Positions 1 through 64,000 of a stretch of DNA of 64,000 nt are shown piece by piece; the stretch's first letter is position 1; each line of letters starts with the position of its first letter. The DNA is taken from the NCBI GenBank assembly GCA_937925855.1, contig CALAMO010000006.1, positions 114,026 to 178,025 on the forward strand, given 5' to 3'. Below the pieces are notes generated by a model that was not told where the DNA came from, made no database searches, and was given only the letters and a program-made list of their open reading frames with translations. The DNA comes from an uncultured Thiotrichaceae bacterium. Its GTDB lineage: Bacteria; Pseudomonadota; Gammaproteobacteria; Thiotrichales; Thiotrichaceae. Both the position numbers and the translations under genes were made by a program.

Positions 1-1268
1 CGCCGGATATGGCGCTGCCACGCATGAACAACTGGAGCTTCTGGATCCTGCCCTTTGCCAGTGCGATGTTACTGGCAACACTGTTTGTTGATGGGGGCGC
101 GCCTGCGGGTGGTTGGACAATGTATCCACCGCTGGTACTCCAGACCGGTGCCGCTTTCCCGATGTTGATTTTCGCAGTGCATCTGCTGGGTATCTCATCC
201 ATCATGGGTTCGATAAACATTATCGCCACCATTATGAATATGCGCGCACCTGGCATGACTTACATGAAAATGCCGCTGTTCGTCTGGACCTGGTTTATTA
301 CAGCTTACCTGCTGATCGCCACCATGCCGGTACTGGCTGGCGCTGTGACTATGCTGCTGACCGATAAATACTTCGCTACTAGCTTCTTCAGCGCAGCTGG
401 CGGGGGTGATCCTGTGATGTTCCAGCATATATTCTGGTTTTTTGGCCATCCTGAGGTCTATATCCTGATCCTACCTGCGTTTGGCATTGTATCGCAGATT
501 ATCCCAACCTTTGCCCGCAAGCCTTTGTTCGGCTACAGCTCAATGGTTTACGCAACCGCATCCATTGCCTTCCTGTCGTTCATCGTGTGGGCACACCATA
601 TGTTCACCGTCGGTCTGCCGGTAGAGGCTGAGCTGTTCTTCATGTTCGCGACTATGTTGATTGCGGTGCCGACCGGGGTGAAGGTCTTTAACTGGGTCTC
701 TACCATGTGGCAGGGCGCAATGACTTTTGAAACACCGATGCTGTTTGCAATTGGCTTTGTGATTATGTTCACCATCGGCGGCTTTTCTGGCTTGATGCTG
801 GCACTGACACCCGTTGACTTCCAGTACCACGACACCTATTTTGTGGTCGCTCACTTCCACTACGTCTTGGTTCCTGGTGCTATTTTCTCCGTCATGGCCG
901 CAGCCTATTACTGGATACCCAAGTGGACCGGCAATATGTACGATGAAAAGCTGGGACGCTTCCATTTCTGGATGTCGACCATATTCGTTAATATTTTGTT
1001 CTTCCCACAGCACTTTGTCGGTCTGGCGGGTATGCCGCGACGCATCCCAGACTATGCCGTACAGTTTGCAGACTTTAATGCCATCTCTACCATCGGCGCA
1101 TTCGGCTTCGGCCTCAGCCAACTGCTTTTTGCCTACATCATGATTAAAACTGCGATTGGTGGAAAAAAAGCCACGAGTGAGGTATGGGAAGGCGCAGAAG
1201 GACTGGAGTGGACGCTCAGCTCACCACCGCCTTACCACTCGTTCTCGACGCAGCCGATTATCAAGTAA
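1..1268 (+). CDS. ctaD: Cytochrome c oxidase subunit I, C-terminal part (5' end outside window)
   Basis: Translation contains [57 protein letters not shown] and [18 protein letters not shown]; frame is open to the left edge, so the ATG at 9 is internal. Confidence 0.97.
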
Positions 1269-1355
1269 TCGTGCAATAACTCAGAACAAGCTAACGCAAT
1301 GCGACAACTCAACAGGGGCGGGACATATCATCCCGCCCCTGTTCGTAAGGTTTAT

Positions 1356-1475
1356 ATGAAAAACGAAATCACCAAACGCAGCATCCGCAGAACAGTCATC
1401 ACGCTGGTATTGCTGATCATAGTGATACTGGTCATGTTTGTTTATTCGGTTAGCATGCAAGGATCAGGAGCTTAA
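1356..1475 (+). CDS. Small single-TM protein (39 aa), cytochrome oxidase small assembly protein-like
   Basis: ORF MKNEITKRSIRRTVITLVLLIIVILVMFVYSVSMQGSGA*, too short for the ORF track, ends 2 bp before the GTG start of ctaG; position between ctaD and ctaG is typical for this small protein. Confidence 0.75.
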   Translation: MKNEITKRSIRRTVITLVLLIIVILVMFVYSVSMQGSGA

Positions 1476-1477
1476 CT

Positions 1478-2023
1478 GTGGAAGATAAAGCCGCAGCAGG
1501 TAAGCGTTCAATGCGCGCCCTGTTGACCAAACTGTTTGTATTTCCAGTACTGATGTTCGGTTTTGGTTATCTGATGGTACCGCTATACGATATATTCTGT
1601 GATTTAACCGGCCTTAATGGTAAGACTGGCGCGATTTCGAGCGCTCAGGCCAGTCAGATGCAGGTCGATACCAGCCGTCAAATCAAGATCGAATTTACTT
1701 CCAGCATCAATCAGCAAGGCAACTGGGAGTTTCGCCCGGCTGAGCCGACCATGTTGGTTCACCCCGGCAAGCCCTATACTACCGAGTTCATCGCGGTGAA
1801 TAAGCGCAATGAAGCCGTGATTAGCCAATCCGTACCCAGCGTCACACCCAATAAAGCCGCCGCTCACTTTGATAAAACGGAATGTTTTTGCTTCACCGAG
1901 CAGAAATTTGATGCACTGGAAGAACGTAAGATGCCGGTCACTTTTGTGGTAGGCACCGCCGTGCCGAAAGACGTAGATCGCATTACGCTGTCTTATACGT
2001 TATTTACTAAAGAGCCGGGCTAG
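1478..2023 (+). CDS. ctaG: Cytochrome c oxidase assembly protein CtaG/Cox11 (GTG start)
   Basis: GYLMVPLYDIFCDLTGLNGKT and KTECFCFTEQ copper-binding CFCF motif. Confidence 0.95.
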   Translation: MEDKAAAGKRSMRALLTKLFVFPVLMFGFGYLMVPLYDIFCDLTGLNGKTGAISSAQASQMQVDTSRQIKIEFTSSINQQGNWEFRPAEPTMLVHPGKPYTTEFIAVNKRNEAVISQSVPSVTPNKAAAHFDKTECFCFTEQKFDALEERKMPVTFVVGTAVPKDVDRITLSYTLFTKEPG

Positions 2024-2180
2024 TGCAAAGCTAAACGGCACCTTACCAGCCCGCTAGCCCAGCAAATTATTGTGGCGATGACCGCAGAATCTAATGTTTA
2101 AGCAAGCAAACTTTAGATATAATCCACAAAAATTGGGGTTTTAATCGCCCACACGAGATTCAGTTTTAAACGAGGCAACT

Positions 2181-3047
2181 ATGGCAACCAGCACAGATAA
2201 ACAACATTACTTCGTACCTGATACGACCATTTGGCCGTTTCTGGCGTCTGTCGGGCTCACCACCCTGTTGATGGGCTTTATCAACATCCTGAATGATGGG
2301 GGCGGTAAGTTCCTCATGCTCGCAGGAGCAGTGGTTCTCTTTTTCACTTTCTGGCGTTGGTTTGGCGAGGTTATCCACGAAAGTGAAGGTCGGATCTACA
2401 GCAGCTGGGAAGATAAATCATTCCGACTTGGCATGAGCTGGTTTATTTTTTCCGAGGTAATGTTTTTTGCCGCCTTTTTCGGCGCGCTGTGGTATGCCAG
2501 AGTGCTTTCGGTGCCTTGGCTTGGCGGTGCAGGTGAAGAATTTGAAACGCATAAGTGGCTGTGGAATTCTTATCAGGCGGTTTGGCCGACTAATGGCCCG
2601 GCTAATGTCGGCGGCGAATTTAACGTCATTGGTGCCTGGGGCCTACCGTTGGTTAACACGCTGCTGCTGCTTGCCTCAGGTGTTACCGTGACCTGGGCAC
2701 ACCACGCGCTGAAGCACAATAACCGTAAACACCTGATTTGGGGTCTTGCCGCAACGGTTGCACTCGGCTTCATATTCCTATTCTGTCAGGCGCTTGAATA
2801 TTCACACGCCTATCATGGCAACCTGACGTTAGGCTCCGGCATTTATGGCTCAACTTTCTTTATGCTCACAGGCTTTCACGGCATGCATGTGACTTTGGGC
2901 GCGATTATCCTGCTCATCGTTTTAATTCGCAGCATACGCGGCCACTTTACTCCTAAAAACCACTTTGCTTTCGAGGCAGCAGCCTGGTATTGGCACTTTG
3001 TTGATGTAGTTTGGTTAGGCTTGTTTATTTTCGTATATATTTTATAA
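2181..3047 (+). CDS. ctaE: Cytochrome c oxidase subunit III
   Basis: TFWRWFGEVIHESEG, GFHGMHVTLGAI, AAWYWHFVDVVWLGLFIFVYIL. Confidence 0.96.
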   Translation: MATSTDKQHYFVPDTTIWPFLASVGLTTLLMGFINILNDGGGKFLMLAGAVVLFFTFWRWFGEVIHESEGRIYSSWEDKSFRLGMSWFIFSEVMFFAAFFGALWYARVLSVPWLGGAGEEFETHKWLWNSYQAVWPTNGPANVGGEFNVIGAWGLPLVNTLLLLASGVTVTWAHHALKHNNRKHLIWGLAATVALGFIFLFCQALEYSHAYHGNLTLGSGIYGSTFFMLTGFHGMHVTLGAIILLIVLIRSIRGHFTPKNHFAFEAAAWYWHFVDVVWLGLFIFVYIL

Positions 3048-3090
3048 AGCACTGATCAAAAAAGCTTATAAGCATGTAATCAAAATTAAG

Positions 3091-3118
3091 ATGCGCTGCT
3101 AGTCAGCGCATTTTTTTT
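3091..3118 (+). terminator. Rho-independent terminator after ctaE
   Basis: TGCGCTG-ctagt-CAGCGCA followed by TTTTTTTT. Confidence 0.85.
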
Positions 3119-3146
3119 GACGCAGGAACCTAGCGTGCTATTTGCT

Positions 3147-3359
3147 CTAGAACGGGGGATTATTCAACTTGACGAACCCTGCCAAATGTCCAATCGCAAT
3201 CAGCATAAACAAGAAAAGCGATAATCCGATACGCACAGCTAAGGTTTTAACAACCGTAGTAGAATCATTAGTCGTTTTATTAAGATGATACAGCGCCGTA
3301 AATAAGGAAATCACGATGAAAATCAGTAAAATGACAACGACGAGTTTGAATAGCAGCAT
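3147..3359 (-). CDS. Twin-TM DUF2909-like protein
   Basis: 70 aa, two hydrophobic segments, located between ctaE and SURF1 as in many proteobacterial cox clusters. Confidence 0.75.
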   Translation of the reverse strand: MLLFKLVVVILLIFIVISLFTALYHLNKTTNDSTTVVKTLAVRIGLSLFLFMLIAIGHLAGFVKLNNPPF

Positions 3360-3377
3360 CAGTGGAATTTTCCTTTA

Positions 3378-4079
3378 ATGACGGTAAAAACCGGCCTATT
3401 AATACTTGCCTATAGCCTGGGTCTAGCCTTATTGCTCACCCTAGGCAGCTGGCAGATTGCGCGCGGCCTGGACAAGGCAACGGTGCTAGCCGCGACTGAG
3501 ACGGGCAGCCAACAGTTACAACAAATCACAGCCTTGCCAAAAAATCCTGAACGCTTTAACTATCAGAGCGCACTGTTAGAGGGCAGCTGGGATCAAAAAC
3601 GTATCATACTGCTGGCTAATCGTATTTACCAAAGCCAACTCGGTTATGAAGTGATTGTGCCCTTCCGGCTGCGTGATGATACGCTAATTTTAGTCAATCG
3701 CGGTTGGATTAAACAGGGTAAGGAAAATGAAATTCCTGCCATCCAAACGACGCAGGCAGCCACTGGCACGCTGTACATGGCGAAGAAAGGTTTTACTCTT
3801 GGGCAGGCGATACAGACGGAAGTGATCGCGAGTCCGAGATGGCCTAAAATTAGCCTTTACATGGACAGTGAGCAGTTCGAAAAGGCGCTGAAACAGCCGG
3901 TGTCACCGCTGGTTCTAGTATTAGATGGTGACAATGCGAATAGCCTAATCCGCCTCTGGAAACCTGTTGTCATCCAGCCAGAACGTCACTATGCTTACGC
4001 GCTGCAATGGTTTGGCCTGGCGGGTGCTTTTGTAGTCTTTGGTATTATCTGGTTTCGCCGACTTAAGCGGAATCCATGA
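3378..4079 (+). CDS. SURF1 family cytochrome oxidase biogenesis protein
   Basis: N- and C-terminal TM helices, LGSWQIARGLDKA, ILVNRGWI, HYAYALQWFGLAGAFVVFGIIW. Confidence 0.9.
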   Translation: MTVKTGLLILAYSLGLALLLTLGSWQIARGLDKATVLAATETGSQQLQQITALPKNPERFNYQSALLEGSWDQKRIILLANRIYQSQLGYEVIVPFRLRDDTLILVNRGWIKQGKENEIPAIQTTQAATGTLYMAKKGFTLGQAIQTEVIASPRWPKISLYMDSEQFEKALKQPVSPLVLVLDGDNANSLIRLWKPVVIQPERHYAYALQWFGLAGAFVVFGIIWFRRLKRNP

Positions 4080-4120
4080 ACCAACCCCTTAACAACGGTT
4101 AGAAAAACGGATAGAAATTT

Positions 4121-4720
4121 GTGAGTACACTTAATCCTAATAAAAGAAGATTATTAATTGTCTTCGCGTTATTCCTCATCCCATTGGCGGCTGCTGCTAC
4201 TTGGTACTTGCTGTTGCCTGCAGGCTATAAACCTGGCAGCACAACCAATAACGGCAACTTGATCCAACCGATTTATCCGGTACAAGCTTTCGAGCAGACG
4301 ACTAAGGACGGCACACGCTTCGGCGGCAAAGATTTAGAGAAAAAATGGACGCTGGTTCATCTGATCGATGGCCAATGCGCCGAGGCTTGCAGTAAGTGGC
4401 TTTATCATACGCGCCAAATTCGTATCGCGCTGGCAGAAGATATGGAGCGAGTCAATCGCTTAGCCATCGTGGATTCTGCCCAAATCGCCGCTGAAAATAG
4501 CAAAATGTGGGCTTCTCACCCAGACATGCAGGTCATCATTAGCGCCGCAGGCGGATTGGGCACGCAAATCAGCTCAACAGTCGAACAAGCTTATCCTCGC
4601 AACTCGGTCTTTCTGATTGACCCACTGGGTAACTTGATGATGCACTTCCCGCCTGATCTGGAACCCAAGAAGTTGATGAAGGATTTGGAGAAACTACTCA
4701 GGCTTTCCCGCATTGGCTGA
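4121..4720 (+). CDS. SCO-like membrane-anchored thioredoxin-fold protein
   Basis: N-terminal TM, WTLVHLIDGQCAEACSKWLYHTRQ (CxxxC), FLIDPLGNLMMHFP; follows SURF1. Confidence 0.8.
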   Translation: MSTLNPNKRRLLIVFALFLIPLAAAATWYLLLPAGYKPGSTTNNGNLIQPIYPVQAFEQTTKDGTRFGGKDLEKKWTLVHLIDGQCAEACSKWLYHTRQIRIALAEDMERVNRLAIVDSAQIAAENSKMWASHPDMQVIISAAGGLGTQISSTVEQAYPRNSVFLIDPLGNLMMHFPPDLEPKKLMKDLEKLLRLSRIG

Positions 4721-4745
4721 ACGGCTGAACATCTCCTTCACAAAG

Positions 4746-4779
4746 CCCCCATCGTAATCCCCCAGGATTACGATGGGGG
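4746..4779. terminator. Perfect 15-bp-stem hairpin between convergent genes, likely bidirectional terminator
   Basis: CCCCCATCGTAATCC-CCCA-GGATTACGATGGGGG; no T tract on either strand. Confidence 0.6.
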
Positions 4780-4790
4780 AGCATGCTTAA

Positions 4791-5381
4791 TCAGCCCGTG
4801 CCAAAAAGCTTGGCAAAGATAATCGAAGGCTTGCCGTTAAAATCATAAAGCTGTAGCGTTGCCCCGACCTGCTCAACGCTGCCAGCACGACGTAACACCC
4901 GCAAGTAATTACCCTCCCAGTTGCCGACGTTGATAGTAGGCGCGCCGGGTGCGGGCCTTAACACTTCGCAGCCACGGCGGGTTTGTTGAATATTAACCAC
5001 TTTAAAACCACGATTACCGACCTGCTTAAAACTGGCGTTATAGGTATTACAGCCTCCTAAACCCGCCATCGCCGTCTCTCCTACTTTCATAGAAATTTCC
5101 AGCGCGCTAGGGCAGCGATTACCGTAAATGGAGTACAAACGCCAGCGACTACCCAGCAGCGATGGCCCACCGCTATTTAAAGGGCAGGGGCCAGAATGGG
5201 GCACAGGCAGCGGCGTGATTGTATCCGGGTCATCGCCAGGCACCGGCGGTAGCGGTGCCAACTCGGTATCAACGTCAGTCTCAGCCATCAAGCGAGTGCC
5301 CCACAGCGCCAGGGGCAGTAACAGTAACCCCCGCCGCGACAAAGACACGTTATTAGCGCGCGCTTCTTCAGATGTTTTCAT
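4791..5381 (-). CDS. META-domain protein with N-terminal twin-arginine-like signal
   Basis: SRRGLLLLPLALWG signal; META-like GSRWRLYSI...AGLGGCNTYNASFK...QTRRGCE. Confidence 0.7.
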   Translation of the reverse strand: MKTSEEARANNVSLSRRGLLLLPLALWGTRLMAETDVDTELAPLPPVPGDDPDTITPLPVPHSGPCPLNSGGPSLLGSRWRLYSIYGNRCPSALEISMKVGETAMAGLGGCNTYNASFKQVGNRGFKVVNIQQTRRGCEVLRPAPGAPTINVGNWEGNYLRVLRRAGSVEQVGATLQLYDFNGKPSIIFAKLFGTG

Positions 5382-5522
5382 AGTTCCCTCTCCTTAACTA
5401 GGAATAATTTGAGTTCTGTAAAATTGTAGGGTTTTAACAACATCATGATTATAGAATACGCACCTGAAACTTGCTGTGCAGAATACACAGGAGTCTTTCG
5501 AAAACGCCAATGGTAAAAGCAC

Positions 5523-6104
5523 TTAAGCTGGTGCAGGCAGGTTGTTCTGAAACACCGCCATCAAGCGCTCCCAGGCAAAAAATGGCCCTGGGTCTGTCTT
5601 GCGACCAGGTGCAATATTTGAGTGGCCTGTGATCAAATCTGGTGTTAACTTGGGATAGTGCAGGCACAGCACCTTAATCAGATCAATGAGTCTCAGGTAC
5701 TGTTGTTCCGTAAACGCCACATAGTCACTCCCCTCCAGCTCAATCCCAATCGAAAAATCATTGCAACGTTTCCGCCTTTGGAACTGTGAAACCCCTGCAT
5801 GAAAGGCCCGCTGCTGAAACGGCACATATTGCACAATTTCACCACAGCGACGAATTAGGATATGGCTTGCAACCCGCAGATGATTTATTTCAGCAAAAAA
5901 TTCATCTTCCTGCGGATCAAGGCAATTAGTGAATAGCTGATCAATAGCTTCGCCCCCAAATTCTCCTGGCGGCAAACTGATGTTATGGATAACAATCAAA
6001 GAGGGTTCGCAGCTTGCTGGCCGGTCATCACAGTTGGGGGATGGACACCGCCGTACGCCCGCCAGCCAGCCATTTTCTATACCCGATAATACAATATTCT
6101 TCAT
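5523..6104 (-). CDS. ampD: 1,6-anhydro-N-acetylmuramyl-L-alanine amidase
   Basis: RRCPSPNCDDRP, LIVIHNISLPPGEFGG, ASHILIRRCGEIVQYVPF, FSIGIELEGSDY, ITGHSNIAPGRKTDPGPFFAWERL. Confidence 0.95.
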   Translation of the reverse strand: MKNIVLSGIENGWLAGVRRCPSPNCDDRPASCEPSLIVIHNISLPPGEFGGEAIDQLFTNCLDPQEDEFFAEINHLRVASHILIRRCGEIVQYVPFQQRAFHAGVSQFQRRKRCNDFSIGIELEGSDYVAFTEQQYLRLIDLIKVLCLHYPKLTPDLITGHSNIAPGRKTDPGPFFAWERLMAVFQNNLPAPA

Positions 6105-6350
6105 TACGTCTACGCTTGATATACTGCTGAGTTAAGTTACATTGCGCACTTAATGGGATAACCTTATGATCAAAATATCATTAATTTATTTTATGCCTAA
6201 TAAATAATATCAATTAATGAGCATATGGACTTTCTCTCTAATATTAATTCTTTATTAAGAAACTTAAATCTATAATCTATTTTATCAAACAACGACCACA
6301 AACTTATTGATAGTTGTAAAAACACAATTTCAACAGGGGAAAATTCAACC

Positions 6351-6647
6351 ATGCAGGTTAATCATATTAACCGTTTGAGCAAGTATTTGCTCGCAACATT
6401 ACTGCTATTTGGGGCTGGCATACAGACTTCACAAGCCAACCGGTTCACGCCTTATAAAGTCGACATGGTTAGAACAGATCCACAAAAACCCATCAGGAAA
6501 TCTACCATCCTATCAAATATCAGAAAAAAATTTCCAGGTAGAATTCTGTGGATAAGAGAAGACGGCTCACGCGGTCCTGACTGCCACGTTGTTAAGTCCA
6601 TGGGGTACGATGGTGAGCTTAGAATAATAGAAGTCGCCTGCGAATGA
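6351..6647 (+). CDS. Small secreted PepSY-like protein
   Basis: N-terminal signal peptide; short C-terminal domain; upstream of a PhoP/PhoQ-type pair. Confidence 0.55.
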   Translation: MQVNHINRLSKYLLATLLLFGAGIQTSQANRFTPYKVDMVRTDPQKPIRKSTILSNIRKKFPGRILWIREDGSRGPDCHVVKSMGYDGELRIIEVACE

Positions 6648-6854
6648 TTCAAATTTCCACTTTATCTGAACCACCTATTAATACCTTTGATAAATTTGAG
6701 TTTGTGTGTGCACAAACACTACATTGATAGTTTTTTATTCTTTTTCTTAGGTGTATGATCATACATAGATAGGTAGTTGCAATGAGGTGGCTTGTCCCAC
6801 GAAAGCTTACTGCAATCACAAATTTGATAAACACTACTCAAAGTAAAATAAAAT

Positions 6855-7550
6855 ATGCGCGTACTTATCGTTGAAGACAAAGCACCCATTCGGGAACAGC
6901 TGGCTAGTGATCTGAAGAAAAGCGGATTCACGGTCGATGTGGCCGGAGATGGGGCACAGGGGCTGTACATTGCCACTGAATATCCTATCGACATCGCAGT
7001 CATCGATCTTGGCCTGCCCCATGTCACTGGATTGGAAATCATTCGCAATGTCAGAGCAAAAGGGCTGGAATACCCTATTGTTACCTTAACTGTACGAGAC
7101 CGCTGGGAAACCAAGGTCGAAGTACTTGAAGCTGGCGCCGATGATTATCTGGTAAAACCCGTACATGCGGAAGAACTGGCAGCACGTCTGCGGGCACTGT
7201 TACGCCGCACTCAAGGCTGGACTCAGGCAGAACTCAATTGCCCGCCCATTCGCCTAAATTTATCAGAGCAACGGGTCTATGTGAATGAGGAAGAAATCAC
7301 TCTCACCGCTTACGAATATCGTGTCTTAGAACACCTGATGCTGCATGCCGGACAGGTTATTTCTAAAACGCATCTAACCGATAGCTTATATGAGGAAGAT
7401 GCAGATCGTGACAGTAATGTTATCGAGGTTTTTATTAGACGACTCCGTCAGAAACTGGATAAAGAAGAAACCCTGAAACCCATTGAAACCCTGCGTGGTC
7501 GGGGCTACCGCTTTACCCTCACCTGCCATAGAACTAACAATCAGGAATGA
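6855..7550 (+). CDS. OmpR-family response regulator, PhoP-like
   Basis: MRVLIVEDKAPIREQLASDLKKSGF, VIDLGLPHVTGLEII, GADDYLVKPVHAEEL, winged-helix C-terminus VIEVFIRRLRQKLD. Confidence 0.93.
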   Translation: MRVLIVEDKAPIREQLASDLKKSGFTVDVAGDGAQGLYIATEYPIDIAVIDLGLPHVTGLEIIRNVRAKGLEYPIVTLTVRDRWETKVEVLEAGADDYLVKPVHAEELAARLRALLRRTQGWTQAELNCPPIRLNLSEQRVYVNEEEITLTAYEYRVLEHLMLHAGQVISKTHLTDSLYEEDADRDSNVIEVFIRRLRQKLDKEETLKPIETLRGRGYRFTLTCHRTNNQE

Positions 7551-8998
7551 TGGGGTCACTTCGTAGCCGTCAGCTGGTCAGCGGCTTTACGATCATTGTT
7601 GTTGGCATCCTAGTGCTGGGTGCCTTACTCAGCCTCAGCATCTATCAGCGTAAAACTGACGCGATTAGCGAAGAATTGGAACGTACCGCACTGGATTTAC
7701 TCGGCTACATTGAGTATGACAAAGGCACGTTTTTAATTACAGAGCCCAATAAAATCGCAGCAGAAGCCTTCATCAATGAGCGCAAGCTGCGCCAGAACGG
7801 CAAGGAGCGCTTCGCTTATATCTGGGATATGAATCAACGGCGAGTTATATGGGATTCAATTGATAACGATTACGTCAATCAAAATGAAGTTGAGAACAAC
7901 TTCGTTATGTTTAATTTTCAAGCCATCCTACGCGAATCTGATACCCTAGGCCAAGGATTTAGCCCAGCAGAAGCCAAACGCAGGCCCTCAGTACCGCTGG
8001 AAGCCGGAGAAAAACCGGTACAGTACATGGTAGCCGCCCAAAAATTTGCCCTTAAAGTTGGCGAAGAAAAAAGAAATTATCTGTTTATCGTTGCCGCCTC
8101 GATGGCAGCGGTCGAGGAAGAAATTGATAATCTCATTATAGTTTTTGCCATTCTTTTCTTTGCTTCCGTTATCTTGATTCTTATCGCGCAGCTGGCTTCT
8201 AGCTTCTGGGTAGTAGCACCGATCCGCGAGTTTGAGGAAGAAGTGCGCGACATAGAGAACGGCGATAAAGAATCTATAGAAAACGAATATCCCGATGAAC
8301 TCTCACCTATAAAAAATACAATTAATGCGCTCATCGGACACGAAAAAGGTCAGAAACAGCGTTATAAAGACTCGCTGGACGACCTCGCCCACAGCCTCAA
8401 AACACCGCTTGCTGCGATTCAGTCACATCTGGAAGGCAATAGCTTCAGCGATATACCCAATAATCATCCGGGCTTAGTGGGTATCGCCAGCGAAATGGAA
8501 CACATGCAGGAAATTATTTCCCGGCAGCTGCGCAAAGCGATGGTGACGACAGACAACGCCATTATTATGTCGCAGCCCATACGCCCGATCCTCACTCGAT
8601 TGGCAGCAACCATGAGGAAAGTACATCGCGGCAAGGACTTTGAAGTGCGCATTAATGTCGATGACTTCTCAAAATGCCGTCTTGATACCGAAGATTTAAT
8701 GGAGCTGTTTGGTAACCTGCTCAACAACGCCTGTCGTTTTTGCGACAAACTGGTTGAAGTTTCAGCCTACCGTGATGATGATATGCTAGTCATTGATATT
8801 GATGATGATGGCATGGGTTTCCCAAGTGAAAACCCTTCCAAGCTGCTCAAACGCGGCATTCGCGAAGACAGCAAAACCGAAGGTCAGGGTATCGGCCTTG
8901 CCGTCAGTACTGAAATTGTCTCCGCTGTCAATGGGAAAATTGAGCTGCTGGTATCGCCCTATGTGGGTGCTAGAGTGCGCCTGCATTTACCCGTTTAA
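7547..8998 (+). CDS. Sensor histidine kinase, PhoQ-like
   Basis: Two TM segments; HisKA DDLAHSLKTPLAAIQSHLEG; HATPase LFGNLLNNACRF, IDDDGMGFP, GQGIGLAVSTEI; overlaps the regulator by 4 bp. Confidence 0.93.
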   Translation: MMGSLRSRQLVSGFTIIVVGILVLGALLSLSIYQRKTDAISEELERTALDLLGYIEYDKGTFLITEPNKIAAEAFINERKLRQNGKERFAYIWDMNQRRVIWDSIDNDYVNQNEVENNFVMFNFQAILRESDTLGQGFSPAEAKRRPSVPLEAGEKPVQYMVAAQKFALKVGEEKRNYLFIVAASMAAVEEEIDNLIIVFAILFFASVILILIAQLASSFWVVAPIREFEEEVRDIENGDKESIENEYPDELSPIKNTINALIGHEKGQKQRYKDSLDDLAHSLKTPLAAIQSHLEGNSFSDIPNNHPGLVGIASEMEHMQEIISRQLRKAMVTTDNAIIMSQPIRPILTRLAATMRKVHRGKDFEVRINVDDFSKCRLDTEDLMELFGNLLNNACRFCDKLVEVSAYRDDDMLVIDIDDDGMGFPSENPSKLLKRGIREDSKTEGQGIGLAVSTEIVSAVNGKIELLVSPYVGARVRLHLPV

Positions 8999-9004
8999 GC
9001 GATA

Positions 9005-11392
9005 CTACTTAATCACACGGACATTGACCTTCGCGACGTTCGCCGCCGCATCCAACACGGTCAATTCATAGTGTCCGACCCGCTTAAATGCATAAGCCAG
9101 CCCTGTCCGATTGGCATCCCGCCCCACGGGTTCACCGTTTACTAACCACAGATAAGCGCCTTCTCCGCCGCTGGCTTGCAGCGATACCTTAAGCTCAGGG
9201 TGGGCCATCGAAGGGGACATCTTATGGGACATTGAATGAGCCGCTACCATAGCCAATGATGCCGCTGCTGGTGTTGCTGACAGCGGAAGCCTGAGCACAC
9301 TACCCTGGGAAAAACTGCTGACGTGCAGCGCATGATGCTCGCCCGCACGCACACCCCGTGGACACGAGGCATCATATGCCGGTAGCTGCATGGCCTGTAA
9401 TATTTCCACCGAAAGCCAGGGACGCAGCGCCGCAGGCCAAACAACGGAGCGCTGCGGCACGCGCTCAGCCACCCCACAGCGCGAGACTACCCGCAAACCT
9501 GTGCGCGGATTCACCCAAAAGTGTTTCACCCCAGCAGAGCCAGTCGGATATTGCAGACTGTTTAGGGTCGGCGGTATTTGCCCAGCAATAACCCAGGCAA
9601 GATGCTGTTGTTGGCATTCCTGTGTCGATGTTTCTTCCTGCGCTAAGCCCAATGGCCAGCAGATGGCTTGCTGGTTCACATTGTCAGGTCGAGGTAGCGC
9701 CTGACGCGCCGCTGGCAAAGCTTGAAAAACATTAAATAATAGCGGCCCAGCAGCACGCGCACCAAAATGGCCGGGCAGCGGGGTGCCATCGGGACGCCCC
9801 GTCCACACCCCCACAGTATAACGTGAATTAACCCCTAGCGCCCAAGCATCACGAAACCCGTAGCTGGTGCCCGTTTTCCAGCTCACACCCAACTGGCGCG
9901 TAGAAAAGCCAGGGGGCGCTTCTACATCACGCAGCAACTGCGCAATAACCCAGCTGGCTTCGGCAGATAATAGACGGCGCTCAACAACAGGCTCAGCTGT
10001 GGTATAGCGCGGCCGAATAGACAACCCACCACGCGCCAACGCACTAAAACCACGCACCAGGCCTTCTAAATTTGTACCCGCTCCTCCCAGAATCAGACTA
10101 AGATTGGCCTGTCCATGCTGTGGATAGCGCAGCTCAATCCCACCATGTTGGAGACGATTGTCAAACACAGCAGGCGTTATCCGCTGCAATAAATCAACCG
10201 CAGGCACGTTAAGCGATAGCTGTAGTGCCTCGGCGGCGGTCACAGGCCCCTGATAATCACGCAAGAAATTTTTAGGCGCATATCCCCCTAGCTGCAGCGG
10301 CACATCACTCAATAAACTAGCAGAATGGATGATCCCCGCTTCTAACGCCATACCATAAAGTAACGGCTTTAAGGCAGAACCCGGCGAGCGCAAGCCCTGC
10401 ACCATATCAACATGACCAGAACGCGCGTCGGCATAAAAATCCGCCGACCCCACATAGGCTTTGACCTCACCTGTCGCATTTTCCATCACCACAATCGCTG
10501 TCGAAGCATAATCCGGCAGCAGCCCAAGACGCGAACGCACACTATTTTCTACGACCCACTGCAAATCTGCGTCGATCGTGGTGCGAATACGCGGCTGACC
10601 TGCATAGGTTGTTGCCTCCTTCATCCGCCGCGCAAACAAAGGGGCCGCCATCGGTTGCTGGAATCTGGCTTTAAACACCTGCTCTAGCCGAGCCTCCTCT
10701 ACCCGCTGCGGCGTCCACACCCCAAGCCGGGCCATGCGCTGCAATACTTTATCCCGGTATGCTTTAGCCTGCTTCGGATGGCGATCAGGACGCAGACGTG
10801 ACGGTGCCTGCGGCAACACCGCCAAGAGTGCCGCCTCCGCATGGCTTAATGCAGCGACCGGTTTGTGTAGATAGGCGTAGCTGGCGGTTTGCACGCCTTC
10901 GATTGGCCCGCCAAAAGGCGCTAAATTGAGATAGAACGTTAAAATTTCTGCTTTGCTGTAATACCATTCCAGCTGTAGCGCACGCCACATCTGTTGCAGC
11001 TTGCCTGCTAGGGAGCGTGAGTGCGGGTCAATAATGCGCGCGACCTGCATGGTGAGGGTCGAACCACCCGAAATAATGCGCCCATGCTGTAGCCACTGGC
11101 CAGCAGCACGGATTAACGCCAGTGGATTAATACCGGGGTGGTAGTAAAACCAACGATCTTCATAGCTAAGTAGCGCCTCCAGATACAGAGGCGACACCTC
11201 ATCCAGGTGAACCGGATAGCGCCAAACACCAGCCTTATCCGCAAACGCACGTAGCGGCGTATTATCCTCTGCCAGCACAATCACACTTTGCATACGCCGG
11301 GGATCAGGCAGCGGAACGGCATAATCGACGGCCAAAAAAGCCAGCACCAATAAACCGACAAACAGGAACGGTTTTAGCAAAAGCCGCCGCAC
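9005..11392 (-). CDS. pbpC: Penicillin-binding protein 1C
   Basis: Transglycosylase ALLSYEDRWFYYHPG and GGSTLTMQVAR; transpeptidase RSPGSALKPLLYG, SLNVPAVDLL, SWKTGTSYGFRDAWALG; downstream of the YfhM-type gene. Confidence 0.95.
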   Translation of the reverse strand: MRRLLLKPFLFVGLLVLAFLAVDYAVPLPDPRRMQSVIVLAEDNTPLRAFADKAGVWRYPVHLDEVSPLYLEALLSYEDRWFYYHPGINPLALIRAAGQWLQHGRIISGGSTLTMQVARIIDPHSRSLAGKLQQMWRALQLEWYYSKAEILTFYLNLAPFGGPIEGVQTASYAYLHKPVAALSHAEAALLAVLPQAPSRLRPDRHPKQAKAYRDKVLQRMARLGVWTPQRVEEARLEQVFKARFQQPMAAPLFARRMKEATTYAGQPRIRTTIDADLQWVVENSVRSRLGLLPDYASTAIVVMENATGEVKAYVGSADFYADARSGHVDMVQGLRSPGSALKPLLYGMALEAGIIHSASLLSDVPLQLGGYAPKNFLRDYQGPVTAAEALQLSLNVPAVDLLQRITPAVFDNRLQHGGIELRYPQHGQANLSLILGGAGTNLEGLVRGFSALARGGLSIRPRYTTAEPVVERRLLSAEASWVIAQLLRDVEAPPGFSTRQLGVSWKTGTSYGFRDAWALGVNSRYTVGVWTGRPDGTPLPGHFGARAAGPLLFNVFQALPAARQALPRPDNVNQQAICWPLGLAQEETSTQECQQQHLAWVIAGQIPPTLNSLQYPTGSAGVKHFWVNPRTGLRVVSRCGVAERVPQRSVVWPAALRPWLSVEILQAMQLPAYDASCPRGVRAGEHHALHVSSFSQGSVLRLPLSATPAAASLAMVAAHSMSHKMSPSMAHPELKVSLQASGGEGAYLWLVNGEPVGRDANRTGLAYAFKRVGHYELTVLDAAANVAKVNVRVIK

Positions 11393-11421
11393 TAACTGTC
11401 CTACTCTAAGCCATTCTGGGT

Positions 11422-14400
11422 TTATTTCTCCGCCTCCCGTGGTTTAAGCACCAGCGTCCCAACGGCCTCACCCACGCCATACCAGTCGGGGCGATACATA
11501 TCCTCAACGTAGGGCGGTGGCAGCGTCGATTCACCCGTAGCCAACACACGCACCAGGTAAAACAGCTGATGCTTGGCGCCCGCATTTAGTGTCAACGCAG
11601 CGACATAGCGGTCGTCGCGAAACGCTTCTGTATTTTTATCCACAGCGGCAGCCATATCCGATACGCTGCGGGTCATGCCCTCTGGCACTAGGGTCTGCAA
11701 CACCTTATTTTCAAATAAATTAGTGTTTTCAATTTCAAAACCGGAGGGCAATAAGTCGACCACTAACGCATCGTTCACCCTCACCTTGCTGCTGACTTCC
11801 AGCCGGGTTAATAACAGGTCGCCCACTGCGATTGCCTCAGGCCCCACCTGCTTGCCCTCCAAGGTATACCAAAACCGCTGAATCGACATTGGCTTGGCCT
11901 TGACAGCGGGGGCCTGCTGGGGATAACCCTGTAGCGCTAGACTGATATACAGCGGCGCATCATGTTGTGAACTAATATGCAAATCGGTCGCAAAATCGGC
12001 GGCACTTAGCGTCTGCCGATAGCTCCCCTGCTGAGCCAACGGCGTGTCCTGTTGATTAATCCTTAGCGAAGCCTGCCATGCCTGACCAGACTGCCGTTGT
12101 AACTGGCGCTCCAGCAGATAAACAAACACCTGCTCCTGTGTACTAAGGTAAGTGCGGCTGTAAATAGCCGCCGTCAAGTGCTTAATCCGCTGCCCCAGAC
12201 CCTCAATCGGCTGCTGATGGCGCAGCAGCTGATACAGCATCATCGCCTGATCACGCACCGGACTGCCATAATCACCCAAATACACCTCGCCGTCACGCGC
12301 CATGGCTAGACCTTTATTGATCGCCACAGCACCCTGTGCCTTATCGCCCTGTAAGCTCAAAGCCAGCCCAAGATGCACTAGCGGTAAACCGCTAACAGCC
12401 TGCTTGGCATCCTCAGCCAATAGACTGCGTAACGTCCCCAAAGTCGCCCGCTTTTCACGCGCTAATACATATGCTGCATAAGCACGCGCCGCAAATCCCA
12501 GATGAGCGGGGTTATCAGAAAAACCGTAGCGCGACCGTGGGCGACGATAACCGGCTTGCAAAAACTGTGTCAAATGATCCAGCGCACGGTTGAGCAGATA
12601 ATCCGGCACACTAAACCCCTGCTGGCGGACATCGAGTAAAAAGTCCGTCACATAAGGCGTTAACCAATGTTCTGGCTGGCCGTAGCTACCCCACAGCGTG
12701 AATGCCCCATTACTCAGCTGCATTCCTGCCAAACGATGGATGGCCTGCTGAATTTTCTGGTCGCGCTCCGCCATCGCCAGCGGCGTCAAGCCCAGCCGCT
12801 CAGTATCCGCAGCCTCCAAAAACAAATAGGGATACGCCGCACTGGCGGTCTGCTCCAGGCAACCGTAGGGATAAGTAAATAGCCCCTGTAAAGCACTGGC
12901 AGCCGGTAGTACCGGCGCATTAGATACCGTCAGCTGCGCGGTCAGTGTCGCAGGTAATAATTTGCTAATCAGCTGGGCGGGCAGCTTGCTATTCGCACCG
13001 GGCTGTAGCTCGAAGTGGTGCAGCTTACGCTGTGCCGGATAAGGGGGACGCACGGCCAGCTCTAAACTACGCCTGACAACAAAGTCTTTACCCGTGAGGC
13101 TCAGCTCAATACGACCCACCCCAAGCTGCTGCCGCGCCGCAAACGGCAGTTCCAGCTGTTCTTTCTGCCCCGGCTGCAGCGTTAAGGTGCGCTCCAGCGT
13201 GCTAAACGCCAGCCGCTCATTCGCGCTCAGCTTCAGCTTGACCGTCTGCTCTACTTCCGTCACGTTATTCAACGCAAGACTCAGCGCCGAACGATCACCA
13301 GATGCCAGAAAGCGCGGTGCGCCCAAACTTGCCACCACCGGGGAGGCCACTCGCATAGCCTGCGCCACGCTGCCCATTTGTTCAGGTGTCATCGCTACCG
13401 CCATTAAGCGCAGCTGACCATCAAAACCTGGAATCAACAGCTCAGCTTCCGCCCGCCCCTGCTCATCAAACCTCAATGCCTCTCGGAATAAGGAGACGAC
13501 CTGCACTTCAGGGCGAGTACGCGAACCGACGGCGCGCTTTGAGCTACCCCCGCCAAAACGCTGCCGCATGGTTTTAGCATCGACTGACTCAATGATTTTA
13601 CCGTAATCATCATAAAGATCGACGCCGTACTCATGTGGCGCAAAGAAAAACTGCCAGGGGTCAGGCGTTTTGTAATCCGTCATATTTAATACGCCCACAT
13701 CGACAGCTGCCAGCGTAACCAAAGCCTGCTGGCCTTTTAGGCCGCTGGCAACAATACCCACCTTAACGGATTGCTCCGGCAACACCTTCTGCGGCGCCTC
13801 TAGCGTGAGCGCCAGTTTACGCTCCGCCCGAGCTAGTGGCAGATGAATAATGCCCAAAGCGCGGTTTGGCGTGACCTTATCGTTGCTGTTCGCAGGCCGG
13901 AAGGCCGTAACTGCAATATATAAATCATGCCGCGCCCACTCGCTGGCGACTGGAATCTCTAGCGTGGTCGCACCAGCGGGCAAGGATACGGTTTTGGACC
14001 ATAACAGCCGATCTGCTTCCACCGTCACCACCGCTTCCGCCGCCGTATTAGCTAGCACCTTTAGGGTCGCAATATCGCCAGCCTGATAAGCCGCTTTATC
14101 TAACTGCAATTCCAGCTGGTCGGGCCGGTTAACGCGCTTTTTCTGCGCACGCCAACCCGCAGAAAAGGCATAAACGGTTTTCAGCCCAGTTGCGGTGTCC
14201 TCCACCTCAAGCCGATAGCGCCCATAAGCCACCGGAAATTCGACCCGCCCCGGCGTCTCTGCGGCAATAGCCAGTTTCTGCTGCTTAAGCGGATATTCAC
14301 TACGCACCTCACGCCGCAGCCAGCCGTCGTGCTCGGTATATTCCCAGAAATATTCGTAATCTTCTTTTATTAGCGTAACGGCCAGCTGCTCTCCCGCCAG

Positions 14401-16299
14401 CATCTCATCAGCACTATTAACTCTAATGAGATTAAAGCCTGCGGTCGTATCCCCCTCAACCACTCCTTCAGCAAACAGCGGCTTTATCCCCACAAGGGCC
14501 GTCGCAGGCCAATACATTTGCTGCACACTGGCACGCACCACCTGACCGCTTGGCTCGGCCAACGTCGCCACCACATCAACAGTAAGGGGCGAAGCAATCG
14601 CCGCAGAAATCGGGGCGATTGCTAACTGCGCAGCCCCCTGTACGTCCAAATTCTGTGTCTTGAGCACAGTGCGCTTTAAGCGCTTTTCATCCGCAGGATT
14701 ACCAAAATAATAATCTTTATATTTTCTCGATGGCTGCCGCTGCACGGTTAATAGGCGCTCAGCCTTTAATGCATTACCCGCTGCGGGCGCACCATACAAA
14801 TAGTCACCCTGCGCCAGCACCTGCATTGGCTCATCTTTGTTTAATAGCGGCTTCTCAATGCGCAACGCCAACTTCATTCGCTGTGGCACAAAGTCTTCGA
14901 CATGAAAATCAAAGCGATGTGCCGGAGTCTTATCCTTGTCGGTGATTCTGATCTCTGCGCGCCACAGCCCGGTGGGCGCATCTACCGGCAGCTGAAAACG
15001 CTGATGAAAGTAGCCGAGATCTGCCGCTTTCGCCGCAATATTTTCCGCGCTGAATAATTTAGTATCTGGCCTGATCAGGCGCAAATTGAGGTACTGAATC
15101 GCCTCTGGCAGGCCATCACGATTGCGCAATACGACGGATAAATCCACCGTTTCACCGGGCCGGTATAAATCACGCGGCATATACACAAACGGCATCAATG
15201 CCGCATCACTAAGGCCGGTCACCGGATATTCTGACAAATCCAAGGCGGCCTGACGCAAGTCCAAGAACGCGAACTCATCACCTAACTCCGCTGTCAAAAG
15301 CAGTGGCCCGGCGGGCCGATAACTAAACCCAGCCCGGCCTTGCGCATCTGATACGGCAGTCAGCGTCTCCTTCCCACCTCGCAAATCCAACTGCACTTTT
15401 TCCAGCGCCCGCCCGCTGTCCAGCGCATGGGCAAATACCTCTAGCTGCTGCTTGTACAGACGCACATGCAGGCCAATATTTGTGACGATAAAGTGGGTGA
15501 TGCGGTAAGCTCGCTCACTAAACTGACCGGGCTGGCGCATAATCGCAAAGTACAGGCCGGGCTGCTGCAATTCTGGCATAGACTCTACCGGCAGCACCCG
15601 CGTTTCGCGCGCATTACGCCCGGCCCCAGTTAGATAGCGCTGGCTAAAAACGCTTTCCGTCGCAGCATGTATATCATTTAAAGCCCAAGTTCGGATGGAA
15701 CCCTGCAAACGCATATTACGCAACACAGCTTGTACCCGTTCGGGCCTGACCCGCAGAAACTCTAGATCCAGCTCTGGCACGTTCACCACCCGAATGGGCA
15801 GACCATTGGTCAACTGCGTCGGTAAAATACTACCCTGCGTGGCAAAATCAAACGCGGGTTTTATATCGCGGGTTTTCACCGCAAAATCACCGGGTTTTTT
15901 CAGCCTTAAACCCTCCGCTGATTTAATCCCAGGCCGTATCTGGATGCGGTAATTTTTATCCGGCTGAATGCTAGTAAAGTACAAACGCCGGGGATGACTA
16001 GTCATGCGCCAACCACTTTTTAAAACTTGCCCCTCCTGCGTAACCGTGAAGAAGCGGTCGAAGTTTAACGTACCGTCTAAATCCTGCGAGAAGGTCACAC
16101 TGAGTGCCGGTATATTATCTAATGACTGTTCGGACACATCCACAATCAGCATCTGGGTTAACAACTCTTCATTGCTGTAAGCGGGTCGCTCTGCTAAGAC
16201 CGTACTAGCGGACATCAACAGCAAGAGAGCACAGAGCAAATGACTTCCAAATGAGGTGAACATCGGATAGAAAAATCGGGCATTAGCGCACAACGGCAT
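11422..16299 (-). CDS. Alpha-2-macroglobulin family protein, YfhM-type
   Basis: 1625 aa with signal peptide; FVYMPRDLYRPGETVDLSVVLRNRDG; GCLEQTASAAYPYLF keeps the CLEQ thioester motif; next to pbpC. Confidence 0.93.
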   Translation of the reverse strand: MPLCANARFFYPMFTSFGSHLLCALLLLMSASTVLAERPAYSNEELLTQMLIVDVSEQSLDNIPALSVTFSQDLDGTLNFDRFFTVTQEGQVLKSGWRMTSHPRRLYFTSIQPDKNYRIQIRPGIKSAEGLRLKKPGDFAVKTRDIKPAFDFATQGSILPTQLTNGLPIRVVNVPELDLEFLRVRPERVQAVLRNMRLQGSIRTWALNDIHAATESVFSQRYLTGAGRNARETRVLPVESMPELQQPGLYFAIMRQPGQFSERAYRITHFIVTNIGLHVRLYKQQLEVFAHALDSGRALEKVQLDLRGGKETLTAVSDAQGRAGFSYRPAGPLLLTAELGDEFAFLDLRQAALDLSEYPVTGLSDAALMPFVYMPRDLYRPGETVDLSVVLRNRDGLPEAIQYLNLRLIRPDTKLFSAENIAAKAADLGYFHQRFQLPVDAPTGLWRAEIRITDKDKTPAHRFDFHVEDFVPQRMKLALRIEKPLLNKDEPMQVLAQGDYLYGAPAAGNALKAERLLTVQRQPSRKYKDYYFGNPADEKRLKRTVLKTQNLDVQGAAQLAIAPISAAIASPLTVDVVATLAEPSGQVVRASVQQMYWPATALVGIKPLFAEGVVEGDTTAGFNLIRVNSADEMLAGEQLAVTLIKEDYEYFWEYTEHDGWLRREVRSEYPLKQQKLAIAAETPGRVEFPVAYGRYRLEVEDTATGLKTVYAFSAGWRAQKKRVNRPDQLELQLDKAAYQAGDIATLKVLANTAAEAVVTVEADRLLWSKTVSLPAGATTLEIPVASEWARHDLYIAVTAFRPANSNDKVTPNRALGIIHLPLARAERKLALTLEAPQKVLPEQSVKVGIVASGLKGQQALVTLAAVDVGVLNMTDYKTPDPWQFFFAPHEYGVDLYDDYGKIIESVDAKTMRQRFGGGSSKRAVGSRTRPEVQVVSLFREALRFDEQGRAEAELLIPGFDGQLRLMAVAMTPEQMGSVAQAMRVASPVVASLGAPRFLASGDRSALSLALNNVTEVEQTVKLKLSANERLAFSTLERTLTLQPGQKEQLELPFAARQQLGVGRIELSLTGKDFVVRRSLELAVRPPYPAQRKLHHFELQPGANSKLPAQLISKLLPATLTAQLTVSNAPVLPAASALQGLFTYPYGCLEQTASAAYPYLFLEAADTERLGLTPLAMAERDQKIQQAIHRLAGMQLSNGAFTLWGSYGQPEHWLTPYVTDFLLDVRQQGFSVPDYLLNRALDHLTQFLQAGYRRPRSRYGFSDNPAHLGFAARAYAAYVLAREKRATLGTLRSLLAEDAKQAVSGLPLVHLGLALSLQGDKAQGAVAINKGLAMARDGEVYLGDYGSPVRDQAMMLYQLLRHQQPIEGLGQRIKHLTAAIYSRTYLSTQEQVFVYLLERQLQRQSGQAWQASLRINQQDTPLAQQGSYRQTLSAADFATDLHISSQHDAPLYISLALQGYPQQAPAVKAKPMSIQRFWYTLEGKQVGPEAIAVGDLLLTRLEVSSKVRVNDALVVDLLPSGFEIENTNLFENKVLQTLVPEGMTRSVSDMAAAVDKNTEAFRDDRYVAALTLNAGAKHQLFYLVRVLATGESTLPPPYVEDMYRPDWYGVGEAVGTLVLKPREAEK

Positions 16300-16439
16300 G
16301 AGCTGACCTCCATCAATGGTAGCGCTATAACTTTCTATTATAGGCGGACACGCCCGCCCTGAGCAGATCTGGGTGTTGGTTAAAGTACTATATATGGAGT
16401 GGAGAAACCGTGCAGAAGTTCACGGTAGATAGCGTTAAA

Positions 16440-16514
16440 TGGCGTCCCTACGGGGACTCGAACCCCGGTTACCGCCGTGAAAGGGCGATGTCCTAACCGC
16501 TAGACGATAGGGAC
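16440..16514 (-). tRNA. tRNA-Glu (TTC)
   Basis: Reverse complement GTCCCTATCGTCTAGCGGTTAGGACATCGCCCTTTCACGGCGGTAACCGGGGTTCGAGTCCCCGTAGGGACGCCA; anticodon loop CTTTCAC; CCA encoded. Confidence 0.95.
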
Positions 16515-16551
16515 GCTGTATTTATTAACTGTTACCAAGCAGACAGGAAAG

Positions 16552-16627
16552 TGGCGTCCCTACGGGGATTCGAACCCCGGTTGCCGCCGTGAAAGGGCGG
16601 TGTCCTAGGCCTCTAGACGATAGGGAC
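16552..16627 (-). tRNA. tRNA-Glu (TTC)
   Basis: Reverse complement GTCCCTATCGTCTAGAGGCCTAGGACACCGCCCTTTCACGGCGGCAACCGGGGTTCGAATCCCCGTAGGGACGCCA. Confidence 0.96.
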
Positions 16628-16674
16628 GTCGTTCCTGAAATCTTCTTACTCAATGGCCCGCAGACACATTGATT

Positions 16675-16750
16675 TGGTGGAGCTAAGCGGGATCGAACCG
16701 CTGACCTCTACACTGCCAGTGTAGCGCTCTCCCAGCTGAGCTATAGCCCC
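16675..16750 (-). tRNA. tRNA-Ala (GGC)
   Basis: Reverse complement GGGGCTATAGCTCAGCTGGGAGAGCGCTACACTGGCAGTGTAGAGGTCAGCGGTTCGATCCCGCTTAGCTCCACCA. Confidence 0.96.
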
Positions 16751-16865
16751 TTAAGAAGAAGCTGCGCATTCTGCGTTAATGCCCCTTACATGTCAAGACT
16801 CTGCGCACAAACATCAGCATTTTCCTGCAAAAATAACAGGGGTCACTCACCCAGCCGAGCAGTGC

Positions 16866-18275
16866 TTATACTTGCCGCGCAGCGATGAACTCAATGGCCC
16901 GCTCAATTCTGCTTAAGGTACGCTCTTGGCCCAGCAGACGCAGCGTAATCTCCAGCGACGGCGAAGATGAGCCGCCGGTAGTCGCAATGCGCAACGCAGG
17001 CCCCAGTTTACCCAGCTTAACCTCCAATTGCTCACAGGTCTGTTCAATCACGCCATGGATAGCCTCATCGCTCCAGTCAGTTAGCGCTTCCAGACCAGAC
17101 CGTGCCGCCCGCAGGTAATCCGCCGTTGCTGACTTAAACTGTTTTTTGACCGATTTCTCATCATAATCTGTGAAATCTTCGTAAAAATAACGGCTGCCCG
17201 CAACTAAATCATGCAGCGTCTTAAACCGCTCACACTGTGCACTCACCACATCCGCCAACTCCGGGCCACTGCGGGTATCGAGCTGCTGATTCGCCACATG
17301 CCATTCCAGCTGCGCCACCACTTCAGCAGGCGGCAATGACTTAATATAGTGCTGATTAATCCAAAACAATTTATCCTGATTAATCGCCGATGGCGCACGG
17401 TTAATGCCTTCCAGCGAAAACAGTTCCACCATTTCATCGCGTGAGAAAATCTCCTGATCGCCGTGTGACCAGCCCAGTCGCACCAGATAATTCATCAGCG
17501 CCTCAGCGGTATAACCCTCATCACGGTACTGCATCACGCTTACCGCGCCATGACGCTTCGACAGCCGCTGTCCATCCGGCCCCAGAATCATTGGCACATG
17601 CGCAAACTGCGGCGTGTCATAGCCCAGAGCACGCATAATATTAATCTGGCGCGGCGTATTATTAATATGATCATCGCCACGAATAACGTGGCTAATTTCC
17701 ATATCAATATCATCCACCACTACCGTCATATTGTAGGTAGGCGTGCCATCAGAACGCGCAATAATCAGATCATCCAGCTCGGCATTGCGCACCGTGATTT
17801 TACCGCGCACCAAGTCATCAAATTCGACCGCGCCATCCAGTGGATTCTTAAACCGAATCACCGGCTCAACCCCCTCCGGCGGCGTCGCATCACTATCGCG
17901 CCAACGCCCGTCATAACGCGGCTTTTCCTTACGCTGCATTTGTGCCGCGCGTAATTCATCCAGCTCTTCCTTCGAGCAATAGCAGTAATAAGCATGCCCA
18001 CTGTCCATCAGCTGCTGAATCACTTCTTTATACCGTTCAAACCGGTCTGTCTGGTAAATTGGCCCTTCGTCATGATCCAGCCCCATCCAGGCCATGCCTT
18101 CCAGAATCGCATCCACCGACGCCTGTGTAGAACGCTCACGATCCGTATCTTCAATACGCAACACAAATTCACCGCCCATTTTACGGGCGTATAACCAGGA
18201 GAATAATGCGGTACGGGCACCACCAATATGCAAATAACCAGTGGGACTGGGGGCAAAACGGGTTCTGACTTTCAT
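16866..18275 (-). CDS. gltX: Glutamyl-tRNA synthetase
   Basis: [26 protein letters not shown] and [10 protein letters not shown] signature motifs. Confidence 0.98.
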
Positions 18276-18326
18276 GTCGTTTCCGATAAATAATTTAGGG
18301 AGTTACTAAAGCGATTGACAACAGAC

Positions 18327-18812
18327 TTAAACGGTGAAATAGACAGCGTGTACGATGACAATACAATAAAGCACAGCCAGCGCAAAACTCCCGGCCAGAA
18401 TATCATCCAGCATGATACCCAAACCACCGTCGACCTGCTGATCAATCAGTTTAATTGGCCAGGGCTTCCAAATATCAAACAGACGAAACAGCACAAAGCC
18501 CAAGACAATCCACAGCCATTCTGGCGGCACAAACAGCATGGTGATCCAAAACCCTACAAACTCGTCCCAGACAATGCCACCATGATCATGCACACCTAAT
18601 AAACGCGCGGACTCACCGCACAGCCAGATACCAAGCGCGATTGCCATCAGTAATAGCAGGACGTAATACATCCAAGGCAATCGAACCATCAGCAAATACA
18701 ACGGCACCGCCATCAAGGTACCCACGGTACCCGGTGCTACTGGCGACAGACCACTACCAAAACCAAAAGCCAGGAAATGTATCGGTGAGCTAAGTACGGT
18801 CTTAGTGAGCAT
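18327..18812 (-). CDS. pgpA: Phosphatidylglycerophosphatase A
   Basis: FGFGSGLSPVAPGTVGTLMAVPLY, DHGGIVWDEFVGFWITM, FRLFDIWKPWPI. Confidence 0.95.
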   Translation of the reverse strand: MLTKTVLSSPIHFLAFGFGSGLSPVAPGTVGTLMAVPLYLLMVRLPWMYYVLLLLMAIALGIWLCGESARLLGVHDHGGIVWDEFVGFWITMLFVPPEWLWIVLGFVLFRLFDIWKPWPIKLIDQQVDGGLGIMLDDILAGSFALAVLYCIVIVHAVYFTV

Positions 18813-18818
18813 ACGGGC

Positions 18819-20249
18819 TTACTGTGTCCGCGCAACAATCAGCTGCTTAACCGCATCCACATCGGCATCCAATACCTCAAAACGCTGCGGCAACGACTCA
18901 ATATCCTCCAAGCCAATGGGACGATCCGGGCTCATCTGCAACGCCTCCTGCATCGCATCTTCAAACTTAGCGGGCAGCGCCGTTTCCAATACCAACATAG
19001 GCACACCAGCTTCACGCCGCTCCTGCGCTACCTTCAGACCGTCAGCCGTATGCGTATCAATCATTATCTGATGTTGCCCCCAGGTATTGCGGATCGTCGC
19101 CATACGCTCAGCGTGCGAACTGGAACCGGACTGAAAACCAAAATCCTTAACCCTGGCAAACAGACCGCTGGCATTCAGGTCAAAAGCACCGCCCTGATCT
19201 ACCGCCTGCCAAAGCTCCTTAACCTGTGCGCCGTCCTGTCCGGCCAGATCATAGACAAAACGCTCAAAATTCGAAGCTTTAGAAATATCCATCGACGGGC
19301 TGCTGGTGTGGTAAGTGTTGGCTGAACCACGTGGGCGATACACACCGGTGCGGAAAAACTCATCCAACACATCATTTTCATTGGTCGCCACCACCAGATG
19401 CTTAACCGGCAGGCCCATCATGCGTGCGATATGTCCGGCACAAATGTTACCAAAATTACCCGAGGGCACACAGAAACTAACCTGCTGCTCATTCGATTTC
19501 GTCGCCGCCAGATAACCCTTAAAGTAGTAAATCACCTGCGCGGCAATACGCCCCCAGTTAATCGAGTTGACTGCGCCGATATGGTTTGCGTGCTTAAAGG
19601 CATGATCATTTGATACCGCCTTCACCATGTCCTGACAATCATCAAACACGCCGCGCACCGCAATATTATGAATATTCTCATCCTGTAGACTAAACATCTG
19701 CGCGGTCTGGAAGCGACTCATTTTCTCGTGCGGCGATAGCATAAAGACATTCACCGCCTGCTTGCCCCGCATGGCGTATTCCGCCGCTGAGCCGGTATCG
19801 CCGGAGGTCGCTCCCAGAATATTGATGTGCCTACCGGTTTTTGCCAATACATACTCAAACAGATGACCCAATAGCTGCATCGCCATATCTTTAAATGCAA
19901 TAGTTGGGCCATTAGACAGACATAACAAATGCAGACCAGGCTCTAGTGTTAGTAACGGTGTAATGTCTGTTGCATCAGTACTAACACGCGCATGACAAAA
20001 AACTTCTGGCGTATAGGCCTTATCAATAATCGTACGTAAATCAGCCGCCGGAATATCCGTCACCAGCCGTTGCAAAATGGCGAAAGCCAGATCGCGATAA
20101 TTCATCGAACGCATCTCGCTTAGCTCATCATCGCCAAACTGTGGATAGCTTTCCGGCAAATACAGCCCACCATCCGGCGCGAGGCCGCCTAACAGAATCT
20201 CGCTGAACGACTGTGCCGGAGACTGCCCACGAGTTGAAATATACTTCAT
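18819..20249 (-). CDS. thrC: Threonine synthase
   Basis: MKYISTRGQSPAQSFSEILLGGLAPDGGLYLPE, ATSGDTGSAAEYA, PSGNFGNICAG. Confidence 0.97.
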   Translation of the reverse strand: MKYISTRGQSPAQSFSEILLGGLAPDGGLYLPESYPQFGDDELSEMRSMNYRDLAFAILQRLVTDIPAADLRTIIDKAYTPEVFCHARVSTDATDITPLLTLEPGLHLLCLSNGPTIAFKDMAMQLLGHLFEYVLAKTGRHINILGATSGDTGSAAEYAMRGKQAVNVFMLSPHEKMSRFQTAQMFSLQDENIHNIAVRGVFDDCQDMVKAVSNDHAFKHANHIGAVNSINWGRIAAQVIYYFKGYLAATKSNEQQVSFCVPSGNFGNICAGHIARMMGLPVKHLVVATNENDVLDEFFRTGVYRPRGSANTYHTSSPSMDISKASNFERFVYDLAGQDGAQVKELWQAVDQGGAFDLNASGLFARVKDFGFQSGSSSHAERMATIRNTWGQHQIMIDTHTADGLKVAQERREAGVPMLVLETALPAKFEDAMQEALQMSPDRPIGLEDIESLPQRFEVLDADVDAVKQLIVARTQ

Positions 20250-20267
20250 TGCGTTTCTCTATTTTTC

Positions 20268-21578
20268 TTAAGCCAGCGCTTCCACCCGAATTCGGGTTAC
20301 TTCACCCGCTACCGCTGCAAGCTGCTCAATTTGACCAATCGCCTCATTCATATTGCCCTCACGCACCCGCTGCGTCAGCATAATAATATCCACATCCGAT
20401 TCGTCTTTAGCCGGTTCTTTTTGCAGGAAGGCTTCAATACTAATGTCACGCTCACCAAGAATGCGGGTAATGTCCGCTAATACGCCGGGGCGATCGGCCA
20501 CTTTCATGCGCAGATAAAAAGCGGTTTCGACCTCTTCAATCGGCAACACCTGAGTATTCGTCAGTTTTGATGGCTGGAACGCCAAATGTGGCACACGATT
20601 ATTCGGATCAGCCGTCATAGCACGTACAACGTCCACAATATCAGCGATCACAGCGGAAGCCGTTGGTTCAGCCCCCGCCCCCGGCCCATAGTATAACGTT
20701 GGCCCAACGGCGTCACCCTGCACCTGTACCGCATTCATTACACCATGCACGTTAGCAATCAGGCAGCGCTGCGGAATCAACGTCGGATGCACCCGCTGTT
20801 CAATGCCTTTTGCCGTGCGTCGCGCCAGGCCCAGATGCTTGATGTTGTAGCCCAACTCACCCGCATAAGCCACATCCTCAGCGGTAATACGGCTAATACC
20901 CTCGGTGTAGGTCTGTTTAAACTGTAGCGGCGTGCCATAGGCGATAGAGGACAGAATGGTCAACTTATGCGCGGCATCAATGCCTTCCACGTCAAAGGTT
21001 GGATCCGCTTCGGCATAGCCCAGCGCCTGCGCCTCAGCCAGCACATCCGCAAAGTCCCGGCTCTTCTGCAACATTTCGGTCAGGATAAAGTTACCGGTAC
21101 CGTTAATTATCCCCGCCAACCACTCGATGCGGTTAGCCGATAAGCCTTCACGCAGCGCCTTAATCACCGGAATACCACCGGCCACGCCCGCCTCAAAGGC
21201 AACCATCACACCCTTTGCTTCCGCTGCGGCAAAAATTTCATTCCCGTGCAGCGCGATCAGCGCCTTATTCGCAGTCACCACATGCTTGCCATTAGCGATG
21301 GCCTTCACTAGCAACTCCTTAGCCAGCGTATCGCCCCCAAATAGCTCGACCACCATATCAACTGCGGGATCGTCGACCACGTCCCAGGCATTATCGGTCA
21401 GGCGTGCGGCCGTTAACCCAAGGGCTTTTGCCTTTGCAGCATCCCGCGTCGCGACAAAGTCGACATAGATATCACGGCCCGCACGACGGGTGATTTCCTC
21501 AGCATTACGCAGCAGAACCGTTGCTGTACCCTGGCCCACCGTTCCCAAACCCAGCAACCCCACCCTGACAGGTTCCAT
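20268..21578 (-). CDS. hom: Homoserine dehydrogenase with C-terminal ACT domain
   Basis: VGLLGLGTVGQGTATVL, HVVTANKALIALHG, GIINGTGNFILTEM, C-terminal DRPGVLADITRILGERDISIEAFLQ. Confidence 0.96.
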   Translation of the reverse strand: MEPVRVGLLGLGTVGQGTATVLLRNAEEITRRAGRDIYVDFVATRDAAKAKALGLTAARLTDNAWDVVDDPAVDMVVELFGGDTLAKELLVKAIANGKHVVTANKALIALHGNEIFAAAEAKGVMVAFEAGVAGGIPVIKALREGLSANRIEWLAGIINGTGNFILTEMLQKSRDFADVLAEAQALGYAEADPTFDVEGIDAAHKLTILSSIAYGTPLQFKQTYTEGISRITAEDVAYAGELGYNIKHLGLARRTAKGIEQRVHPTLIPQRCLIANVHGVMNAVQVQGDAVGPTLYYGPGAGAEPTASAVIADIVDVVRAMTADPNNRVPHLAFQPSKLTNTQVLPIEEVETAFYLRMKVADRPGVLADITRILGERDISIEAFLQKEPAKDESDVDIIMLTQRVREGNMNEAIGQIEQLAAVAGEVTRIRVEALA

Positions 21579-21678
21579 TTTCCTTTACTCCACAGTCAAT
21601 AATATTTAACGGGACATTGTAGCGCGCCACATTACAATTCAGTATAAGGAGTGTCAATTATACAGACGTGAAACAACC

Positions 21679-22050
21679 ATGAAGTTTAATGAAGATCGGG
21701 AAAATGGCCTGTATCTGCTGAAGGCCTATGACAAGGGCTGGATACAGGTAAACGACAAGCAGCTCAGCAGCGGCTTTATTTTAGGCCCATCGGTCTTGAT
21801 TGAGAGTGGCGTGCCCGCGACATTTGAAACGCTAAAGGCTGCACATCTGAATGCGCTGCTTGCCCATCCAGCGGAGATCATTCTAATTGGTACCGGCGTT
21901 ACCCAAAAACTACCTACGCCAGCGGTGCATCAGGCACTAATTAATAGCCGCAGAGGCTTTGAATTGATGACCACAGCGGCGGCCTGCCGAACCTATAAAG
22001 TACTGAACGCGGAGGCACGCTCAGTACTGGCCTTATTATTTCCGACTTGA
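21679..22050 (+). CDS. Mth938/NDUFAF3-like (DUF498) protein
   Basis: ILIGTGVTQKLP...GFELMTTAAACRTYKVLNAEARSVLALLFPT. Confidence 0.85.
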   Translation: MKFNEDRENGLYLLKAYDKGWIQVNDKQLSSGFILGPSVLIESGVPATFETLKAAHLNALLAHPAEIILIGTGVTQKLPTPAVHQALINSRRGFELMTTAAACRTYKVLNAEARSVLALLFPT

Positions 22051-22056
22051 AGCGGC

Positions 22057-23067
22057 CTACAGCCCGCCGAGTAAATTAGCGCCCGATAGGCCTTTATTCT
22101 CAAGAATACGGCGCAAACGCTTGAGCGCGTCCATTTGAATCTGGCGCACTCGCTCGCGGGTTAGTCCCAGCTCGGCGCCAACCTGCTCCAGCGTGGCACG
22201 CTCATAGCCATGCAGGCCAAAGCGCCGCACAATCACCTCTTTTTGCTTATGCTCCAACTGCCCGAGCCAATTGTCCACGGACTGCGTCACATCCTCCTCT
22301 TCCAGTACAGCGGTGGGTTCCTTCTCCTCCTCCATCGGAACAAAATCAACCAGCGGGCTATCGCCCTCTTTACCAACCGACGTGTCCAGCGAGGTGATGT
22401 GCTCATTAAAATTAAGCAGCTTGCGCAAACTTTCCAATGGCCTGTCCAAGGCTTCCGCCACTTCATGCAAAGAAGGCTCACGCCCAAGCTGCTGCGTCAT
22501 CGCCCGCAGCTTGCGCATATACGCATTCAGCTCTTTATTGATGTGAATCGGTAGGCGGATGGTGCGAGTCTGATTCATCAGTGCTCGTTCAATATTCTGT
22601 CGAATCCACCAGGTGGCATAGGTAGAGAAGCGAAAACCGCGCTCTGGATCAAACTTTTCCACAGCATGGATCAGACCAAGATTACCCTCTTCAATCAAAT
22701 CAGGCAGCGGCAGGCCACGCCCCATATAACGCCGCGCAATTTTAACCACTAGCCGTAAATTACAAGTAATCATTTTCTTACGCCCAAACTCGTCACCGCC
22801 ACGCGCGAGACGGCCAAAGCGAATTTCTTCTTCGGGCGTTAACAGGGGAGAAAATTCAATTTCACGCAAGTAGAGCTGGGTCGCATCACGTTCGCCACCG
22901 CCGGACTTAAGCGATGTGTGTGGCACTGCGGTTGGATCCGTTCCATCAATTAAACCACTCACTTCTGCTGTGGCCTGAGTGCTGCTTATTTCAGTCGCTA
23001 CAGGCGGCGCTTCATGCACCTCTTCCGTAACGTCCTCAGTGTAAGCATATGATTGTAGACTATGCAT
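22057..23067 (-). CDS. rpoS: RNA polymerase sigma factor RpoS
   Basis: [97 protein letters not shown]. Confidence 0.95.
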
Positions 23068-23390
23068 TGCATGGGACTCCTCTGGGTTTGCAAGACGCAG
23101 CTGTCAATCCATGACTGACGACTACAGTTCCCCAAATCAACACTCTCTCTACCTATCTACTGCTCTAACTTATTATGTTTTTTGTTATACCGCCTCAACC
23201 CTATCTATAACTGTATTAAGTCGAAGACTTCTACATATGTGAACATCTGCCCCCCACATGTGTGCTATTAAAATTAACATAAACCTTATCGACTGAAAAG
23301 ACCTTAACCTTAACTTAATAAAATAACAAATTGTTTATTTACAACAGGTTACAAAAAAAGCTGATAATTTAGGCAAAAGAACAACAAAGA

Positions 23391-24029
23391 CTAAGATGAA
23401 TGCTTCCTTAATTTAGCCAGCCATTCGTCAGATAATTTGCCCGCTCGCACCCGTTCTTCAGCCGTCAACTCACGTGCAACCCGCTCACGGTAGCGCGCCG
23501 CATTAACCACACCTAATTCCGCCGCAATGCTAAACCATTTGTAAGCTTCTGCATCGCTACGTTCAACCCCCTCACCCAAGGCAAAACAGCGCCCAAGATT
23601 ATTACAAGCTTCGGGGTATCCACGCTCAGCTGCGGAAAAATACCATTTAGTGGCCTGATCGGCATCAGCGGGTAAGCCATCTCCGGTATCAAATTTAAGG
23701 CCAATTTTAAACTGCGCCTGGGCGTTGCCCTTTTCTGCGGCGACCCAATACCAACGCACGGCCTGATTAGGATCGCAGGCAATACCTTCACCCTCATCCA
23801 GCAGAATGGCTAAGTTTAACGCAGCGTCGGGATAACCTTGTTCCGCCGCCAAACGATAGTAATAGAGCGCCAGCTCCGGGTTGCGCTCAACGCCCTGACC
23901 GTTATCCAATAATACGCCGAGATTATATTGCGAGCGAATGTCACCCTGTTCGGCACATTCCTGCCAGATAGCAACCGCCGACTCCCGTTCACCGCGTTGC
24001 CATGCTTTTAAAGCAAATTCAAAAGTCAT
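23391..24029 (-). CDS. Sel1-like repeat protein
   Basis: Tandem SLR units: GDIRSQYNLGVLLDNGQGVERN, GYPDAALNLAILLDEGEGIACD, GNAQAQFKIGLKFDTGDGLPAD, GYPEACNNLGRCFALGEGVERS. Confidence 0.9.
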   Translation of the reverse strand: MTFEFALKAWQRGERESAVAIWQECAEQGDIRSQYNLGVLLDNGQGVERNPELALYYYRLAAEQGYPDAALNLAILLDEGEGIACDPNQAVRWYWVAAEKGNAQAQFKIGLKFDTGDGLPADADQATKWYFSAAERGYPEACNNLGRCFALGEGVERSDAEAYKWFSIAAELGVVNAARYRERVARELTAEERVRAGKLSDEWLAKLRKHSS

Positions 24030-24266
24030 AAAAGGCCCTGCCCTACTAATAGGGTTTAGCGTAAAGCACTACGTCTCACCGTGCAGTTCAACAGCCGAAA
24101 GAATCTCAGTTACAGCTGACGAGTGGTAAAGCAATAGTAACATTAATCGTATCCGATCAGTCATTTGCTTCGCCTTCATCCTACGTCGCCCTACGGGCAT
24201 TTCTGTGAAATAATTGGTGCAAAATGTAAATTGGCTCAATGAGTATTGACGTAAGGAGAAACCCCA

Positions 24267-25118
24267 ATGCGCTGGAGATCAGGCAGACGCAGCAGCAATA
24301 TTGAAGATCGACGCGGCAGGAGAAGTTTCGGCAGGCCCGCAAAATTTAGCGGTATCGGATTAATCCTTATGCTGATATTCGCCTGGCTCATGGGCGCAGA
24401 TGCCATGCAGCTACTCGGCATGGCTGGGGGACAAATGAGTGGCACCACTCAACAAAACCAATCTCCCGCATCGACAGCCAATCAGGAAAGTGTAGCCTTT
24501 GTCAGTGCCGTCGTGGCGCAAACTGAAGATGTCTGGAACCCCTTATTCCGCCAAGTCGGGCTCAGATACCGCGAACCGAAGCTAGTGCTCTACGAAAACG
24601 AGGTGCAATCAGCCTGTGGTTATTCAACCGCCGCCAGCGGTCCCTTTTACTGTCCGGGCGACCAGAAAGTATACCTCGACCTCAGTTTCTTCAACGAACT
24701 CAAACAAATGGGTGCGCCCGGTGACTTTGCTCAAGCCTATGTCATTGGTCATGAAATTGCCCACCACGTACAAAAACAACTCGGCACCTCTGATAAAGTA
24801 AGCAACATGCGAAGGCGAGTCAGCCAGCGTGATGCCAACGTTCTGTCCGTATTATTGGAATTACAGGCGGACTGCTACGCTGGGGTATGGGCGCATCACG
24901 CCCAGCAGCAGAAACAATTTCTGGAGCCTGGCGATTTAGAAGAAGGTTTAAATGCGGCAGCCTCAATCGGCGATGATCGCCTGCAACGCATGGCTGGCCG
25001 CCGGATAAACCCGGACAGTTTCACCCACGGTACCTCAGCCCAGCGCGTGCAATGGTTTAAAACTGGCTTGCAATACGGTGATATGCAGCGTTGTGATACC
25101 TTCGCCCAAATTCAATAA
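24267..25118 (+). CDS. Neutral zinc metallopeptidase, YpfJ family
   Basis: MRWRSGRRSSNIEDRRG N-terminus, VIGHEIAHHVQKQLG (HExxH), ELQADCYAGVWAHHA. Confidence 0.93.
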   Translation: MRWRSGRRSSNIEDRRGRRSFGRPAKFSGIGLILMLIFAWLMGADAMQLLGMAGGQMSGTTQQNQSPASTANQESVAFVSAVVAQTEDVWNPLFRQVGLRYREPKLVLYENEVQSACGYSTAASGPFYCPGDQKVYLDLSFFNELKQMGAPGDFAQAYVIGHEIAHHVQKQLGTSDKVSNMRRRVSQRDANVLSVLLELQADCYAGVWAHHAQQQKQFLEPGDLEEGLNAAASIGDDRLQRMAGRRINPDSFTHGTSAQRVQWFKTGLQYGDMQRCDTFAQIQ

Positions 25119-25339
25119 GGCCCCATAAAAAAACCTTAACGGGGCATTCATGTTTAACCCCTAGCGAGCCTATTCGACCTAAAAAGAAATTGATCAAAAA
25201 ACTCGCTAACTATTAAGGTTTAGTTCAGTGGATTCTTTTTAGAATGAATTTCAACTTCAGCAAGGGTCGCAAAAATAAATTGGGGTTTGTGGTAGCGATT
25301 CTGTCGTCAGGAGATTCTGTAATACAAAAATAAACACAC

Positions 25340-25600
25340 GCCGTTCTGACACTCAATGGCTTAAAGGTTTCAGAATGACGCGAGCTGAGGTTGTTTAAAC
25401 TTAATTCTACTCATACAACCGGCCATTTATTGGGGAGCTGGTTGTTGAGTAGAGGCAAGGAGGAGAGAAAGGCTTACACAGTTTTCTTGTCTCCTTGCTG
25501 ATAACAGGTTCAATTGTTATCGATCCGGGGTTAAGTACTCTGGAGTTCTTGAGTCACCTTCATAAAGCACGCGAGTCACTTTGGCTCGCGTTTTTTATTT
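25340..25600 (+). ncRNA. Candidate structured ncRNA of unknown family ending in a Rho-independent terminator
   Basis: Series of predicted hairpins: CGTTCTGA/TCAGAATG; CTACTCA..ACAACCGGC/GCTGGTTGTTGAGTAG; GCAAGGAGGAGAGAAA/TTTCTTGTCTCCTTGC; ATAACA/TGTTAT; ACTC/GAGT; then the terminator. No convincing ORF. Confidence 0.45.
25570..25596 (+). terminator. Rho-independent terminator
   Basis: CGCGAG-tcactttgg-CTCGCG-TTTTTT. Confidence 0.85.
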
Positions 25601-25772
25601 ACCCGCTTTTTTTGTACTTCATGTCCACGCTGAAACCATCCATTATTTTTTCTTAGTATAATTAATTTTTATTAAGCTAGCAATCAGTAACTTGTAGTTT
25701 TTCTCGTACTTACCTAGTATTAGCAAGAAAAAGCCATATATTACAAGTAATCATCCGCGGATTAATGTGCTT

Positions 25773-25868
25773 ATGACTTATACATTGCGAAAAATTGTTG
25801 GCTTCTTCCTGCTTTGCATGACGATTGGCCTGACCAGCCTGCAATCCATTTTTTATCTGTTTTTGTGA
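25773..25868 (+). CDS. Possible 31-aa hydrophobic peptide upstream of the xpaC-like gene
   Basis: ORF MTYTLRKIVGFFLLCMTIGLTSLQSIFYLFL*; ends 9 bp before the next ATG; no strong RBS seen. Confidence 0.35.
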   Translation: MTYTLRKIVGFFLLCMTIGLTSLQSIFYLFL

Positions 25869-25877
25869 AGCCCGCCT

Positions 25878-26741
25878 ATGTCTAAAGCCAAGCGTTATAA
25901 CCCGAATTCACCGGCGACGGCGAGTGACGCCGCCCATGCCCTGCGTTACGGCTTGAAAGGCCTCTTACTGTACATATTGCCTTTTCCAGCACTGATCGCC
26001 GGTATTGTTGCGCTGATTCGGGGCGACATCGCTGGCACATTAGTGACCGGAGGGGCCTTTGCGGCTTATATGCTCGCAGCACATATCGCCCGCCATGGCT
26101 TCAAGCACGAAGGCGAGTACAAACGCCGCCAAATCGCCCGCGCACCGCGCGCACCGTTTAAAACGGTGGCCGCCATAGTAATCGCAGTCACGACTACCTT
26201 ACTCGCCAACCTGGGCGCTAATTACTCCCTCCCAGCCGCCATGGTACTGGGTGGCGTTGCCTTTTTGGGTTTCACCCTATCTTATGGCCTTGATCCACGC
26301 CGCGATAAAACAGGCAATATTAGCGGCTACGGTGTATCCGTAGAGGAAGTCCTAGCGGCACTAGAGCAGGCAGAAGTCCGTATAACGGCGATTGATCACG
26401 CCAAACGGAAAATAACTAACCCAGACTATCAGCAGCGTTTGCACAGAATCACCGGCAAAGCACGCCAAATTCTTAACACCATTGAGGAAGACCCGGTACG
26501 TCTGTCACACGCCCGTAAATTCCTTAAGGTGTATCTTGAAGGTGCCAAAAAGGTAACCGAAGGCTATGTGAAAAGCAGCTCGAATCACATCGGTACCACA
26601 GCCGCCTTAGAAACGGACTTCAGCAACGTCCTCAACGCCATTGAAACCACCTTTGAGGAGCAGCACACCAAGTTATTGTCTAACGACAATTTTGATCTTG
26701 ATGTCCAAATCGAAGTCCTTGAACAACAGTTAAAACGCTAA
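25878..26741 (+). CDS. XpaC-like (5-bromo-4-chloroindolyl phosphate hydrolysis family) membrane protein
   Basis: N-terminal TM segments and C-terminal coiled-coil-like region (EDPVRLSHARKFLKVYLEGAKKVTEGYVK); directly upstream of telA, the usual partner. Confidence 0.8.
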   Translation: MSKAKRYNPNSPATASDAAHALRYGLKGLLLYILPFPALIAGIVALIRGDIAGTLVTGGAFAAYMLAAHIARHGFKHEGEYKRRQIARAPRAPFKTVAAIVIAVTTTLLANLGANYSLPAAMVLGGVAFLGFTLSYGLDPRRDKTGNISGYGVSVEEVLAALEQAEVRITAIDHAKRKITNPDYQQRLHRITGKARQILNTIEEDPVRLSHARKFLKVYLEGAKKVTEGYVKSSSNHIGTTAALETDFSNVLNAIETTFEEQHTKLLSNDNFDLDVQIEVLEQQLKR

Positions 26742-26802
26742 AATGCTAAAACGCTTTTTAACGATAAAAACGTAGCGCAGCGCCCGATGACGGCAGCAAA
26801 CT

Positions 26803-28017
26803 TTGCAAGCACGTTCCGGCACCCTAAATTTAGGAGACAACCCAATGAGCGAGACCGCTGTACAAACTGTGACAACCACACAGGTAGCCGTTATTCCTGG
26901 CACAGAAATCAAGCCGACCCCTGCAATCACTCAGGAAATCGTTCCCTATGCTCAAATAGAGGATGCGAGCGATAAACAAGCGCTGGAAGTCATCATCGAT
27001 GAAATTAACCTCGATGATCGCAGCAGCATCATGTTCTTCGGCAGCCAAACTCAGGAACAAATGAGCTCGATCTCTGAAAAGATGCTGGAAGGCGTACGCA
27101 ACAAAGACCTAGGCCAGGCCGGGAGTGCGCTGAATAACATGGTAACAGCGATTAAGGGTTTCGACATTGATGAGCTGAACCCCAATCGCAAACAGGGCTT
27201 TTGGGAACGCCTATTGGGTAAAGCCAAGCCAGTGGTGCAATTTCTGAACCGCTATGAAGATGTGCGCAAACAGATTGATACCATCACCGACGATATGGAA
27301 GGCCATAAAACCCAGCTGCTAACGGATGTGGTGACGCTCGATAAGCTGTACGAAGCCAACCTAGACTTTTTCCATAAGCTGGAGCTGTACATTGCCGCCG
27401 GGGAAGAAAAACTCAGCCGCATCGAAAGCACTGAAATCCCGACCTTAGTCGCTCAGGCTGAAGTGAATAGTGAAGATATGCTGGCGGCCCAAGCACTGCG
27501 TGACCTGCGCAGCGCACGCGATGACCTGGAACGGCGGGTACATGACCTCCGCCTGACCCGTCAGGTCGCTATGCAAAGCCTGCCTAGTATCCGGCTGGTA
27601 CAAGAAAATGATAAAACCCTGATTAACAAAATAAACTCAACGCTGATCAATACCGTGCCGCTGTGGAAAAACCAACTGGCCCAAGCCGTCACCATCTTTC
27701 GGATGAGTGATGCTGCCGACACGGTGAAACGTGCGACCGACCTGACGAACGATCTGCTGGAATCCAACGCAGCGAATCTACGCACGGCTAATCAGGAAGT
27801 GCGCAAACAGATGGAGCGCGGCGTGTTTGATGTGAACTCAGTACGCAAAGCGAATGACAGCCTAATTGCCACCATCAATGACTCCCTGGAAATTGCAGAA
27901 GAAGGCAAGACGATGCGCGCTCAGGCCGAGGCTGAAATTCAGGAAATGGAAGCAGAACTGCGCCAAGCACTGATCTCAGCCAAGTCCAAGAACCGCTCTC
28001 CAGCAGCAGCATCCTAA
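26803..28017 (+). CDS. telA: Toxic anion resistance protein, TelA family (likely start at MSETAV, 26845)
   Basis: FGSQTQEQMSSISEKML, FNRYEDVRKQIDTITDDMEGHKTQLLTDVVTLDKLYEANLDFFHKLELYIAAGEEKL. Confidence 0.9.
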   Translation: MQARSGTLNLGDNPMSETAVQTVTTTQVAVIPGTEIKPTPAITQEIVPYAQIEDASDKQALEVIIDEINLDDRSSIMFFGSQTQEQMSSISEKMLEGVRNKDLGQAGSALNNMVTAIKGFDIDELNPNRKQGFWERLLGKAKPVVQFLNRYEDVRKQIDTITDDMEGHKTQLLTDVVTLDKLYEANLDFFHKLELYIAAGEEKLSRIESTEIPTLVAQAEVNSEDMLAAQALRDLRSARDDLERRVHDLRLTRQVAMQSLPSIRLVQENDKTLINKINSTLINTVPLWKNQLAQAVTIFRMSDAADTVKRATDLTNDLLESNAANLRTANQEVRKQMERGVFDVNSVRKANDSLIATINDSLEIAEEGKTMRAQAEAEIQEMEAELRQALISAKSKNRSPAAAS

Positions 28018-28049
28018 CGACAGTGATTGAAACATAAAGGAGCATAGGC

Positions 28050-29144
28050 ATGGGATTATGGGATAAATTAATGGGTGAGTTTGTTGATGTCATCGCTTGG
28101 ACAGATGACAGCAACGACACCATGGTATACCGCTTTGAGCGCCACGGTAATGAGATCAAATACGGCGCCAAACTGACGGTACGTGAATCACAGATTGCAG
28201 TCTTTGTGAATGAAGGTCAGATTGCTGATGTGCTTGGACCGGGCCTTTATCAGCTGGAAACACAGAATTTACCCCTATTGTCTACGCTACAGCATTGGGA
28301 CCATGGCTTTAACAGCCCTTTTAAAGCTGAAGTCTATTTCTTCAACACCAAACAGTTCGTCAACCTGAAATGGGGCACCCGCAACCCCATCATGGTGCGC
28401 GACCCGGAATTTGATGCGGTACGACTGCGTGCCTTTGGCACGTATGCGGTGCGGATTGCTGATACCAAAAAATTTATCCGCGAAATTATGGGCACCGACG
28501 GTCATTTCACCGTGGATGAGATCAGTGATCAGCTGCGCAACCTGATTGTGACCCGCCTATCGACCGTAGTGGCACAGTCTAATATTCCGGTGCTAGATAT
28601 GGCCGGAAACTACGAGCAACTCAGCGCTTATGTCACCCAAAAGATTGCGCCAGAATTTGACGACTATGGCCTTCAGCTCACCAAAATACTGATTGAAAAT
28701 ATTTCGCTGCCGAATGAGGTTGAGCAGGCGCTCGACAAGCGCAGCAGTATGGGCATGATTGGTAATCTGGATAAGTACCTGCAATTTCAGGCCGCCGAAA
28801 GCCTAGGCAAAAGTGACGGCAATAGCGGGATGGATATGGGCATGGGTTTTGCCATGGCGAATAAAATGGCGGACAGCCTACAAGGCAACACGACCAACGC
28901 ACCGACCCAGACGACTCCGCCACCGCTACCCCAGCAGCACTGGCATATCGCACGGGGCGATAGCAGTACCGGGCCACATGCCTTAGCCGCCGTCACCCAA
29001 ATGATTGCACAAGGGGTAATTAACGGCACCACTTTAGTCTGGTGCAGCGGCATGGAGAACTGGCAGGCCGCCGCAGAGGTGACGGAACTGAACGCCCTAC
29101 TCCGCGTGCAGACACCCCCACCGCTGCCTGGACAGAGCGGCTAG
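28050..29144 (+). CDS. SPFH-domain (YdjI-type) protein with C-terminal GYF_2/DUF4339-like domain
   Basis: MGLWDKLMGEFVDVIAWTDDSNDTMVYRFERHGNEIKYGAKLTVRESQIAVFVNEGQIADV; C-terminal WHIARGDSSTGPHALAAVTQMIAQGVINGTTLVWCSGMENWQAA. Confidence 0.88.
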   Translation: MGLWDKLMGEFVDVIAWTDDSNDTMVYRFERHGNEIKYGAKLTVRESQIAVFVNEGQIADVLGPGLYQLETQNLPLLSTLQHWDHGFNSPFKAEVYFFNTKQFVNLKWGTRNPIMVRDPEFDAVRLRAFGTYAVRIADTKKFIREIMGTDGHFTVDEISDQLRNLIVTRLSTVVAQSNIPVLDMAGNYEQLSAYVTQKIAPEFDDYGLQLTKILIENISLPNEVEQALDKRSSMGMIGNLDKYLQFQAAESLGKSDGNSGMDMGMGFAMANKMADSLQGNTTNAPTQTTPPPLPQQHWHIARGDSSTGPHALAAVTQMIAQGVINGTTLVWCSGMENWQAAAEVTELNALLRVQTPPPLPGQSG

Positions 29145-29201
29145 AGTACGTGACCGGTACATTGCCGCAATAACGAACAACCCAAGCTAAACTGGGCGGG
29201 C

Positions 29202-30557
29202 ATGGAACACCAACATAACAGCACACCAAACATGCGACCAAACAGCATACCGGGCATGCGACCAAACAGCATACCGGGCATGCGACCAAACAGCATACCG
29301 GGCATGCAACAAAACAGCATACCGGGCATGCAACAAAACAGCATACCGGGCATGCAACAAAACAGCATACCGGGCATGCAGGAAACACCCGCACAGGTTA
29401 TGGCACAGCGACACTTCCCCTGCGGTCAATGCGGAGCGGACTTAGTGTACGCACCGGGCATGCATTCGTTGGGCTGCGAATATTGCGGCCATGAAAACCC
29501 CATTGTCGACTCGCCCATCAAAATTCAGGAGTATGATTTTGCGGCCGCGCTGGAAGCACTGGCCCATGCCGACCGTCATCCGCTAGATAGCACTCAGGCG
29601 ATTAAATGCCCGAACTGTGCGGCCTGTTTCGAACTCAAAACGAATCAGCACGCTGGGGACTGCCCATTTTGCAGCACGCCAGTCGTCATCAGCACCGAGC
29701 ATGTCCGCCTGTTTCAACCCAAATCACTCCTCCCCTTTGTGATTACGCAGGAAGCCGCGCAGGCCCGCTTCGACCAATGGATTGCGGACCTGTGGTTTGC
29801 ACCCTCCGCACTCCAGAATAAAGCGCGCCGTGACGAGAAGCTAATCGGCATCTATGTGCCTTACTGGACTTATGACAGTCACACGGATAGCATTTATCAC
29901 GGCCAGCGCGGCACCGTTTATTATGAACGCCGCACCGTCGTTGAAAGGATCAATGGCCGCACCCGCCAACGCACCATCAAGACGCCTAGAGTACGCTGGA
30001 CACCGGCTTCAGGCCGAGTCCGCCAGCTGTTTGATGATGTTCTCGTGGGGGCGACACGCACCCTACCGCGCCGCATTCTGGACAGCATCAGCCCCTGGGA
30101 TTTGGATCAACTGGTCTCCTATAATCAGGCCTACCTCAGCGGCTTTCAAAGTGAAATTTATCAGGTCGAGCTAGACACAGGTTTTCAACAGGCCCGCAAA
30201 CTCATGGAACGCGCCATTAAAAACGCCGTGCGCCGTGATATTGGTGGTGACCGCCAGCAAATTCACTCACTCAACACCCACCACTCCAACACTACCTTCA
30301 AGCATATCTTACTGCCCGTTTGGTCAGCCGCTTTCCGCTACCGAGGTAAAACCTACCGTTTTATTATTAATGGGCGCACAGGTCGCACTCAGGGCGAACG
30401 TCCCTACAGCAAGCTCAAGATTGGCCTCATGCTTAGCAGCCTTGCTCTCGGCCTGTTTGGCATGGTCTGGTACTTAGAAACCAGCGGACTCCTGCAACAA
30501 ATGAGCTATGAGTTTGAGCATACGCTTGGGGCGCCAGTTGAATATTATTACCGCTAG
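29202..30557 (+). CDS. Multi-zinc-ribbon protein with C-terminal TM helix and N-terminal octapeptide repeats
   Basis: FPCGQCGADLVYAPGMHSLGCEYCGHENP and IKCPNCAACFELKTNQHAGDCPFCSTPV zinc ribbons; C-terminal LMLSSLALGLFGMVWYLE. Confidence 0.8.
   Translation: MEHQHNSTPNMRPNSIPGMRPNSIPGMRPNSIPGMQQNSIPGMQQNSIPGMQQNSIPGMQETPAQVMAQRHFPCGQCGADLVYAPGMHSLGCEYCGHENPIVDSPIKIQEYDFAAALEALAHADRHPLDSTQAIKCPNCAACFELKTNQHAGDCPFCSTPVVISTEHVRLFQPKSLLPFVITQEAAQARFDQWIADLWFAPSALQNKARRDEKLIGIYVPYWTYDSHTDSIYHGQRGTVYYERRTVVERINGRTRQRTIKTPRVRWTPASGRVRQLFDDVLVGATRTLPRRILDSISPWDLDQLVSYNQAYLSGFQSEIYQVELDTGFQQARKLMERAIKNAVRRDIGGDRQQIHSLNTHHSNTTFKHILLPVWSAAFRYRGKTYRFIINGRTGRTQGERPYSKLKIGLMLSSLALGLFGMVWYLETSGLLQQMSYEFEHTLGAPVEYYYR
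29232..29375 (+). repeat. Six in-frame 24-bp tandem repeats (3x MRPNSIPG, 3x MQQNSIPG)
   Basis: ATGCGACCAAACAGCATACCGGGC x3 then ATGCAACAAAACAGCATACCGGGC x3. Confidence 0.97.
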
Positions 30558-30854
30558 ACCTTCATCATTCAGTGTCGTTAAATTAAATTAAATTAATACC
30601 CTTTATCAGAAAAAATAATTAATTAGGAACTCAAGATAGACACACCCTGTCCAATCACTCACTATGTTCAGCCTAACATTAATATAAAAATAGGGGCGAC
30701 TGTCTAGCTGTAGCAGCGTTTGACGCAAACATCACAGCCTGTTGAACATTTAATAGTCATAACGCTCAGCTCGTCATTTTTATTGGTCAACGAATAAAAG
30801 CGACGCTAAGCTGAGACACAATAATAATCAAAATAAAAATCGGGACTTACAATT

Positions 30855-33641
30855 ATGACAAAGCGATTCTTCGGGGGAAGTCGTGTCTTTGCATCTCTAT
30901 GTATTTTGCTGAGCAGTAGCTTGAGCAGCAATACTACCCAGGCCTATTTCAACAGCAGTTCACCGCTGGGTACCAATACAAATGAAGTGCTCGAATATGA
31001 TAGTAGCGTACCCTATATTGACTTATTCAAGGCATCATTGCCTTTTCGGGAAGCGGCCCCTCATCTCACTAAGGGAAGGGTTGAGTATGACCGCTACGGC
31101 TGGCCCACTTCAATCTCACCGGGGGGCATGGCGGGCACACGCCTGATTCACCGATTGCACGAGGATGCCATTCCAAGGGGTTATTACACCGTATTATACG
31201 ATGGCAAGGGCAAACTTGAATACGGCCTCGATGCCAAACTGGTGCAATCTCAGCCAGGCCGGGATGTCATTAAACTGGATCCGGGTGAAGACAAACAATA
31301 CAGCGCCAAAGTAACGATCAAGTCGACCACGCGGGGCAACCACCTGCGTAATATCCGCATCCTGCCGCAGGGGGGCATTTGTCGGAGCAATCCGTTTCAG
31401 CGGGTACACAAAGCCAGTCAGTGTGGCCGCAACGACTATATTGACTTCGAGCGGCACCACGAGAAAATTATCTTTAACCCGGATTACCTAAAATTCATGC
31501 GGGACTACAAAGTGGTTCGCTTCATGAATATGAGCGGTATAACCCGCAATCCGATTCGCCACTGGAAAGACCGACCACTGGTACATAATGCAACTTGGGG
31601 CGGGGCTGAAGGCGTACGCGGCGCACCGATTGAAATCATGGTCGAACTGGCTAATCGCCTGAATGCTGATCCATGGTTCACGATCCCACACGGTGCTGAT
31701 AACGATTATGTCCGGCGCTTTTCTTTGTATGTCAAAAAGCATCTGAAGCCTAATCTTAAGGTCTATCTTGAATACAGCAACGAGACCTGGAACGGTATCT
31801 TTAGCCAACACGCCTATATGAAACAGGGTGGCAAACGCATCGGTCTGAAGGATGCGCCCCACGTCGCGGGCTGGAAATTTTACTCCAAACGCGCCGTAGA
31901 AATGTTCAAAATCTGGGAACAGGCCTTTGGCGGCAAGCAACGCATGGTGCGTATTCTCGCGGGCCTCACGGGCAGCACTGACATGACTGAAACCATGCTC
32001 AAATTTGAAGATGCCTATAAAAACATTGATGCCTTTGCCGTTGCGCCTTATGTTTTTGGTGACTACAAGGCCTTACGCAGAGCGCGCAATGTGCAGCAGG
32101 TTTTCCAGATCATGCAGGACAAACGCTACTATTATTCCCTGCCCCGCGTGCTGGAAGCCGTGCGTAAACAGTCCGCCCTCACCCGTAAATACGGCGTTGA
32201 TCTGGTCGCTTATGAAGGCGGCCAGCATCTCATTGATGATAAAACCAAGAAGGAAATGCAGCATCCCAACCCACTGTTTTATAAGGCAAACCGCCATCCG
32301 CAAATGGGCGTCATCTACAAACGCCTATTAAACGGCTGGAAACAAGCTGGGGGCAAGATGTTTGTTCATTTCTCATCACCACGTCAATACAACCGTTTCG
32401 GCAGCAAGGGCATCAAAGAATATATCACCCAGCCTGATCACACCGCGCCTAAACAAATGGCGGTCAAAAGCTTCATCAAAGGCAATCCATGCTGGTGGCC
32501 GGGTTGTCGCAGCACGAATACAATGCGCGCCCCAAAACCACAATTCCGCACCACCAAACAGCTGGGTAAACTTAGTGGCGATCAGGCACCGCCACTGCCT
32601 AACACACAAAGTGACCGGCGCGCACCCAATCAAACCGCCAATCAGAACAGCAAGACAGTACCACAGGCAGGTGCATTACGCAGCGCTGCGGCACAGGCAC
32701 CGCGCGCTATTCCTCAGGCGACGCCTCAAGCGCAGCAACTGGCTCAACAACGATTAGCACAACAACGGCAGCAGCAACTGACTCAACAGCGACTAGCACA
32801 ACAGCGGCAGCGGCAACTGGCTCAACAACGATTAGCACAACAACGGCTCGACCAGCAGCGACTGGCTCAGGGTCGCACGCTTCAGGCCAACAACCGAACC
32901 GGCATTCCACCGCTGAATAGTCATGCTCAACAGCCTAACCAACACTCGTCAAGCAACGCTCAGCGCCCTATTCCTGGATTGGAACCGGTCACAGCCCACC
33001 CGACCATGAAGTACCAACCTGTTTTAGTCGCACTGAATCGCCCACCACAGGAACAGTATGTCTTTGGCCGCAAAGCCGTCGCTAATTATGAACGCAATTC
33101 GGCTGCTCCACTGACAAACGCTTCGACCTATCAACTCCGCCAGATTGTCTCTGGGCGCATTGATGGTGCGCGTGACCTCGCCGCTATTTGGCAAACCAGC
33201 TGGGATGAACGCCATCTATACCTGCGCATTGCGGTACGGGATGATGCGTTCAGCCGGGACTCACGCTTTAGCTGGGAGGATGACAGCATTGAGATATTCA
33301 TTGATGCTGATGCCAGCGCCCAACAACGCTATGACGGCTACAATGATTTCCACCTGCTATACCGCTGGCGGGATAAACGCCTTACGCTCGGCATGAATTC
33401 GCAAAGTATTAGGGCAGCACACCAGAGTCAGCATGTAAGCGACGGTCATTATGTCCTGGATCTCAGCATCCCATGGGCCATGATGCGAGTCCGGCCCCGT
33501 TCAGGACATCGAATTGGCATTGATGTGCATGTGAATGATGATGATGATGGACAGGGACGCGAAGGCAAACTGACCTGGTTCGGCAAGGTGGACGATGCTT
33601 ATCGCAACCCCTCCGTACTCGGCGAATTGGTTTTACGTTAA
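30855..33641 (+). CDS. Secreted glycoside-hydrolase-like protein with Q-rich repeat linker and C-terminal CBM9-like domain
   Basis: Signal peptide; VYLEYSNETWNGIFSQHAYMKQGG TIM-barrel-like region; QQRLAQQRQ repeats; C-terminal AAIWQTSWDERHLYLRIAVRDDAFSRDSRFSWEDDSIEIFIDAD. Confidence 0.65.
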   Translation: MTKRFFGGSRVFASLCILLSSSLSSNTTQAYFNSSSPLGTNTNEVLEYDSSVPYIDLFKASLPFREAAPHLTKGRVEYDRYGWPTSISPGGMAGTRLIHRLHEDAIPRGYYTVLYDGKGKLEYGLDAKLVQSQPGRDVIKLDPGEDKQYSAKVTIKSTTRGNHLRNIRILPQGGICRSNPFQRVHKASQCGRNDYIDFERHHEKIIFNPDYLKFMRDYKVVRFMNMSGITRNPIRHWKDRPLVHNATWGGAEGVRGAPIEIMVELANRLNADPWFTIPHGADNDYVRRFSLYVKKHLKPNLKVYLEYSNETWNGIFSQHAYMKQGGKRIGLKDAPHVAGWKFYSKRAVEMFKIWEQAFGGKQRMVRILAGLTGSTDMTETMLKFEDAYKNIDAFAVAPYVFGDYKALRRARNVQQVFQIMQDKRYYYSLPRVLEAVRKQSALTRKYGVDLVAYEGGQHLIDDKTKKEMQHPNPLFYKANRHPQMGVIYKRLLNGWKQAGGKMFVHFSSPRQYNRFGSKGIKEYITQPDHTAPKQMAVKSFIKGNPCWWPGCRSTNTMRAPKPQFRTTKQLGKLSGDQAPPLPNTQSDRRAPNQTANQNSKTVPQAGALRSAAAQAPRAIPQATPQAQQLAQQRLAQQRQQQLTQQRLAQQRQRQLAQQRLAQQRLDQQRLAQGRTLQANNRTGIPPLNSHAQQPNQHSSSNAQRPIPGLEPVTAHPTMKYQPVLVALNRPPQEQYVFGRKAVANYERNSAAPLTNASTYQLRQIVSGRIDGARDLAAIWQTSWDERHLYLRIAVRDDAFSRDSRFSWEDDSIEIFIDADASAQQRYDGYNDFHLLYRWRDKRLTLGMNSQSIRAAHQSQHVSDGHYVLDLSIPWAMMRVRPRSGHRIGIDVHVNDDDDGQGREGKLTWFGKVDDAYRNPSVLGELVLR
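32733..32849 (+). repeat. Three imperfect 39-bp (13-aa) Q/L/A/R repeats in the secreted protein
   Basis: CAGCAACTGGCTCAACAACGATTAGCACAACAACGG-type units starting at 32733, 32772 and 32811. Confidence 0.85.
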
Positions 33642-33705
33642 GCATGAAACGTTTAATAAAAGTTTAAAGACTGGTCTCTTTAAAACGGCCGGTGGTGCTT
33701 ATGCA

Positions 33706-34437
33706 TCACCGCGCCACCCCAGATAAATAGGCCGTGCCCCCTAGTTGGCGCATCTGCCGCAGAATATGACGCTGGCGGCGTATAACACGCCTAGAAGGCT
33801 GTTCAACACGATAGCGCGCCGGAGCAGGTAATACAGCCGCCAACAAGGCAGCCTCTCGCCGCGTTAGCTGCGCTGGCGTTTTCTCAAAAAAATGCTTGGC
33901 TGCTGCCGCGACGCCATAGTCCTGCGGACTGAACTGCGCAATATTCAGGTAAACCTCCAGAATACGCTGCTTATCCCAAAGCAGCTCAAGCAGGAGCGCC
34001 AGCACCCATTCCAGCCCTTTACGCAGGTAATCACGCTCCCCCCACAGGAATAAATTCTTCGCCACCTGTTGCGTAATCGTGCTGCCCCCACCCGCCTTAT
34101 GTCCGCGCCATGCTGCCTGAATAGCACGCTGAGTAGACGCAATATCAATACCCCAGTGCTGTGGGAATAATTGATCTTCAGCAGCGACCACTGCCAGAGC
34201 CATCTGCGGCGATATATCGGCATAATCGACCCATTGCTGCCGCACCGGCAGCAATGGGTCGCTGTGGCGTGCAGTCATTTGCTGCTGCAACATGAAAGAT
34301 GAGGTGGTGACGGGGACAAAGCGAAAAACCAACAGCAAGAGCGTGACCAATAGCAGGAGCAATACAGGAATGCGCCACAGCCAGTGCAGCCAGCGCCAAC
34401 GGGGGCGCGGAAAATACCTGAGAACCGATATTTGCAT
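33706..34437 (-). CDS. mtgA: Monofunctional biosynthetic peptidoglycan transglycosylase
   Basis: AVVAAEDQLFPQHWGID, GGSTITQQVAKNLFLWGERDYLRKGLEWVLALLLELLWDKQRILEVYLN. Confidence 0.94.
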   Translation of the reverse strand: MQISVLRYFPRPRWRWLHWLWRIPVLLLLLVTLLLLVFRFVPVTTSSFMLQQQMTARHSDPLLPVRQQWVDYADISPQMALAVVAAEDQLFPQHWGIDIASTQRAIQAAWRGHKAGGGSTITQQVAKNLFLWGERDYLRKGLEWVLALLLELLWDKQRILEVYLNIAQFSPQDYGVAAAAKHFFEKTPAQLTRREAALLAAVLPAPARYRVEQPSRRVIRRQRHILRQMRQLGGTAYLSGVAR

Positions 34438-34462
34438 GAGGCACTCGCTCAGCCGAAAACGT

Positions 34463-34555
34463 TACTGTAGAAGTCGTAGACTTCTATGCTTGAGGGTGAG
34501 TTTTTTTCATACTCGTACTGTAGAAGTCGTAGACTTCTATGCTTGAGGGTGAAAT
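34463..34555. repeat. Two tandem ~53-bp copies, each carrying a perfect 8-bp inverted repeat
   Basis: TACTGTAGAAGTCGTAGACTTCTATGCTTGAGGGTGA at 34463 and 34516; TAGAAGTC-gta-GACTTCTA hairpin in each. Confidence 0.9.
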
Positions 34556-34793
34556 TTTTTCACGCTTGCCACTGTAGCCGACACATGCTCAATGGACAAG
34601 CCTTAAGAAAGCGTGCCCAACCTTCACCTAAAATCCTGGGCTGTTTGAAGTACTTGCCTCTCGCTAGAGGGTCTGCCCTGCTCCAGGTTTTCTAAGCCAA
34701 TTTTTTGCTGGTGTCATGCTTAGATTTTCTGATAGGGAGACCGCAAGGCTATTGCCAGAATAGGAGTGTGGGGGAAACGTGGGGAATTGGAAT

Positions 34794-34825
34794 AAAAAAA
34801 AAGGGGCTGCAATATCTGCAACCCC
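34794..34825 (-). terminator. Minus-strand Rho-independent terminator, possibly the original tRNA-Arg terminator displaced by island insertion
   Basis: Minus strand GGGGTTGCAGATATTGCAGCCCC followed by TTTTTTTTT. Confidence 0.7.
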
Positions 34826-34834
34826 TTGATTTAT

Positions 34835-34854
34835 ATGGCGCCCCAGAAGGACTC
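34835..34854. repeat. Candidate left attachment site: degenerate duplicate of the tRNA-Arg 3' end
   Basis: tggcgc-cccagaaggactc versus tggcgcgcccagaaggattc at 50781-50800: one indel and one mismatch. Confidence 0.6.
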
Positions 34855-35022
34855 ACAAAACAACTCATGAACCCTAATAGGCCGACAATCTCAAAAAGCT
34901 GATAACGATTTATACCAACAAAAGTACCAACACTTTTAAAACCTACCCCTTATTCTACGCAACAAGACATTAGAAAGGCCAGCTCAAAGAACCGACCTCA
35001 CCTTGTTTGCTACCTAAGTTCA

Positions 35023-35202
35023 CTAACTCATCAGCTCCGCATTAACCGCTTTTTGCACATCATCATCCGGGAATACTTCCAGCTGTCTATGCTCAGTACC
35101 AAAGGCATTCACGCTGTCCAATAACTCTGCTTCCTCTGGGTCAGTGATCCAATAACCATCAGGCCAGTAGCACACAACTTGTTTCTCGCTGGGGTTAGTC
35201 AT
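35023..35202 (-). CDS. Small hypothetical protein, 59 aa
   Basis: MTNPSEKQVVCYWPDGYWITDPEEAELLDSVNAFGTEHRQLEVFPDDDVQKAVNAELMS*; ATGA overlap with the upstream gene; below the ORF-track cutoff. Confidence 0.6.
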   Translation of the reverse strand: MTNPSEKQVVCYWPDGYWITDPEEAELLDSVNAFGTEHRQLEVFPDDDVQKAVNAELMS

Positions 35203-36893
35203 GTCGTCGCTCCTATCCAGATAAATTTCTTACCACCATTTTTATACTTCGAGTTCTTCTTCATCAGGCCATCATGTATAGCACGGTTAAAGAATGCTTT
35301 TTGCATAGTGCTGATCCTGGTGCGGTCGTGGGTACGACTTCCGGTTTCTTTATTGCTGATACGCTTCTGTATCCATTCCCATGTTGGTCGCACTGAGGGT
35401 TTGCATTCCTTCTCTGTCACTGCCTGTACCCACTGGTCATACAAACCCATGCGCTGACCGTCAGCTGAGGGTTTACTGATGGTCTGTTGCCCTGATTCAT
35501 TGGTAATGATCTCATCACCCTCAGCTGAGGGTTTACTGAGGGTTGCATGCAATGCCTCGCCAGCTTGTAAGCCTTTGTTAATGATGCATTGGATGGTTGT
35601 TTTGTCTTCGACCTTATCCAGTGACTTGTCAGCAGGTGAGTCGATACCATGCCCGGATAATTCCTGATTCCAGGTGGAGAGTTCATCTCTCTTTTCTCTG
35701 ATTGCTGGTTCAGATAATCCCGGCATTTCCAACTGAGTTTCAGCGGTACCCAGTTTAGCGACTGTCGTCTTCTGCGTTGGAGATACTGCTGGCTTATTCA
35801 GCTGGTCAGTGCGAATAAAGCCAACAGGCTGCATTAATTGCTGTGCTTGCTGGTATTTGAATTGCGCAGTAGCAGGCATACCAAAACCCATTGGAGAGGG
35901 AGACTGTTCACGTACATCGTCCATGTTCAGGACAGAATCATCGGTAAAGTCTTCTGGTCTGAATGCCTTACCTGTTGAATTGAGGTAGGCAGCTTCCATG
36001 TTGATGATGGATTGTGTTAGCCAATCTTTACGTCTTAACTTCTGACTGAGAAACAGGATCAGCAGCAGATGACTAATCTCAAAGATAACGCTGATAAAGG
36101 TTGTGACCAACATGACACCGGTACTGATGGTGACGCCAAAACTATCACGGATAGCTTTAAATGCTGGCTTATAGCTGTCTTCTTTCAGTTCTTGCAGCGC
36201 TTTAGTCTTCACCTCGATAGCCGCAACGCTGGCACGCTCTGCAGAATCCATAGCGCGTTGTTCTGCATCCAGATAGCCCTGCAATTTAGCGGCATCACCT
36301 TTACAGTGTGGCTCACGTCCATCTTTTAGCTTTTCCTCACACCTTGCCAGCTGCTTTTGTGCTTCGGCAATCAAAGAAGCCATTGAGCCGGTCTGGATGG
36401 TGCCTGTTTTGGTGTTGGTAATAACTTCAAAGGTTTTCGACTTCTCTGCTGCACTGGTACTGATGTGCTGCTGTTGTGATGAACTGCTGATGGATTCATA
36501 AACGACACCGGCAAAGGCTAGGATGAAGACGATTAGCCCAACCACAGCCCAATTATTGCGATACTTCGCAAAGTGCTTATAACCAATCTCCTTAATCATC
36601 GCCATAGAGAGAGGTAGCGTGACAGCCAGCACGGTATAGATAATCAGTGCTGCTATCTCAGATAGGTTGTCCACCAGCCAGGAAGTGAAGCCCCAAAGGT
36701 CGGAGACATACATCATCCAGACGAAGACGAAGTACACAACGAACGTTGCCACGAATGCCAGACGATAAGCCCATTCTGTTACCCAGATTTCTTTCAGTAC
36801 CTCAGCCAAATCATTTTGTAGGGTGATTATCTGCTGGTGCTGTTTATAAGCGGTAGAAATATCCATTGTGCGCACCTCAGAAGATAGCGACAA
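35199..36893 (-). CDS. Island-encoded multi-TM protein with C-terminal soluble domain, unknown function
   Basis: N-terminal TM helices, central charged segment and another TM region, C-terminal WEWIQKRISNKETGSRTHDRTRISTMQKAFFNRAIHDGLMKKNSKYKNGGKKFIWIG. Confidence 0.75.
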   Translation of the reverse strand: MSLSSEVRTMDISTAYKQHQQIITLQNDLAEVLKEIWVTEWAYRLAFVATFVVYFVFVWMMYVSDLWGFTSWLVDNLSEIAALIIYTVLAVTLPLSMAMIKEIGYKHFAKYRNNWAVVGLIVFILAFAGVVYESISSSSQQQHISTSAAEKSKTFEVITNTKTGTIQTGSMASLIAEAQKQLARCEEKLKDGREPHCKGDAAKLQGYLDAEQRAMDSAERASVAAIEVKTKALQELKEDSYKPAFKAIRDSFGVTISTGVMLVTTFISVIFEISHLLLILFLSQKLRRKDWLTQSIINMEAAYLNSTGKAFRPEDFTDDSVLNMDDVREQSPSPMGFGMPATAQFKYQQAQQLMQPVGFIRTDQLNKPAVSPTQKTTVAKLGTAETQLEMPGLSEPAIREKRDELSTWNQELSGHGIDSPADKSLDKVEDKTTIQCIINKGLQAGEALHATLSKPSAEGDEIITNESGQQTISKPSADGQRMGLYDQWVQAVTEKECKPSVRPTWEWIQKRISNKETGSRTHDRTRISTMQKAFFNRAIHDGLMKKNSKYKNGGKKFIWIGATT

Positions 36894-37134
36894 GGCCAGC
36901 CAGCCCTGTCAGCCAAATGACGTTGAACATCTGCTGTAAGCCTTTACGCGTAACAAACAACATGCAGGTGAGAAACAGCCCGATAAGCCACTGACCAACA
37001 GCAGGCAGGTAGCCAATAGGATCAGTCTGCAAATAGTCCGCCAGGGTCAGCGATAGATAAATCATGCAAACTGCTGCCAATAGCCAGCAGGCCAGTCGGC
37101 ATAGCCAGAGAATGAAAGATGCCTGCTTTTTCAT
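36877..37134 (-). CDS. Small multi-TM protein, 85 aa
   Basis: Hydrophobic ORF overlapping rep by 4 bp (ATGA). Confidence 0.7.
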   Translation of the reverse strand: MKKQASFILWLCRLACWLLAAVCMIYLSLTLADYLQTDPIGYLPAVGQWLIGLFLTCMLFVTRKGLQQMFNVIWLTGLAGLVAIF

Positions 37135-38936
37135 GCAACAGCCTCCATGCTTTCCAGTTGAATGGCTGCTCGTTCACGTCGCATTTCCAGAGCATCCGCC
37201 TCTTCTTGCGTACAGTTATTTACAGAACTCCAAGGAAAAGCGGAAAAGCCATCAGCCTGTAAAAAATGCGCGTCTGTAGCAGGGAGCGTGAAGGTGGCAA
37301 GTACTGATGCCAGCACATCGTGTGTGGTATGTGATTTAGTGTTCGCAATAGTGCTGTTGATGGTTTGCTCTGACTGGTCAGCCTTACTCTGAATAGTCCA
37401 TGTCTTCAGCCGCGTTTCTATGGCTGGCATATTATTCAGGGCGATACCCTTAACCCGCTCGATAAATTCACCATAGCGGTTTTGACAGACTTCGCCGGTT
37501 TCGGTGTCGGTATGTTCAACGGTATACACTCTGAGAGGCTGCGCTTTCCGGTCAATATTAGCGCCCCCTTGCAAGGTCATATACAAAGCCCAATCGCCCG
37601 CATCAGCAGCCTGTCGGGCTTCCTCCAGCAAACCATCAGGGGCAGACTCAATGCGTCGCAGTTCACGCCACACACCCACAGGAGCGCCACCAATTTGCTG
37701 AAATTGACGGATACCCCAACAGGAAGCCCATGCACGCACACGCTGCGCTGAGTCACTGGCAGCTTCACCGGTTTCTTCGTCGCTATCTATACCAAAACCA
37801 TCAATATTTTTAGCGACATATTTGGCGATATAACCGGTAGCACTGCCTTTGCTCTGGTCGATGGCCACGACTTCAAAACGATGCTTGTCCGCACCGGCTT
37901 CATCGCCATCTTCCTGCATGGCATAGTGTTGCAGGGTTGCTGTGACCGCCTCACTGTGTCCCTGATCCATAAACAACAACAGATGCCAGTGCGGTGTGCC
38001 GTCGTGATGGGGTTCAGCAATACGGAAGCCATAAACGTTCAGGCCATCGCGCTTCAGCTTCGCTCTGATGCATGCCCACAGGTCACACAAGTAGCGCTGT
38101 GCATCGCGTGGTGTGCTGTCATGGTACTTATCATTGAGACCATTGCCTGATACCCGGTGATACTTTGATGGGCATGTCAGGGTATAGAACATGGCGACAT
38201 GATTTTGTTGCTTGGCATAATCTTCAAAACCCCGCATACGCACCATGAGTTCAGCACGTCGTATGACAGGGTTAGCGGTAGAGCCTTTGAGTACTGCCAA
38301 CAGGTCACAGGTGTCACCTTCATCGGATACCGCTTCATAACTTTGCAGTATTTCCATAGAGCGCTGATGACGCTGCTGTATGCGCTGTAGCAAAGCAGTG
38401 GAGCAATAAGGCTGAAAAGCAGTCCGGATATGGCCCAGCTGGATAGACAGCAATTCCTGTTCACGGTCTTGCTTTCTGCGTAATGCCTTCTCCCACCAGA
38501 CCGCGCATTTTACTCTTGCCAGGATACTGGCTTCAGTGTCACCAGCAGGCAGGGAGAGGCCAGCAGACAACAGGTACGCTGCTGACTTCTCTTTACTGGT
38601 GACGTTGCAGATTTTGGCTAAGCGTTCAGCCTTAGTTCTCAGAGTATCGTCTGAGTGGGTCAGCAGGGTTTTGTCGTTGGTATAATCTTGTACGGATAGC
38701 AGGTACAGATTAGCGGCCTGTCGCCCTTTCTGGATATATTGATAGCTGTAGGTGTTTCTTACACTAGCAGCGATACTGACAGGTAGTTTATGCAGTGTGT
38801 CTTCGATGAAGAATACATCTGCTGGGTGATGGCTCATAGCCGCTACTGGGGGCGCTTGCTTTAATGCTGGCGTTGCATTTACTTTGTCGTCAGACGCGAC
38901 AGTGCTAGAATCAGACATTGCTGATACTCCTTTCAT
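37131..38936 (-). CDS. Replication initiation protein, phage GPA-like HUH endonuclease
   Basis: GTPHWHLLLF (HUH motif) and GYIAKYVAKNIDGFG (YxxxY tyrosine motif as in P2 A/phiX174 A-type proteins). Confidence 0.88.
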   Translation of the reverse strand: MKGVSAMSDSSTVASDDKVNATPALKQAPPVAAMSHHPADVFFIEDTLHKLPVSIAASVRNTYSYQYIQKGRQAANLYLLSVQDYTNDKTLLTHSDDTLRTKAERLAKICNVTSKEKSAAYLLSAGLSLPAGDTEASILARVKCAVWWEKALRRKQDREQELLSIQLGHIRTAFQPYCSTALLQRIQQRHQRSMEILQSYEAVSDEGDTCDLLAVLKGSTANPVIRRAELMVRMRGFEDYAKQQNHVAMFYTLTCPSKYHRVSGNGLNDKYHDSTPRDAQRYLCDLWACIRAKLKRDGLNVYGFRIAEPHHDGTPHWHLLLFMDQGHSEAVTATLQHYAMQEDGDEAGADKHRFEVVAIDQSKGSATGYIAKYVAKNIDGFGIDSDEETGEAASDSAQRVRAWASCWGIRQFQQIGGAPVGVWRELRRIESAPDGLLEEARQAADAGDWALYMTLQGGANIDRKAQPLRVYTVEHTDTETGEVCQNRYGEFIERVKGIALNNMPAIETRLKTWTIQSKADQSEQTINSTIANTKSHTTHDVLASVLATFTLPATDAHFLQADGFSAFPWSSVNNCTQEEADALEMRRERAAIQLESMEAVA

Positions 38937-39033
38937 TAGCGTGATGGTAGTTCAGTAATTTGGCGATGACGTTGGCGCGTCTTTGCCTTAAAGCCCTTTC
39001 AGTTAGCGCTGATGGGGCTTTGTTCTTTATGAC

Positions 39034-39198
39034 CTATGATGCATTCATTTCTGCTGCTTTCTCCTTCTTCAGAATCTGATTGATTTCGCCGTTAATGCTG
39101 CGTCCTTGTGCCTGGGCGCGATCAGTTAGCCATTGTCTTATCTCTTCCGGCATCCGCACCGGGTAGGCATAGCGTTTTTTCTTTTTGGTATCTGTCAT
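39034..39198 (-). CDS. Arc-like ribbon-helix-helix DNA-binding protein, 54 aa
   Basis: MTDTKKKKRYAYPVRMPEEIRQWLTDRAQAQGRSINGEINQILKKEKAAEMNAS*; below the ORF-track cutoff. Confidence 0.75.
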   Translation of the reverse strand: MTDTKKKKRYAYPVRMPEEIRQWLTDRAQAQGRSINGEINQILKKEKAAEMNAS

Positions 39199-39207
39199 GG
39201 TTAAACT

Positions 39208-39283
39208 CTATCCATTTGTATCCTTGAGATAATAAGCAATCAATACAGAGGATACAATACCTATCCATTTATATCGTTGATAC
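39208..39283. promoter_or_regulatory. Intergenic control region with repeated operator-like sequence between divergent Arc-like genes
   Basis: CTATCCATTTGTATCCTTGAGAT (39208) and CTATCCATTTATATCGTTGATAC (39261), plus GAGGATACAATAC between them. Confidence 0.6.
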
Positions 39284-39312
39284 AAAATGATTCATTCTGG
39301 ACAATGAAGACA

Positions 39313-39546
39313 ATGAGCAAAGACGATAATCGCATCAACCCTTACCCCATACGTCTGCCGCAATCCTTGCGGGAGCGTCTGGAGGCTGTTGCTAAAGCAA
39401 ATGGTCGTTCATTGAATGCCGAAATGCTTTTGCGACTGGAAGCTTCGCTAGATGGGCAGGATGGCTTTGTGGTCAACGATGACCTGGAAGCCCGTATGCG
39501 CGAAATCGCGAAAGAAGAAGCCCAAAAAATAATAAGGGACAAGTGA
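39313..39546 (+). CDS. Arc-like ribbon-helix-helix DNA-binding protein (start chosen at MSKDDN)
   Basis: NPYPIRLPQSLRERLEAVAKANGRSLNAEMLLRLEASL. Confidence 0.85.
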   Translation: MSKDDNRINPYPIRLPQSLRERLEAVAKANGRSLNAEMLLRLEASLDGQDGFVVNDDLEARMREIAKEEAQKIIRDK

Positions 39547-39591
39547 TGTATAGAGAGACGGCCTTTTCTTTAATCACCGAACCGGGCATTT

Positions 39592-42333
39592 ATGGCGAAC
39601 AATTCAAACCCCAGTACTCAGAACCAGTCCTCTGTCTATCAGCATCAGGAAGAAGCTGTCCAACGCCCTGATGTTGGCGTACAGGCTGAATTTCAAGATC
39701 GAAAGCCTCCAAAGACCTACCGCTATGATTCTTCGTTAGCACCTGAGCTGTGCTGGGATGAAAATGCTGAACGTGAGTATACGGAATGGCTGCTAAACCT
39801 TGTCAGTGAAGCTGCCAGTAAGGGAGAAGATGAAGTCTTTGCTGAGCCACAAGTCTGGCAAGGTAACGGTGATAAATTCTTCGGCATTCAGGATTGTGTT
39901 GAACGTTTGCGCACGCTGACACAACCCTTCCTGAACTGGACGGGCAAAGCTGAACGCCCCCAAATCAAAATCCCTACCATCCCGCTATTTGTGCATGAAC
40001 GCCATTCCACACAGGGCATTCTTAATGCATTGGAAAGTTACCGCCAATTAGGTACGAATCTGGATTTATTCGGTGATCCTCAGCTGGACGTATCTGAAAA
40101 GCTGGATGCTTATGAGCATACCGGCCCCTGGACGAATCGCATGGTGTTGGGTGATTCGCTGCATGTCATGAACTCTCTGCTGGAATATGAAGGCATGGGG
40201 GGACAAGTGCAGATGATCTATATTGATCCGCCGTATGGGGTGAAGTTCGGGTCTAACTTTCAGCCGTTTGTGCGGAAGCGGGATGTGAAGCACGGTAAAG
40301 ATGATGAGATGATCCGGGAACCGGAGATGGTGAAAGCTTACCGGGATACCTGGGAGCTGGGGTTACATTCTTATCTGACTTATCTTCGTGATCGGCTGTT
40401 GTTAGCGCGTGAACTATTAAATGAATCTGGCTCTATCTTCGTACAAATTTCAGATGAAAATCTTCACCATGTTCGAGAGCTAATGGACGAAGTATTGGGT
40501 CATGCAAATTTCATATCACTGATTAGCTTTTCAACAACAAGTGGACACTCTGCCAAGCATATTTCAAATACAACAGACTATATACTCTACTACGCAAAAG
40601 ATATTTCAAAACTGAAGTATAATCAGGTATTTGGAGAAAAGAGTTTATCCAATGCAAAAGGGGGAAAGTATCGCAACTTGGAATTGCCTGATGGCAATTC
40701 TAGACCTTTAACCAAGGAAGAGTTGGCTGGAATAAAAAAACTTCCTGATGGCTCACGAGTTTACACACTTGGAGACTTAACGTCCAAAGGATGGTCAGAA
40801 ATCGGTTCAGCACCATTTGACTATCAAGATAAACAGTTTCAATGTCCAGGTAACAGCCATTGGAAGACCACCCAGCAAGGTTTAAATAGATTGGCTGAGA
40901 AAGGTCGTTTAGTCCCCACTGGCAAAAGGATAATGTTCAAAAGATATTTAAAGGACTTTCCTGCATTCCCAATAAACAATCAATGGTCAGACACTAGCAG
41001 TGGTTTTAGCCTTTCTGATCCCAAAATTTATGCCGTGCAAACTCGTCCATTAGTGATACAAAGATGCATATTGATGGCAACTGATCCAGGCGACTTAGTA
41101 CTCGACCCAACATGTGGAAGCGGTACAACTGCTTATGTAGCAGAACAATGGGGCCGTCGTTGGATAACTGCTGATACTTCCCGCGTCCCTCTAGCATTAG
41201 CCCGTCAACGCTTACTGACAGCAACCTATCCATGGTATGAACTAGAGCATCCAGACAGTGGCCCTACTGGTGGATTTGTTTATCAACGCAAACAGAACCG
41301 CAAAGGCGAAGAAATCGGCGGCAAAGTCCCCCGTATTACCCTAAAATCTATCGCCAACGATGAAGAACCAGAAACAATCACACTGGTTGACAAGCCAGAG
41401 TTAAACAAAAAAGTCACCCGCGTCTGTGGCCCCTTCACCGTAGAAGCCACCGTCCAAGCCGCAAACTCCCTACTGGATGACCAGAACGCCATAGACGAAT
41501 CCGTACAGGTACAAGGCGATGCCGTCGCTTACCTGGACAGAATGCTGGAAGTCCTGCGCAAGTCCGAACGTCTGAGCCTACCCGGTAACAAGCAATTAAA
41601 ACTCGATAACGTCCGCTCCCTTTCACCGGAAGACTCCGAATACCTGCATGCAGAAGCAACAGAGCAGAATGGTTCTGATAAGCGCATTGCCATCATGTTT
41701 GGCCCGGAGAATGGAGCGATCAGCTCAGATCATGTCTACGACGCTGCACGCGATGCGCACTACATGCGCTACGATGCGCTGTACTTCTTCGGTTTCGCTA
41801 TCCAGGCCAAAGCACGCGAAATGATTGCAGATCACAAGAAGCTACGCATACCCTGTACTTTCGTGTCAGTCACTCCAGATGTAGTCATGTCTGACCTGCT
41901 GAAAACCAGCAAGGCATCAGAAATCTTCTCCATCACGGGCTTACCGGATATTGGCTTCTGGCAAACCAGCGAGAAAGCCGCCAATGGCAACCCGTTGTAT
42001 CAGGTTAAACTGCTGGGACTGGATATATTCACTCCGCACAACATGGAGACCGACCACATTGAAGCAGAGAATCTTCCCTGCTGGATGCTGGACACCGATT
42101 ACAACGGTATGAGCTTCATCGCCAGACAGGTTTTCTTCCCAAAGACCAAAGCCTGGGACAATCTGCAAAAATCACTCAAAGGCAAGTTTGATGAATCAGT
42201 CTGGGATCATCTGGCAGGTATCGAGAGTGAACCTTTCCTGATAGGTGATAAGCAGCGTATAGCGGTCAAAGTCATTGATGAGCGTGGTAATGAACTGATG
42301 GTCGTGCGCGATGCAGCAGAGGCCACACGATGA
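39592..42333 (+). CDS. Type III restriction-modification methyltransferase (Mod), 913 aa
   Basis: MIYIDPPYGVKFGSNFQPF (DPPY), DPTCGSGTTAYVAEQWGRRWITAD (AdoMet-binding motif). Confidence 0.93.
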   Translation: MANNSNPSTQNQSSVYQHQEEAVQRPDVGVQAEFQDRKPPKTYRYDSSLAPELCWDENAEREYTEWLLNLVSEAASKGEDEVFAEPQVWQGNGDKFFGIQDCVERLRTLTQPFLNWTGKAERPQIKIPTIPLFVHERHSTQGILNALESYRQLGTNLDLFGDPQLDVSEKLDAYEHTGPWTNRMVLGDSLHVMNSLLEYEGMGGQVQMIYIDPPYGVKFGSNFQPFVRKRDVKHGKDDEMIREPEMVKAYRDTWELGLHSYLTYLRDRLLLARELLNESGSIFVQISDENLHHVRELMDEVLGHANFISLISFSTTSGHSAKHISNTTDYILYYAKDISKLKYNQVFGEKSLSNAKGGKYRNLELPDGNSRPLTKEELAGIKKLPDGSRVYTLGDLTSKGWSEIGSAPFDYQDKQFQCPGNSHWKTTQQGLNRLAEKGRLVPTGKRIMFKRYLKDFPAFPINNQWSDTSSGFSLSDPKIYAVQTRPLVIQRCILMATDPGDLVLDPTCGSGTTAYVAEQWGRRWITADTSRVPLALARQRLLTATYPWYELEHPDSGPTGGFVYQRKQNRKGEEIGGKVPRITLKSIANDEEPETITLVDKPELNKKVTRVCGPFTVEATVQAANSLLDDQNAIDESVQVQGDAVAYLDRMLEVLRKSERLSLPGNKQLKLDNVRSLSPEDSEYLHAEATEQNGSDKRIAIMFGPENGAISSDHVYDAARDAHYMRYDALYFFGFAIQAKAREMIADHKKLRIPCTFVSVTPDVVMSDLLKTSKASEIFSITGLPDIGFWQTSEKAANGNPLYQVKLLGLDIFTPHNMETDHIEAENLPCWMLDTDYNGMSFIARQVFFPKTKAWDNLQKSLKGKFDESVWDHLAGIESEPFLIGDKQRIAVKVIDERGNELMVVRDAAEATR

Positions 42334-45300
42334 CCACAGAAGCCCCTGCTGATCCTATTGAGGCTATCGACAACCCTATTATCAATTCTCCCTTTCTGGA
42401 GCCACAAGGCTACTGGCAGGTAGAGAAAGGCCAGCAACCCAAAGTCATCACTGGTAGACGCGATGCGCATTACTACTACCGAGTTCCGGATAGTGCGAAA
42501 CGGGGGCGTAAGAGTAAGAAGCAACTGGACTTAGGGGGCGAGCTGGGAGCCGGTCAGAAAGAAGACCTCCCTATCGTCAACTGGCTGCGCAAGCAGGTTA
42601 AAACATGGCGTGAAGGCACTTTAACCCAAAAGCCTTATGATGGGGCATCGTCTGTTACCAAAGAACTGTTGCGACTCTGGACACGTACAGAAGGTCGTAA
42701 ACAGCGCTTATTCTTCGCACAAGTTGAGTCAGCAGAAACTATCATTTTTCTGGCAGAAGCTAACCCGCTGTATAAGCGCGGTATGCCAGCGATACCGATT
42801 GATTTACCCGGAGAAAAAGCACAGGCAGAGGGTTACAAGGCATTTACCCGCTATGCCTGCAAGATGGCGACTGGTACCGGAAAGACTACCGTCATGGGGA
42901 TGTTGGCTGCATGGTCTATTTTAAACCGGGTAGCTGCACCAACAGATGACCGCTTTTCCGATACTATCCTGATCGTCTGTCCTAATGTCACTATCCGGGA
43001 ACGACTGAAAGAACTTGACCCCGCTACCGGTGATTTTAGCTTGTACCGCACGCGCCAATTAGTGCCACCACACCGCATGGAAGAGTTACGTCGTGGCGAA
43101 GTCATTATTGCTAACTGGCATCGTCTGGCGAAGAAAGAAACCAGCTCTGTTAATGGCGACTCTGCCAAAGTCGTAAAAACCGGCGAAGCAACTGAGATAG
43201 TCAAAAACGCTGGCAAGAAGAATGAATCTGTCGAAGTAAAATACTTTGAGTCTGACCGGGCATGGTTCAAGCGTATTCGCCAGGAGCTGGGCAATGGAAA
43301 AGGCAGAAGTGAACATTGGCTGGTGTTCAACGATGAGGCCCACCATGCCTATCGTCGGGGTGATGCGGAAGACAAAGGTGATGTATCACTGGATGAAACT
43401 GCGACACAAGATCGTTCCACACTGGCCAAAAAACTGGATAAAGAAGCCACTATCTGGGTTGAAGGCTTAGACCGAATCAACAAGCTAGCCAATGGCAGGA
43501 AGAAAGGTATTAACCTTTGTATCGACCTGTCAGCAACACCTTTTTATATTCAGGGTTCCGGTAATGAAGTCGGGAAACCTTACCCTTGGATAGTCACTGA
43601 CTTTGGCTTATTGGATGCGATTGAGTCCGGACTGGTAAAAATCCCTCAGCTGCCTACTAGGGATATTGCGGGTAAAGAAGAGTCTAACTTCTTCAACATC
43701 TGGCGATGGGTAGAAGAACAAGCCTATCAGGAAGGCTTAGCCAGTCAGTCAAGAGACTTAACGCCCCCAGTCGTCATGCGCTATGCATCACGCCCTATTC
43801 TGTTACAGGCAACCGACTGGCATGAACGTTTCCAGCAATGGATGGAGACGGAAAAACAGGAACTACACCCGGTACCACCAGTATTCATCATCGTGTGCCG
43901 TGATACCCAGTTAGCTGCTGAGGTTTACAACTGGCTGGCCGAAGGTAAAGGTGAATACGGTGAACCTCCTGAGTTTTTCCGTAATGCTCCCGGCGATGAA
44001 AAAACAGTGCGCGTTGACTCCAAAGTCATGGAAAGCATGGATGAAGGCACTGGTACTGATGAAATCAAACGGCTGCGCTTTATCTTAGATACCGTTGGCC
44101 GTAAGACCTGGGATGGAGGCAAAGTCCCAGAAGAATATGCTGAGATTGTCCGCAAGAACAACGAGAAAGCCGCCAGTGATGACAACGATGGTTCTTTCGT
44201 CCGGATTGATGAGCGCATACCGCCCGGACGTGATATTCGCTGCATTATCTCTGTCGCGATGCTGGCAGAAGGCTGGGACGCCAATACGGTCACACATATC
44301 GTTGGCCTACGTCCATTTGGGTCACAGCTACTCTGTGAACAGGTAGTCGGTCGCGCATTGCGCCGCCGTAGCTACGTGTTGCAAGACGATGACCGTTTTG
44401 CAGCAGAAACCGCCAGAGTCTTTGGTGTGCCCTTTGAATTGATACCGCTAAAAGTTTCCAAGACTGGTCAAACTAAAGAGACAAAAGAACCTACGCATAT
44501 CTTCAGCGTACCGGAGAAAAAGCAGTATCAAATCTCCTTCCCCATCGTGAATGGTTACTTCATGCGGGAGGAGAATAATATCAGCGTCAATTATTCACGT
44601 ATCCAACAAGTCACGATCAATCCGACCGACTTACCCGACTCTGTTGAACTGTCCTCTATGACTGTCCCAGATGGCAAACTGGCTGCCTTTGGCCCTGGAG
44701 AAAAGAAGACCATCACGCTGAATGCATGGCGCGAATTGTATGGCCGTAATCAGATGGTTGCTTTTAAGCTAGCTTGTGATGTTTGTGAACGCTGGGAGCA
44801 GTCACGCGATGATAACGAAGACGAATCTGAAACTCTGTTAAAGCTTCAGGCATTATTCCCAAAGATGATGTTTACCGCAAAGCGCCTGCTGGCAGACAAA
44901 GAAAAACTAATCTGCATCGGTACAGCGAAGCCTTGCGACGTGCTACTTGCCGGTAAGTACCACACCGCTGTCGTTGATTCACTGCACCAGGCCATCAGCT
45001 ACGGGGGCGTAGACAACCATGAAATGCCACGTATACCGAAGGGAGCAGATGGACGCGGGTCTACCGACTTCGTTGACTTCCATACCCATAAACCTACCTA
45101 TCCGGTGACTAAGTGTCATATCAACCTTCTGGTGGCCGATACCAAGACCTGGGAGCAAAGTACCGGCTATGCGCTGGACACTCATCCCGGTGTTATCAAA
45201 TGGGTCAAGAACGAACACCTGAACTTTGATATTCCTTACCGCAAAGCTGGCACGCCATCACGTTATATTCCCGACTTCATCGCTGTGCTGGACACAGGAC

Positions 45301-45491
45301 TGAATCTGATTATCGAGACCAAAGGGCGTTATCTGGACGATGCAGACCGTAAAGCTAAAGCTGCTGACAGATGGGTAAAGGCAGTGAATGCGACTAAGCA
45401 GCATGGAGAATGGGGTTATGTTGTGGTTAAAGAACCTTCGGAATTACCTGTGCAGCTTGATGGGTTGGCTGAGAACAAGTGGGTTATTTAA
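42330..45491 (+). CDS. Type III restriction enzyme Res subunit, helicase plus nuclease
   Basis: KMATGTGKTTVMGML (Walker A), VFNDEAHHAYR (DEAH), EQVVGRALRRRSY (motif VI), PDFIAVLDTGLNLIIETKGR (PD-(D/E)XK); ATGA overlap with mod. Confidence 0.93.
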   Translation: MTTEAPADPIEAIDNPIINSPFLEPQGYWQVEKGQQPKVITGRRDAHYYYRVPDSAKRGRKSKKQLDLGGELGAGQKEDLPIVNWLRKQVKTWREGTLTQKPYDGASSVTKELLRLWTRTEGRKQRLFFAQVESAETIIFLAEANPLYKRGMPAIPIDLPGEKAQAEGYKAFTRYACKMATGTGKTTVMGMLAAWSILNRVAAPTDDRFSDTILIVCPNVTIRERLKELDPATGDFSLYRTRQLVPPHRMEELRRGEVIIANWHRLAKKETSSVNGDSAKVVKTGEATEIVKNAGKKNESVEVKYFESDRAWFKRIRQELGNGKGRSEHWLVFNDEAHHAYRRGDAEDKGDVSLDETATQDRSTLAKKLDKEATIWVEGLDRINKLANGRKKGINLCIDLSATPFYIQGSGNEVGKPYPWIVTDFGLLDAIESGLVKIPQLPTRDIAGKEESNFFNIWRWVEEQAYQEGLASQSRDLTPPVVMRYASRPILLQATDWHERFQQWMETEKQELHPVPPVFIIVCRDTQLAAEVYNWLAEGKGEYGEPPEFFRNAPGDEKTVRVDSKVMESMDEGTGTDEIKRLRFILDTVGRKTWDGGKVPEEYAEIVRKNNEKAASDDNDGSFVRIDERIPPGRDIRCIISVAMLAEGWDANTVTHIVGLRPFGSQLLCEQVVGRALRRRSYVLQDDDRFAAETARVFGVPFELIPLKVSKTGQTKETKEPTHIFSVPEKKQYQISFPIVNGYFMREENNISVNYSRIQQVTINPTDLPDSVELSSMTVPDGKLAAFGPGEKKTITLNAWRELYGRNQMVAFKLACDVCERWEQSRDDNEDESETLLKLQALFPKMMFTAKRLLADKEKLICIGTAKPCDVLLAGKYHTAVVDSLHQAISYGGVDNHEMPRIPKGADGRGSTDFVDFHTHKPTYPVTKCHINLLVADTKTWEQSTGYALDTHPGVIKWVKNEHLNFDIPYRKAGTPSRYIPDFIAVLDTGLNLIIETKGRYLDDADRKAKAADRWVKAVNATKQHGEWGYVVVKEPSELPVQLDGLAENKWVI

Positions 45492-45537
45492 TAAGAAGGC
45501 AGAGTACTCCAGCCAGCAAGCCACAGCACGAAATCAA

Positions 45538-46353
45538 ATGACAGATAGGTATACCCTTTGGGTTGCTGTTTTCAGCCTAGTTATTGCAATTTTCACCTTG
45601 ATAGTAACTATGGCTGCTATCTTTCACGATCAAATTGCACGTCGCTACATTACTGATATAACTGGAGAATGGTCAACTGGCAGGCTTCAGAAAATTGTTT
45701 CAAACGAATTGAAAAGATTTAATTGGGCTGAAGAAGAAAGTGTTTGTGGTGGCGAAGAATGCACCCCAGTACATAGGTTCGTCGGTGAGTACATTCTTCC
45801 TCCTCATGAAGATCAACGCGACTCTATGGCTATTGTGATAGTTACAGACGCAGAATTCTGCGAAACATCCCCATGCCCATCTAAACTAAGTTTTTTTCAG
45901 TTAAAAGATACAGGGTTTGGCTGGCATTTAGCTTCTTCAGAAATAGCATTTACAGAAGCCTACTTGGGTGAGGACTCCACGATTGAGTTCATGCCTATTG
46001 CTCCCAAAAAATCTGGCATGTTCATATATGACTCATACTCCAAACATGGCTATTCACACGATTCGTTAGCTGTCCACACATCAATAGGCGGAAAGTTTAA
46101 AAACATCTTTATACCGTCAGATGTTCATTTCAACAATACAGGGGCTGGAAAAAATACAGCAGTAGATTACACGCACGAACTATTCGAGAAAAAGTATGGT
46201 TACTATGACATTGTTGTGACTGTAAAGGGACATGAGGAGGAAAAGGTTATTGATGGAGAAATTTACTACCGATTTACCGGAAATGGGTATGTCGAATTTA
46301 AACGTACCGGCGTTCTTTTATCCCCAGAGCCTGAAGAAGACTCGTACCAATAA
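45538..46353 (+). CDS. Hypothetical membrane-anchored protein downstream of res (start chosen at 45538)
   Basis: MTDRYTLWVAVFSLVIAIFTLIVTMAAIFHDQIARR N-terminal TM then a ~230-aa soluble domain; the ORF-track start at 45388 overlaps res. Confidence 0.7.
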   Translation: MTDRYTLWVAVFSLVIAIFTLIVTMAAIFHDQIARRYITDITGEWSTGRLQKIVSNELKRFNWAEEESVCGGEECTPVHRFVGEYILPPHEDQRDSMAIVIVTDAEFCETSPCPSKLSFFQLKDTGFGWHLASSEIAFTEAYLGEDSTIEFMPIAPKKSGMFIYDSYSKHGYSHDSLAVHTSIGGKFKNIFIPSDVHFNNTGAGKNTAVDYTHELFEKKYGYYDIVVTVKGHEEEKVIDGEIYYRFTGNGYVEFKRTGVLLSPEPEEDSYQ

Positions 46354-46421
46354 AACTGCTGGTTATCCCTCAAAACTATGACATAATTTTTACCTCTCCA
46401 GGACATTAAGGCCATCGTGCT

Positions 46422-46625
46422 ATGAACGAAGCCACAGAACACGCCATAAACGATATTAAAGAAGCAAACAACTGGCAGCATGTCTTCTCCGATCCGCTAA
46501 CGCCAGACAATGTAGAAGATTATATCCAGACTTTGATTATGGAACAGGCTGATTGTTGGTCAAGCGTCTACACCTTGAAAGATGTTGAGTGGGAGATTGT
46601 GAAGTCTAACGTCTACACGCATTGA
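46422..46625 (+). CDS. Small acidic hypothetical protein, 67 aa
   Basis: MNEATEHAINDIKEANNWQHVFSDPLTPDNVEDYIQTLIMEQADCWSSVYTLKDVEWEIVKSNVYTH*. Confidence 0.5.
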   Translation: MNEATEHAINDIKEANNWQHVFSDPLTPDNVEDYIQTLIMEQADCWSSVYTLKDVEWEIVKSNVYTH

Positions 46626-46630
46626 CCGTT

Positions 46631-46770
46631 CGCCACTGGGCAAGGGTTGCATGCACTCTGTCCTGCAACCATGCACCCAAGGGTAAATATACCGATGGTC
46701 GTACCTAGCGACCTACAGCCGCGCCCGCTGGTTGCGGATCAAGGCAGAGGAAATAACAGTGCGCTATCGC
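46631..46770 (+). repeat. Structured repeat element, copy 1
   Basis: TCGCCACTGGGCAAGGGTTGCATGCACTCTGTCCTGCAACCATGCACCCAAG...GGTCG-tacctag-CGACC...CCGCGCCCGCTGGTTGCGGATCA; matches copy 2. Confidence 0.85.
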
Positions 46771-46999
46771 CGTTTAAATTGCTCTGAACCTACCAAGAAA
46801 TCCATGCTCTGCTACGAAGAACCTATCATTAAACCTTACCGTCTCCGTACAATTTAAAGCGCTGTTGACGAGTCAAGAATACGCAGATTTCTACACCCTG
46901 AAAAAAGTACTGAAAAAGACCTTTTTCTAACCTCTCTAGGTCTAAAAAAATGCACTATAATTTATCAGGTAAAGACACCAATAATTGGGGAAAATTTCT

Positions 47000-47143
47000 A
47001 TGTTTGGAAGAGTAAAACAACCTCGCCGCACTGCTCGTGCAAATCTTCGTCGTAATCCATACAACTGCAAGTCAGCCAGCCCATCAAAGATCAGAAAAAT
47101 AATGCGCAGTATTGGCGATGATATGGCAAGCAACACCCGTTAA
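47000..47143 (+). CDS. Small basic protein, 47 aa
   Basis: MFGRVKQPRRTARANLRRNPYNCKSASPSKIRKIMRSIGDDMASNTR*, preceded by ggggaaa; below the ORF-track cutoff. Confidence 0.5.
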   Translation: MFGRVKQPRRTARANLRRNPYNCKSASPSKIRKIMRSIGDDMASNTR

Positions 47144-47276
47144 AATTATATTTTGCTTTACAGGACTGGCAAGCAGAATTATTTATAATTTACATATTGC
47201 TTGTCAGTAGCAGCTCAACCTTACTGCAAGCACTTCTGCCAAAATTCTTAAAATCTTACACACTTCGATGATCAGC

Positions 47277-47420
47277 TCGCCGCTGGGCAAGGGTTGCATG
47301 CACTTTGTTCCTGCAACCATGCACCCAAGTATATGCAAGCGATAGGTAGCCGTATGCTCCACCTACCGCCGCGCCCGTTGGTTGCGGATCAGTATTGCAG
47401 TAACAAGGGTTCGCTACGCC
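47277..47420 (+). repeat. Structured repeat element, copy 2
   Basis: TCGCCGCTGGGCAAGGGTTGCATGCACTTTGTTCCTGCAACCATGCACCCAAG...GGTAG-ccgtatgctccac-CTACC...CCGCGCCCGTTGGTTGCGGATCA. Confidence 0.85.
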
Positions 47421-47611
47421 ATATGAATCGCTATAAGCTTAGTTCTCCTGGCACACCCTTCGTATTAAACAACTTGCCAACTTCTTAATCTCGAAACGAT
47501 TCATAAGCCCTTGACGGAATAATATTCATGCTTACTGCATCTGATATTTATTTGCCAACTCAATCGCCCGAAACTCATACAGGCCAAGGGTTTCAAGCAA
47601 TCTAATAGTGG

Positions 47612-48109
47612 TCATTTAGGTATGGATTGGTTAATAAGGGTGCCAGATAGTAGTTTACTTACTTTTGAGTACTCCAATGCTTCTGGTATCAGGTCTCCAT
47701 CTCTGTCCTTACTAACAGTCCCAACACGTGCTTTGATTAATCGCCCCCGTAGCATCCGCATAGGTATTCTATCTAGTCTGCCTGGCATATGGCTTGTTAC
47801 CCTGACATAATCGCGTATGAAGCTGCTGCGCTTAGTTACAGAAAACTTACCCTTTTTACCTGCTTGACCAATCAACCTCGTTGCTAAATAAAATCGTTCT
47901 AATACTTTCCCTTTGTACTGACCTTCTGCTATGGCAAACCGTACAATAATGCGTGGTTTACCAAACATATTTGCGGTGGCATGACTCTGATAAACAACGC
48001 TATAGATACCGGGAACAATCAGAGGAAGTTCTGCTCCTGTAATTCCAAATGACCCACAGGCTTCATCAATATGATGTACTGTGGCACTCATATTACAAGC
48101 CACCTTCAT
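47612..48109 (-). CDS. Hypothetical island protein, 165 aa
   Basis: ORF in a same-strand block with an HTH gene and integrase. Confidence 0.55.
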   Translation of the reverse strand: MKVACNMSATVHHIDEACGSFGITGAELPLIVPGIYSVVYQSHATANMFGKPRIIVRFAIAEGQYKGKVLERFYLATRLIGQAGKKGKFSVTKRSSFIRDYVRVTSHMPGRLDRIPMRMLRGRLIKARVGTVSKDRDGDLIPEALEYSKVSKLLSGTLINQSIPK

Positions 48110-48122
48110 TTTGATTATTCAT

Positions 48123-48413
48123 TTACATGACTCCCTTCACTGATGCTTCAGGTATCCCATTATTTTTTAGATACCAAGCATACTCTGCGTCCCACACACT
48201 GACACGCTCACCATACTTTGTCGGCTTGCTAATCCGGCCATCTTTAACATATTTAGAAAATGTTGACTCACCGATGCCAAGAAAGGCAGAGAATTGTTTC
48301 CGGCGAACTTTGCCAGTATTAGGGAAGGTATCAACTAACAGCTTACGACGCGCCATAACTTCCGCACCTGGAAGTTTGCGAGTGCGTTTTTTAGCAATTT
48401 TTGTATCAGTCAT
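48123..48413 (-). CDS. HTH DNA-binding/excisionase-like protein
   Basis: VRRKQFSAFLGIGESTFSKYVKDGRISKPTKYGERVSVWDAEYAWYLKNN resembles AlpA/excisionase-type HTH. Confidence 0.65.
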   Translation of the reverse strand: MTDTKIAKKRTRKLPGAEVMARRKLLVDTFPNTGKVRRKQFSAFLGIGESTFSKYVKDGRISKPTKYGERVSVWDAEYAWYLKNNGIPEASVKGVM

Positions 48414-48522
48414 TATCTAATAAACTCCATCTTCATCTAAGATGAAATCAATTAAATCATTGATAAATAAATCATAAAAACCGCCTGCACTGTAAATCAT
48501 GTTGCCTTGCAGTGCAGGCCGA

Positions 48523-49272
48523 CTAACTTTTGGGAGGAGGATTATCCGATAAGTATTGATAAACTTTTCGGAGCATATCTTTACCAAGCCCTCTATGCTT
48601 ACTGTCTCCACCAGATACTTGGAAATTTATCTCTTGGTCACAGTAGTCTATGAAGTGTGAAACCCCTCGTCGCTCAACAGAGACGCTTCGCCCCGTCCTG
48701 GTCAAAATCTTGGTCTCGCTTATTTGAAATTTTTTGAAATATGGCGTGCAGACCTGGATAGCCTCTGCAAACTGGCGTTCAGCCTTCACCCTTGCGGCAA
48801 ATGCCTTTTTCTTACTTCTACCTTTCTCTGCTGCTTCATTAATGGTGATTATCTTGTCTGCAATTCGATGCTCTACATCATGTGTTTGGTTTTCCTGCTC
48901 CCATACGGCAAAAGCATGACCGACCTTATCTTCATACTGTGAAAATGAATTAAGCAGCTCTTGAATCTTTTGTTCATAAGCCTGTACCGTCACACGCAGA
49001 AGATACCTGTCTGAACAGTACTGACACATCATTCTCCTTAGCCAGTACTCTTTATCAATCTCATCGCCATCTCCATCTGACAACAGATCAGCAAATGCAG
49101 TAATTATTTTTACAAAGGCTGGATTACCGACTCCATCTCCATCTATAAACTTATCGACCACTGCATCAAACGTTTCACCTAAGTTAGCGATCAACTCATC
49201 TTCCAGACTCTGATCAGGATTATTCAGACACTCTTTGATAAAGCTTGTTATTTCATGCTTATCCATCAGCAC
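48523..49272 (-). CDS. Hypothetical island protein, 249 aa
   Basis: ORF with CQYC motif and coiled-coil-like middle region. Confidence 0.55.
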   Translation of the reverse strand: MLMDKHEITSFIKECLNNPDQSLEDELIANLGETFDAVVDKFIDGDGVGNPAFVKIITAFADLLSDGDGDEIDKEYWLRRMMCQYCSDRYLLRVTVQAYEQKIQELLNSFSQYEDKVGHAFAVWEQENQTHDVEHRIADKIITINEAAEKGRSKKKAFAARVKAERQFAEAIQVCTPYFKKFQISETKILTRTGRSVSVERRGVSHFIDYCDQEINFQVSGGDSKHRGLGKDMLRKVYQYLSDNPPPKS

Positions 49273-49366
49273 ACCTTCACATGTGCCTTCACGAATAAAT
49301 CACCAGGGAAACCAGTGTGAAGGGTTCTGGCGTTCGGTTGGCCGACCTATCCCTGATGTTGTTCTG

Positions 49367-50617
49367 CTATGCCTGTTTTTGATGTATTGGTATGATTTGC
49401 GCCCCTTCTCTTAGGCTATCCAGATAGTCAGCCCACGCTTGTAGCATCTCACGTCGCTCTTGCAAATATTTGGCTCTATTGTAAGCTGCCCTCACCTGAT
49501 TGGCTTCCTTGTGAAATAGCGCAGCCTCAATGACATCAGACCGATAACCCATTTCATTTAGCAATGTTGAGGCTGTACTTCTGAAACCATGAGAGGTCAT
49601 CATGTCACCAAAACCAAGGCTTTTAATTGCATTGTTCATGGTGTTCTCAGACATAGCCCCAGACTGTGAGCGACTTGAATAGAACACATATTTAAAATGG
49701 CCGGTAAGGGGGCATATATCTTCCAAAATTTCCAGCGCTTGCCGTGAAAGTGGAACAGTTTGTGCGTCCTCTATCTGGTCAGCATTTTTTAAAGTCTGCT
49801 TAAGTTTAATTTTTGCAGCTGGCACTTCCCACAGCCCTTCTTCCATATTGATTTCACTCCATTCCACGAATCGTATATTCTGGGGCCTGGTCATCACCAG
49901 TGGAGCAAATTTGAGTGCCTGTGTTGTTGTGTATTCCCCACGGTAACGCTCGATAGAGCGTAGCAACTCCCCAAGCTTTGCAGGATCAGTAATTGCAGCA
50001 TAATGCTTAGAAGGTCGTTTTTTGATAGCGCCTTTCAAATCAGCTGTAGGATCACGTTGGCAATAGCCATTCTGAACACCATAGCGAAAAATCTGGCTCA
50101 TCATCTGTCGTGCTTTACGAGTAGTATCTCCTACGCGTTTTTCCATACGTCGAAGAATTTGCAACACTTCGGGTGGTTCCAGCTCATCAATCGGACGCCT
50201 ACCTAACCACGGTAAGATGTCTTTTCTTAAAATGCGCTCTACAGAATTGCTATGTGATTGGCTCCAATTAGGCGACTCATAAGCACGCCACTCTTCTGAT
50301 ACCGATTGAAAAGTATTTTTATGGTGGCGAATCGAATCTAACTTTTCACGATCTCGTGCAACTTTGGGATCAATACCTTCGGCAAGCCATGACCTCGCTT
50401 GTTGATGCAGTCTTCGTGCATCCGCTAAACCAATATCAGGATAAACACCCAAAGCTAGAGTTTGCTGCTTTTTGTCATATCGGTATGAATACCGCCAATA
50501 CTTACCAGACTTGTTTACTAAAAGAAACAGACCTCCACCATCACTCTTCTTCTCCGGCCTACCGTCTGATTTTGGCTTCGCATTCTTAATTGCAGTATCA
50601 GTCAGTTTTCCAGCCAT
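49367..50617 (-). CDS. P4-type tyrosine integrase (DUF4102 N-terminus)
   Basis: MAGKLTDTAIKNAKPKSDGRPEKKSDGGGLFLLV, MTRPQNIRFVEW, SHGFRSTASTLLNE, LFHKEANQVRAAYNR. Confidence 0.95.
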   Translation of the reverse strand: MAGKLTDTAIKNAKPKSDGRPEKKSDGGGLFLLVNKSGKYWRYSYRYDKKQQTLALGVYPDIGLADARRLHQQARSWLAEGIDPKVARDREKLDSIRHHKNTFQSVSEEWRAYESPNWSQSHSNSVERILRKDILPWLGRRPIDELEPPEVLQILRRMEKRVGDTTRKARQMMSQIFRYGVQNGYCQRDPTADLKGAIKKRPSKHYAAITDPAKLGELLRSIERYRGEYTTTQALKFAPLVMTRPQNIRFVEWSEINMEEGLWEVPAAKIKLKQTLKNADQIEDAQTVPLSRQALEILEDICPLTGHFKYVFYSSRSQSGAMSENTMNNAIKSLGFGDMMTSHGFRSTASTLLNEMGYRSDVIEAALFHKEANQVRAAYNRAKYLQERREMLQAWADYLDSLREGAQIIPIHQKQA

Positions 50618-50713
50618 TTGTTGGTATCTCCAAAGACGATTGGGTTTTGTACCAACACATATACCAACTTTTCGTTGGTATGTCAGTGTCTTTATAAGAA
50701 ATCAATAGACAAC

Positions 50714-50749
50714 AAAAAACCCCAAAACTGTTGCCAGTCCGGGGTTTTT
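50714..50749 (-). terminator. Terminator between tRNA-Arg and the integrase
   Basis: Minus strand AACCCC...GGGGTTTTTT. Confidence 0.65.
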
Positions 50750-50780
50750 GGGCTTCCTTGGAGTTAGGAAGACTGAATAA

Positions 50781-50857
50781 TGGCGCGCCCAGAAGGATTC
50801 GAACCTCCGACCGCCTGGTTCGTAGCCAGGTACTCTATCCAGCTGAGCTATGGGCGC
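50781..50857 (-). tRNA. tRNA-Arg (ACG)
   Basis: Reverse complement GCGCCCATAGCTCAGCTGGATAGAGTACCTGGCTACGAACCAGGCGGTCGGAGGTTCGAATCCTTCTGGGCGCGCCA. Confidence 0.96.
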
Positions 50858-50937
50858 TTAATTTGAGATGCGCATTCTGCGCATTTCACACGTTAAGGTC
50901 AAGTAGTATTTCAATACATCCATCACCTAACTGTTAA

Positions 50938-51030
50938 TGGCGGAGAGTGAGGGATTCGAACCCTCGATGAGGCTATAAACCCCATACTCCCTTAGCAGGG
51001 GAGCGCCTTCAGCCACTCGGCCAACTCTCC
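50938..51030 (-). tRNA. tRNA-Ser (GCT)
   Basis: Reverse complement GGAGAGTTGGCCGAGTGGCTGAAGGCGCTCCCCTGCTAAGGGAGTATGGGGTTTATAGCCTCATCGAGGGTTCGAATCCCTCACTCTCCGCCA. Confidence 0.96.
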
Positions 51031-51089
51031 AAATCTAGAAAAACTTTAGAGGCGGTAAGAATAACCGCCAATCGATAGCGGGTAAAGAC

Positions 51090-51290
51090 CTAATGTGAAT
51101 TTTCTTCGACGACAACGGGCTCTGCCGTTTCCTGATTAATGCGATCATAGATTTCTTCGCGATGAACAGCAACGTCCCGAGGCGCATTTATCCCCAACCG
51201 CACCTGATTTCCTTTCACTCCTAATACTGTGACGCTCACATCATCCCCAATCATCAAGGTCTCCCCAACCCTGCGAGTCAGTATCAACAT
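51090..51290 (-). CDS. csrA: Carbon storage regulator CsrA (start chosen at MLILTRR)
   Basis: [51 protein letters not shown]. Confidence 0.97.
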
Positions 51291-51645
51291 AACGCAAATC
51301 TCCATATGCCATATTTTTGCCACTTACCCTAACGGGCATACACCACACCCCACAGGCGCAAAACCTGAGCCGTCACAATCTCATACGAGCACTGAACTGA
51401 GACTGAACTTCTTATTATTGTGTTGTACTTTTACCATTAAGTGACAAAAAGCAACAGCATTTATTAGTGTTTTTAGTGAAGATTGACCAAATAGTGAGTT
51501 TTTAATGTAAAATTAACAAACCGCTTCCCGAAAAATGACATTTTTTTAACTTTTCACTGAAACATTTTGCAACACTGTAGCATCAAGCCAACGCCAATAA
51601 TTCACGACGATTCAGTCCGCTGGACATCAAACCGATAGCCTAATA

Positions 51646-52017
51646 TCAGTTTAAATCAGCCGCCATTTTTTTAAGATCATCCAGCGCAATAACCTTTAAT
51701 GCCGCCTCATGCGTCGCTAGTAATACAACCCTGGGCGCAACACCCGCCGTAAAAGCCTCTTGCCAACGCAGCGCACACAAACACCAGCGATCTCCCGGTT
51801 CCAGCCCCGGAAAATCAAATTGAGGAACAGGCGTCATTAAGTCATTGCCCCGCGCCTTGCTAAATTCCAGAAACGCTGCGGTAACCCGCACACAAACCGT
51901 ATGCGAACCCCGATCCTGTGGCCCAGTGGCACAACAGCCGTTACGAAAAAACCCAGTCATCGGGTCAGTGCCGCATTCTTCCAGCTCAGTGCCCAATACG
52001 TTCAACATATCCTGCAT
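51646..52017 (-). CDS. DUF2237 family protein
   Basis: LNVLGTELEECGTDPMTGFFRNGCCATGPQDRGSHTVCVRVTAAFLEFSKARGNDLMTP...GDRWCLCALRWQEA. Confidence 0.85.
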   Translation of the reverse strand: MQDMLNVLGTELEECGTDPMTGFFRNGCCATGPQDRGSHTVCVRVTAAFLEFSKARGNDLMTPVPQFDFPGLEPGDRWCLCALRWQEAFTAGVAPRVVLLATHEAALKVIALDDLKKMAADLN

Positions 52018-52084
52018 GATTTGACGCTCCTCATGTTAATCTCAAAACAACCGGCACACTATAGGTACGACAGGAGAACAGCCT

Positions 52085-53266
52085 ATGCACGCAAACCGCC
52101 GCCGCTTCAGCGCGCGCGAATATACTGCCCGTCAGCAGAAAACCCGAGCCGCCATGATCGCGCAGAATCTCGATCTGCTGATTGTGTATGACCCATCGAA
52201 TATCAACTGGCTGACCGGCTATGATGCCTGGTCATTTTACGTGCATCAGTGCGTGTTGATCGGTAGCGCAGGCGAACTGTTTTGGTTTGGGCGCGGCATT
52301 GATGCCAGCGCAGCCCATATTACCACCGATCTAGCGCCGAATGACATTATCGCTTATCCCGATCACTATGTGCAGAACCCAACGCTGCATCCGATGAGCT
52401 ATTTGGCTGACTTATTGCACCAGCGCAAGCTACACACCTGCCGTATTGGGCTGGAAAAGGACAACTACTATTTTTCAGCCAGCGCGCTGGAAGCCTTATA
52501 CGGCAGCCTGCCAGACGCTGCATTTGCCGATGCCACCGCCCTGGTTAACTGGCAGCGCGCCGTTAAATCCCCCGCCGAAATCACCCTCATGCGCCGCGCA
52601 GGCAAAATCGTGGAAAGCGTCTACCAGCGTGTATTAGAAGTTGCCCAGCCGGGCATGCGTAAAAATGAACTAGCGGCTGAAATACTGCATGCTGGCGTAC
52701 AAGGCACGCCAGAATATTACGGTGACTACACCGCCATCGTGCCTCTGATGGGCATGGGCGCAGAAGCTGCCGCCTGTCACCTTACTTGGGATGAACAGCC
52801 CATCGAAGATAATAACGGCATGTTTCTCGAACTGGCCGGAGCACACGCGCGTTACCACTGCCCGGTATCACGCACCCTCTACTTTGGCACACCTACAGCT
52901 AAGTATCGAGCGATTGAACAGGTGATTGCTGAAGCGATTGAGATTACGCTGCCGCTGTTTAAACCGGGCAATACCTGTGGCGAAGTGGCCGACGCCTTCT
53001 TTAGGTATCTGCGCCAACAGGGCTACGAAAAAGACAACCGCTGCGGCTATCCAATCGGCCTAAGTTATCCTCCAGACTGGGGCGAACGCACCATGAGCTT
53101 ACGCAGTAACGATACCACTGTGCTGGAGGAAGGCATGTGTTTTCACTTTATGCCGGGGATGTGGTTTGACGACTGGGGCTTTGAGATGACAGAAAGCCTG
53201 ACGGTGGCCGCACAGGGCGGTGTCTGTTTAGCCCAGGTACCACGGACGCTGTTGGTCAAGCCCTAG
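52085..53266 (+). CDS. M24 family metallopeptidase, ectoine hydrolase (DoeA)-like
   Basis: LLIVYDPSNINWLTGYDAWSFYVHQCVLI, NIIAYPDHYVQNPTLHPMSYLADLL-type region, MGAEAAACHLTWDEQPIEDNNGMFLELAGAHARYHCPVSRT. Confidence 0.72.
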   Translation: MHANRRRFSAREYTARQQKTRAAMIAQNLDLLIVYDPSNINWLTGYDAWSFYVHQCVLIGSAGELFWFGRGIDASAAHITTDLAPNDIIAYPDHYVQNPTLHPMSYLADLLHQRKLHTCRIGLEKDNYYFSASALEALYGSLPDAAFADATALVNWQRAVKSPAEITLMRRAGKIVESVYQRVLEVAQPGMRKNELAAEILHAGVQGTPEYYGDYTAIVPLMGMGAEAAACHLTWDEQPIEDNNGMFLELAGAHARYHCPVSRTLYFGTPTAKYRAIEQVIAEAIEITLPLFKPGNTCGEVADAFFRYLRQQGYEKDNRCGYPIGLSYPPDWGERTMSLRSNDTTVLEEGMCFHFMPGMWFDDWGFEMTESLTVAAQGGVCLAQVPRTLLVKP

Positions 53267-53578
53267 TGTCGGCACCGCGCACAAAAACTAGAGCACCATA
53301 CATTTAAAACGGTGCTGGCCTCTAGTTACTCACATAAAAAAACACCGCATAAATACAGTGCTTTTTTATTCTTTCTGCTTTCCGCATAACTTTACTGGAA
53401 AGCTATTTGGCTCTTCATCAGGCCAGGAAACAGTATGACATAGCCGCTGGAGACGGGTGTTTTTCAACCAGATGCTATACTATTTATCCTATATTCAGTA
53501 CCTTAATTAAAATGACTATTTTGTTTGTTTTTTAATCATTGCTAATTTAATTCACTATCCTCAGCAGGACGACCCACT

Positions 53579-54787
53579 ATGACAGCAGGCGTTGGCGGCT
53601 CTGACCCCACAACCGAACTGGCAAAACTCACCTCCAGCCGTGATCAGGCCACCCCCATCCAACCGCAGGAATATCACATCCGCCTACAAAAAGTGCGTGA
53701 GCTGCTGCGCGCACAAAACATTGACGCCCTGTACCTCGACGCGACCACTAGCCTGCGTTATTTCACTGGCCTATCGTGCTACCCCAGCGAACGACTGCAC
53801 GGCGCACTGATTACCACCAGCAATGAATTGATCTACCTCTGCCCGCAGTTTGAGGCCGAGAAAATCCGCGCCGGACTCGTGCTACCCGGTGAACTCGCCT
53901 GCTGGGAGGAACATGAAGATCCAACTGCGTTAGTCGCCCGCACGGCGCTGCAACTCAGCACTAAAGCCAAGGTCACGCTGGCACTGGATCATCAGACACC
54001 CTTTTTTACCGCTAGTCGCCTGCTAAATGCCTCAGCACGCCTGACCATTGTCAATGGTGAAGCGCTGATTGCATGCTGTCGCCGCGTTAAGTCAGCCGCC
54101 GAACTGGCTTTACTGACCCAGGCCAAGGCCATGACGCTGCGCGTACAACAGGCCACCGCCCGCATCTTGCATACCGGCATTGATACTCGCACAGTACAGG
54201 CCTTTATTGATCAGGCACACCGCGCCTGTGGCATGGACGGCGCATCCACCTTTAAGATCGTATTGTTTGGCGCACCGACAGCCTATCCGCACGGCGTACC
54301 TTACCCTCAGCAGCTACAGGACAATGATATGGTGCTGATTGATACCGGCGGCACGCTGCATGGCTATCACTCAGACATTACCCGCAGCTACGTCTTCGGC
54401 GAACCCAGTGCACGCCAGCGCGAAATCTGGGAGCTGGAACACGCCGCCCAACAGGCCGCTTTTAATGCTGCTCAGCTGGGCGCACCCTGCTCCGCCCCCG
54501 ATGCTGCGGCTCGTGCTGTCATCACCGCCGCAGGGCTTGGCCCGGATTACCAAACCCCCGGACTGCCACACCGCACCGGCCACGGCGTCGGTATGGATGT
54601 GCATGAACATCCCTATATCGTGCGCGGTAATGATCTGGCGCTGGCAACGGGCATGTGCTTTTCCATTGAACCGATGATTTGTAGCTACGGCGAATTTGGA
54701 GTGCGCCTGGAAGACCACGCCTACCTCACCGCCGACGGGCCACATTGGTTTACTGAACCGAGTCGCTCACTTGACCAACCCCTATAA
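53579..54787 (+). CDS. M24 family Xaa-Pro peptidase
   Basis: VLIDTGGTLHGYHSDITRSYVFG, PGLPHRTGHGVGMDVHEHPYI, GMCFSIEPMI. Confidence 0.85.
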   Translation: MTAGVGGSDPTTELAKLTSSRDQATPIQPQEYHIRLQKVRELLRAQNIDALYLDATTSLRYFTGLSCYPSERLHGALITTSNELIYLCPQFEAEKIRAGLVLPGELACWEEHEDPTALVARTALQLSTKAKVTLALDHQTPFFTASRLLNASARLTIVNGEALIACCRRVKSAAELALLTQAKAMTLRVQQATARILHTGIDTRTVQAFIDQAHRACGMDGASTFKIVLFGAPTAYPHGVPYPQQLQDNDMVLIDTGGTLHGYHSDITRSYVFGEPSARQREIWELEHAAQQAAFNAAQLGAPCSAPDAAARAVITAAGLGPDYQTPGLPHRTGHGVGMDVHEHPYIVRGNDLALATGMCFSIEPMICSYGEFGVRLEDHAYLTADGPHWFTEPSRSLDQPL

Positions 54788-55529
54788 ATTCAGCACGCCA
54801 CTTTTATACCAAACGGTAGATGGCTATGGGCCACTGTACGTATTGGATGATGGTGAACGCCGCACGCTGGCCTTTGGCGTGGATGATACACAGAGCTGTT
54901 GCCTAAAAAGCGCGCCGCATATCCCGGAGTATGAATACACGCAGGCGATGCTACTGGTGCTGCTCTTCTGCCAGCCAAAACGGATTACCCTGTTAGGATT
55001 AGGTGGCGGTAGTTTGCTGAGCGCGCTGCACCGCCAGATTCCTGGGGTTCATATCACCGCCGTCGAACGGCGACAGGCGGTGATTGACGTGGCCTACCGA
55101 TACTTCCAGCTGCCGCGTGGTAAGCGTTTGAGTGTACTGCACCAGGATGCGAGTGCTTATTTGGCGCGTGATACCGGGCGCAAAGTCGATATTGTATTTG
55201 CTGATTTATACCACGCAACCGGCGTGGATCAGCAACAGCTAGACCCTCATTTTATTGCGCGCTGTGCGGGGTGTTTAAAGGCTGAGGGCTGGCTAGTTTT
55301 AAATTGCTGGACAGAACACCAGGATGAGACAGATTTTCTGCTTGCGCTACGCGCGCAGTTTGCGGATGTGCGTGTGGTCATGACCGGCAGCCGGAACTGG
55401 ATCGTGTTGGCAGGGAAGGCATCAGATCGACAGTCCATCAGCGCTTTAAAGGATAAGGCGCACCGGCTCGGAGCAGAAATGGGCTTTCCGCTACAGCGCT
55501 ATTTAAGCCGGAAGTGTCAGCTGGATTAA
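54771..55529 (+). CDS. Spermidine synthase-like methyltransferase-fold protein (possible TTG start overlapping the upstream gene)
   Basis: YEYTQAMLLVLLFCQPKRITLLGLGGGSLLSALHRQIPGVHITAVERRQAVIDVAYRYF...VDIVFADLYHATGV. Confidence 0.75.
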   Translation: MTNPYKFSTPLLYQTVDGYGPLYVLDDGERRTLAFGVDDTQSCCLKSAPHIPEYEYTQAMLLVLLFCQPKRITLLGLGGGSLLSALHRQIPGVHITAVERRQAVIDVAYRYFQLPRGKRLSVLHQDASAYLARDTGRKVDIVFADLYHATGVDQQQLDPHFIARCAGCLKAEGWLVLNCWTEHQDETDFLLALRAQFADVRVVMTGSRNWIVLAGKASDRQSISALKDKAHRLGAEMGFPLQRYLSRKCQLD

Positions 55530-55900
55530 ATCTCAACTTTAAACTCTAACGTGTCTTTACCAAACCCAGCTTCTATGACCTTATGGTAGCCGTGGCCGGG
55601 ATTGATTTCTTTCCGAATATGGATAAGGCCATATTTAGAGAGTAATTTCAGGTCATTATTAAGGCTGCTTGGTGAACGCTGAAGCGCTGTCAGCAGTTTA
55701 GAAAAAACAATACGGTTTTCTTTACGCAGGAACTGCAACAAAGCCGTGCGTTCCGGCTTCAACAGCTTCATCAAATCCTCGGCCTCGACCCAAATCGTGT
55801 TTTTACGTGTGATCGTTTGCTTATTGTCAATTTCCCGCGCAGTTTCCTTAACAGATGAGAAAAAATCGTCGAGGGAACCCGTTTTGATTTGAATACTCAT
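55526..55900 (-). CDS. HTH antitoxin-like protein (HVO_A0114/TumA-like)
   Basis: LLKPERTALLQFLRKENRIVFSKLLTALQRSPSSLNNDLKLLSKYGLIHIRKEINPG winged-HTH; ATGA overlap with the upstream toxin gene. Confidence 0.7.
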   Translation of the reverse strand: MSIQIKTGSLDDFFSSVKETAREIDNKQTITRKNTIWVEAEDLMKLLKPERTALLQFLRKENRIVFSKLLTALQRSPSSLNNDLKLLSKYGLIHIRKEINPGHGYHKVIEAGFGKDTLEFKVEI

Positions 55901-56211
55901 GATAATAGCTCCTTGAGTTCAGACTCAAAGCGTTCAATGATGTCCTCGTAGCCGATAAAGTCATCTACAGGATAGATATAACCACGATTGTGTCTGTGGT
56001 GATAGTTGTGTGCATTGTCATAGCCAAATACACGCCCGTTATCACCTTGGTAGATAGCATGGTTTATATAAGCTATGTTGTACTTGACCACATCGCCGGA
56101 CTGATCTTCCCAAGCTTCAACTCTGACCGAGCCTCCTCCTCGCTTTGACGAAAGTGAGGAGCGTTCATCAACCACTTTAGTGAATTTTTTTTGTCTGGTT
56201 GATTTAGACAT
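55897..56211 (-). CDS. TumE (DUF6516)-family toxin-like protein
   Basis: VVKYNIAYINHAIYQGDNGRVFGYDNAHNYHHRHNRGYIYPVDDFIGYEDIIERFESELKELL; paired with an HTH gene. Confidence 0.75.
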   Translation of the reverse strand: MSKSTRQKKFTKVVDERSSLSSKRGGGSVRVEAWEDQSGDVVKYNIAYINHAIYQGDNGRVFGYDNAHNYHHRHNRGYIYPVDDFIGYEDIIERFESELKELLS

Positions 56212-56289
56212 ACAACAAATTTAACAGGTGCGTAATATTTTGTAAACCTGTGAGAACGATTGGTTCCGCGACCCCAAACGCCTACTTTC

Positions 56290-56504
56290 TGGCGAGTGCA
56301 TACTGTTTCCATCGAGACAAAGGTCGAAGTATGCGCCACATGCGGCAGCGAAGCGATTTGTTCGCCCAACACTTTGCGGTAGGCGTGTATATCTCGCGTG
56401 CGGCTGGAGTCAACCAATAAATAATCAAAATTTCCTGCAATCATATGGCATTGCTCGACAGGGGCAATGTTATATAATTTCAAATGCGGAATAGTTAATG
56501 CCAC
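56290..56504 (-). pseudogene. Remnant of an Lrp/AsnC-family regulator (C-terminal domain only)
   Basis: VEQCHMIAGNFDYLLVDSSRTRDIHAYRKVLGEQIASLPHVAHTSTFVSMETV matches the Lrp C-terminal domain pattern; no room for an N-terminal HTH before the divergent gene at 56594. Confidence 0.75.
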
Positions 56505-56593
56505 ACATCACCCTTGAAGGCGGCTTTAGTGCCGATTAGACTGACCCTACAATCATTCACCTCATCCGTTTCACCTAACCGGGCGCCCACGAT

Positions 56594-57256
56594 ATGTTTT
56601 ACGCAACTGATACTCCGCATGGCTTAACCCATGATCCATTTAAGGCCCTAATCGTCCCCCGCCCCATTGGCTGGATTGGCACCGTGGATCAAGACGGCAC
56701 GCCTAATCTTGCGCCGTTTAGCTTTTTCAATGCGGTTTCAGATAATCCGCATATGATTATGTTCTCCGTGGGCTGGCGAAATAACACCTTGGAGAATATT
56801 GAAGCAAATGGTGAATGCACCTGCTCTTTTGTCAATAAGGCGATGATGGATGCCATGAATATGAGCAGCGCGGGCGTCGAACACTCGGTCGATGAATTTG
56901 CGCTGGCGCAGGTAGCCACCGCCGCCTCAAAATTAGTCACCCCGCCGTACGTGGCCGCCAGCCCCGCCGCGTTGGAGTGCAAACTGTGGCAAACCCTTAA
57001 ACTCCCACCCCGCCCTGGCAAAGATAGCGCTTATACCCTGGTGCTAGCCAGCGTGGTTGGCATCCATATCGATGATACTTACCTGATTAACGGCCAGGTG
57101 GACACCGCCGCGATGCAGCCACTGGCACGCCTCGGTTATATGGAGTATGCCGAAATCACCGCGCAGAATATTTTTAGCCTAAACCGCCCGGTGGTTAGCG
57201 CTGATGGTCAAACGGCCAGCCTGCAAAGCGGGCCTTGGCATGGCCGATACGACTGA
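56594..57256 (+). CDS. Flavin reductase family (FMN-binding split barrel) protein
   Basis: PHGLTHDPFKALIVPRPIGWIGTVDQDGTPNLAPFSFFNAVSDNPHMIMFSVG. Confidence 0.88.
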   Translation: MFYATDTPHGLTHDPFKALIVPRPIGWIGTVDQDGTPNLAPFSFFNAVSDNPHMIMFSVGWRNNTLENIEANGECTCSFVNKAMMDAMNMSSAGVEHSVDEFALAQVATAASKLVTPPYVAASPAALECKLWQTLKLPPRPGKDSAYTLVLASVVGIHIDDTYLINGQVDTAAMQPLARLGYMEYAEITAQNIFSLNRPVVSADGQTASLQSGPWHGRYD

Positions 57257-57355
57257 TTAGGCCCACCCCCACTTATTGACCTTAATAGGCGCTGTCCGTA
57301 CAGTCTACCTACAGCGTACCACCCTATTTTTATACGTTTTTCTGCGGAGTCTGCT

Positions 57356-58513
57356 ATGAGCCTGCCCATCCTACGCCTACATGACAGCGACCAGCCTTTT
57401 AGTCTGGAGGCCGCAGAGTCGTTCACTATCCCAGCACGCTTTTATCATAATGCTGAGATCTATCAGCAGGAAAAAGAGGCCGTGTTCTACAATAGCTGGT
57501 GGTTTGTCGGCCACGCCAGCCAGGTCGCTAACACTGGCGATTATATGACGGCGACCGTACACGACCAGAACGTCTTTGTGACGCGCGCCGCCGACGGTAA
57601 TATCAATGCGTTTTACAACGTTTGTCAGCATCGCGGCCATGCCCTATTACAAGGCTCCGGCACGGCACGCGCTATTGTCTGCCCCTATCACGCTTGGTCA
57701 TACGGCCAAAACGGCGAATTAAAGTTTGCGCGTAATACTGACAAAATGGCAGGCTTCAATAAGTGTGATTTTTCGTTAAAGCCGGTGCGGGTCGAAGTCT
57801 TCTGTAGCATGGTATTTGTGAGCCTTGATCCCGATGCGATCCCCCTCGTGGAACAAGCCGGTGAGTTGGAGGCAGAAATCCGCCATTATTGCCCGCGCAT
57901 TGATGAACTGATGTTTGCGCAACGCGATACCTATCACGTCGAATCAAACTGGAAAGTGCTGATTGACAACTTCCTGGAATGCTACCACTGCGCGCCCGCA
58001 CATAAGGATTTCGTTGACCTAGTCGACATGAAATCCTACCGCACACGCACCCAAGGCATCTATTCCAGCCACTGCTCCGGTCAGGCGCGCAGCACAGACA
58101 GCAAAGCGTTTTCCTTTCAGCCCGGCGATGTGGATTTTGGCTATGCCGGTTGGTTCCTCTGGCCGAACCTCACTCTCTGGGTTTACCCCGGCGAACCCAA
58201 TATTTCCACTCTACAAATGATCCCAGATGGCCCAGTGAATAGCATTGAATATCAGGACTGGTTTATCGCCACCCCGGAGCCGAGCCAGCAATTAGCAGAA
58301 GCAATGGCCTATCAGAAAGACGTGCTCCAACCAGAAGACGTGGGCCTGTGTGAAAGCGTGCAGCAGGGGCTACACTCTAAGGGCTATAATCAGGGACGTT
58401 TCGTCGTTGACCCAGAGCGCAGTGAGCTTAGTGAACACGGCGTACACCATTTTCAGCAGTTATATGTTGCGGCGATGGGGGCAGAGATTATGAATGGGGA
58501 CTGCGACAGCTAA
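57356..58513 (+). CDS. Rieske aromatic-ring-hydroxylating-type oxygenase alpha subunit (CntA/GbcA-like)
   Basis: CQHRGHALLQGSGTARAIVCPYHAWSYGQNGEL Rieske centre; NWKVLIDNFLECYHCAPAHKDF mononuclear iron site. Confidence 0.88.
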   Translation: MSLPILRLHDSDQPFSLEAAESFTIPARFYHNAEIYQQEKEAVFYNSWWFVGHASQVANTGDYMTATVHDQNVFVTRAADGNINAFYNVCQHRGHALLQGSGTARAIVCPYHAWSYGQNGELKFARNTDKMAGFNKCDFSLKPVRVEVFCSMVFVSLDPDAIPLVEQAGELEAEIRHYCPRIDELMFAQRDTYHVESNWKVLIDNFLECYHCAPAHKDFVDLVDMKSYRTRTQGIYSSHCSGQARSTDSKAFSFQPGDVDFGYAGWFLWPNLTLWVYPGEPNISTLQMIPDGPVNSIEYQDWFIATPEPSQQLAEAMAYQKDVLQPEDVGLCESVQQGLHSKGYNQGRFVVDPERSELSEHGVHHFQQLYVAAMGAEIMNGDCDS

Positions 58514-58627
58514 TACGCTAAATCAGGAAAATATTTTGCCAGTGGCGTAAAAAACAGTGCAACAAAACACAAAACAACGAACCTCCGGCAAACGCAGCAC
58601 ACAATTTCCACACACGGTAAATAAACA

Positions 58628-59263
58628 ATGCATATTGAAACATGGCTCGCCTTTACCGCCGCCTCGACCATCCTGTTAATCATTCCCGGCCCTACCATTC
58701 TAACCGTCATCAGCTATTCGATTTCACACGGCTATCGCGCCAAAATACCGCTTATTCTCGCAGTGGCACTGGGCGATTCCACCGCGCTGGCGCTATCGTT
58801 ACTAGGGCTGGGGGCGTTACTGGCAGAGTCAGTGTTCTGGTTTCAGGTGATTAAATGGGCGGGTGGTTTGTACCTGATTTATTTAGGGATCAAACTCTTC
58901 AGAGCGGGCTTTACAGCCAGCCAGGCATCACCCGACATCAAACAAGCGCCTAAACTGGCATCCGGCTGGCGCTTGTTTGCTGATACCTACCTAGTAACCG
59001 CGCTGAATCCAAAAGGCATGGTGTTTTTTCTCGCTTTCCTGCCACAGTTTGTGGATACATCCACTGCGGTAGCGCCACAGCTTTGGTTGCTGGCGCTCAC
59101 TTTTGTCGCACTGGCGACTTTAAACGCGACTATGTATGCGCTATTCGCGGGCAAAGCGAGCGAGCTGCTGGCTGCCCCAAAAACACAGCGGCGGTTTAAT
59201 TTTACAGGTGGCTCACTACTAATAGTGGCCGGATTATGGACTTTATCGGCACAGCAATCATGA
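58628..59263 (+). CDS. LysE family translocator
   Basis: IPGPTILTVISYSISHGYRAKIPLILAVALGDSTALALSLLGLGALL, GGLYLIYLGIKLFR, LNPKGMVFFLAFLPQFV. Confidence 0.92.
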   Translation: MHIETWLAFTAASTILLIIPGPTILTVISYSISHGYRAKIPLILAVALGDSTALALSLLGLGALLAESVFWFQVIKWAGGLYLIYLGIKLFRAGFTASQASPDIKQAPKLASGWRLFADTYLVTALNPKGMVFFLAFLPQFVDTSTAVAPQLWLLALTFVALATLNATMYALFAGKASELLAAPKTQRRFNFTGGSLLIVAGLWTLSAQQS

Positions 59264-59676
59264 TTAGATCATCCCAGGCAGCAATCTTTAGTCATTTACG
59301 CCAGCTCGAAATTGACTTGCATCAATACGAAACCAGAACCGATATCAAACAGTTACAAAAACTGCTACATCCGGCTTTTATAGAAATCGGCTACTCTGGC
59401 AGGCGCTATAATTTTATAACCGTAGCAGCAGGCTTAATCGCTGAAGAACCACCTACACATACTCTCTGGTCACAGAACTACGAATTTATTGAACACACCG
59501 CAAGCAATATTCAGCTGCTCTATCAGTCAGCTAATATGAATGCACATGACAAACTCAGCAGACATGCACTACGCACCTCTATTTGGGTAAAATCCGCCGC
59601 AAACTGGCAAATGATTTATCATCAGGGCACACCCACCGGGCCATTTGCACAGGAGCAAGATCATGCAAACCTATAA
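59260..59676 (+). CDS. DUF4440/NTF2-like protein (start chosen at MIRSS)
   Basis: HLRQLEIDLHQYETRTDIKQLQKLLHPAFIEIGYSGRRY...RTSIWVKSAANWQMIYHQGTPT. Confidence 0.8.
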   Translation: MIRSSQAAIFSHLRQLEIDLHQYETRTDIKQLQKLLHPAFIEIGYSGRRYNFITVAAGLIAEEPPTHTLWSQNYEFIEHTASNIQLLYQSANMNAHDKLSRHALRTSIWVKSAANWQMIYHQGTPTGPFAQEQDHANL

Positions 59677-60016
59677 CGGCAGCTGTCACTGCGGCGATGT
59701 CACCTTCTCATTCAACAGCGCCACTATTACCGAAGGCGCACGTTGCAACTGCTCCATTTGTCGGCGCAAGGGCGCAGTCATGTCCACATTCACCCTACCA
59801 CCGGAACAGATCAATATCGAGGCGGAGGAAGACACATTAGGCTTATATCAGTTCGACACGAAAGTCGCACAACACTATTTCTGTAAGGCCTGCGGCATTT
59901 ACCCTTTCCATCAAACCATGAGCAAACCCGGCGAATACCGAATCAACCTTGGCTGCCTTGATGGTGTGGATACAGAGCAGCTGACAATCCAGCTATTTGA
60001 CGGTAAAAGTATTTAG
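59663..60016 (+). CDS. GFA family (CENP-V/GFA domain) protein
   Basis: YNGSCHCGDVTFSF...ARCNCSICRRKGAV...FCKACGIYPFHQT zinc ligands. Confidence 0.9.
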   Translation: MQTYNGSCHCGDVTFSFNSATITEGARCNCSICRRKGAVMSTFTLPPEQINIEAEEDTLGLYQFDTKVAQHYFCKACGIYPFHQTMSKPGEYRINLGCLDGVDTEQLTIQLFDGKSI

Positions 60017-60052
60017 GCGAGCGGCACCTTACTTCTTTCAAGGGGCACATTG

Positions 60053-61693
60053 ATGACACAAACCCAAGACTTCGATTTCATCATCATCGGCGCAGGCTCC
60101 GCCGGTTGCGTGCTCGCTAATCGCCTGTCGGAGGACGGTAAACACAGCGTCATGATACTGGAAGCCGGGCCAATGAATCATAAGCTGATGATTCATATCC
60201 CCGCCGGGGTGTATCACGCCTATAAAGACCCGTCGATCAACTGGAACTATAAAAGTGAGGCCGAATCGGGGTGCCATAATCGTCAGGTAGAACTACCGCG
60301 TGGCAAAGTCATTGGCGGTTCTTCGTCGATTAATTCCATGGTGTATATGCGCGGCCACCCGCTGGATTATGACCGCTGGGCTGATGAACACGGTCTGACG
60401 GAATGGTCATATGACCAGTGCTTACCCTACTTCAAGCGCTGTGAAACTTCGGATCGTGGTGCAAACGACTGGCGGGGTGACAGCGGGCCATTAGGCGTCA
60501 CCCGGGGCAAGATAGAAAATCCTTTAAGCGCTGCGCTGATGCAGGCGGGCGAACAATCCGGCCAGGGCACATCAGACGATCTAAACGGCTATAAACCGGA
60601 AGGCATCGCCCGCCTCGACAGCACCACTAAAAACGGTTTCCGCAGCAGCGCTGCCGTCGCCCACCTAAAACCCGCTCTGCGCCGTCCCAATGTCCGCCTG
60701 AAAACCCGTGCTTTTGTGCAGCGGATTTTGCTGGAACATGGCCGGGCGGTGGGCGTTGCGTTTGAGCATAACGGTGTCACCCAACAAATCCGCGCCAATC
60801 AGTCGGTCATCGTCAGCGCGGGCGCAATTAAGACGCCACAGCTGCTGATGCTGTCTGGTATTGGTGATACCCATTATTTACGCACCATGCACATCAAACC
60901 GCTGCATCACCTGGCGGGCGTTGGTCAGAACTTACAGGATCACCTCACCATTATCACCGGCTTTGAGTGTACGCAGGACGTCACGCTGCATAAGCTCACA
61001 CAGCCACATAAGAAACTGCAAATTGGCCTGGAATGGCTGATGACGCGCAAAGGCTTTGGTGCGTCCAACGTCTGGGAGATGGGTGGACTGGTCTTTGGTA
61101 ATGAAGAGGTTGAATACCCCAACCTGCAATACCACTTCACGCCGGTGTATAACGAGTATGACGGACGGAAACTCAAACTGTTTCAGGGGTTCCAGCTCAA
61201 CTGTGACCAGCTGCGACCGCGCAGCCGGGGTGAACTGAAGCTGCATTCAAATGATCCGCATGCAAAACCTGCCGCACACTTCAACTACCTGTCTGATCCG
61301 TATGATATGCGCGAGATGAAACAAGCGTTTCAGAAGATGCAGGACTTACTGCTACAACCCGCTTTCGATGAATTTCGCGGGCGGCGCATTACACCCACGC
61401 CGGAAGCCACTTCTGAGCGTGCGATCGAAGACTGGATACGTGCTACCGCGTCAACCGACTATCATCCCTGTGGCACCTGTCGCATGGGTATGGGTGAAGA
61501 TGCGGTGGTGGATGGACGTTTCAAAGTGCGCGGGCTGGACGGGCTGCATGTGGTCGATGCTTCGGTGCTGCCGGAGATAGTGAGCGGTAACCTCAATGCG
61601 CCAACGCAGATGATGGCGGAACGGGCGGCGGACTTTATTTTAGGGAAGGAACCGCTGACAGCTGAGCGGGTTCGGTTTCATTTTCGGGACTGA
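60053..61693 (+). CDS. GMC oxidoreductase, choline dehydrogenase-like
   Basis: DFIIIGAGSAGCVLANRLSEDG, LPRGKVIGGSSSINSMVYMRGHPLDYDRWA, DYHPCGTCRMG, LHVVDASVLPEIVSGNLNAPTQMMAERAADFI. Confidence 0.93.
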   Translation: MTQTQDFDFIIIGAGSAGCVLANRLSEDGKHSVMILEAGPMNHKLMIHIPAGVYHAYKDPSINWNYKSEAESGCHNRQVELPRGKVIGGSSSINSMVYMRGHPLDYDRWADEHGLTEWSYDQCLPYFKRCETSDRGANDWRGDSGPLGVTRGKIENPLSAALMQAGEQSGQGTSDDLNGYKPEGIARLDSTTKNGFRSSAAVAHLKPALRRPNVRLKTRAFVQRILLEHGRAVGVAFEHNGVTQQIRANQSVIVSAGAIKTPQLLMLSGIGDTHYLRTMHIKPLHHLAGVGQNLQDHLTIITGFECTQDVTLHKLTQPHKKLQIGLEWLMTRKGFGASNVWEMGGLVFGNEEVEYPNLQYHFTPVYNEYDGRKLKLFQGFQLNCDQLRPRSRGELKLHSNDPHAKPAAHFNYLSDPYDMREMKQAFQKMQDLLLQPAFDEFRGRRITPTPEATSERAIEDWIRATASTDYHPCGTCRMGMGEDAVVDGRFKVRGLDGLHVVDASVLPEIVSGNLNAPTQMMAERAADFILGKEPLTAERVRFHFRD

Positions 61694-61696
61694 TCG

Positions 61697-61951
61697 TTAA
61701 TAGTGGAAACGGCATTGCGCAATCAATACCTGCTCCCCCCCTATTTTGTACACCAGACGATGTTCACCACTGATTCGGCGTGACCAATAACCAGACCAAT
61801 GATGCTTTAACGACTCCGGCTTACCGATACCTTCAAAAGGCTGGCGTTTAATGTCTTTAATCAACTCGTTGATCCGCTTCAGCATTTTTTTGTCATTTCT
61901 CTGCCAGTACAGATAATCATCCCAGGCATCTTCTGCCCAGCACAACAGCAT
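61697..61951 (-). CDS. yoeB: YoeB-family toxin
   Basis: MLLCWAEDAWDDYLYWQRNDKKMLKRINELIKDIKRQPFEGIGKPESLKHHWSGYWSRRISGEHRLVYKI. Confidence 0.95.
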   Translation of the reverse strand: MLLCWAEDAWDDYLYWQRNDKKMLKRINELIKDIKRQPFEGIGKPESLKHHWSGYWSRRISGEHRLVYKIGGEQVLIAQCRFHY

Positions 61952-62208
61952 CAGTCCGCCTCAATCAATTCATGTACTTTACCTTGCCCGGACTCTAATT
62001 CCGCGATAGCCCGATTCAAACGTTTAGCGTTACGCGAACTGGAAGCAAGGTGCGCTGTTTCCATATAAGCATTATATTCATCCAGCGACATCAGCACAGC
62101 GGAGGTACCATTACGACGGGTAATCAACAGCGGCGCACGGTCGCGCTCAACTTTATCCATAGACTCGGTGAGACGCTGACGAAATGTTGAATAGTTAACC
62201 GCTTCCAT
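61951..62208 (-). CDS. yefM: YefM-family antitoxin
   Basis: MEAVNYSTFRQRLTESMDKVERDRAPLLITRRNGTSAVLMSLDEYNAYMETAHLASSSRNAKRL; directly upstream of yoeB. Confidence 0.95.
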   Translation of the reverse strand: MEAVNYSTFRQRLTESMDKVERDRAPLLITRRNGTSAVLMSLDEYNAYMETAHLASSSRNAKRLNRAIAELESGQGKVHELIEAD

Positions 62209-62296
62209 AAATAATCACCCTTAAGTAAACGTACAGTTATTTGTACTTGAAGATGACTGAAATAACAAGTACCACCCATCTATCAGGCAGGCACTA

Positions 62297-63040
62297 TCAG
62301 GTATTAAAACCACGCCAGATCAAATTAATCCCCATCAAACAAAACGCCACTAACAGCACCTTAAAAAACTGCTCGTTATTAATTCGGTGGCGTAGCTGTC
62401 GCCCAATAAACAAACCCACCAACACCGGTACAACCATTAAAGCAGAGGCCAGCGCCGTCTCACGATTTAACAGCCCCGCCGTAATATAGCCCAGGGTCAG
62501 CGGCAGGGTACCCAATAAAATAATAAAGCCGGTGAACTGAATAAAATCCTCTTTATTCACCCGCCGCGCCAACAAATAAACCACCATCGACGGCGACCAG
62601 ATACCCGATAAACCACCCAACAAACCAGCGAGCACACCCGCCACCGGCTGTACCACCGGGTCTAGACGATCAGGTAATTTCGGCGGCGTTTTCCATAGAC
62701 TGGTCAGCGTCCACAGCACCACCACTACCCCAATTCCGGTCACCATCAAACCCACCGGCGCAGCCGCAGCAAACAGGGAGGTGATGTACATCGCGATCAT
62801 CATGGTGACCACATAAGGCCCGAGCAGTTTCGCCGGGCGCAGCATATTACCGCCCTGCCATACCTGCCACGAGTTACTGATGAGAGAAGGAATCAGCACC
62901 ATCGCAATCGCCACGCGCGGATCAACAAACTGCGCCAGCAGCGTAATAGCAATGGTGGGCAGGCCTATTCCGATCACGCCTTTGACCATGCCCGCCAGCG
63001 TGAATACAGCAGCGGCAATCCATAGAAACTCATTCGACAT
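62297..63040 (-). CDS. TauE/SafE family membrane transporter
   Basis: GMVKGVIGIGLPTIAITLLAQFVDPRVAIAMVLIPSLISN, VAGVLAGLLGGLSGIWSP. Confidence 0.9.
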   Translation of the reverse strand: MSNEFLWIAAAVFTLAGMVKGVIGIGLPTIAITLLAQFVDPRVAIAMVLIPSLISNSWQVWQGGNMLRPAKLLGPYVVTMMIAMYITSLFAAAAPVGLMVTGIGVVVVLWTLTSLWKTPPKLPDRLDPVVQPVAGVLAGLLGGLSGIWSPSMVVYLLARRVNKEDFIQFTGFIILLGTLPLTLGYITAGLLNRETALASALMVVPVLVGLFIGRQLRHRINNEQFFKVLLVAFCLMGINLIWRGFNT

Positions 63041-63368
63041 AAGACATTGTTGCGGTAAATTGCCGGGCTGTCTATGTCACAGATAACAAAACCCAGGCAG
63101 CCATCACGCACAAAAAATACGGGTAATCCCACTAAACAGTAAAATCTGAACTACGCTTAAAGTGGATGTATTCCAAACGCACCGTGCCGTTCATAGGTCG
63201 GGCATGAACCCTTTCAGCCCTGATATGAATACTTTTAAGCGCCACCGCAATAATTAACCGCAATACCGTGGCCGCTGGCAGCGTGAGTTTTTTTAATCTA
63301 ATAACGTGCGCATTCATTACTACCCCAGCTTCCAAGCAATGGCATGCGCCGTATCACTGGAGGAAACC

Positions 63369-64000
63369 ATGAAAAAAACCAGACTGGCTGCGGCCATCGC
63401 TCCCTTTGTCGTCGCTGCAGCAGCCCTGAGCAGTCCTGCTTATGCCGATGGACATGGCATCAGCGCCTGCTTAATCACGAAAACAGACACCAACCCTTTC
63501 TTCGTCAAGATGAAAGAAGGTGCAGCGGCCAAGGCGGAAGAGCTTGGCATTACGCTGAAAGCCTACGCCGGTAAAATTGACGGCGATTCAGAAAGCCAAG
63601 TTGCCGCGATTGAAACCTGTATTGCTGACGGTGCGAAAGGCATTTTGCTAACTGCTTCTGACACCAAAGGCATTGTGCCCTCCGTGCAGCAAGCACGCGA
63701 TGCCGGCTTGTTGGTGATTGCGCTGGATACGCCGCTTGAGCCAATTGACTCGGCGGATGCGACCTTCGCCACGGATAACTTTTTGGCTGGCGAGTTGATT
63801 GGACAGTGGGCCGCCGCATCACTGGGCGATAAAGCAGCCGAGGCTAAAATCGCTATGTTAGATCTCGCGGTAAGCCAGCCATCAGTGGGCGTACTGCGCG
63901 ACCAGGGTTTCTTACAGGGCTTTGGTATTGACCTTGGCGATCCCAACAAATGGGGCGATGAGGAGGACCCACGCGATGGACAGGCCAAAGATGCCCGCGC
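63369..64000 (+). CDS. Sugar ABC transporter substrate-binding protein, FrcB-like (3' end outside window)
   Basis: ATG at 63369 with open frame to the edge: [103 protein letters not shown]. Confidence 0.9.

What the first reader, a model, noticed from the sequence alone, without database searches (positions are those of the whole stretch)
46631..47420. Two copies of a ~140-bp structured element with a compensatory base-pair change, each next to a short ORF
Seen directly: 46631-46770 and 47277-47420 share TCGCC(A/G)CTGGGCAAGGGTTGCATGCACT(C/T)TGT(T)CCTGCAACCATGCACCCAAG and GCCGCGCCCG(C/T)TGGTTGCGGATCA. Between these blocks each copy has a different hairpin: GGTCG-tacctag-CGACC in copy 1 and GGTAG-ccgtatgctccac-CTACC in copy 2. 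The C-G pair becomes A-T while pairing is kept, although loops and flanks diverge. The first block can also fold (GGTTGCA...TGCAACC). Copy 1 starts 6 bp after the stop of a 67-aa ORF; copy 2 follows a 47-aa basic ORF; each is followed by a potential short ORF (GTG at 46760, VRYRRLNCSEPTKKSMLCYEEPIIKPYRLRTI; ATG at 47423, MNRYKLSSPGTPFVLNNLPTS). Inference: selection on RNA or single-stranded DNA structure, such as an island-encoded ncRNA, a cis-regulator of the short ORFs, or a recombination/replication substrate for the HUH Rep. I do not recognise a named family.
Basis: partly seen in the sequence, partly recalled or inferred. Interest (0 to 1): 0.75.

Follow-up and report, generated by a model that had tools for sequence, protein, structure and literature searches.

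The report
Folded single-strand DNA origin-like element
Two stretches in this bacterial island belong to a widespread, apparently unnamed folded DNA element shared by filamentous viruses, rolling-circle plasmids and mobile islands, and it most likely marks where their single-stranded DNA starts to be copied back into double-stranded DNA.

Summary
The two copies are real, but each element is longer than described (about 46627-46872 and 47274-47518). The quoted compensatory hairpin does not hold, because the two hairpins are not at homologous positions. Selection on a single-strand fold is nevertheless well supported. Homologues occur at four other loci of this genome (6 copies), in 13 of 64 genomes of the order, in complete 2.2-2.3-kb Thiothrix rolling-circle plasmids, in small MobV/RepL/RepA plasmids of enterobacteria and pseudomonads, and in 7 inoviruses. 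They share an invariant TCGCC loop on a covarying stem (0 of 5000 shuffles), a stem H1 of free sequence (24 versions in 25 copies) and usually a 3' stem ending in TTGAC. The element lies opposite to the Rep or Zot coding strand in 19 of 19 replicons. The viral/displaced strand folds better after composition correction (23 of 29 copies, p about 1e-4). All 4 GPA-type Rep genes of this genome have a copy within 13 kb. Best explanation: a complementary-strand (single-strand) origin, sso/ssi-like, of replicons that pass through ssDNA. Function and priming enzyme were not tested. No Rfam family matches. Verdict: real; a new sequence family of a known functional kind, confidence about 0.6.

The parts
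46627..46872 (+). Copy W1 of the element (TCGCC-strand orientation); the proposed functional ssDNA is the - strand
   Evidence: CM hit 103.1 bits over 46627-46737; 3' end from TTGACG shared with homologues
47274..47518 (+). Copy W2 of the element
   Evidence: CM hit 113.7 bits over 47274-47387; 3' end CCCTTGACGG
46626..46638 (+). W1 H_A: TCGCC loop (46630-46634) with a weak stem CCGT/ACTG
   Evidence: 3 of the first 4 positions pair
47273..47285 (+). W2 H_A: TCGCC loop (47277-47281) with stem CAGC/GCTG
   Evidence: 4 of 4 positions pair, different bases from other copies
46645..46670 (+). W1 H1: GGTTGCA-12 nt-TGCAACC
47292..47318 (+). W2 H1: GGTTGCA-13 nt-TGCAACC
46718..46737 (+). W1 core GCCGCGCCCGCTGGTTGCGG (hairpin H2 of the Thiotrichales branch)
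47368..47387 (+). W2 core GCCGCGCCCGTTGGTTGCGG (H2)
46757..46867 (+). W1 3' domain H3, closed by CAGTGCGC / GCGCTGTTG
   Evidence: read from sequence
47404..47513 (+). W2 3' domain H3, closed by CAAGGG / CCCTTG
   Evidence: read from sequence; same closing scheme with other bases in homologues
37131..38936 (-). P2-type GPA replication initiator (HUH) of the same island, on the strand opposite to the element
   Evidence: PF05840 E 3e-92; phrog_91 'nicking at origin of replication'
49367..50617 (-). Tyrosine integrase of the island, next to tRNA genes
   Evidence: tRNAs

Best explanation
Each copy is a member of a family of about 200-250-nt cis-acting DNA elements that fold when single-stranded. 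They most likely act as the complementary-strand (lagging-strand) origin, sso/ssi-like, of replicons that pass through single-stranded DNA. When the island is excised, its GPA Rep would nick one strand and displace it. The displaced strand folds at the element into a GGCGA-loop hairpin (complement of TCGCC), stem H1 and stem H3. A host priming enzyme recognises this fold and lays down the primer for the second strand. Shown here: the family, the paired stems, its spread over ssDNA replicons, its fixed strand, and the fold bias to the Rep-sense strand. From general knowledge of rolling-circle replication: that the Rep-sense strand is the displaced one. Inferred: the priming itself, the enzyme, excision of the island, and that these two integrated copies are active.
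For: Spread over ssDNA replicons: Rep_1 rolling-circle plasmids of 2180 and 2341 bp, a MobV+RepL plasmid, MobV plasmids, 7 inoviruses, GPA or G2P-like islands. Rep-independence: the Reps belong to unrelated families. Fixed strand: opposite to Rep or Zot in 19 of 19 replicons. Structure: TCGCC-loop stem 86.7% paired vs 66% +-4.5% with arms exchanged, 0/5000; H1 24 versions in 25 copies, jointly beyond dinucleotide shuffles. Fold bias to the Rep-sense strand in 23 of 29 copies after shuffle correction, p 1.2e-4. All 4 GPA loci of this genome have a copy within 13 kb. An 18-mer of the canonical form is absent from 387 gammaproteobacterial genomes. sso features as defined in PMC5703833 and PMC4595007.
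Against: No functional test. Several copies per replicon (W1+W2, three at C12, two in an inovirus, eight partial copies in pP33-1). Two T. caldifontis genomes carry it beside conjugation genes with no GPA hit. Many GPA genes in the order have no detectable copy. No known priming motif is conserved (phiX n'-site AAGCGG; no likeness to the G4 origin by eye). The Rep-sense fold bias would also fit an RNA of that sense. Copies C30, C53 and C12a fold better on the other strand before correction. Homologues are related, so p-values are optimistic.
Confidence: 0.6

Rival explanations
1. A single-strand promoter of the Frpo type: the folded entering or displaced strand mimics a double-stranded promoter, so that host RNA polymerase expresses neighbouring genes before second-strand synthesis; priming is secondary or absent.
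For: Frpo/ssi are folded, strand-specific and found in plasmid leading regions (PMC11541004). The -35-like TTGAC lies in the H3 stem of most canonical copies. Defence genes sit beside W1 and C7.
Against: No -10 hexamer is conserved at a fixed distance in the sequences read. The element often ends at the stop of the upstream gene and faces genes on the other strand, and it fills the gap of mini-plasmids that carry only Rep and two ORFs.
Confidence: 0.13
2. A structured RNA: a small RNA or a 5'/3' UTR regulator carried by mobile elements.
For: Strong stems with covariation; a ProQ/FinO gene sits near the C12, C30 and C53 copies.
Against: No Rfam match; no terminator-like site, and no promoter-like site just upstream, in the window. 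Flanking genes vary from locus to locus in kind and direction. Better explained by ssDNA because hosts are ssDNA replicons and strand is fixed to Rep.
Confidence: 0.1
3. A site used by the replication initiator or by phage packaging itself: double-strand origin, terminator of rolling-circle replication or packaging signal.
For: Fixed strand relative to Rep; TTGAC at the base of H3 resembles pC194/phiX-type nick sites (general knowledge); location after zot in inoviruses.
Against: Shared by replicons with unrelated Reps; the TTGAC/H3 half is absent in the T. subterranea plasmid; plasmids are not packaged by inoviruses. Search for nick sites in the mini-plasmids was inconclusive.
Confidence: 0.08
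4. A cargo-junction recombination site or a non-autonomous repeat (attC-like, MITE/REP-like) that moves or exchanges defence cassettes.
For: Copies lie at the cargo/integrase-side junction in several islands, some directly after stop codons; C12 has three direct copies with genes between them; T. caldifontis has identical inverted copies.
Against: No terminal inverted repeats or integron R boxes were seen by eye. A fixed strand relative to Rep in 19 of 19 replicons is not expected of a roaming repeat. It persists in plasmids and inoviruses without cargo.
Confidence: 0.07

Closest known systems
Single-strand origins (sso) of rolling-circle plasmids: ssoA, ssoU, ssoT, ssoW, ssoL (PMC5703833); sso1 of ICEBs1 (PMC4595007)
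   Same: Non-coding, 150-250 nt, extensive fold, strand-fixed, independent of Rep type, modular position, found in plasmids and integrated elements.
   Different: Different sequence and architecture; those are from Gram-positive hosts. Activity here is untested.
ssi / Frpo single-strand initiation or promoter sites of conjugative plasmids (PMC11541004)
   Same: Folded on one DNA strand, found on plasmids, several copies per plasmid possible.
   Different: No clear -35/-10 pair; occurs in non-conjugative mini-plasmids and inoviruses. [quoted passage not shown]
Complementary-strand origin of phage G4 (annotated in NC_001420)
   Same: About 135 nt, several hairpins, in a non-coding gap of a ssDNA phage.
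   Different: No TCGCC-loop hairpin or shared motif seen.
Minus-strand origin of M13-type inoviruses (general knowledge)
   Same: Hairpins in a non-coding region of an inovirus, on one strand only.
   Different: Not compared by alignment here; the TCGCC-loop/H1/AGCGT/H3 order is not one I know from M13.

Membership tests
sso / ssi complementary-strand origin | Extensive secondary structure under selection in a non-coding region | tested here: met
sso / ssi complementary-strand origin | Orientation fixed relative to the leading-strand initiator | tested here: met
   19 of 19 replicons opposite to Rep/Zot; copies are partly related
sso / ssi complementary-strand origin | Independent of the type of Rep; modular position | tested here: met
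   GPA, G2P-like, Rep_1, RepL and Rep_trans replicons
sso / ssi complementary-strand origin | Primes second-strand synthesis; reduces ssDNA in one orientation only | not testable with these tools
   needs a bench assay
phiX174-type primosome assembly site | Conserved AAGCGG (n'-site) | tested here: not met
   present in a minority of copies and on either strand
G4-type complementary origin | Sequence likeness to the annotated G4 origin | tested here: not met
   inspection and folding, no shared motif; BLAST against phages found no G4
Frpo single-strand promoter | -35 and -10 elements made double-stranded by the fold | tested here: inconclusive
   TTGAC in the H3 stem of most canonical copies, no conserved -10
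Rfam RNA family | Match to a curated covariance model | tested here: not met
Integron attC site | RYYYAAC ... GTTRRRY boxes at the ends | tested here: not met
   by eye on the ends of the copies; no dedicated attC model was run

The most novel reading that the evidence does not exclude
A previously unnamed class of Gram-negative single-strand origin, defined by a TCGCC/GGCGA pentaloop hairpin plus two free-sequence stems, that has spread between inoviruses, rolling-circle and mobilisable resistance plasmids, and P2-type GPA islands: a portable, Rep-independent second-strand origin.
Probability: 0.45. Interest if true: 0.72.

Novelty: new variant of a known kind. Interest (0 to 1): 0.6.

Why it matters
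The second-strand origins of Gram-negative rolling-circle replicons and of most inoviruses are, as far as I know, poorly defined, whereas in Gram-positive plasmids the sso type limits host range (PMC5703833). A recognisable structured family shared by inoviruses, small plasmids and GPA islands gives a directly testable candidate. It would also explain why the same folded DNA turns up next to defence cargo and resistance genes, and it could serve as a marker for islands and plasmids that pass through ssDNA.

Tried and rejected
Rfam at gathering and at E<=10: nothing. BLAST of the C30 form against phages and plasmids: nothing; the link to other replicons appeared only through the 2180-bp plasmid. 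The core 20-mer pattern in GTDB contigs gave mostly matches without the flanking architecture (Microvirga and others) besides Thiothrix and one dolphin-associated MAG. RNA partner of ProQ/FinO: dropped because most contexts show no such gene. Integron attC: ends do not fit. IS110 bridge RNA: considered because inoviruses L163 and L166 carry an IS110-type transposase beside the element; rejected because most copies have none. Coding conservation: H1 apical loops vary freely in length, not by threes, and stems covary. Double-strand origin: shared by unrelated Reps; search for nick sites in the mini-plasmids inconclusive. The first covariance model alone gave only modest support (2 pairs changed on both sides), so the conclusion rests on the wider set. 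A ProQ-protein search in viral contigs found no relative, nor did the Rep_1 protein. Literature searches for the motif or a named family found nothing; subscription papers are mostly not held.

Full report
Observation. The window carries two direct copies of one element. Their 5' block and core are nearly identical and the rest diverges. Homologues show that each element continues to a conserved TTGACG (W1 about 46627-46872, W2 about 47274-47518), which places the supposed short ORFs inside the element.

Homologues in the order. The same genome holds six more copies at four loci. Three at C12 are interleaved with ProQ/FinO, toxin-antitoxin-like and hypothetical genes. The C30 and C53 copies lie beside a P2-family capsid gene, and the C7 copy lies at the end of another cargo that looks like a type III restriction-modification operon. 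A covariance model from nine copies finds 27 places in 13 of 64 genomes searched, in three genera, including four divergent copies in G014. Named relatives are Thiothrix fructosivorans, T. caldifontis and T. subterranea.

Key context. Two hits fall on complete small plasmids, T. subterranea pTSUKu5_2 (2180 bp) and a 2341-bp plasmid of T. fructosivorans. Each has a Rep_1 rolling-circle Rep, two small ORFs and the element in the gap between them. From there blastn reaches small plasmids of Salmonella, Providencia, Shigella, E. coli, Serratia and Pseudomonas, many with MobV, RepL or RepA genes, and parts of larger plasmids. With the Providencia form, 178 plasmid records match at E<=1e-3, some over short pieces only. 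It also reaches an inovirus with two copies. An exact 18-mer of the canonical form finds eight contigs in IMG/VR, of which six carry a Zot gene of inoviruses; the other two lack the architecture. The same 18-mer is absent from 387 gammaproteobacterial genomes.

Anatomy. Canonical copies read: hairpin H0, then ACGT-[TCGCC]-ACGT (H_A), GGCA, stem H1, NAGCGT, a short linker, then GTCAAGGG-H3-CCCTTGAC. The Thiotrichales branch adds the hairpin-forming core CCGCGCCCGYTGGTTGCGG. The TCGCC loop is invariant while its stem changes: ACGT/ACGT, ATGT/ACAT, GTCT/AGAC, CAGC/GCTG, TTT/AAA. Among 15 distinct arm pairs 86.7% of positions pair, against 66% +-4.5% when arms are exchanged, 0 of 5000 shuffles. 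H1 has 24 versions in 25 copies, and 19 copies together exceed dinucleotide shuffles (Fisher p 2e-17), although W1 and W2 alone do not. Copies within a lineage are related, so these p-values are optimistic.

Strand. In 19 of 19 replicons where a Rep or zot gene lies on the same record, the TCGCC strand is opposite to that gene. From general knowledge, the packaged or displaced strand of inoviruses and of pC194- and phiX/P2-type replicons is the Rep-sense strand; that strand therefore carries the GGCGA version. It folds more stably than the other strand in 21 of 29 copies, and in 23 of 29 after subtracting the bias of dinucleotide-shuffled sequence (Wilcoxon p 1.2e-4).

Link to Rep genes. GPA (PF05840) is found at four places in this genome, and each has a copy within 13 kb; the chance for four of five element loci is about 6e-6. 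In other genomes the distances are 3-6 kb. Many GPA genes of other genomes have no hit, so the element is common but not obligatory.

Mechanism. A folded, strand-fixed, Rep-independent, non-coding element in replicons with ssDNA intermediates matches what defines sso/ssi sites. I therefore favour a complementary-strand origin, at about 0.6. Which enzyme primes is open: the phiX n'-site is not conserved, no likeness to G4 was seen, and TTGAC in the H3 stem hints at RNA polymerase, but no -10 element is conserved. An Frpo-like promoter role is the closest rival.

Limits. No wet test was possible. The 3' domain is variable and its pairing was mostly read by eye. Copies without a nearby Rep (T. 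caldifontis) and several copies per island remain unexplained. The literature held is open-access only, so an older name for this element may exist.

Noticed in passing
L009 8513-9001 and 10321-10794; L011 7548-8039; L012 10242-10565 (G000 C12, C30, C53): ProQ/FinO-domain proteins encoded beside P2-family capsid, terminase and GPA genes in satellite- or prophage-like islands; the Pfam match was tested for the two in L009, the others are alike by eye.
   Followed up: partly
window 47000-47143: A 47-aa basic ORF lies between the two copies; its function is unknown.
   Followed up: no
G000 C12, C30, C53; L014; L015: A further pairing module (AAGGCT, CTATGCTG ... CAGCATAG, AGCCTT) forms the 3' half of these copies and also occurs in G032 without the 5' half.
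   Followed up: partly
L150 about 2990-3060 (T. fructosivorans pTfr21): An H3-like block stands alone, without the H_A/H1 half, next to GTTAGGC.
   Followed up: no
L163 2354-3313, L166 6157-7107: IS110-type transposases (PF01548) sit directly beside the element in two inoviruses; a transposase is annotated likewise in PP511607.
   Followed up: partly
L151 (P. aeruginosa pP33-1): Eight partial copies on one 49.6-kb plasmid, three of them alike.
   Followed up: partly
L018 / L106 (G051): The 3' part of this copy is interrupted by an insertion with an IS4-like transposase reading frame.
   Followed up: no
window 37131-50617: The island combines integrase next to tRNA genes, an AlpA-like regulator, what looks like a type III restriction-modification operon and a GPA Rep; three further GPA loci in the genome also carry the element.
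   Followed up: partly
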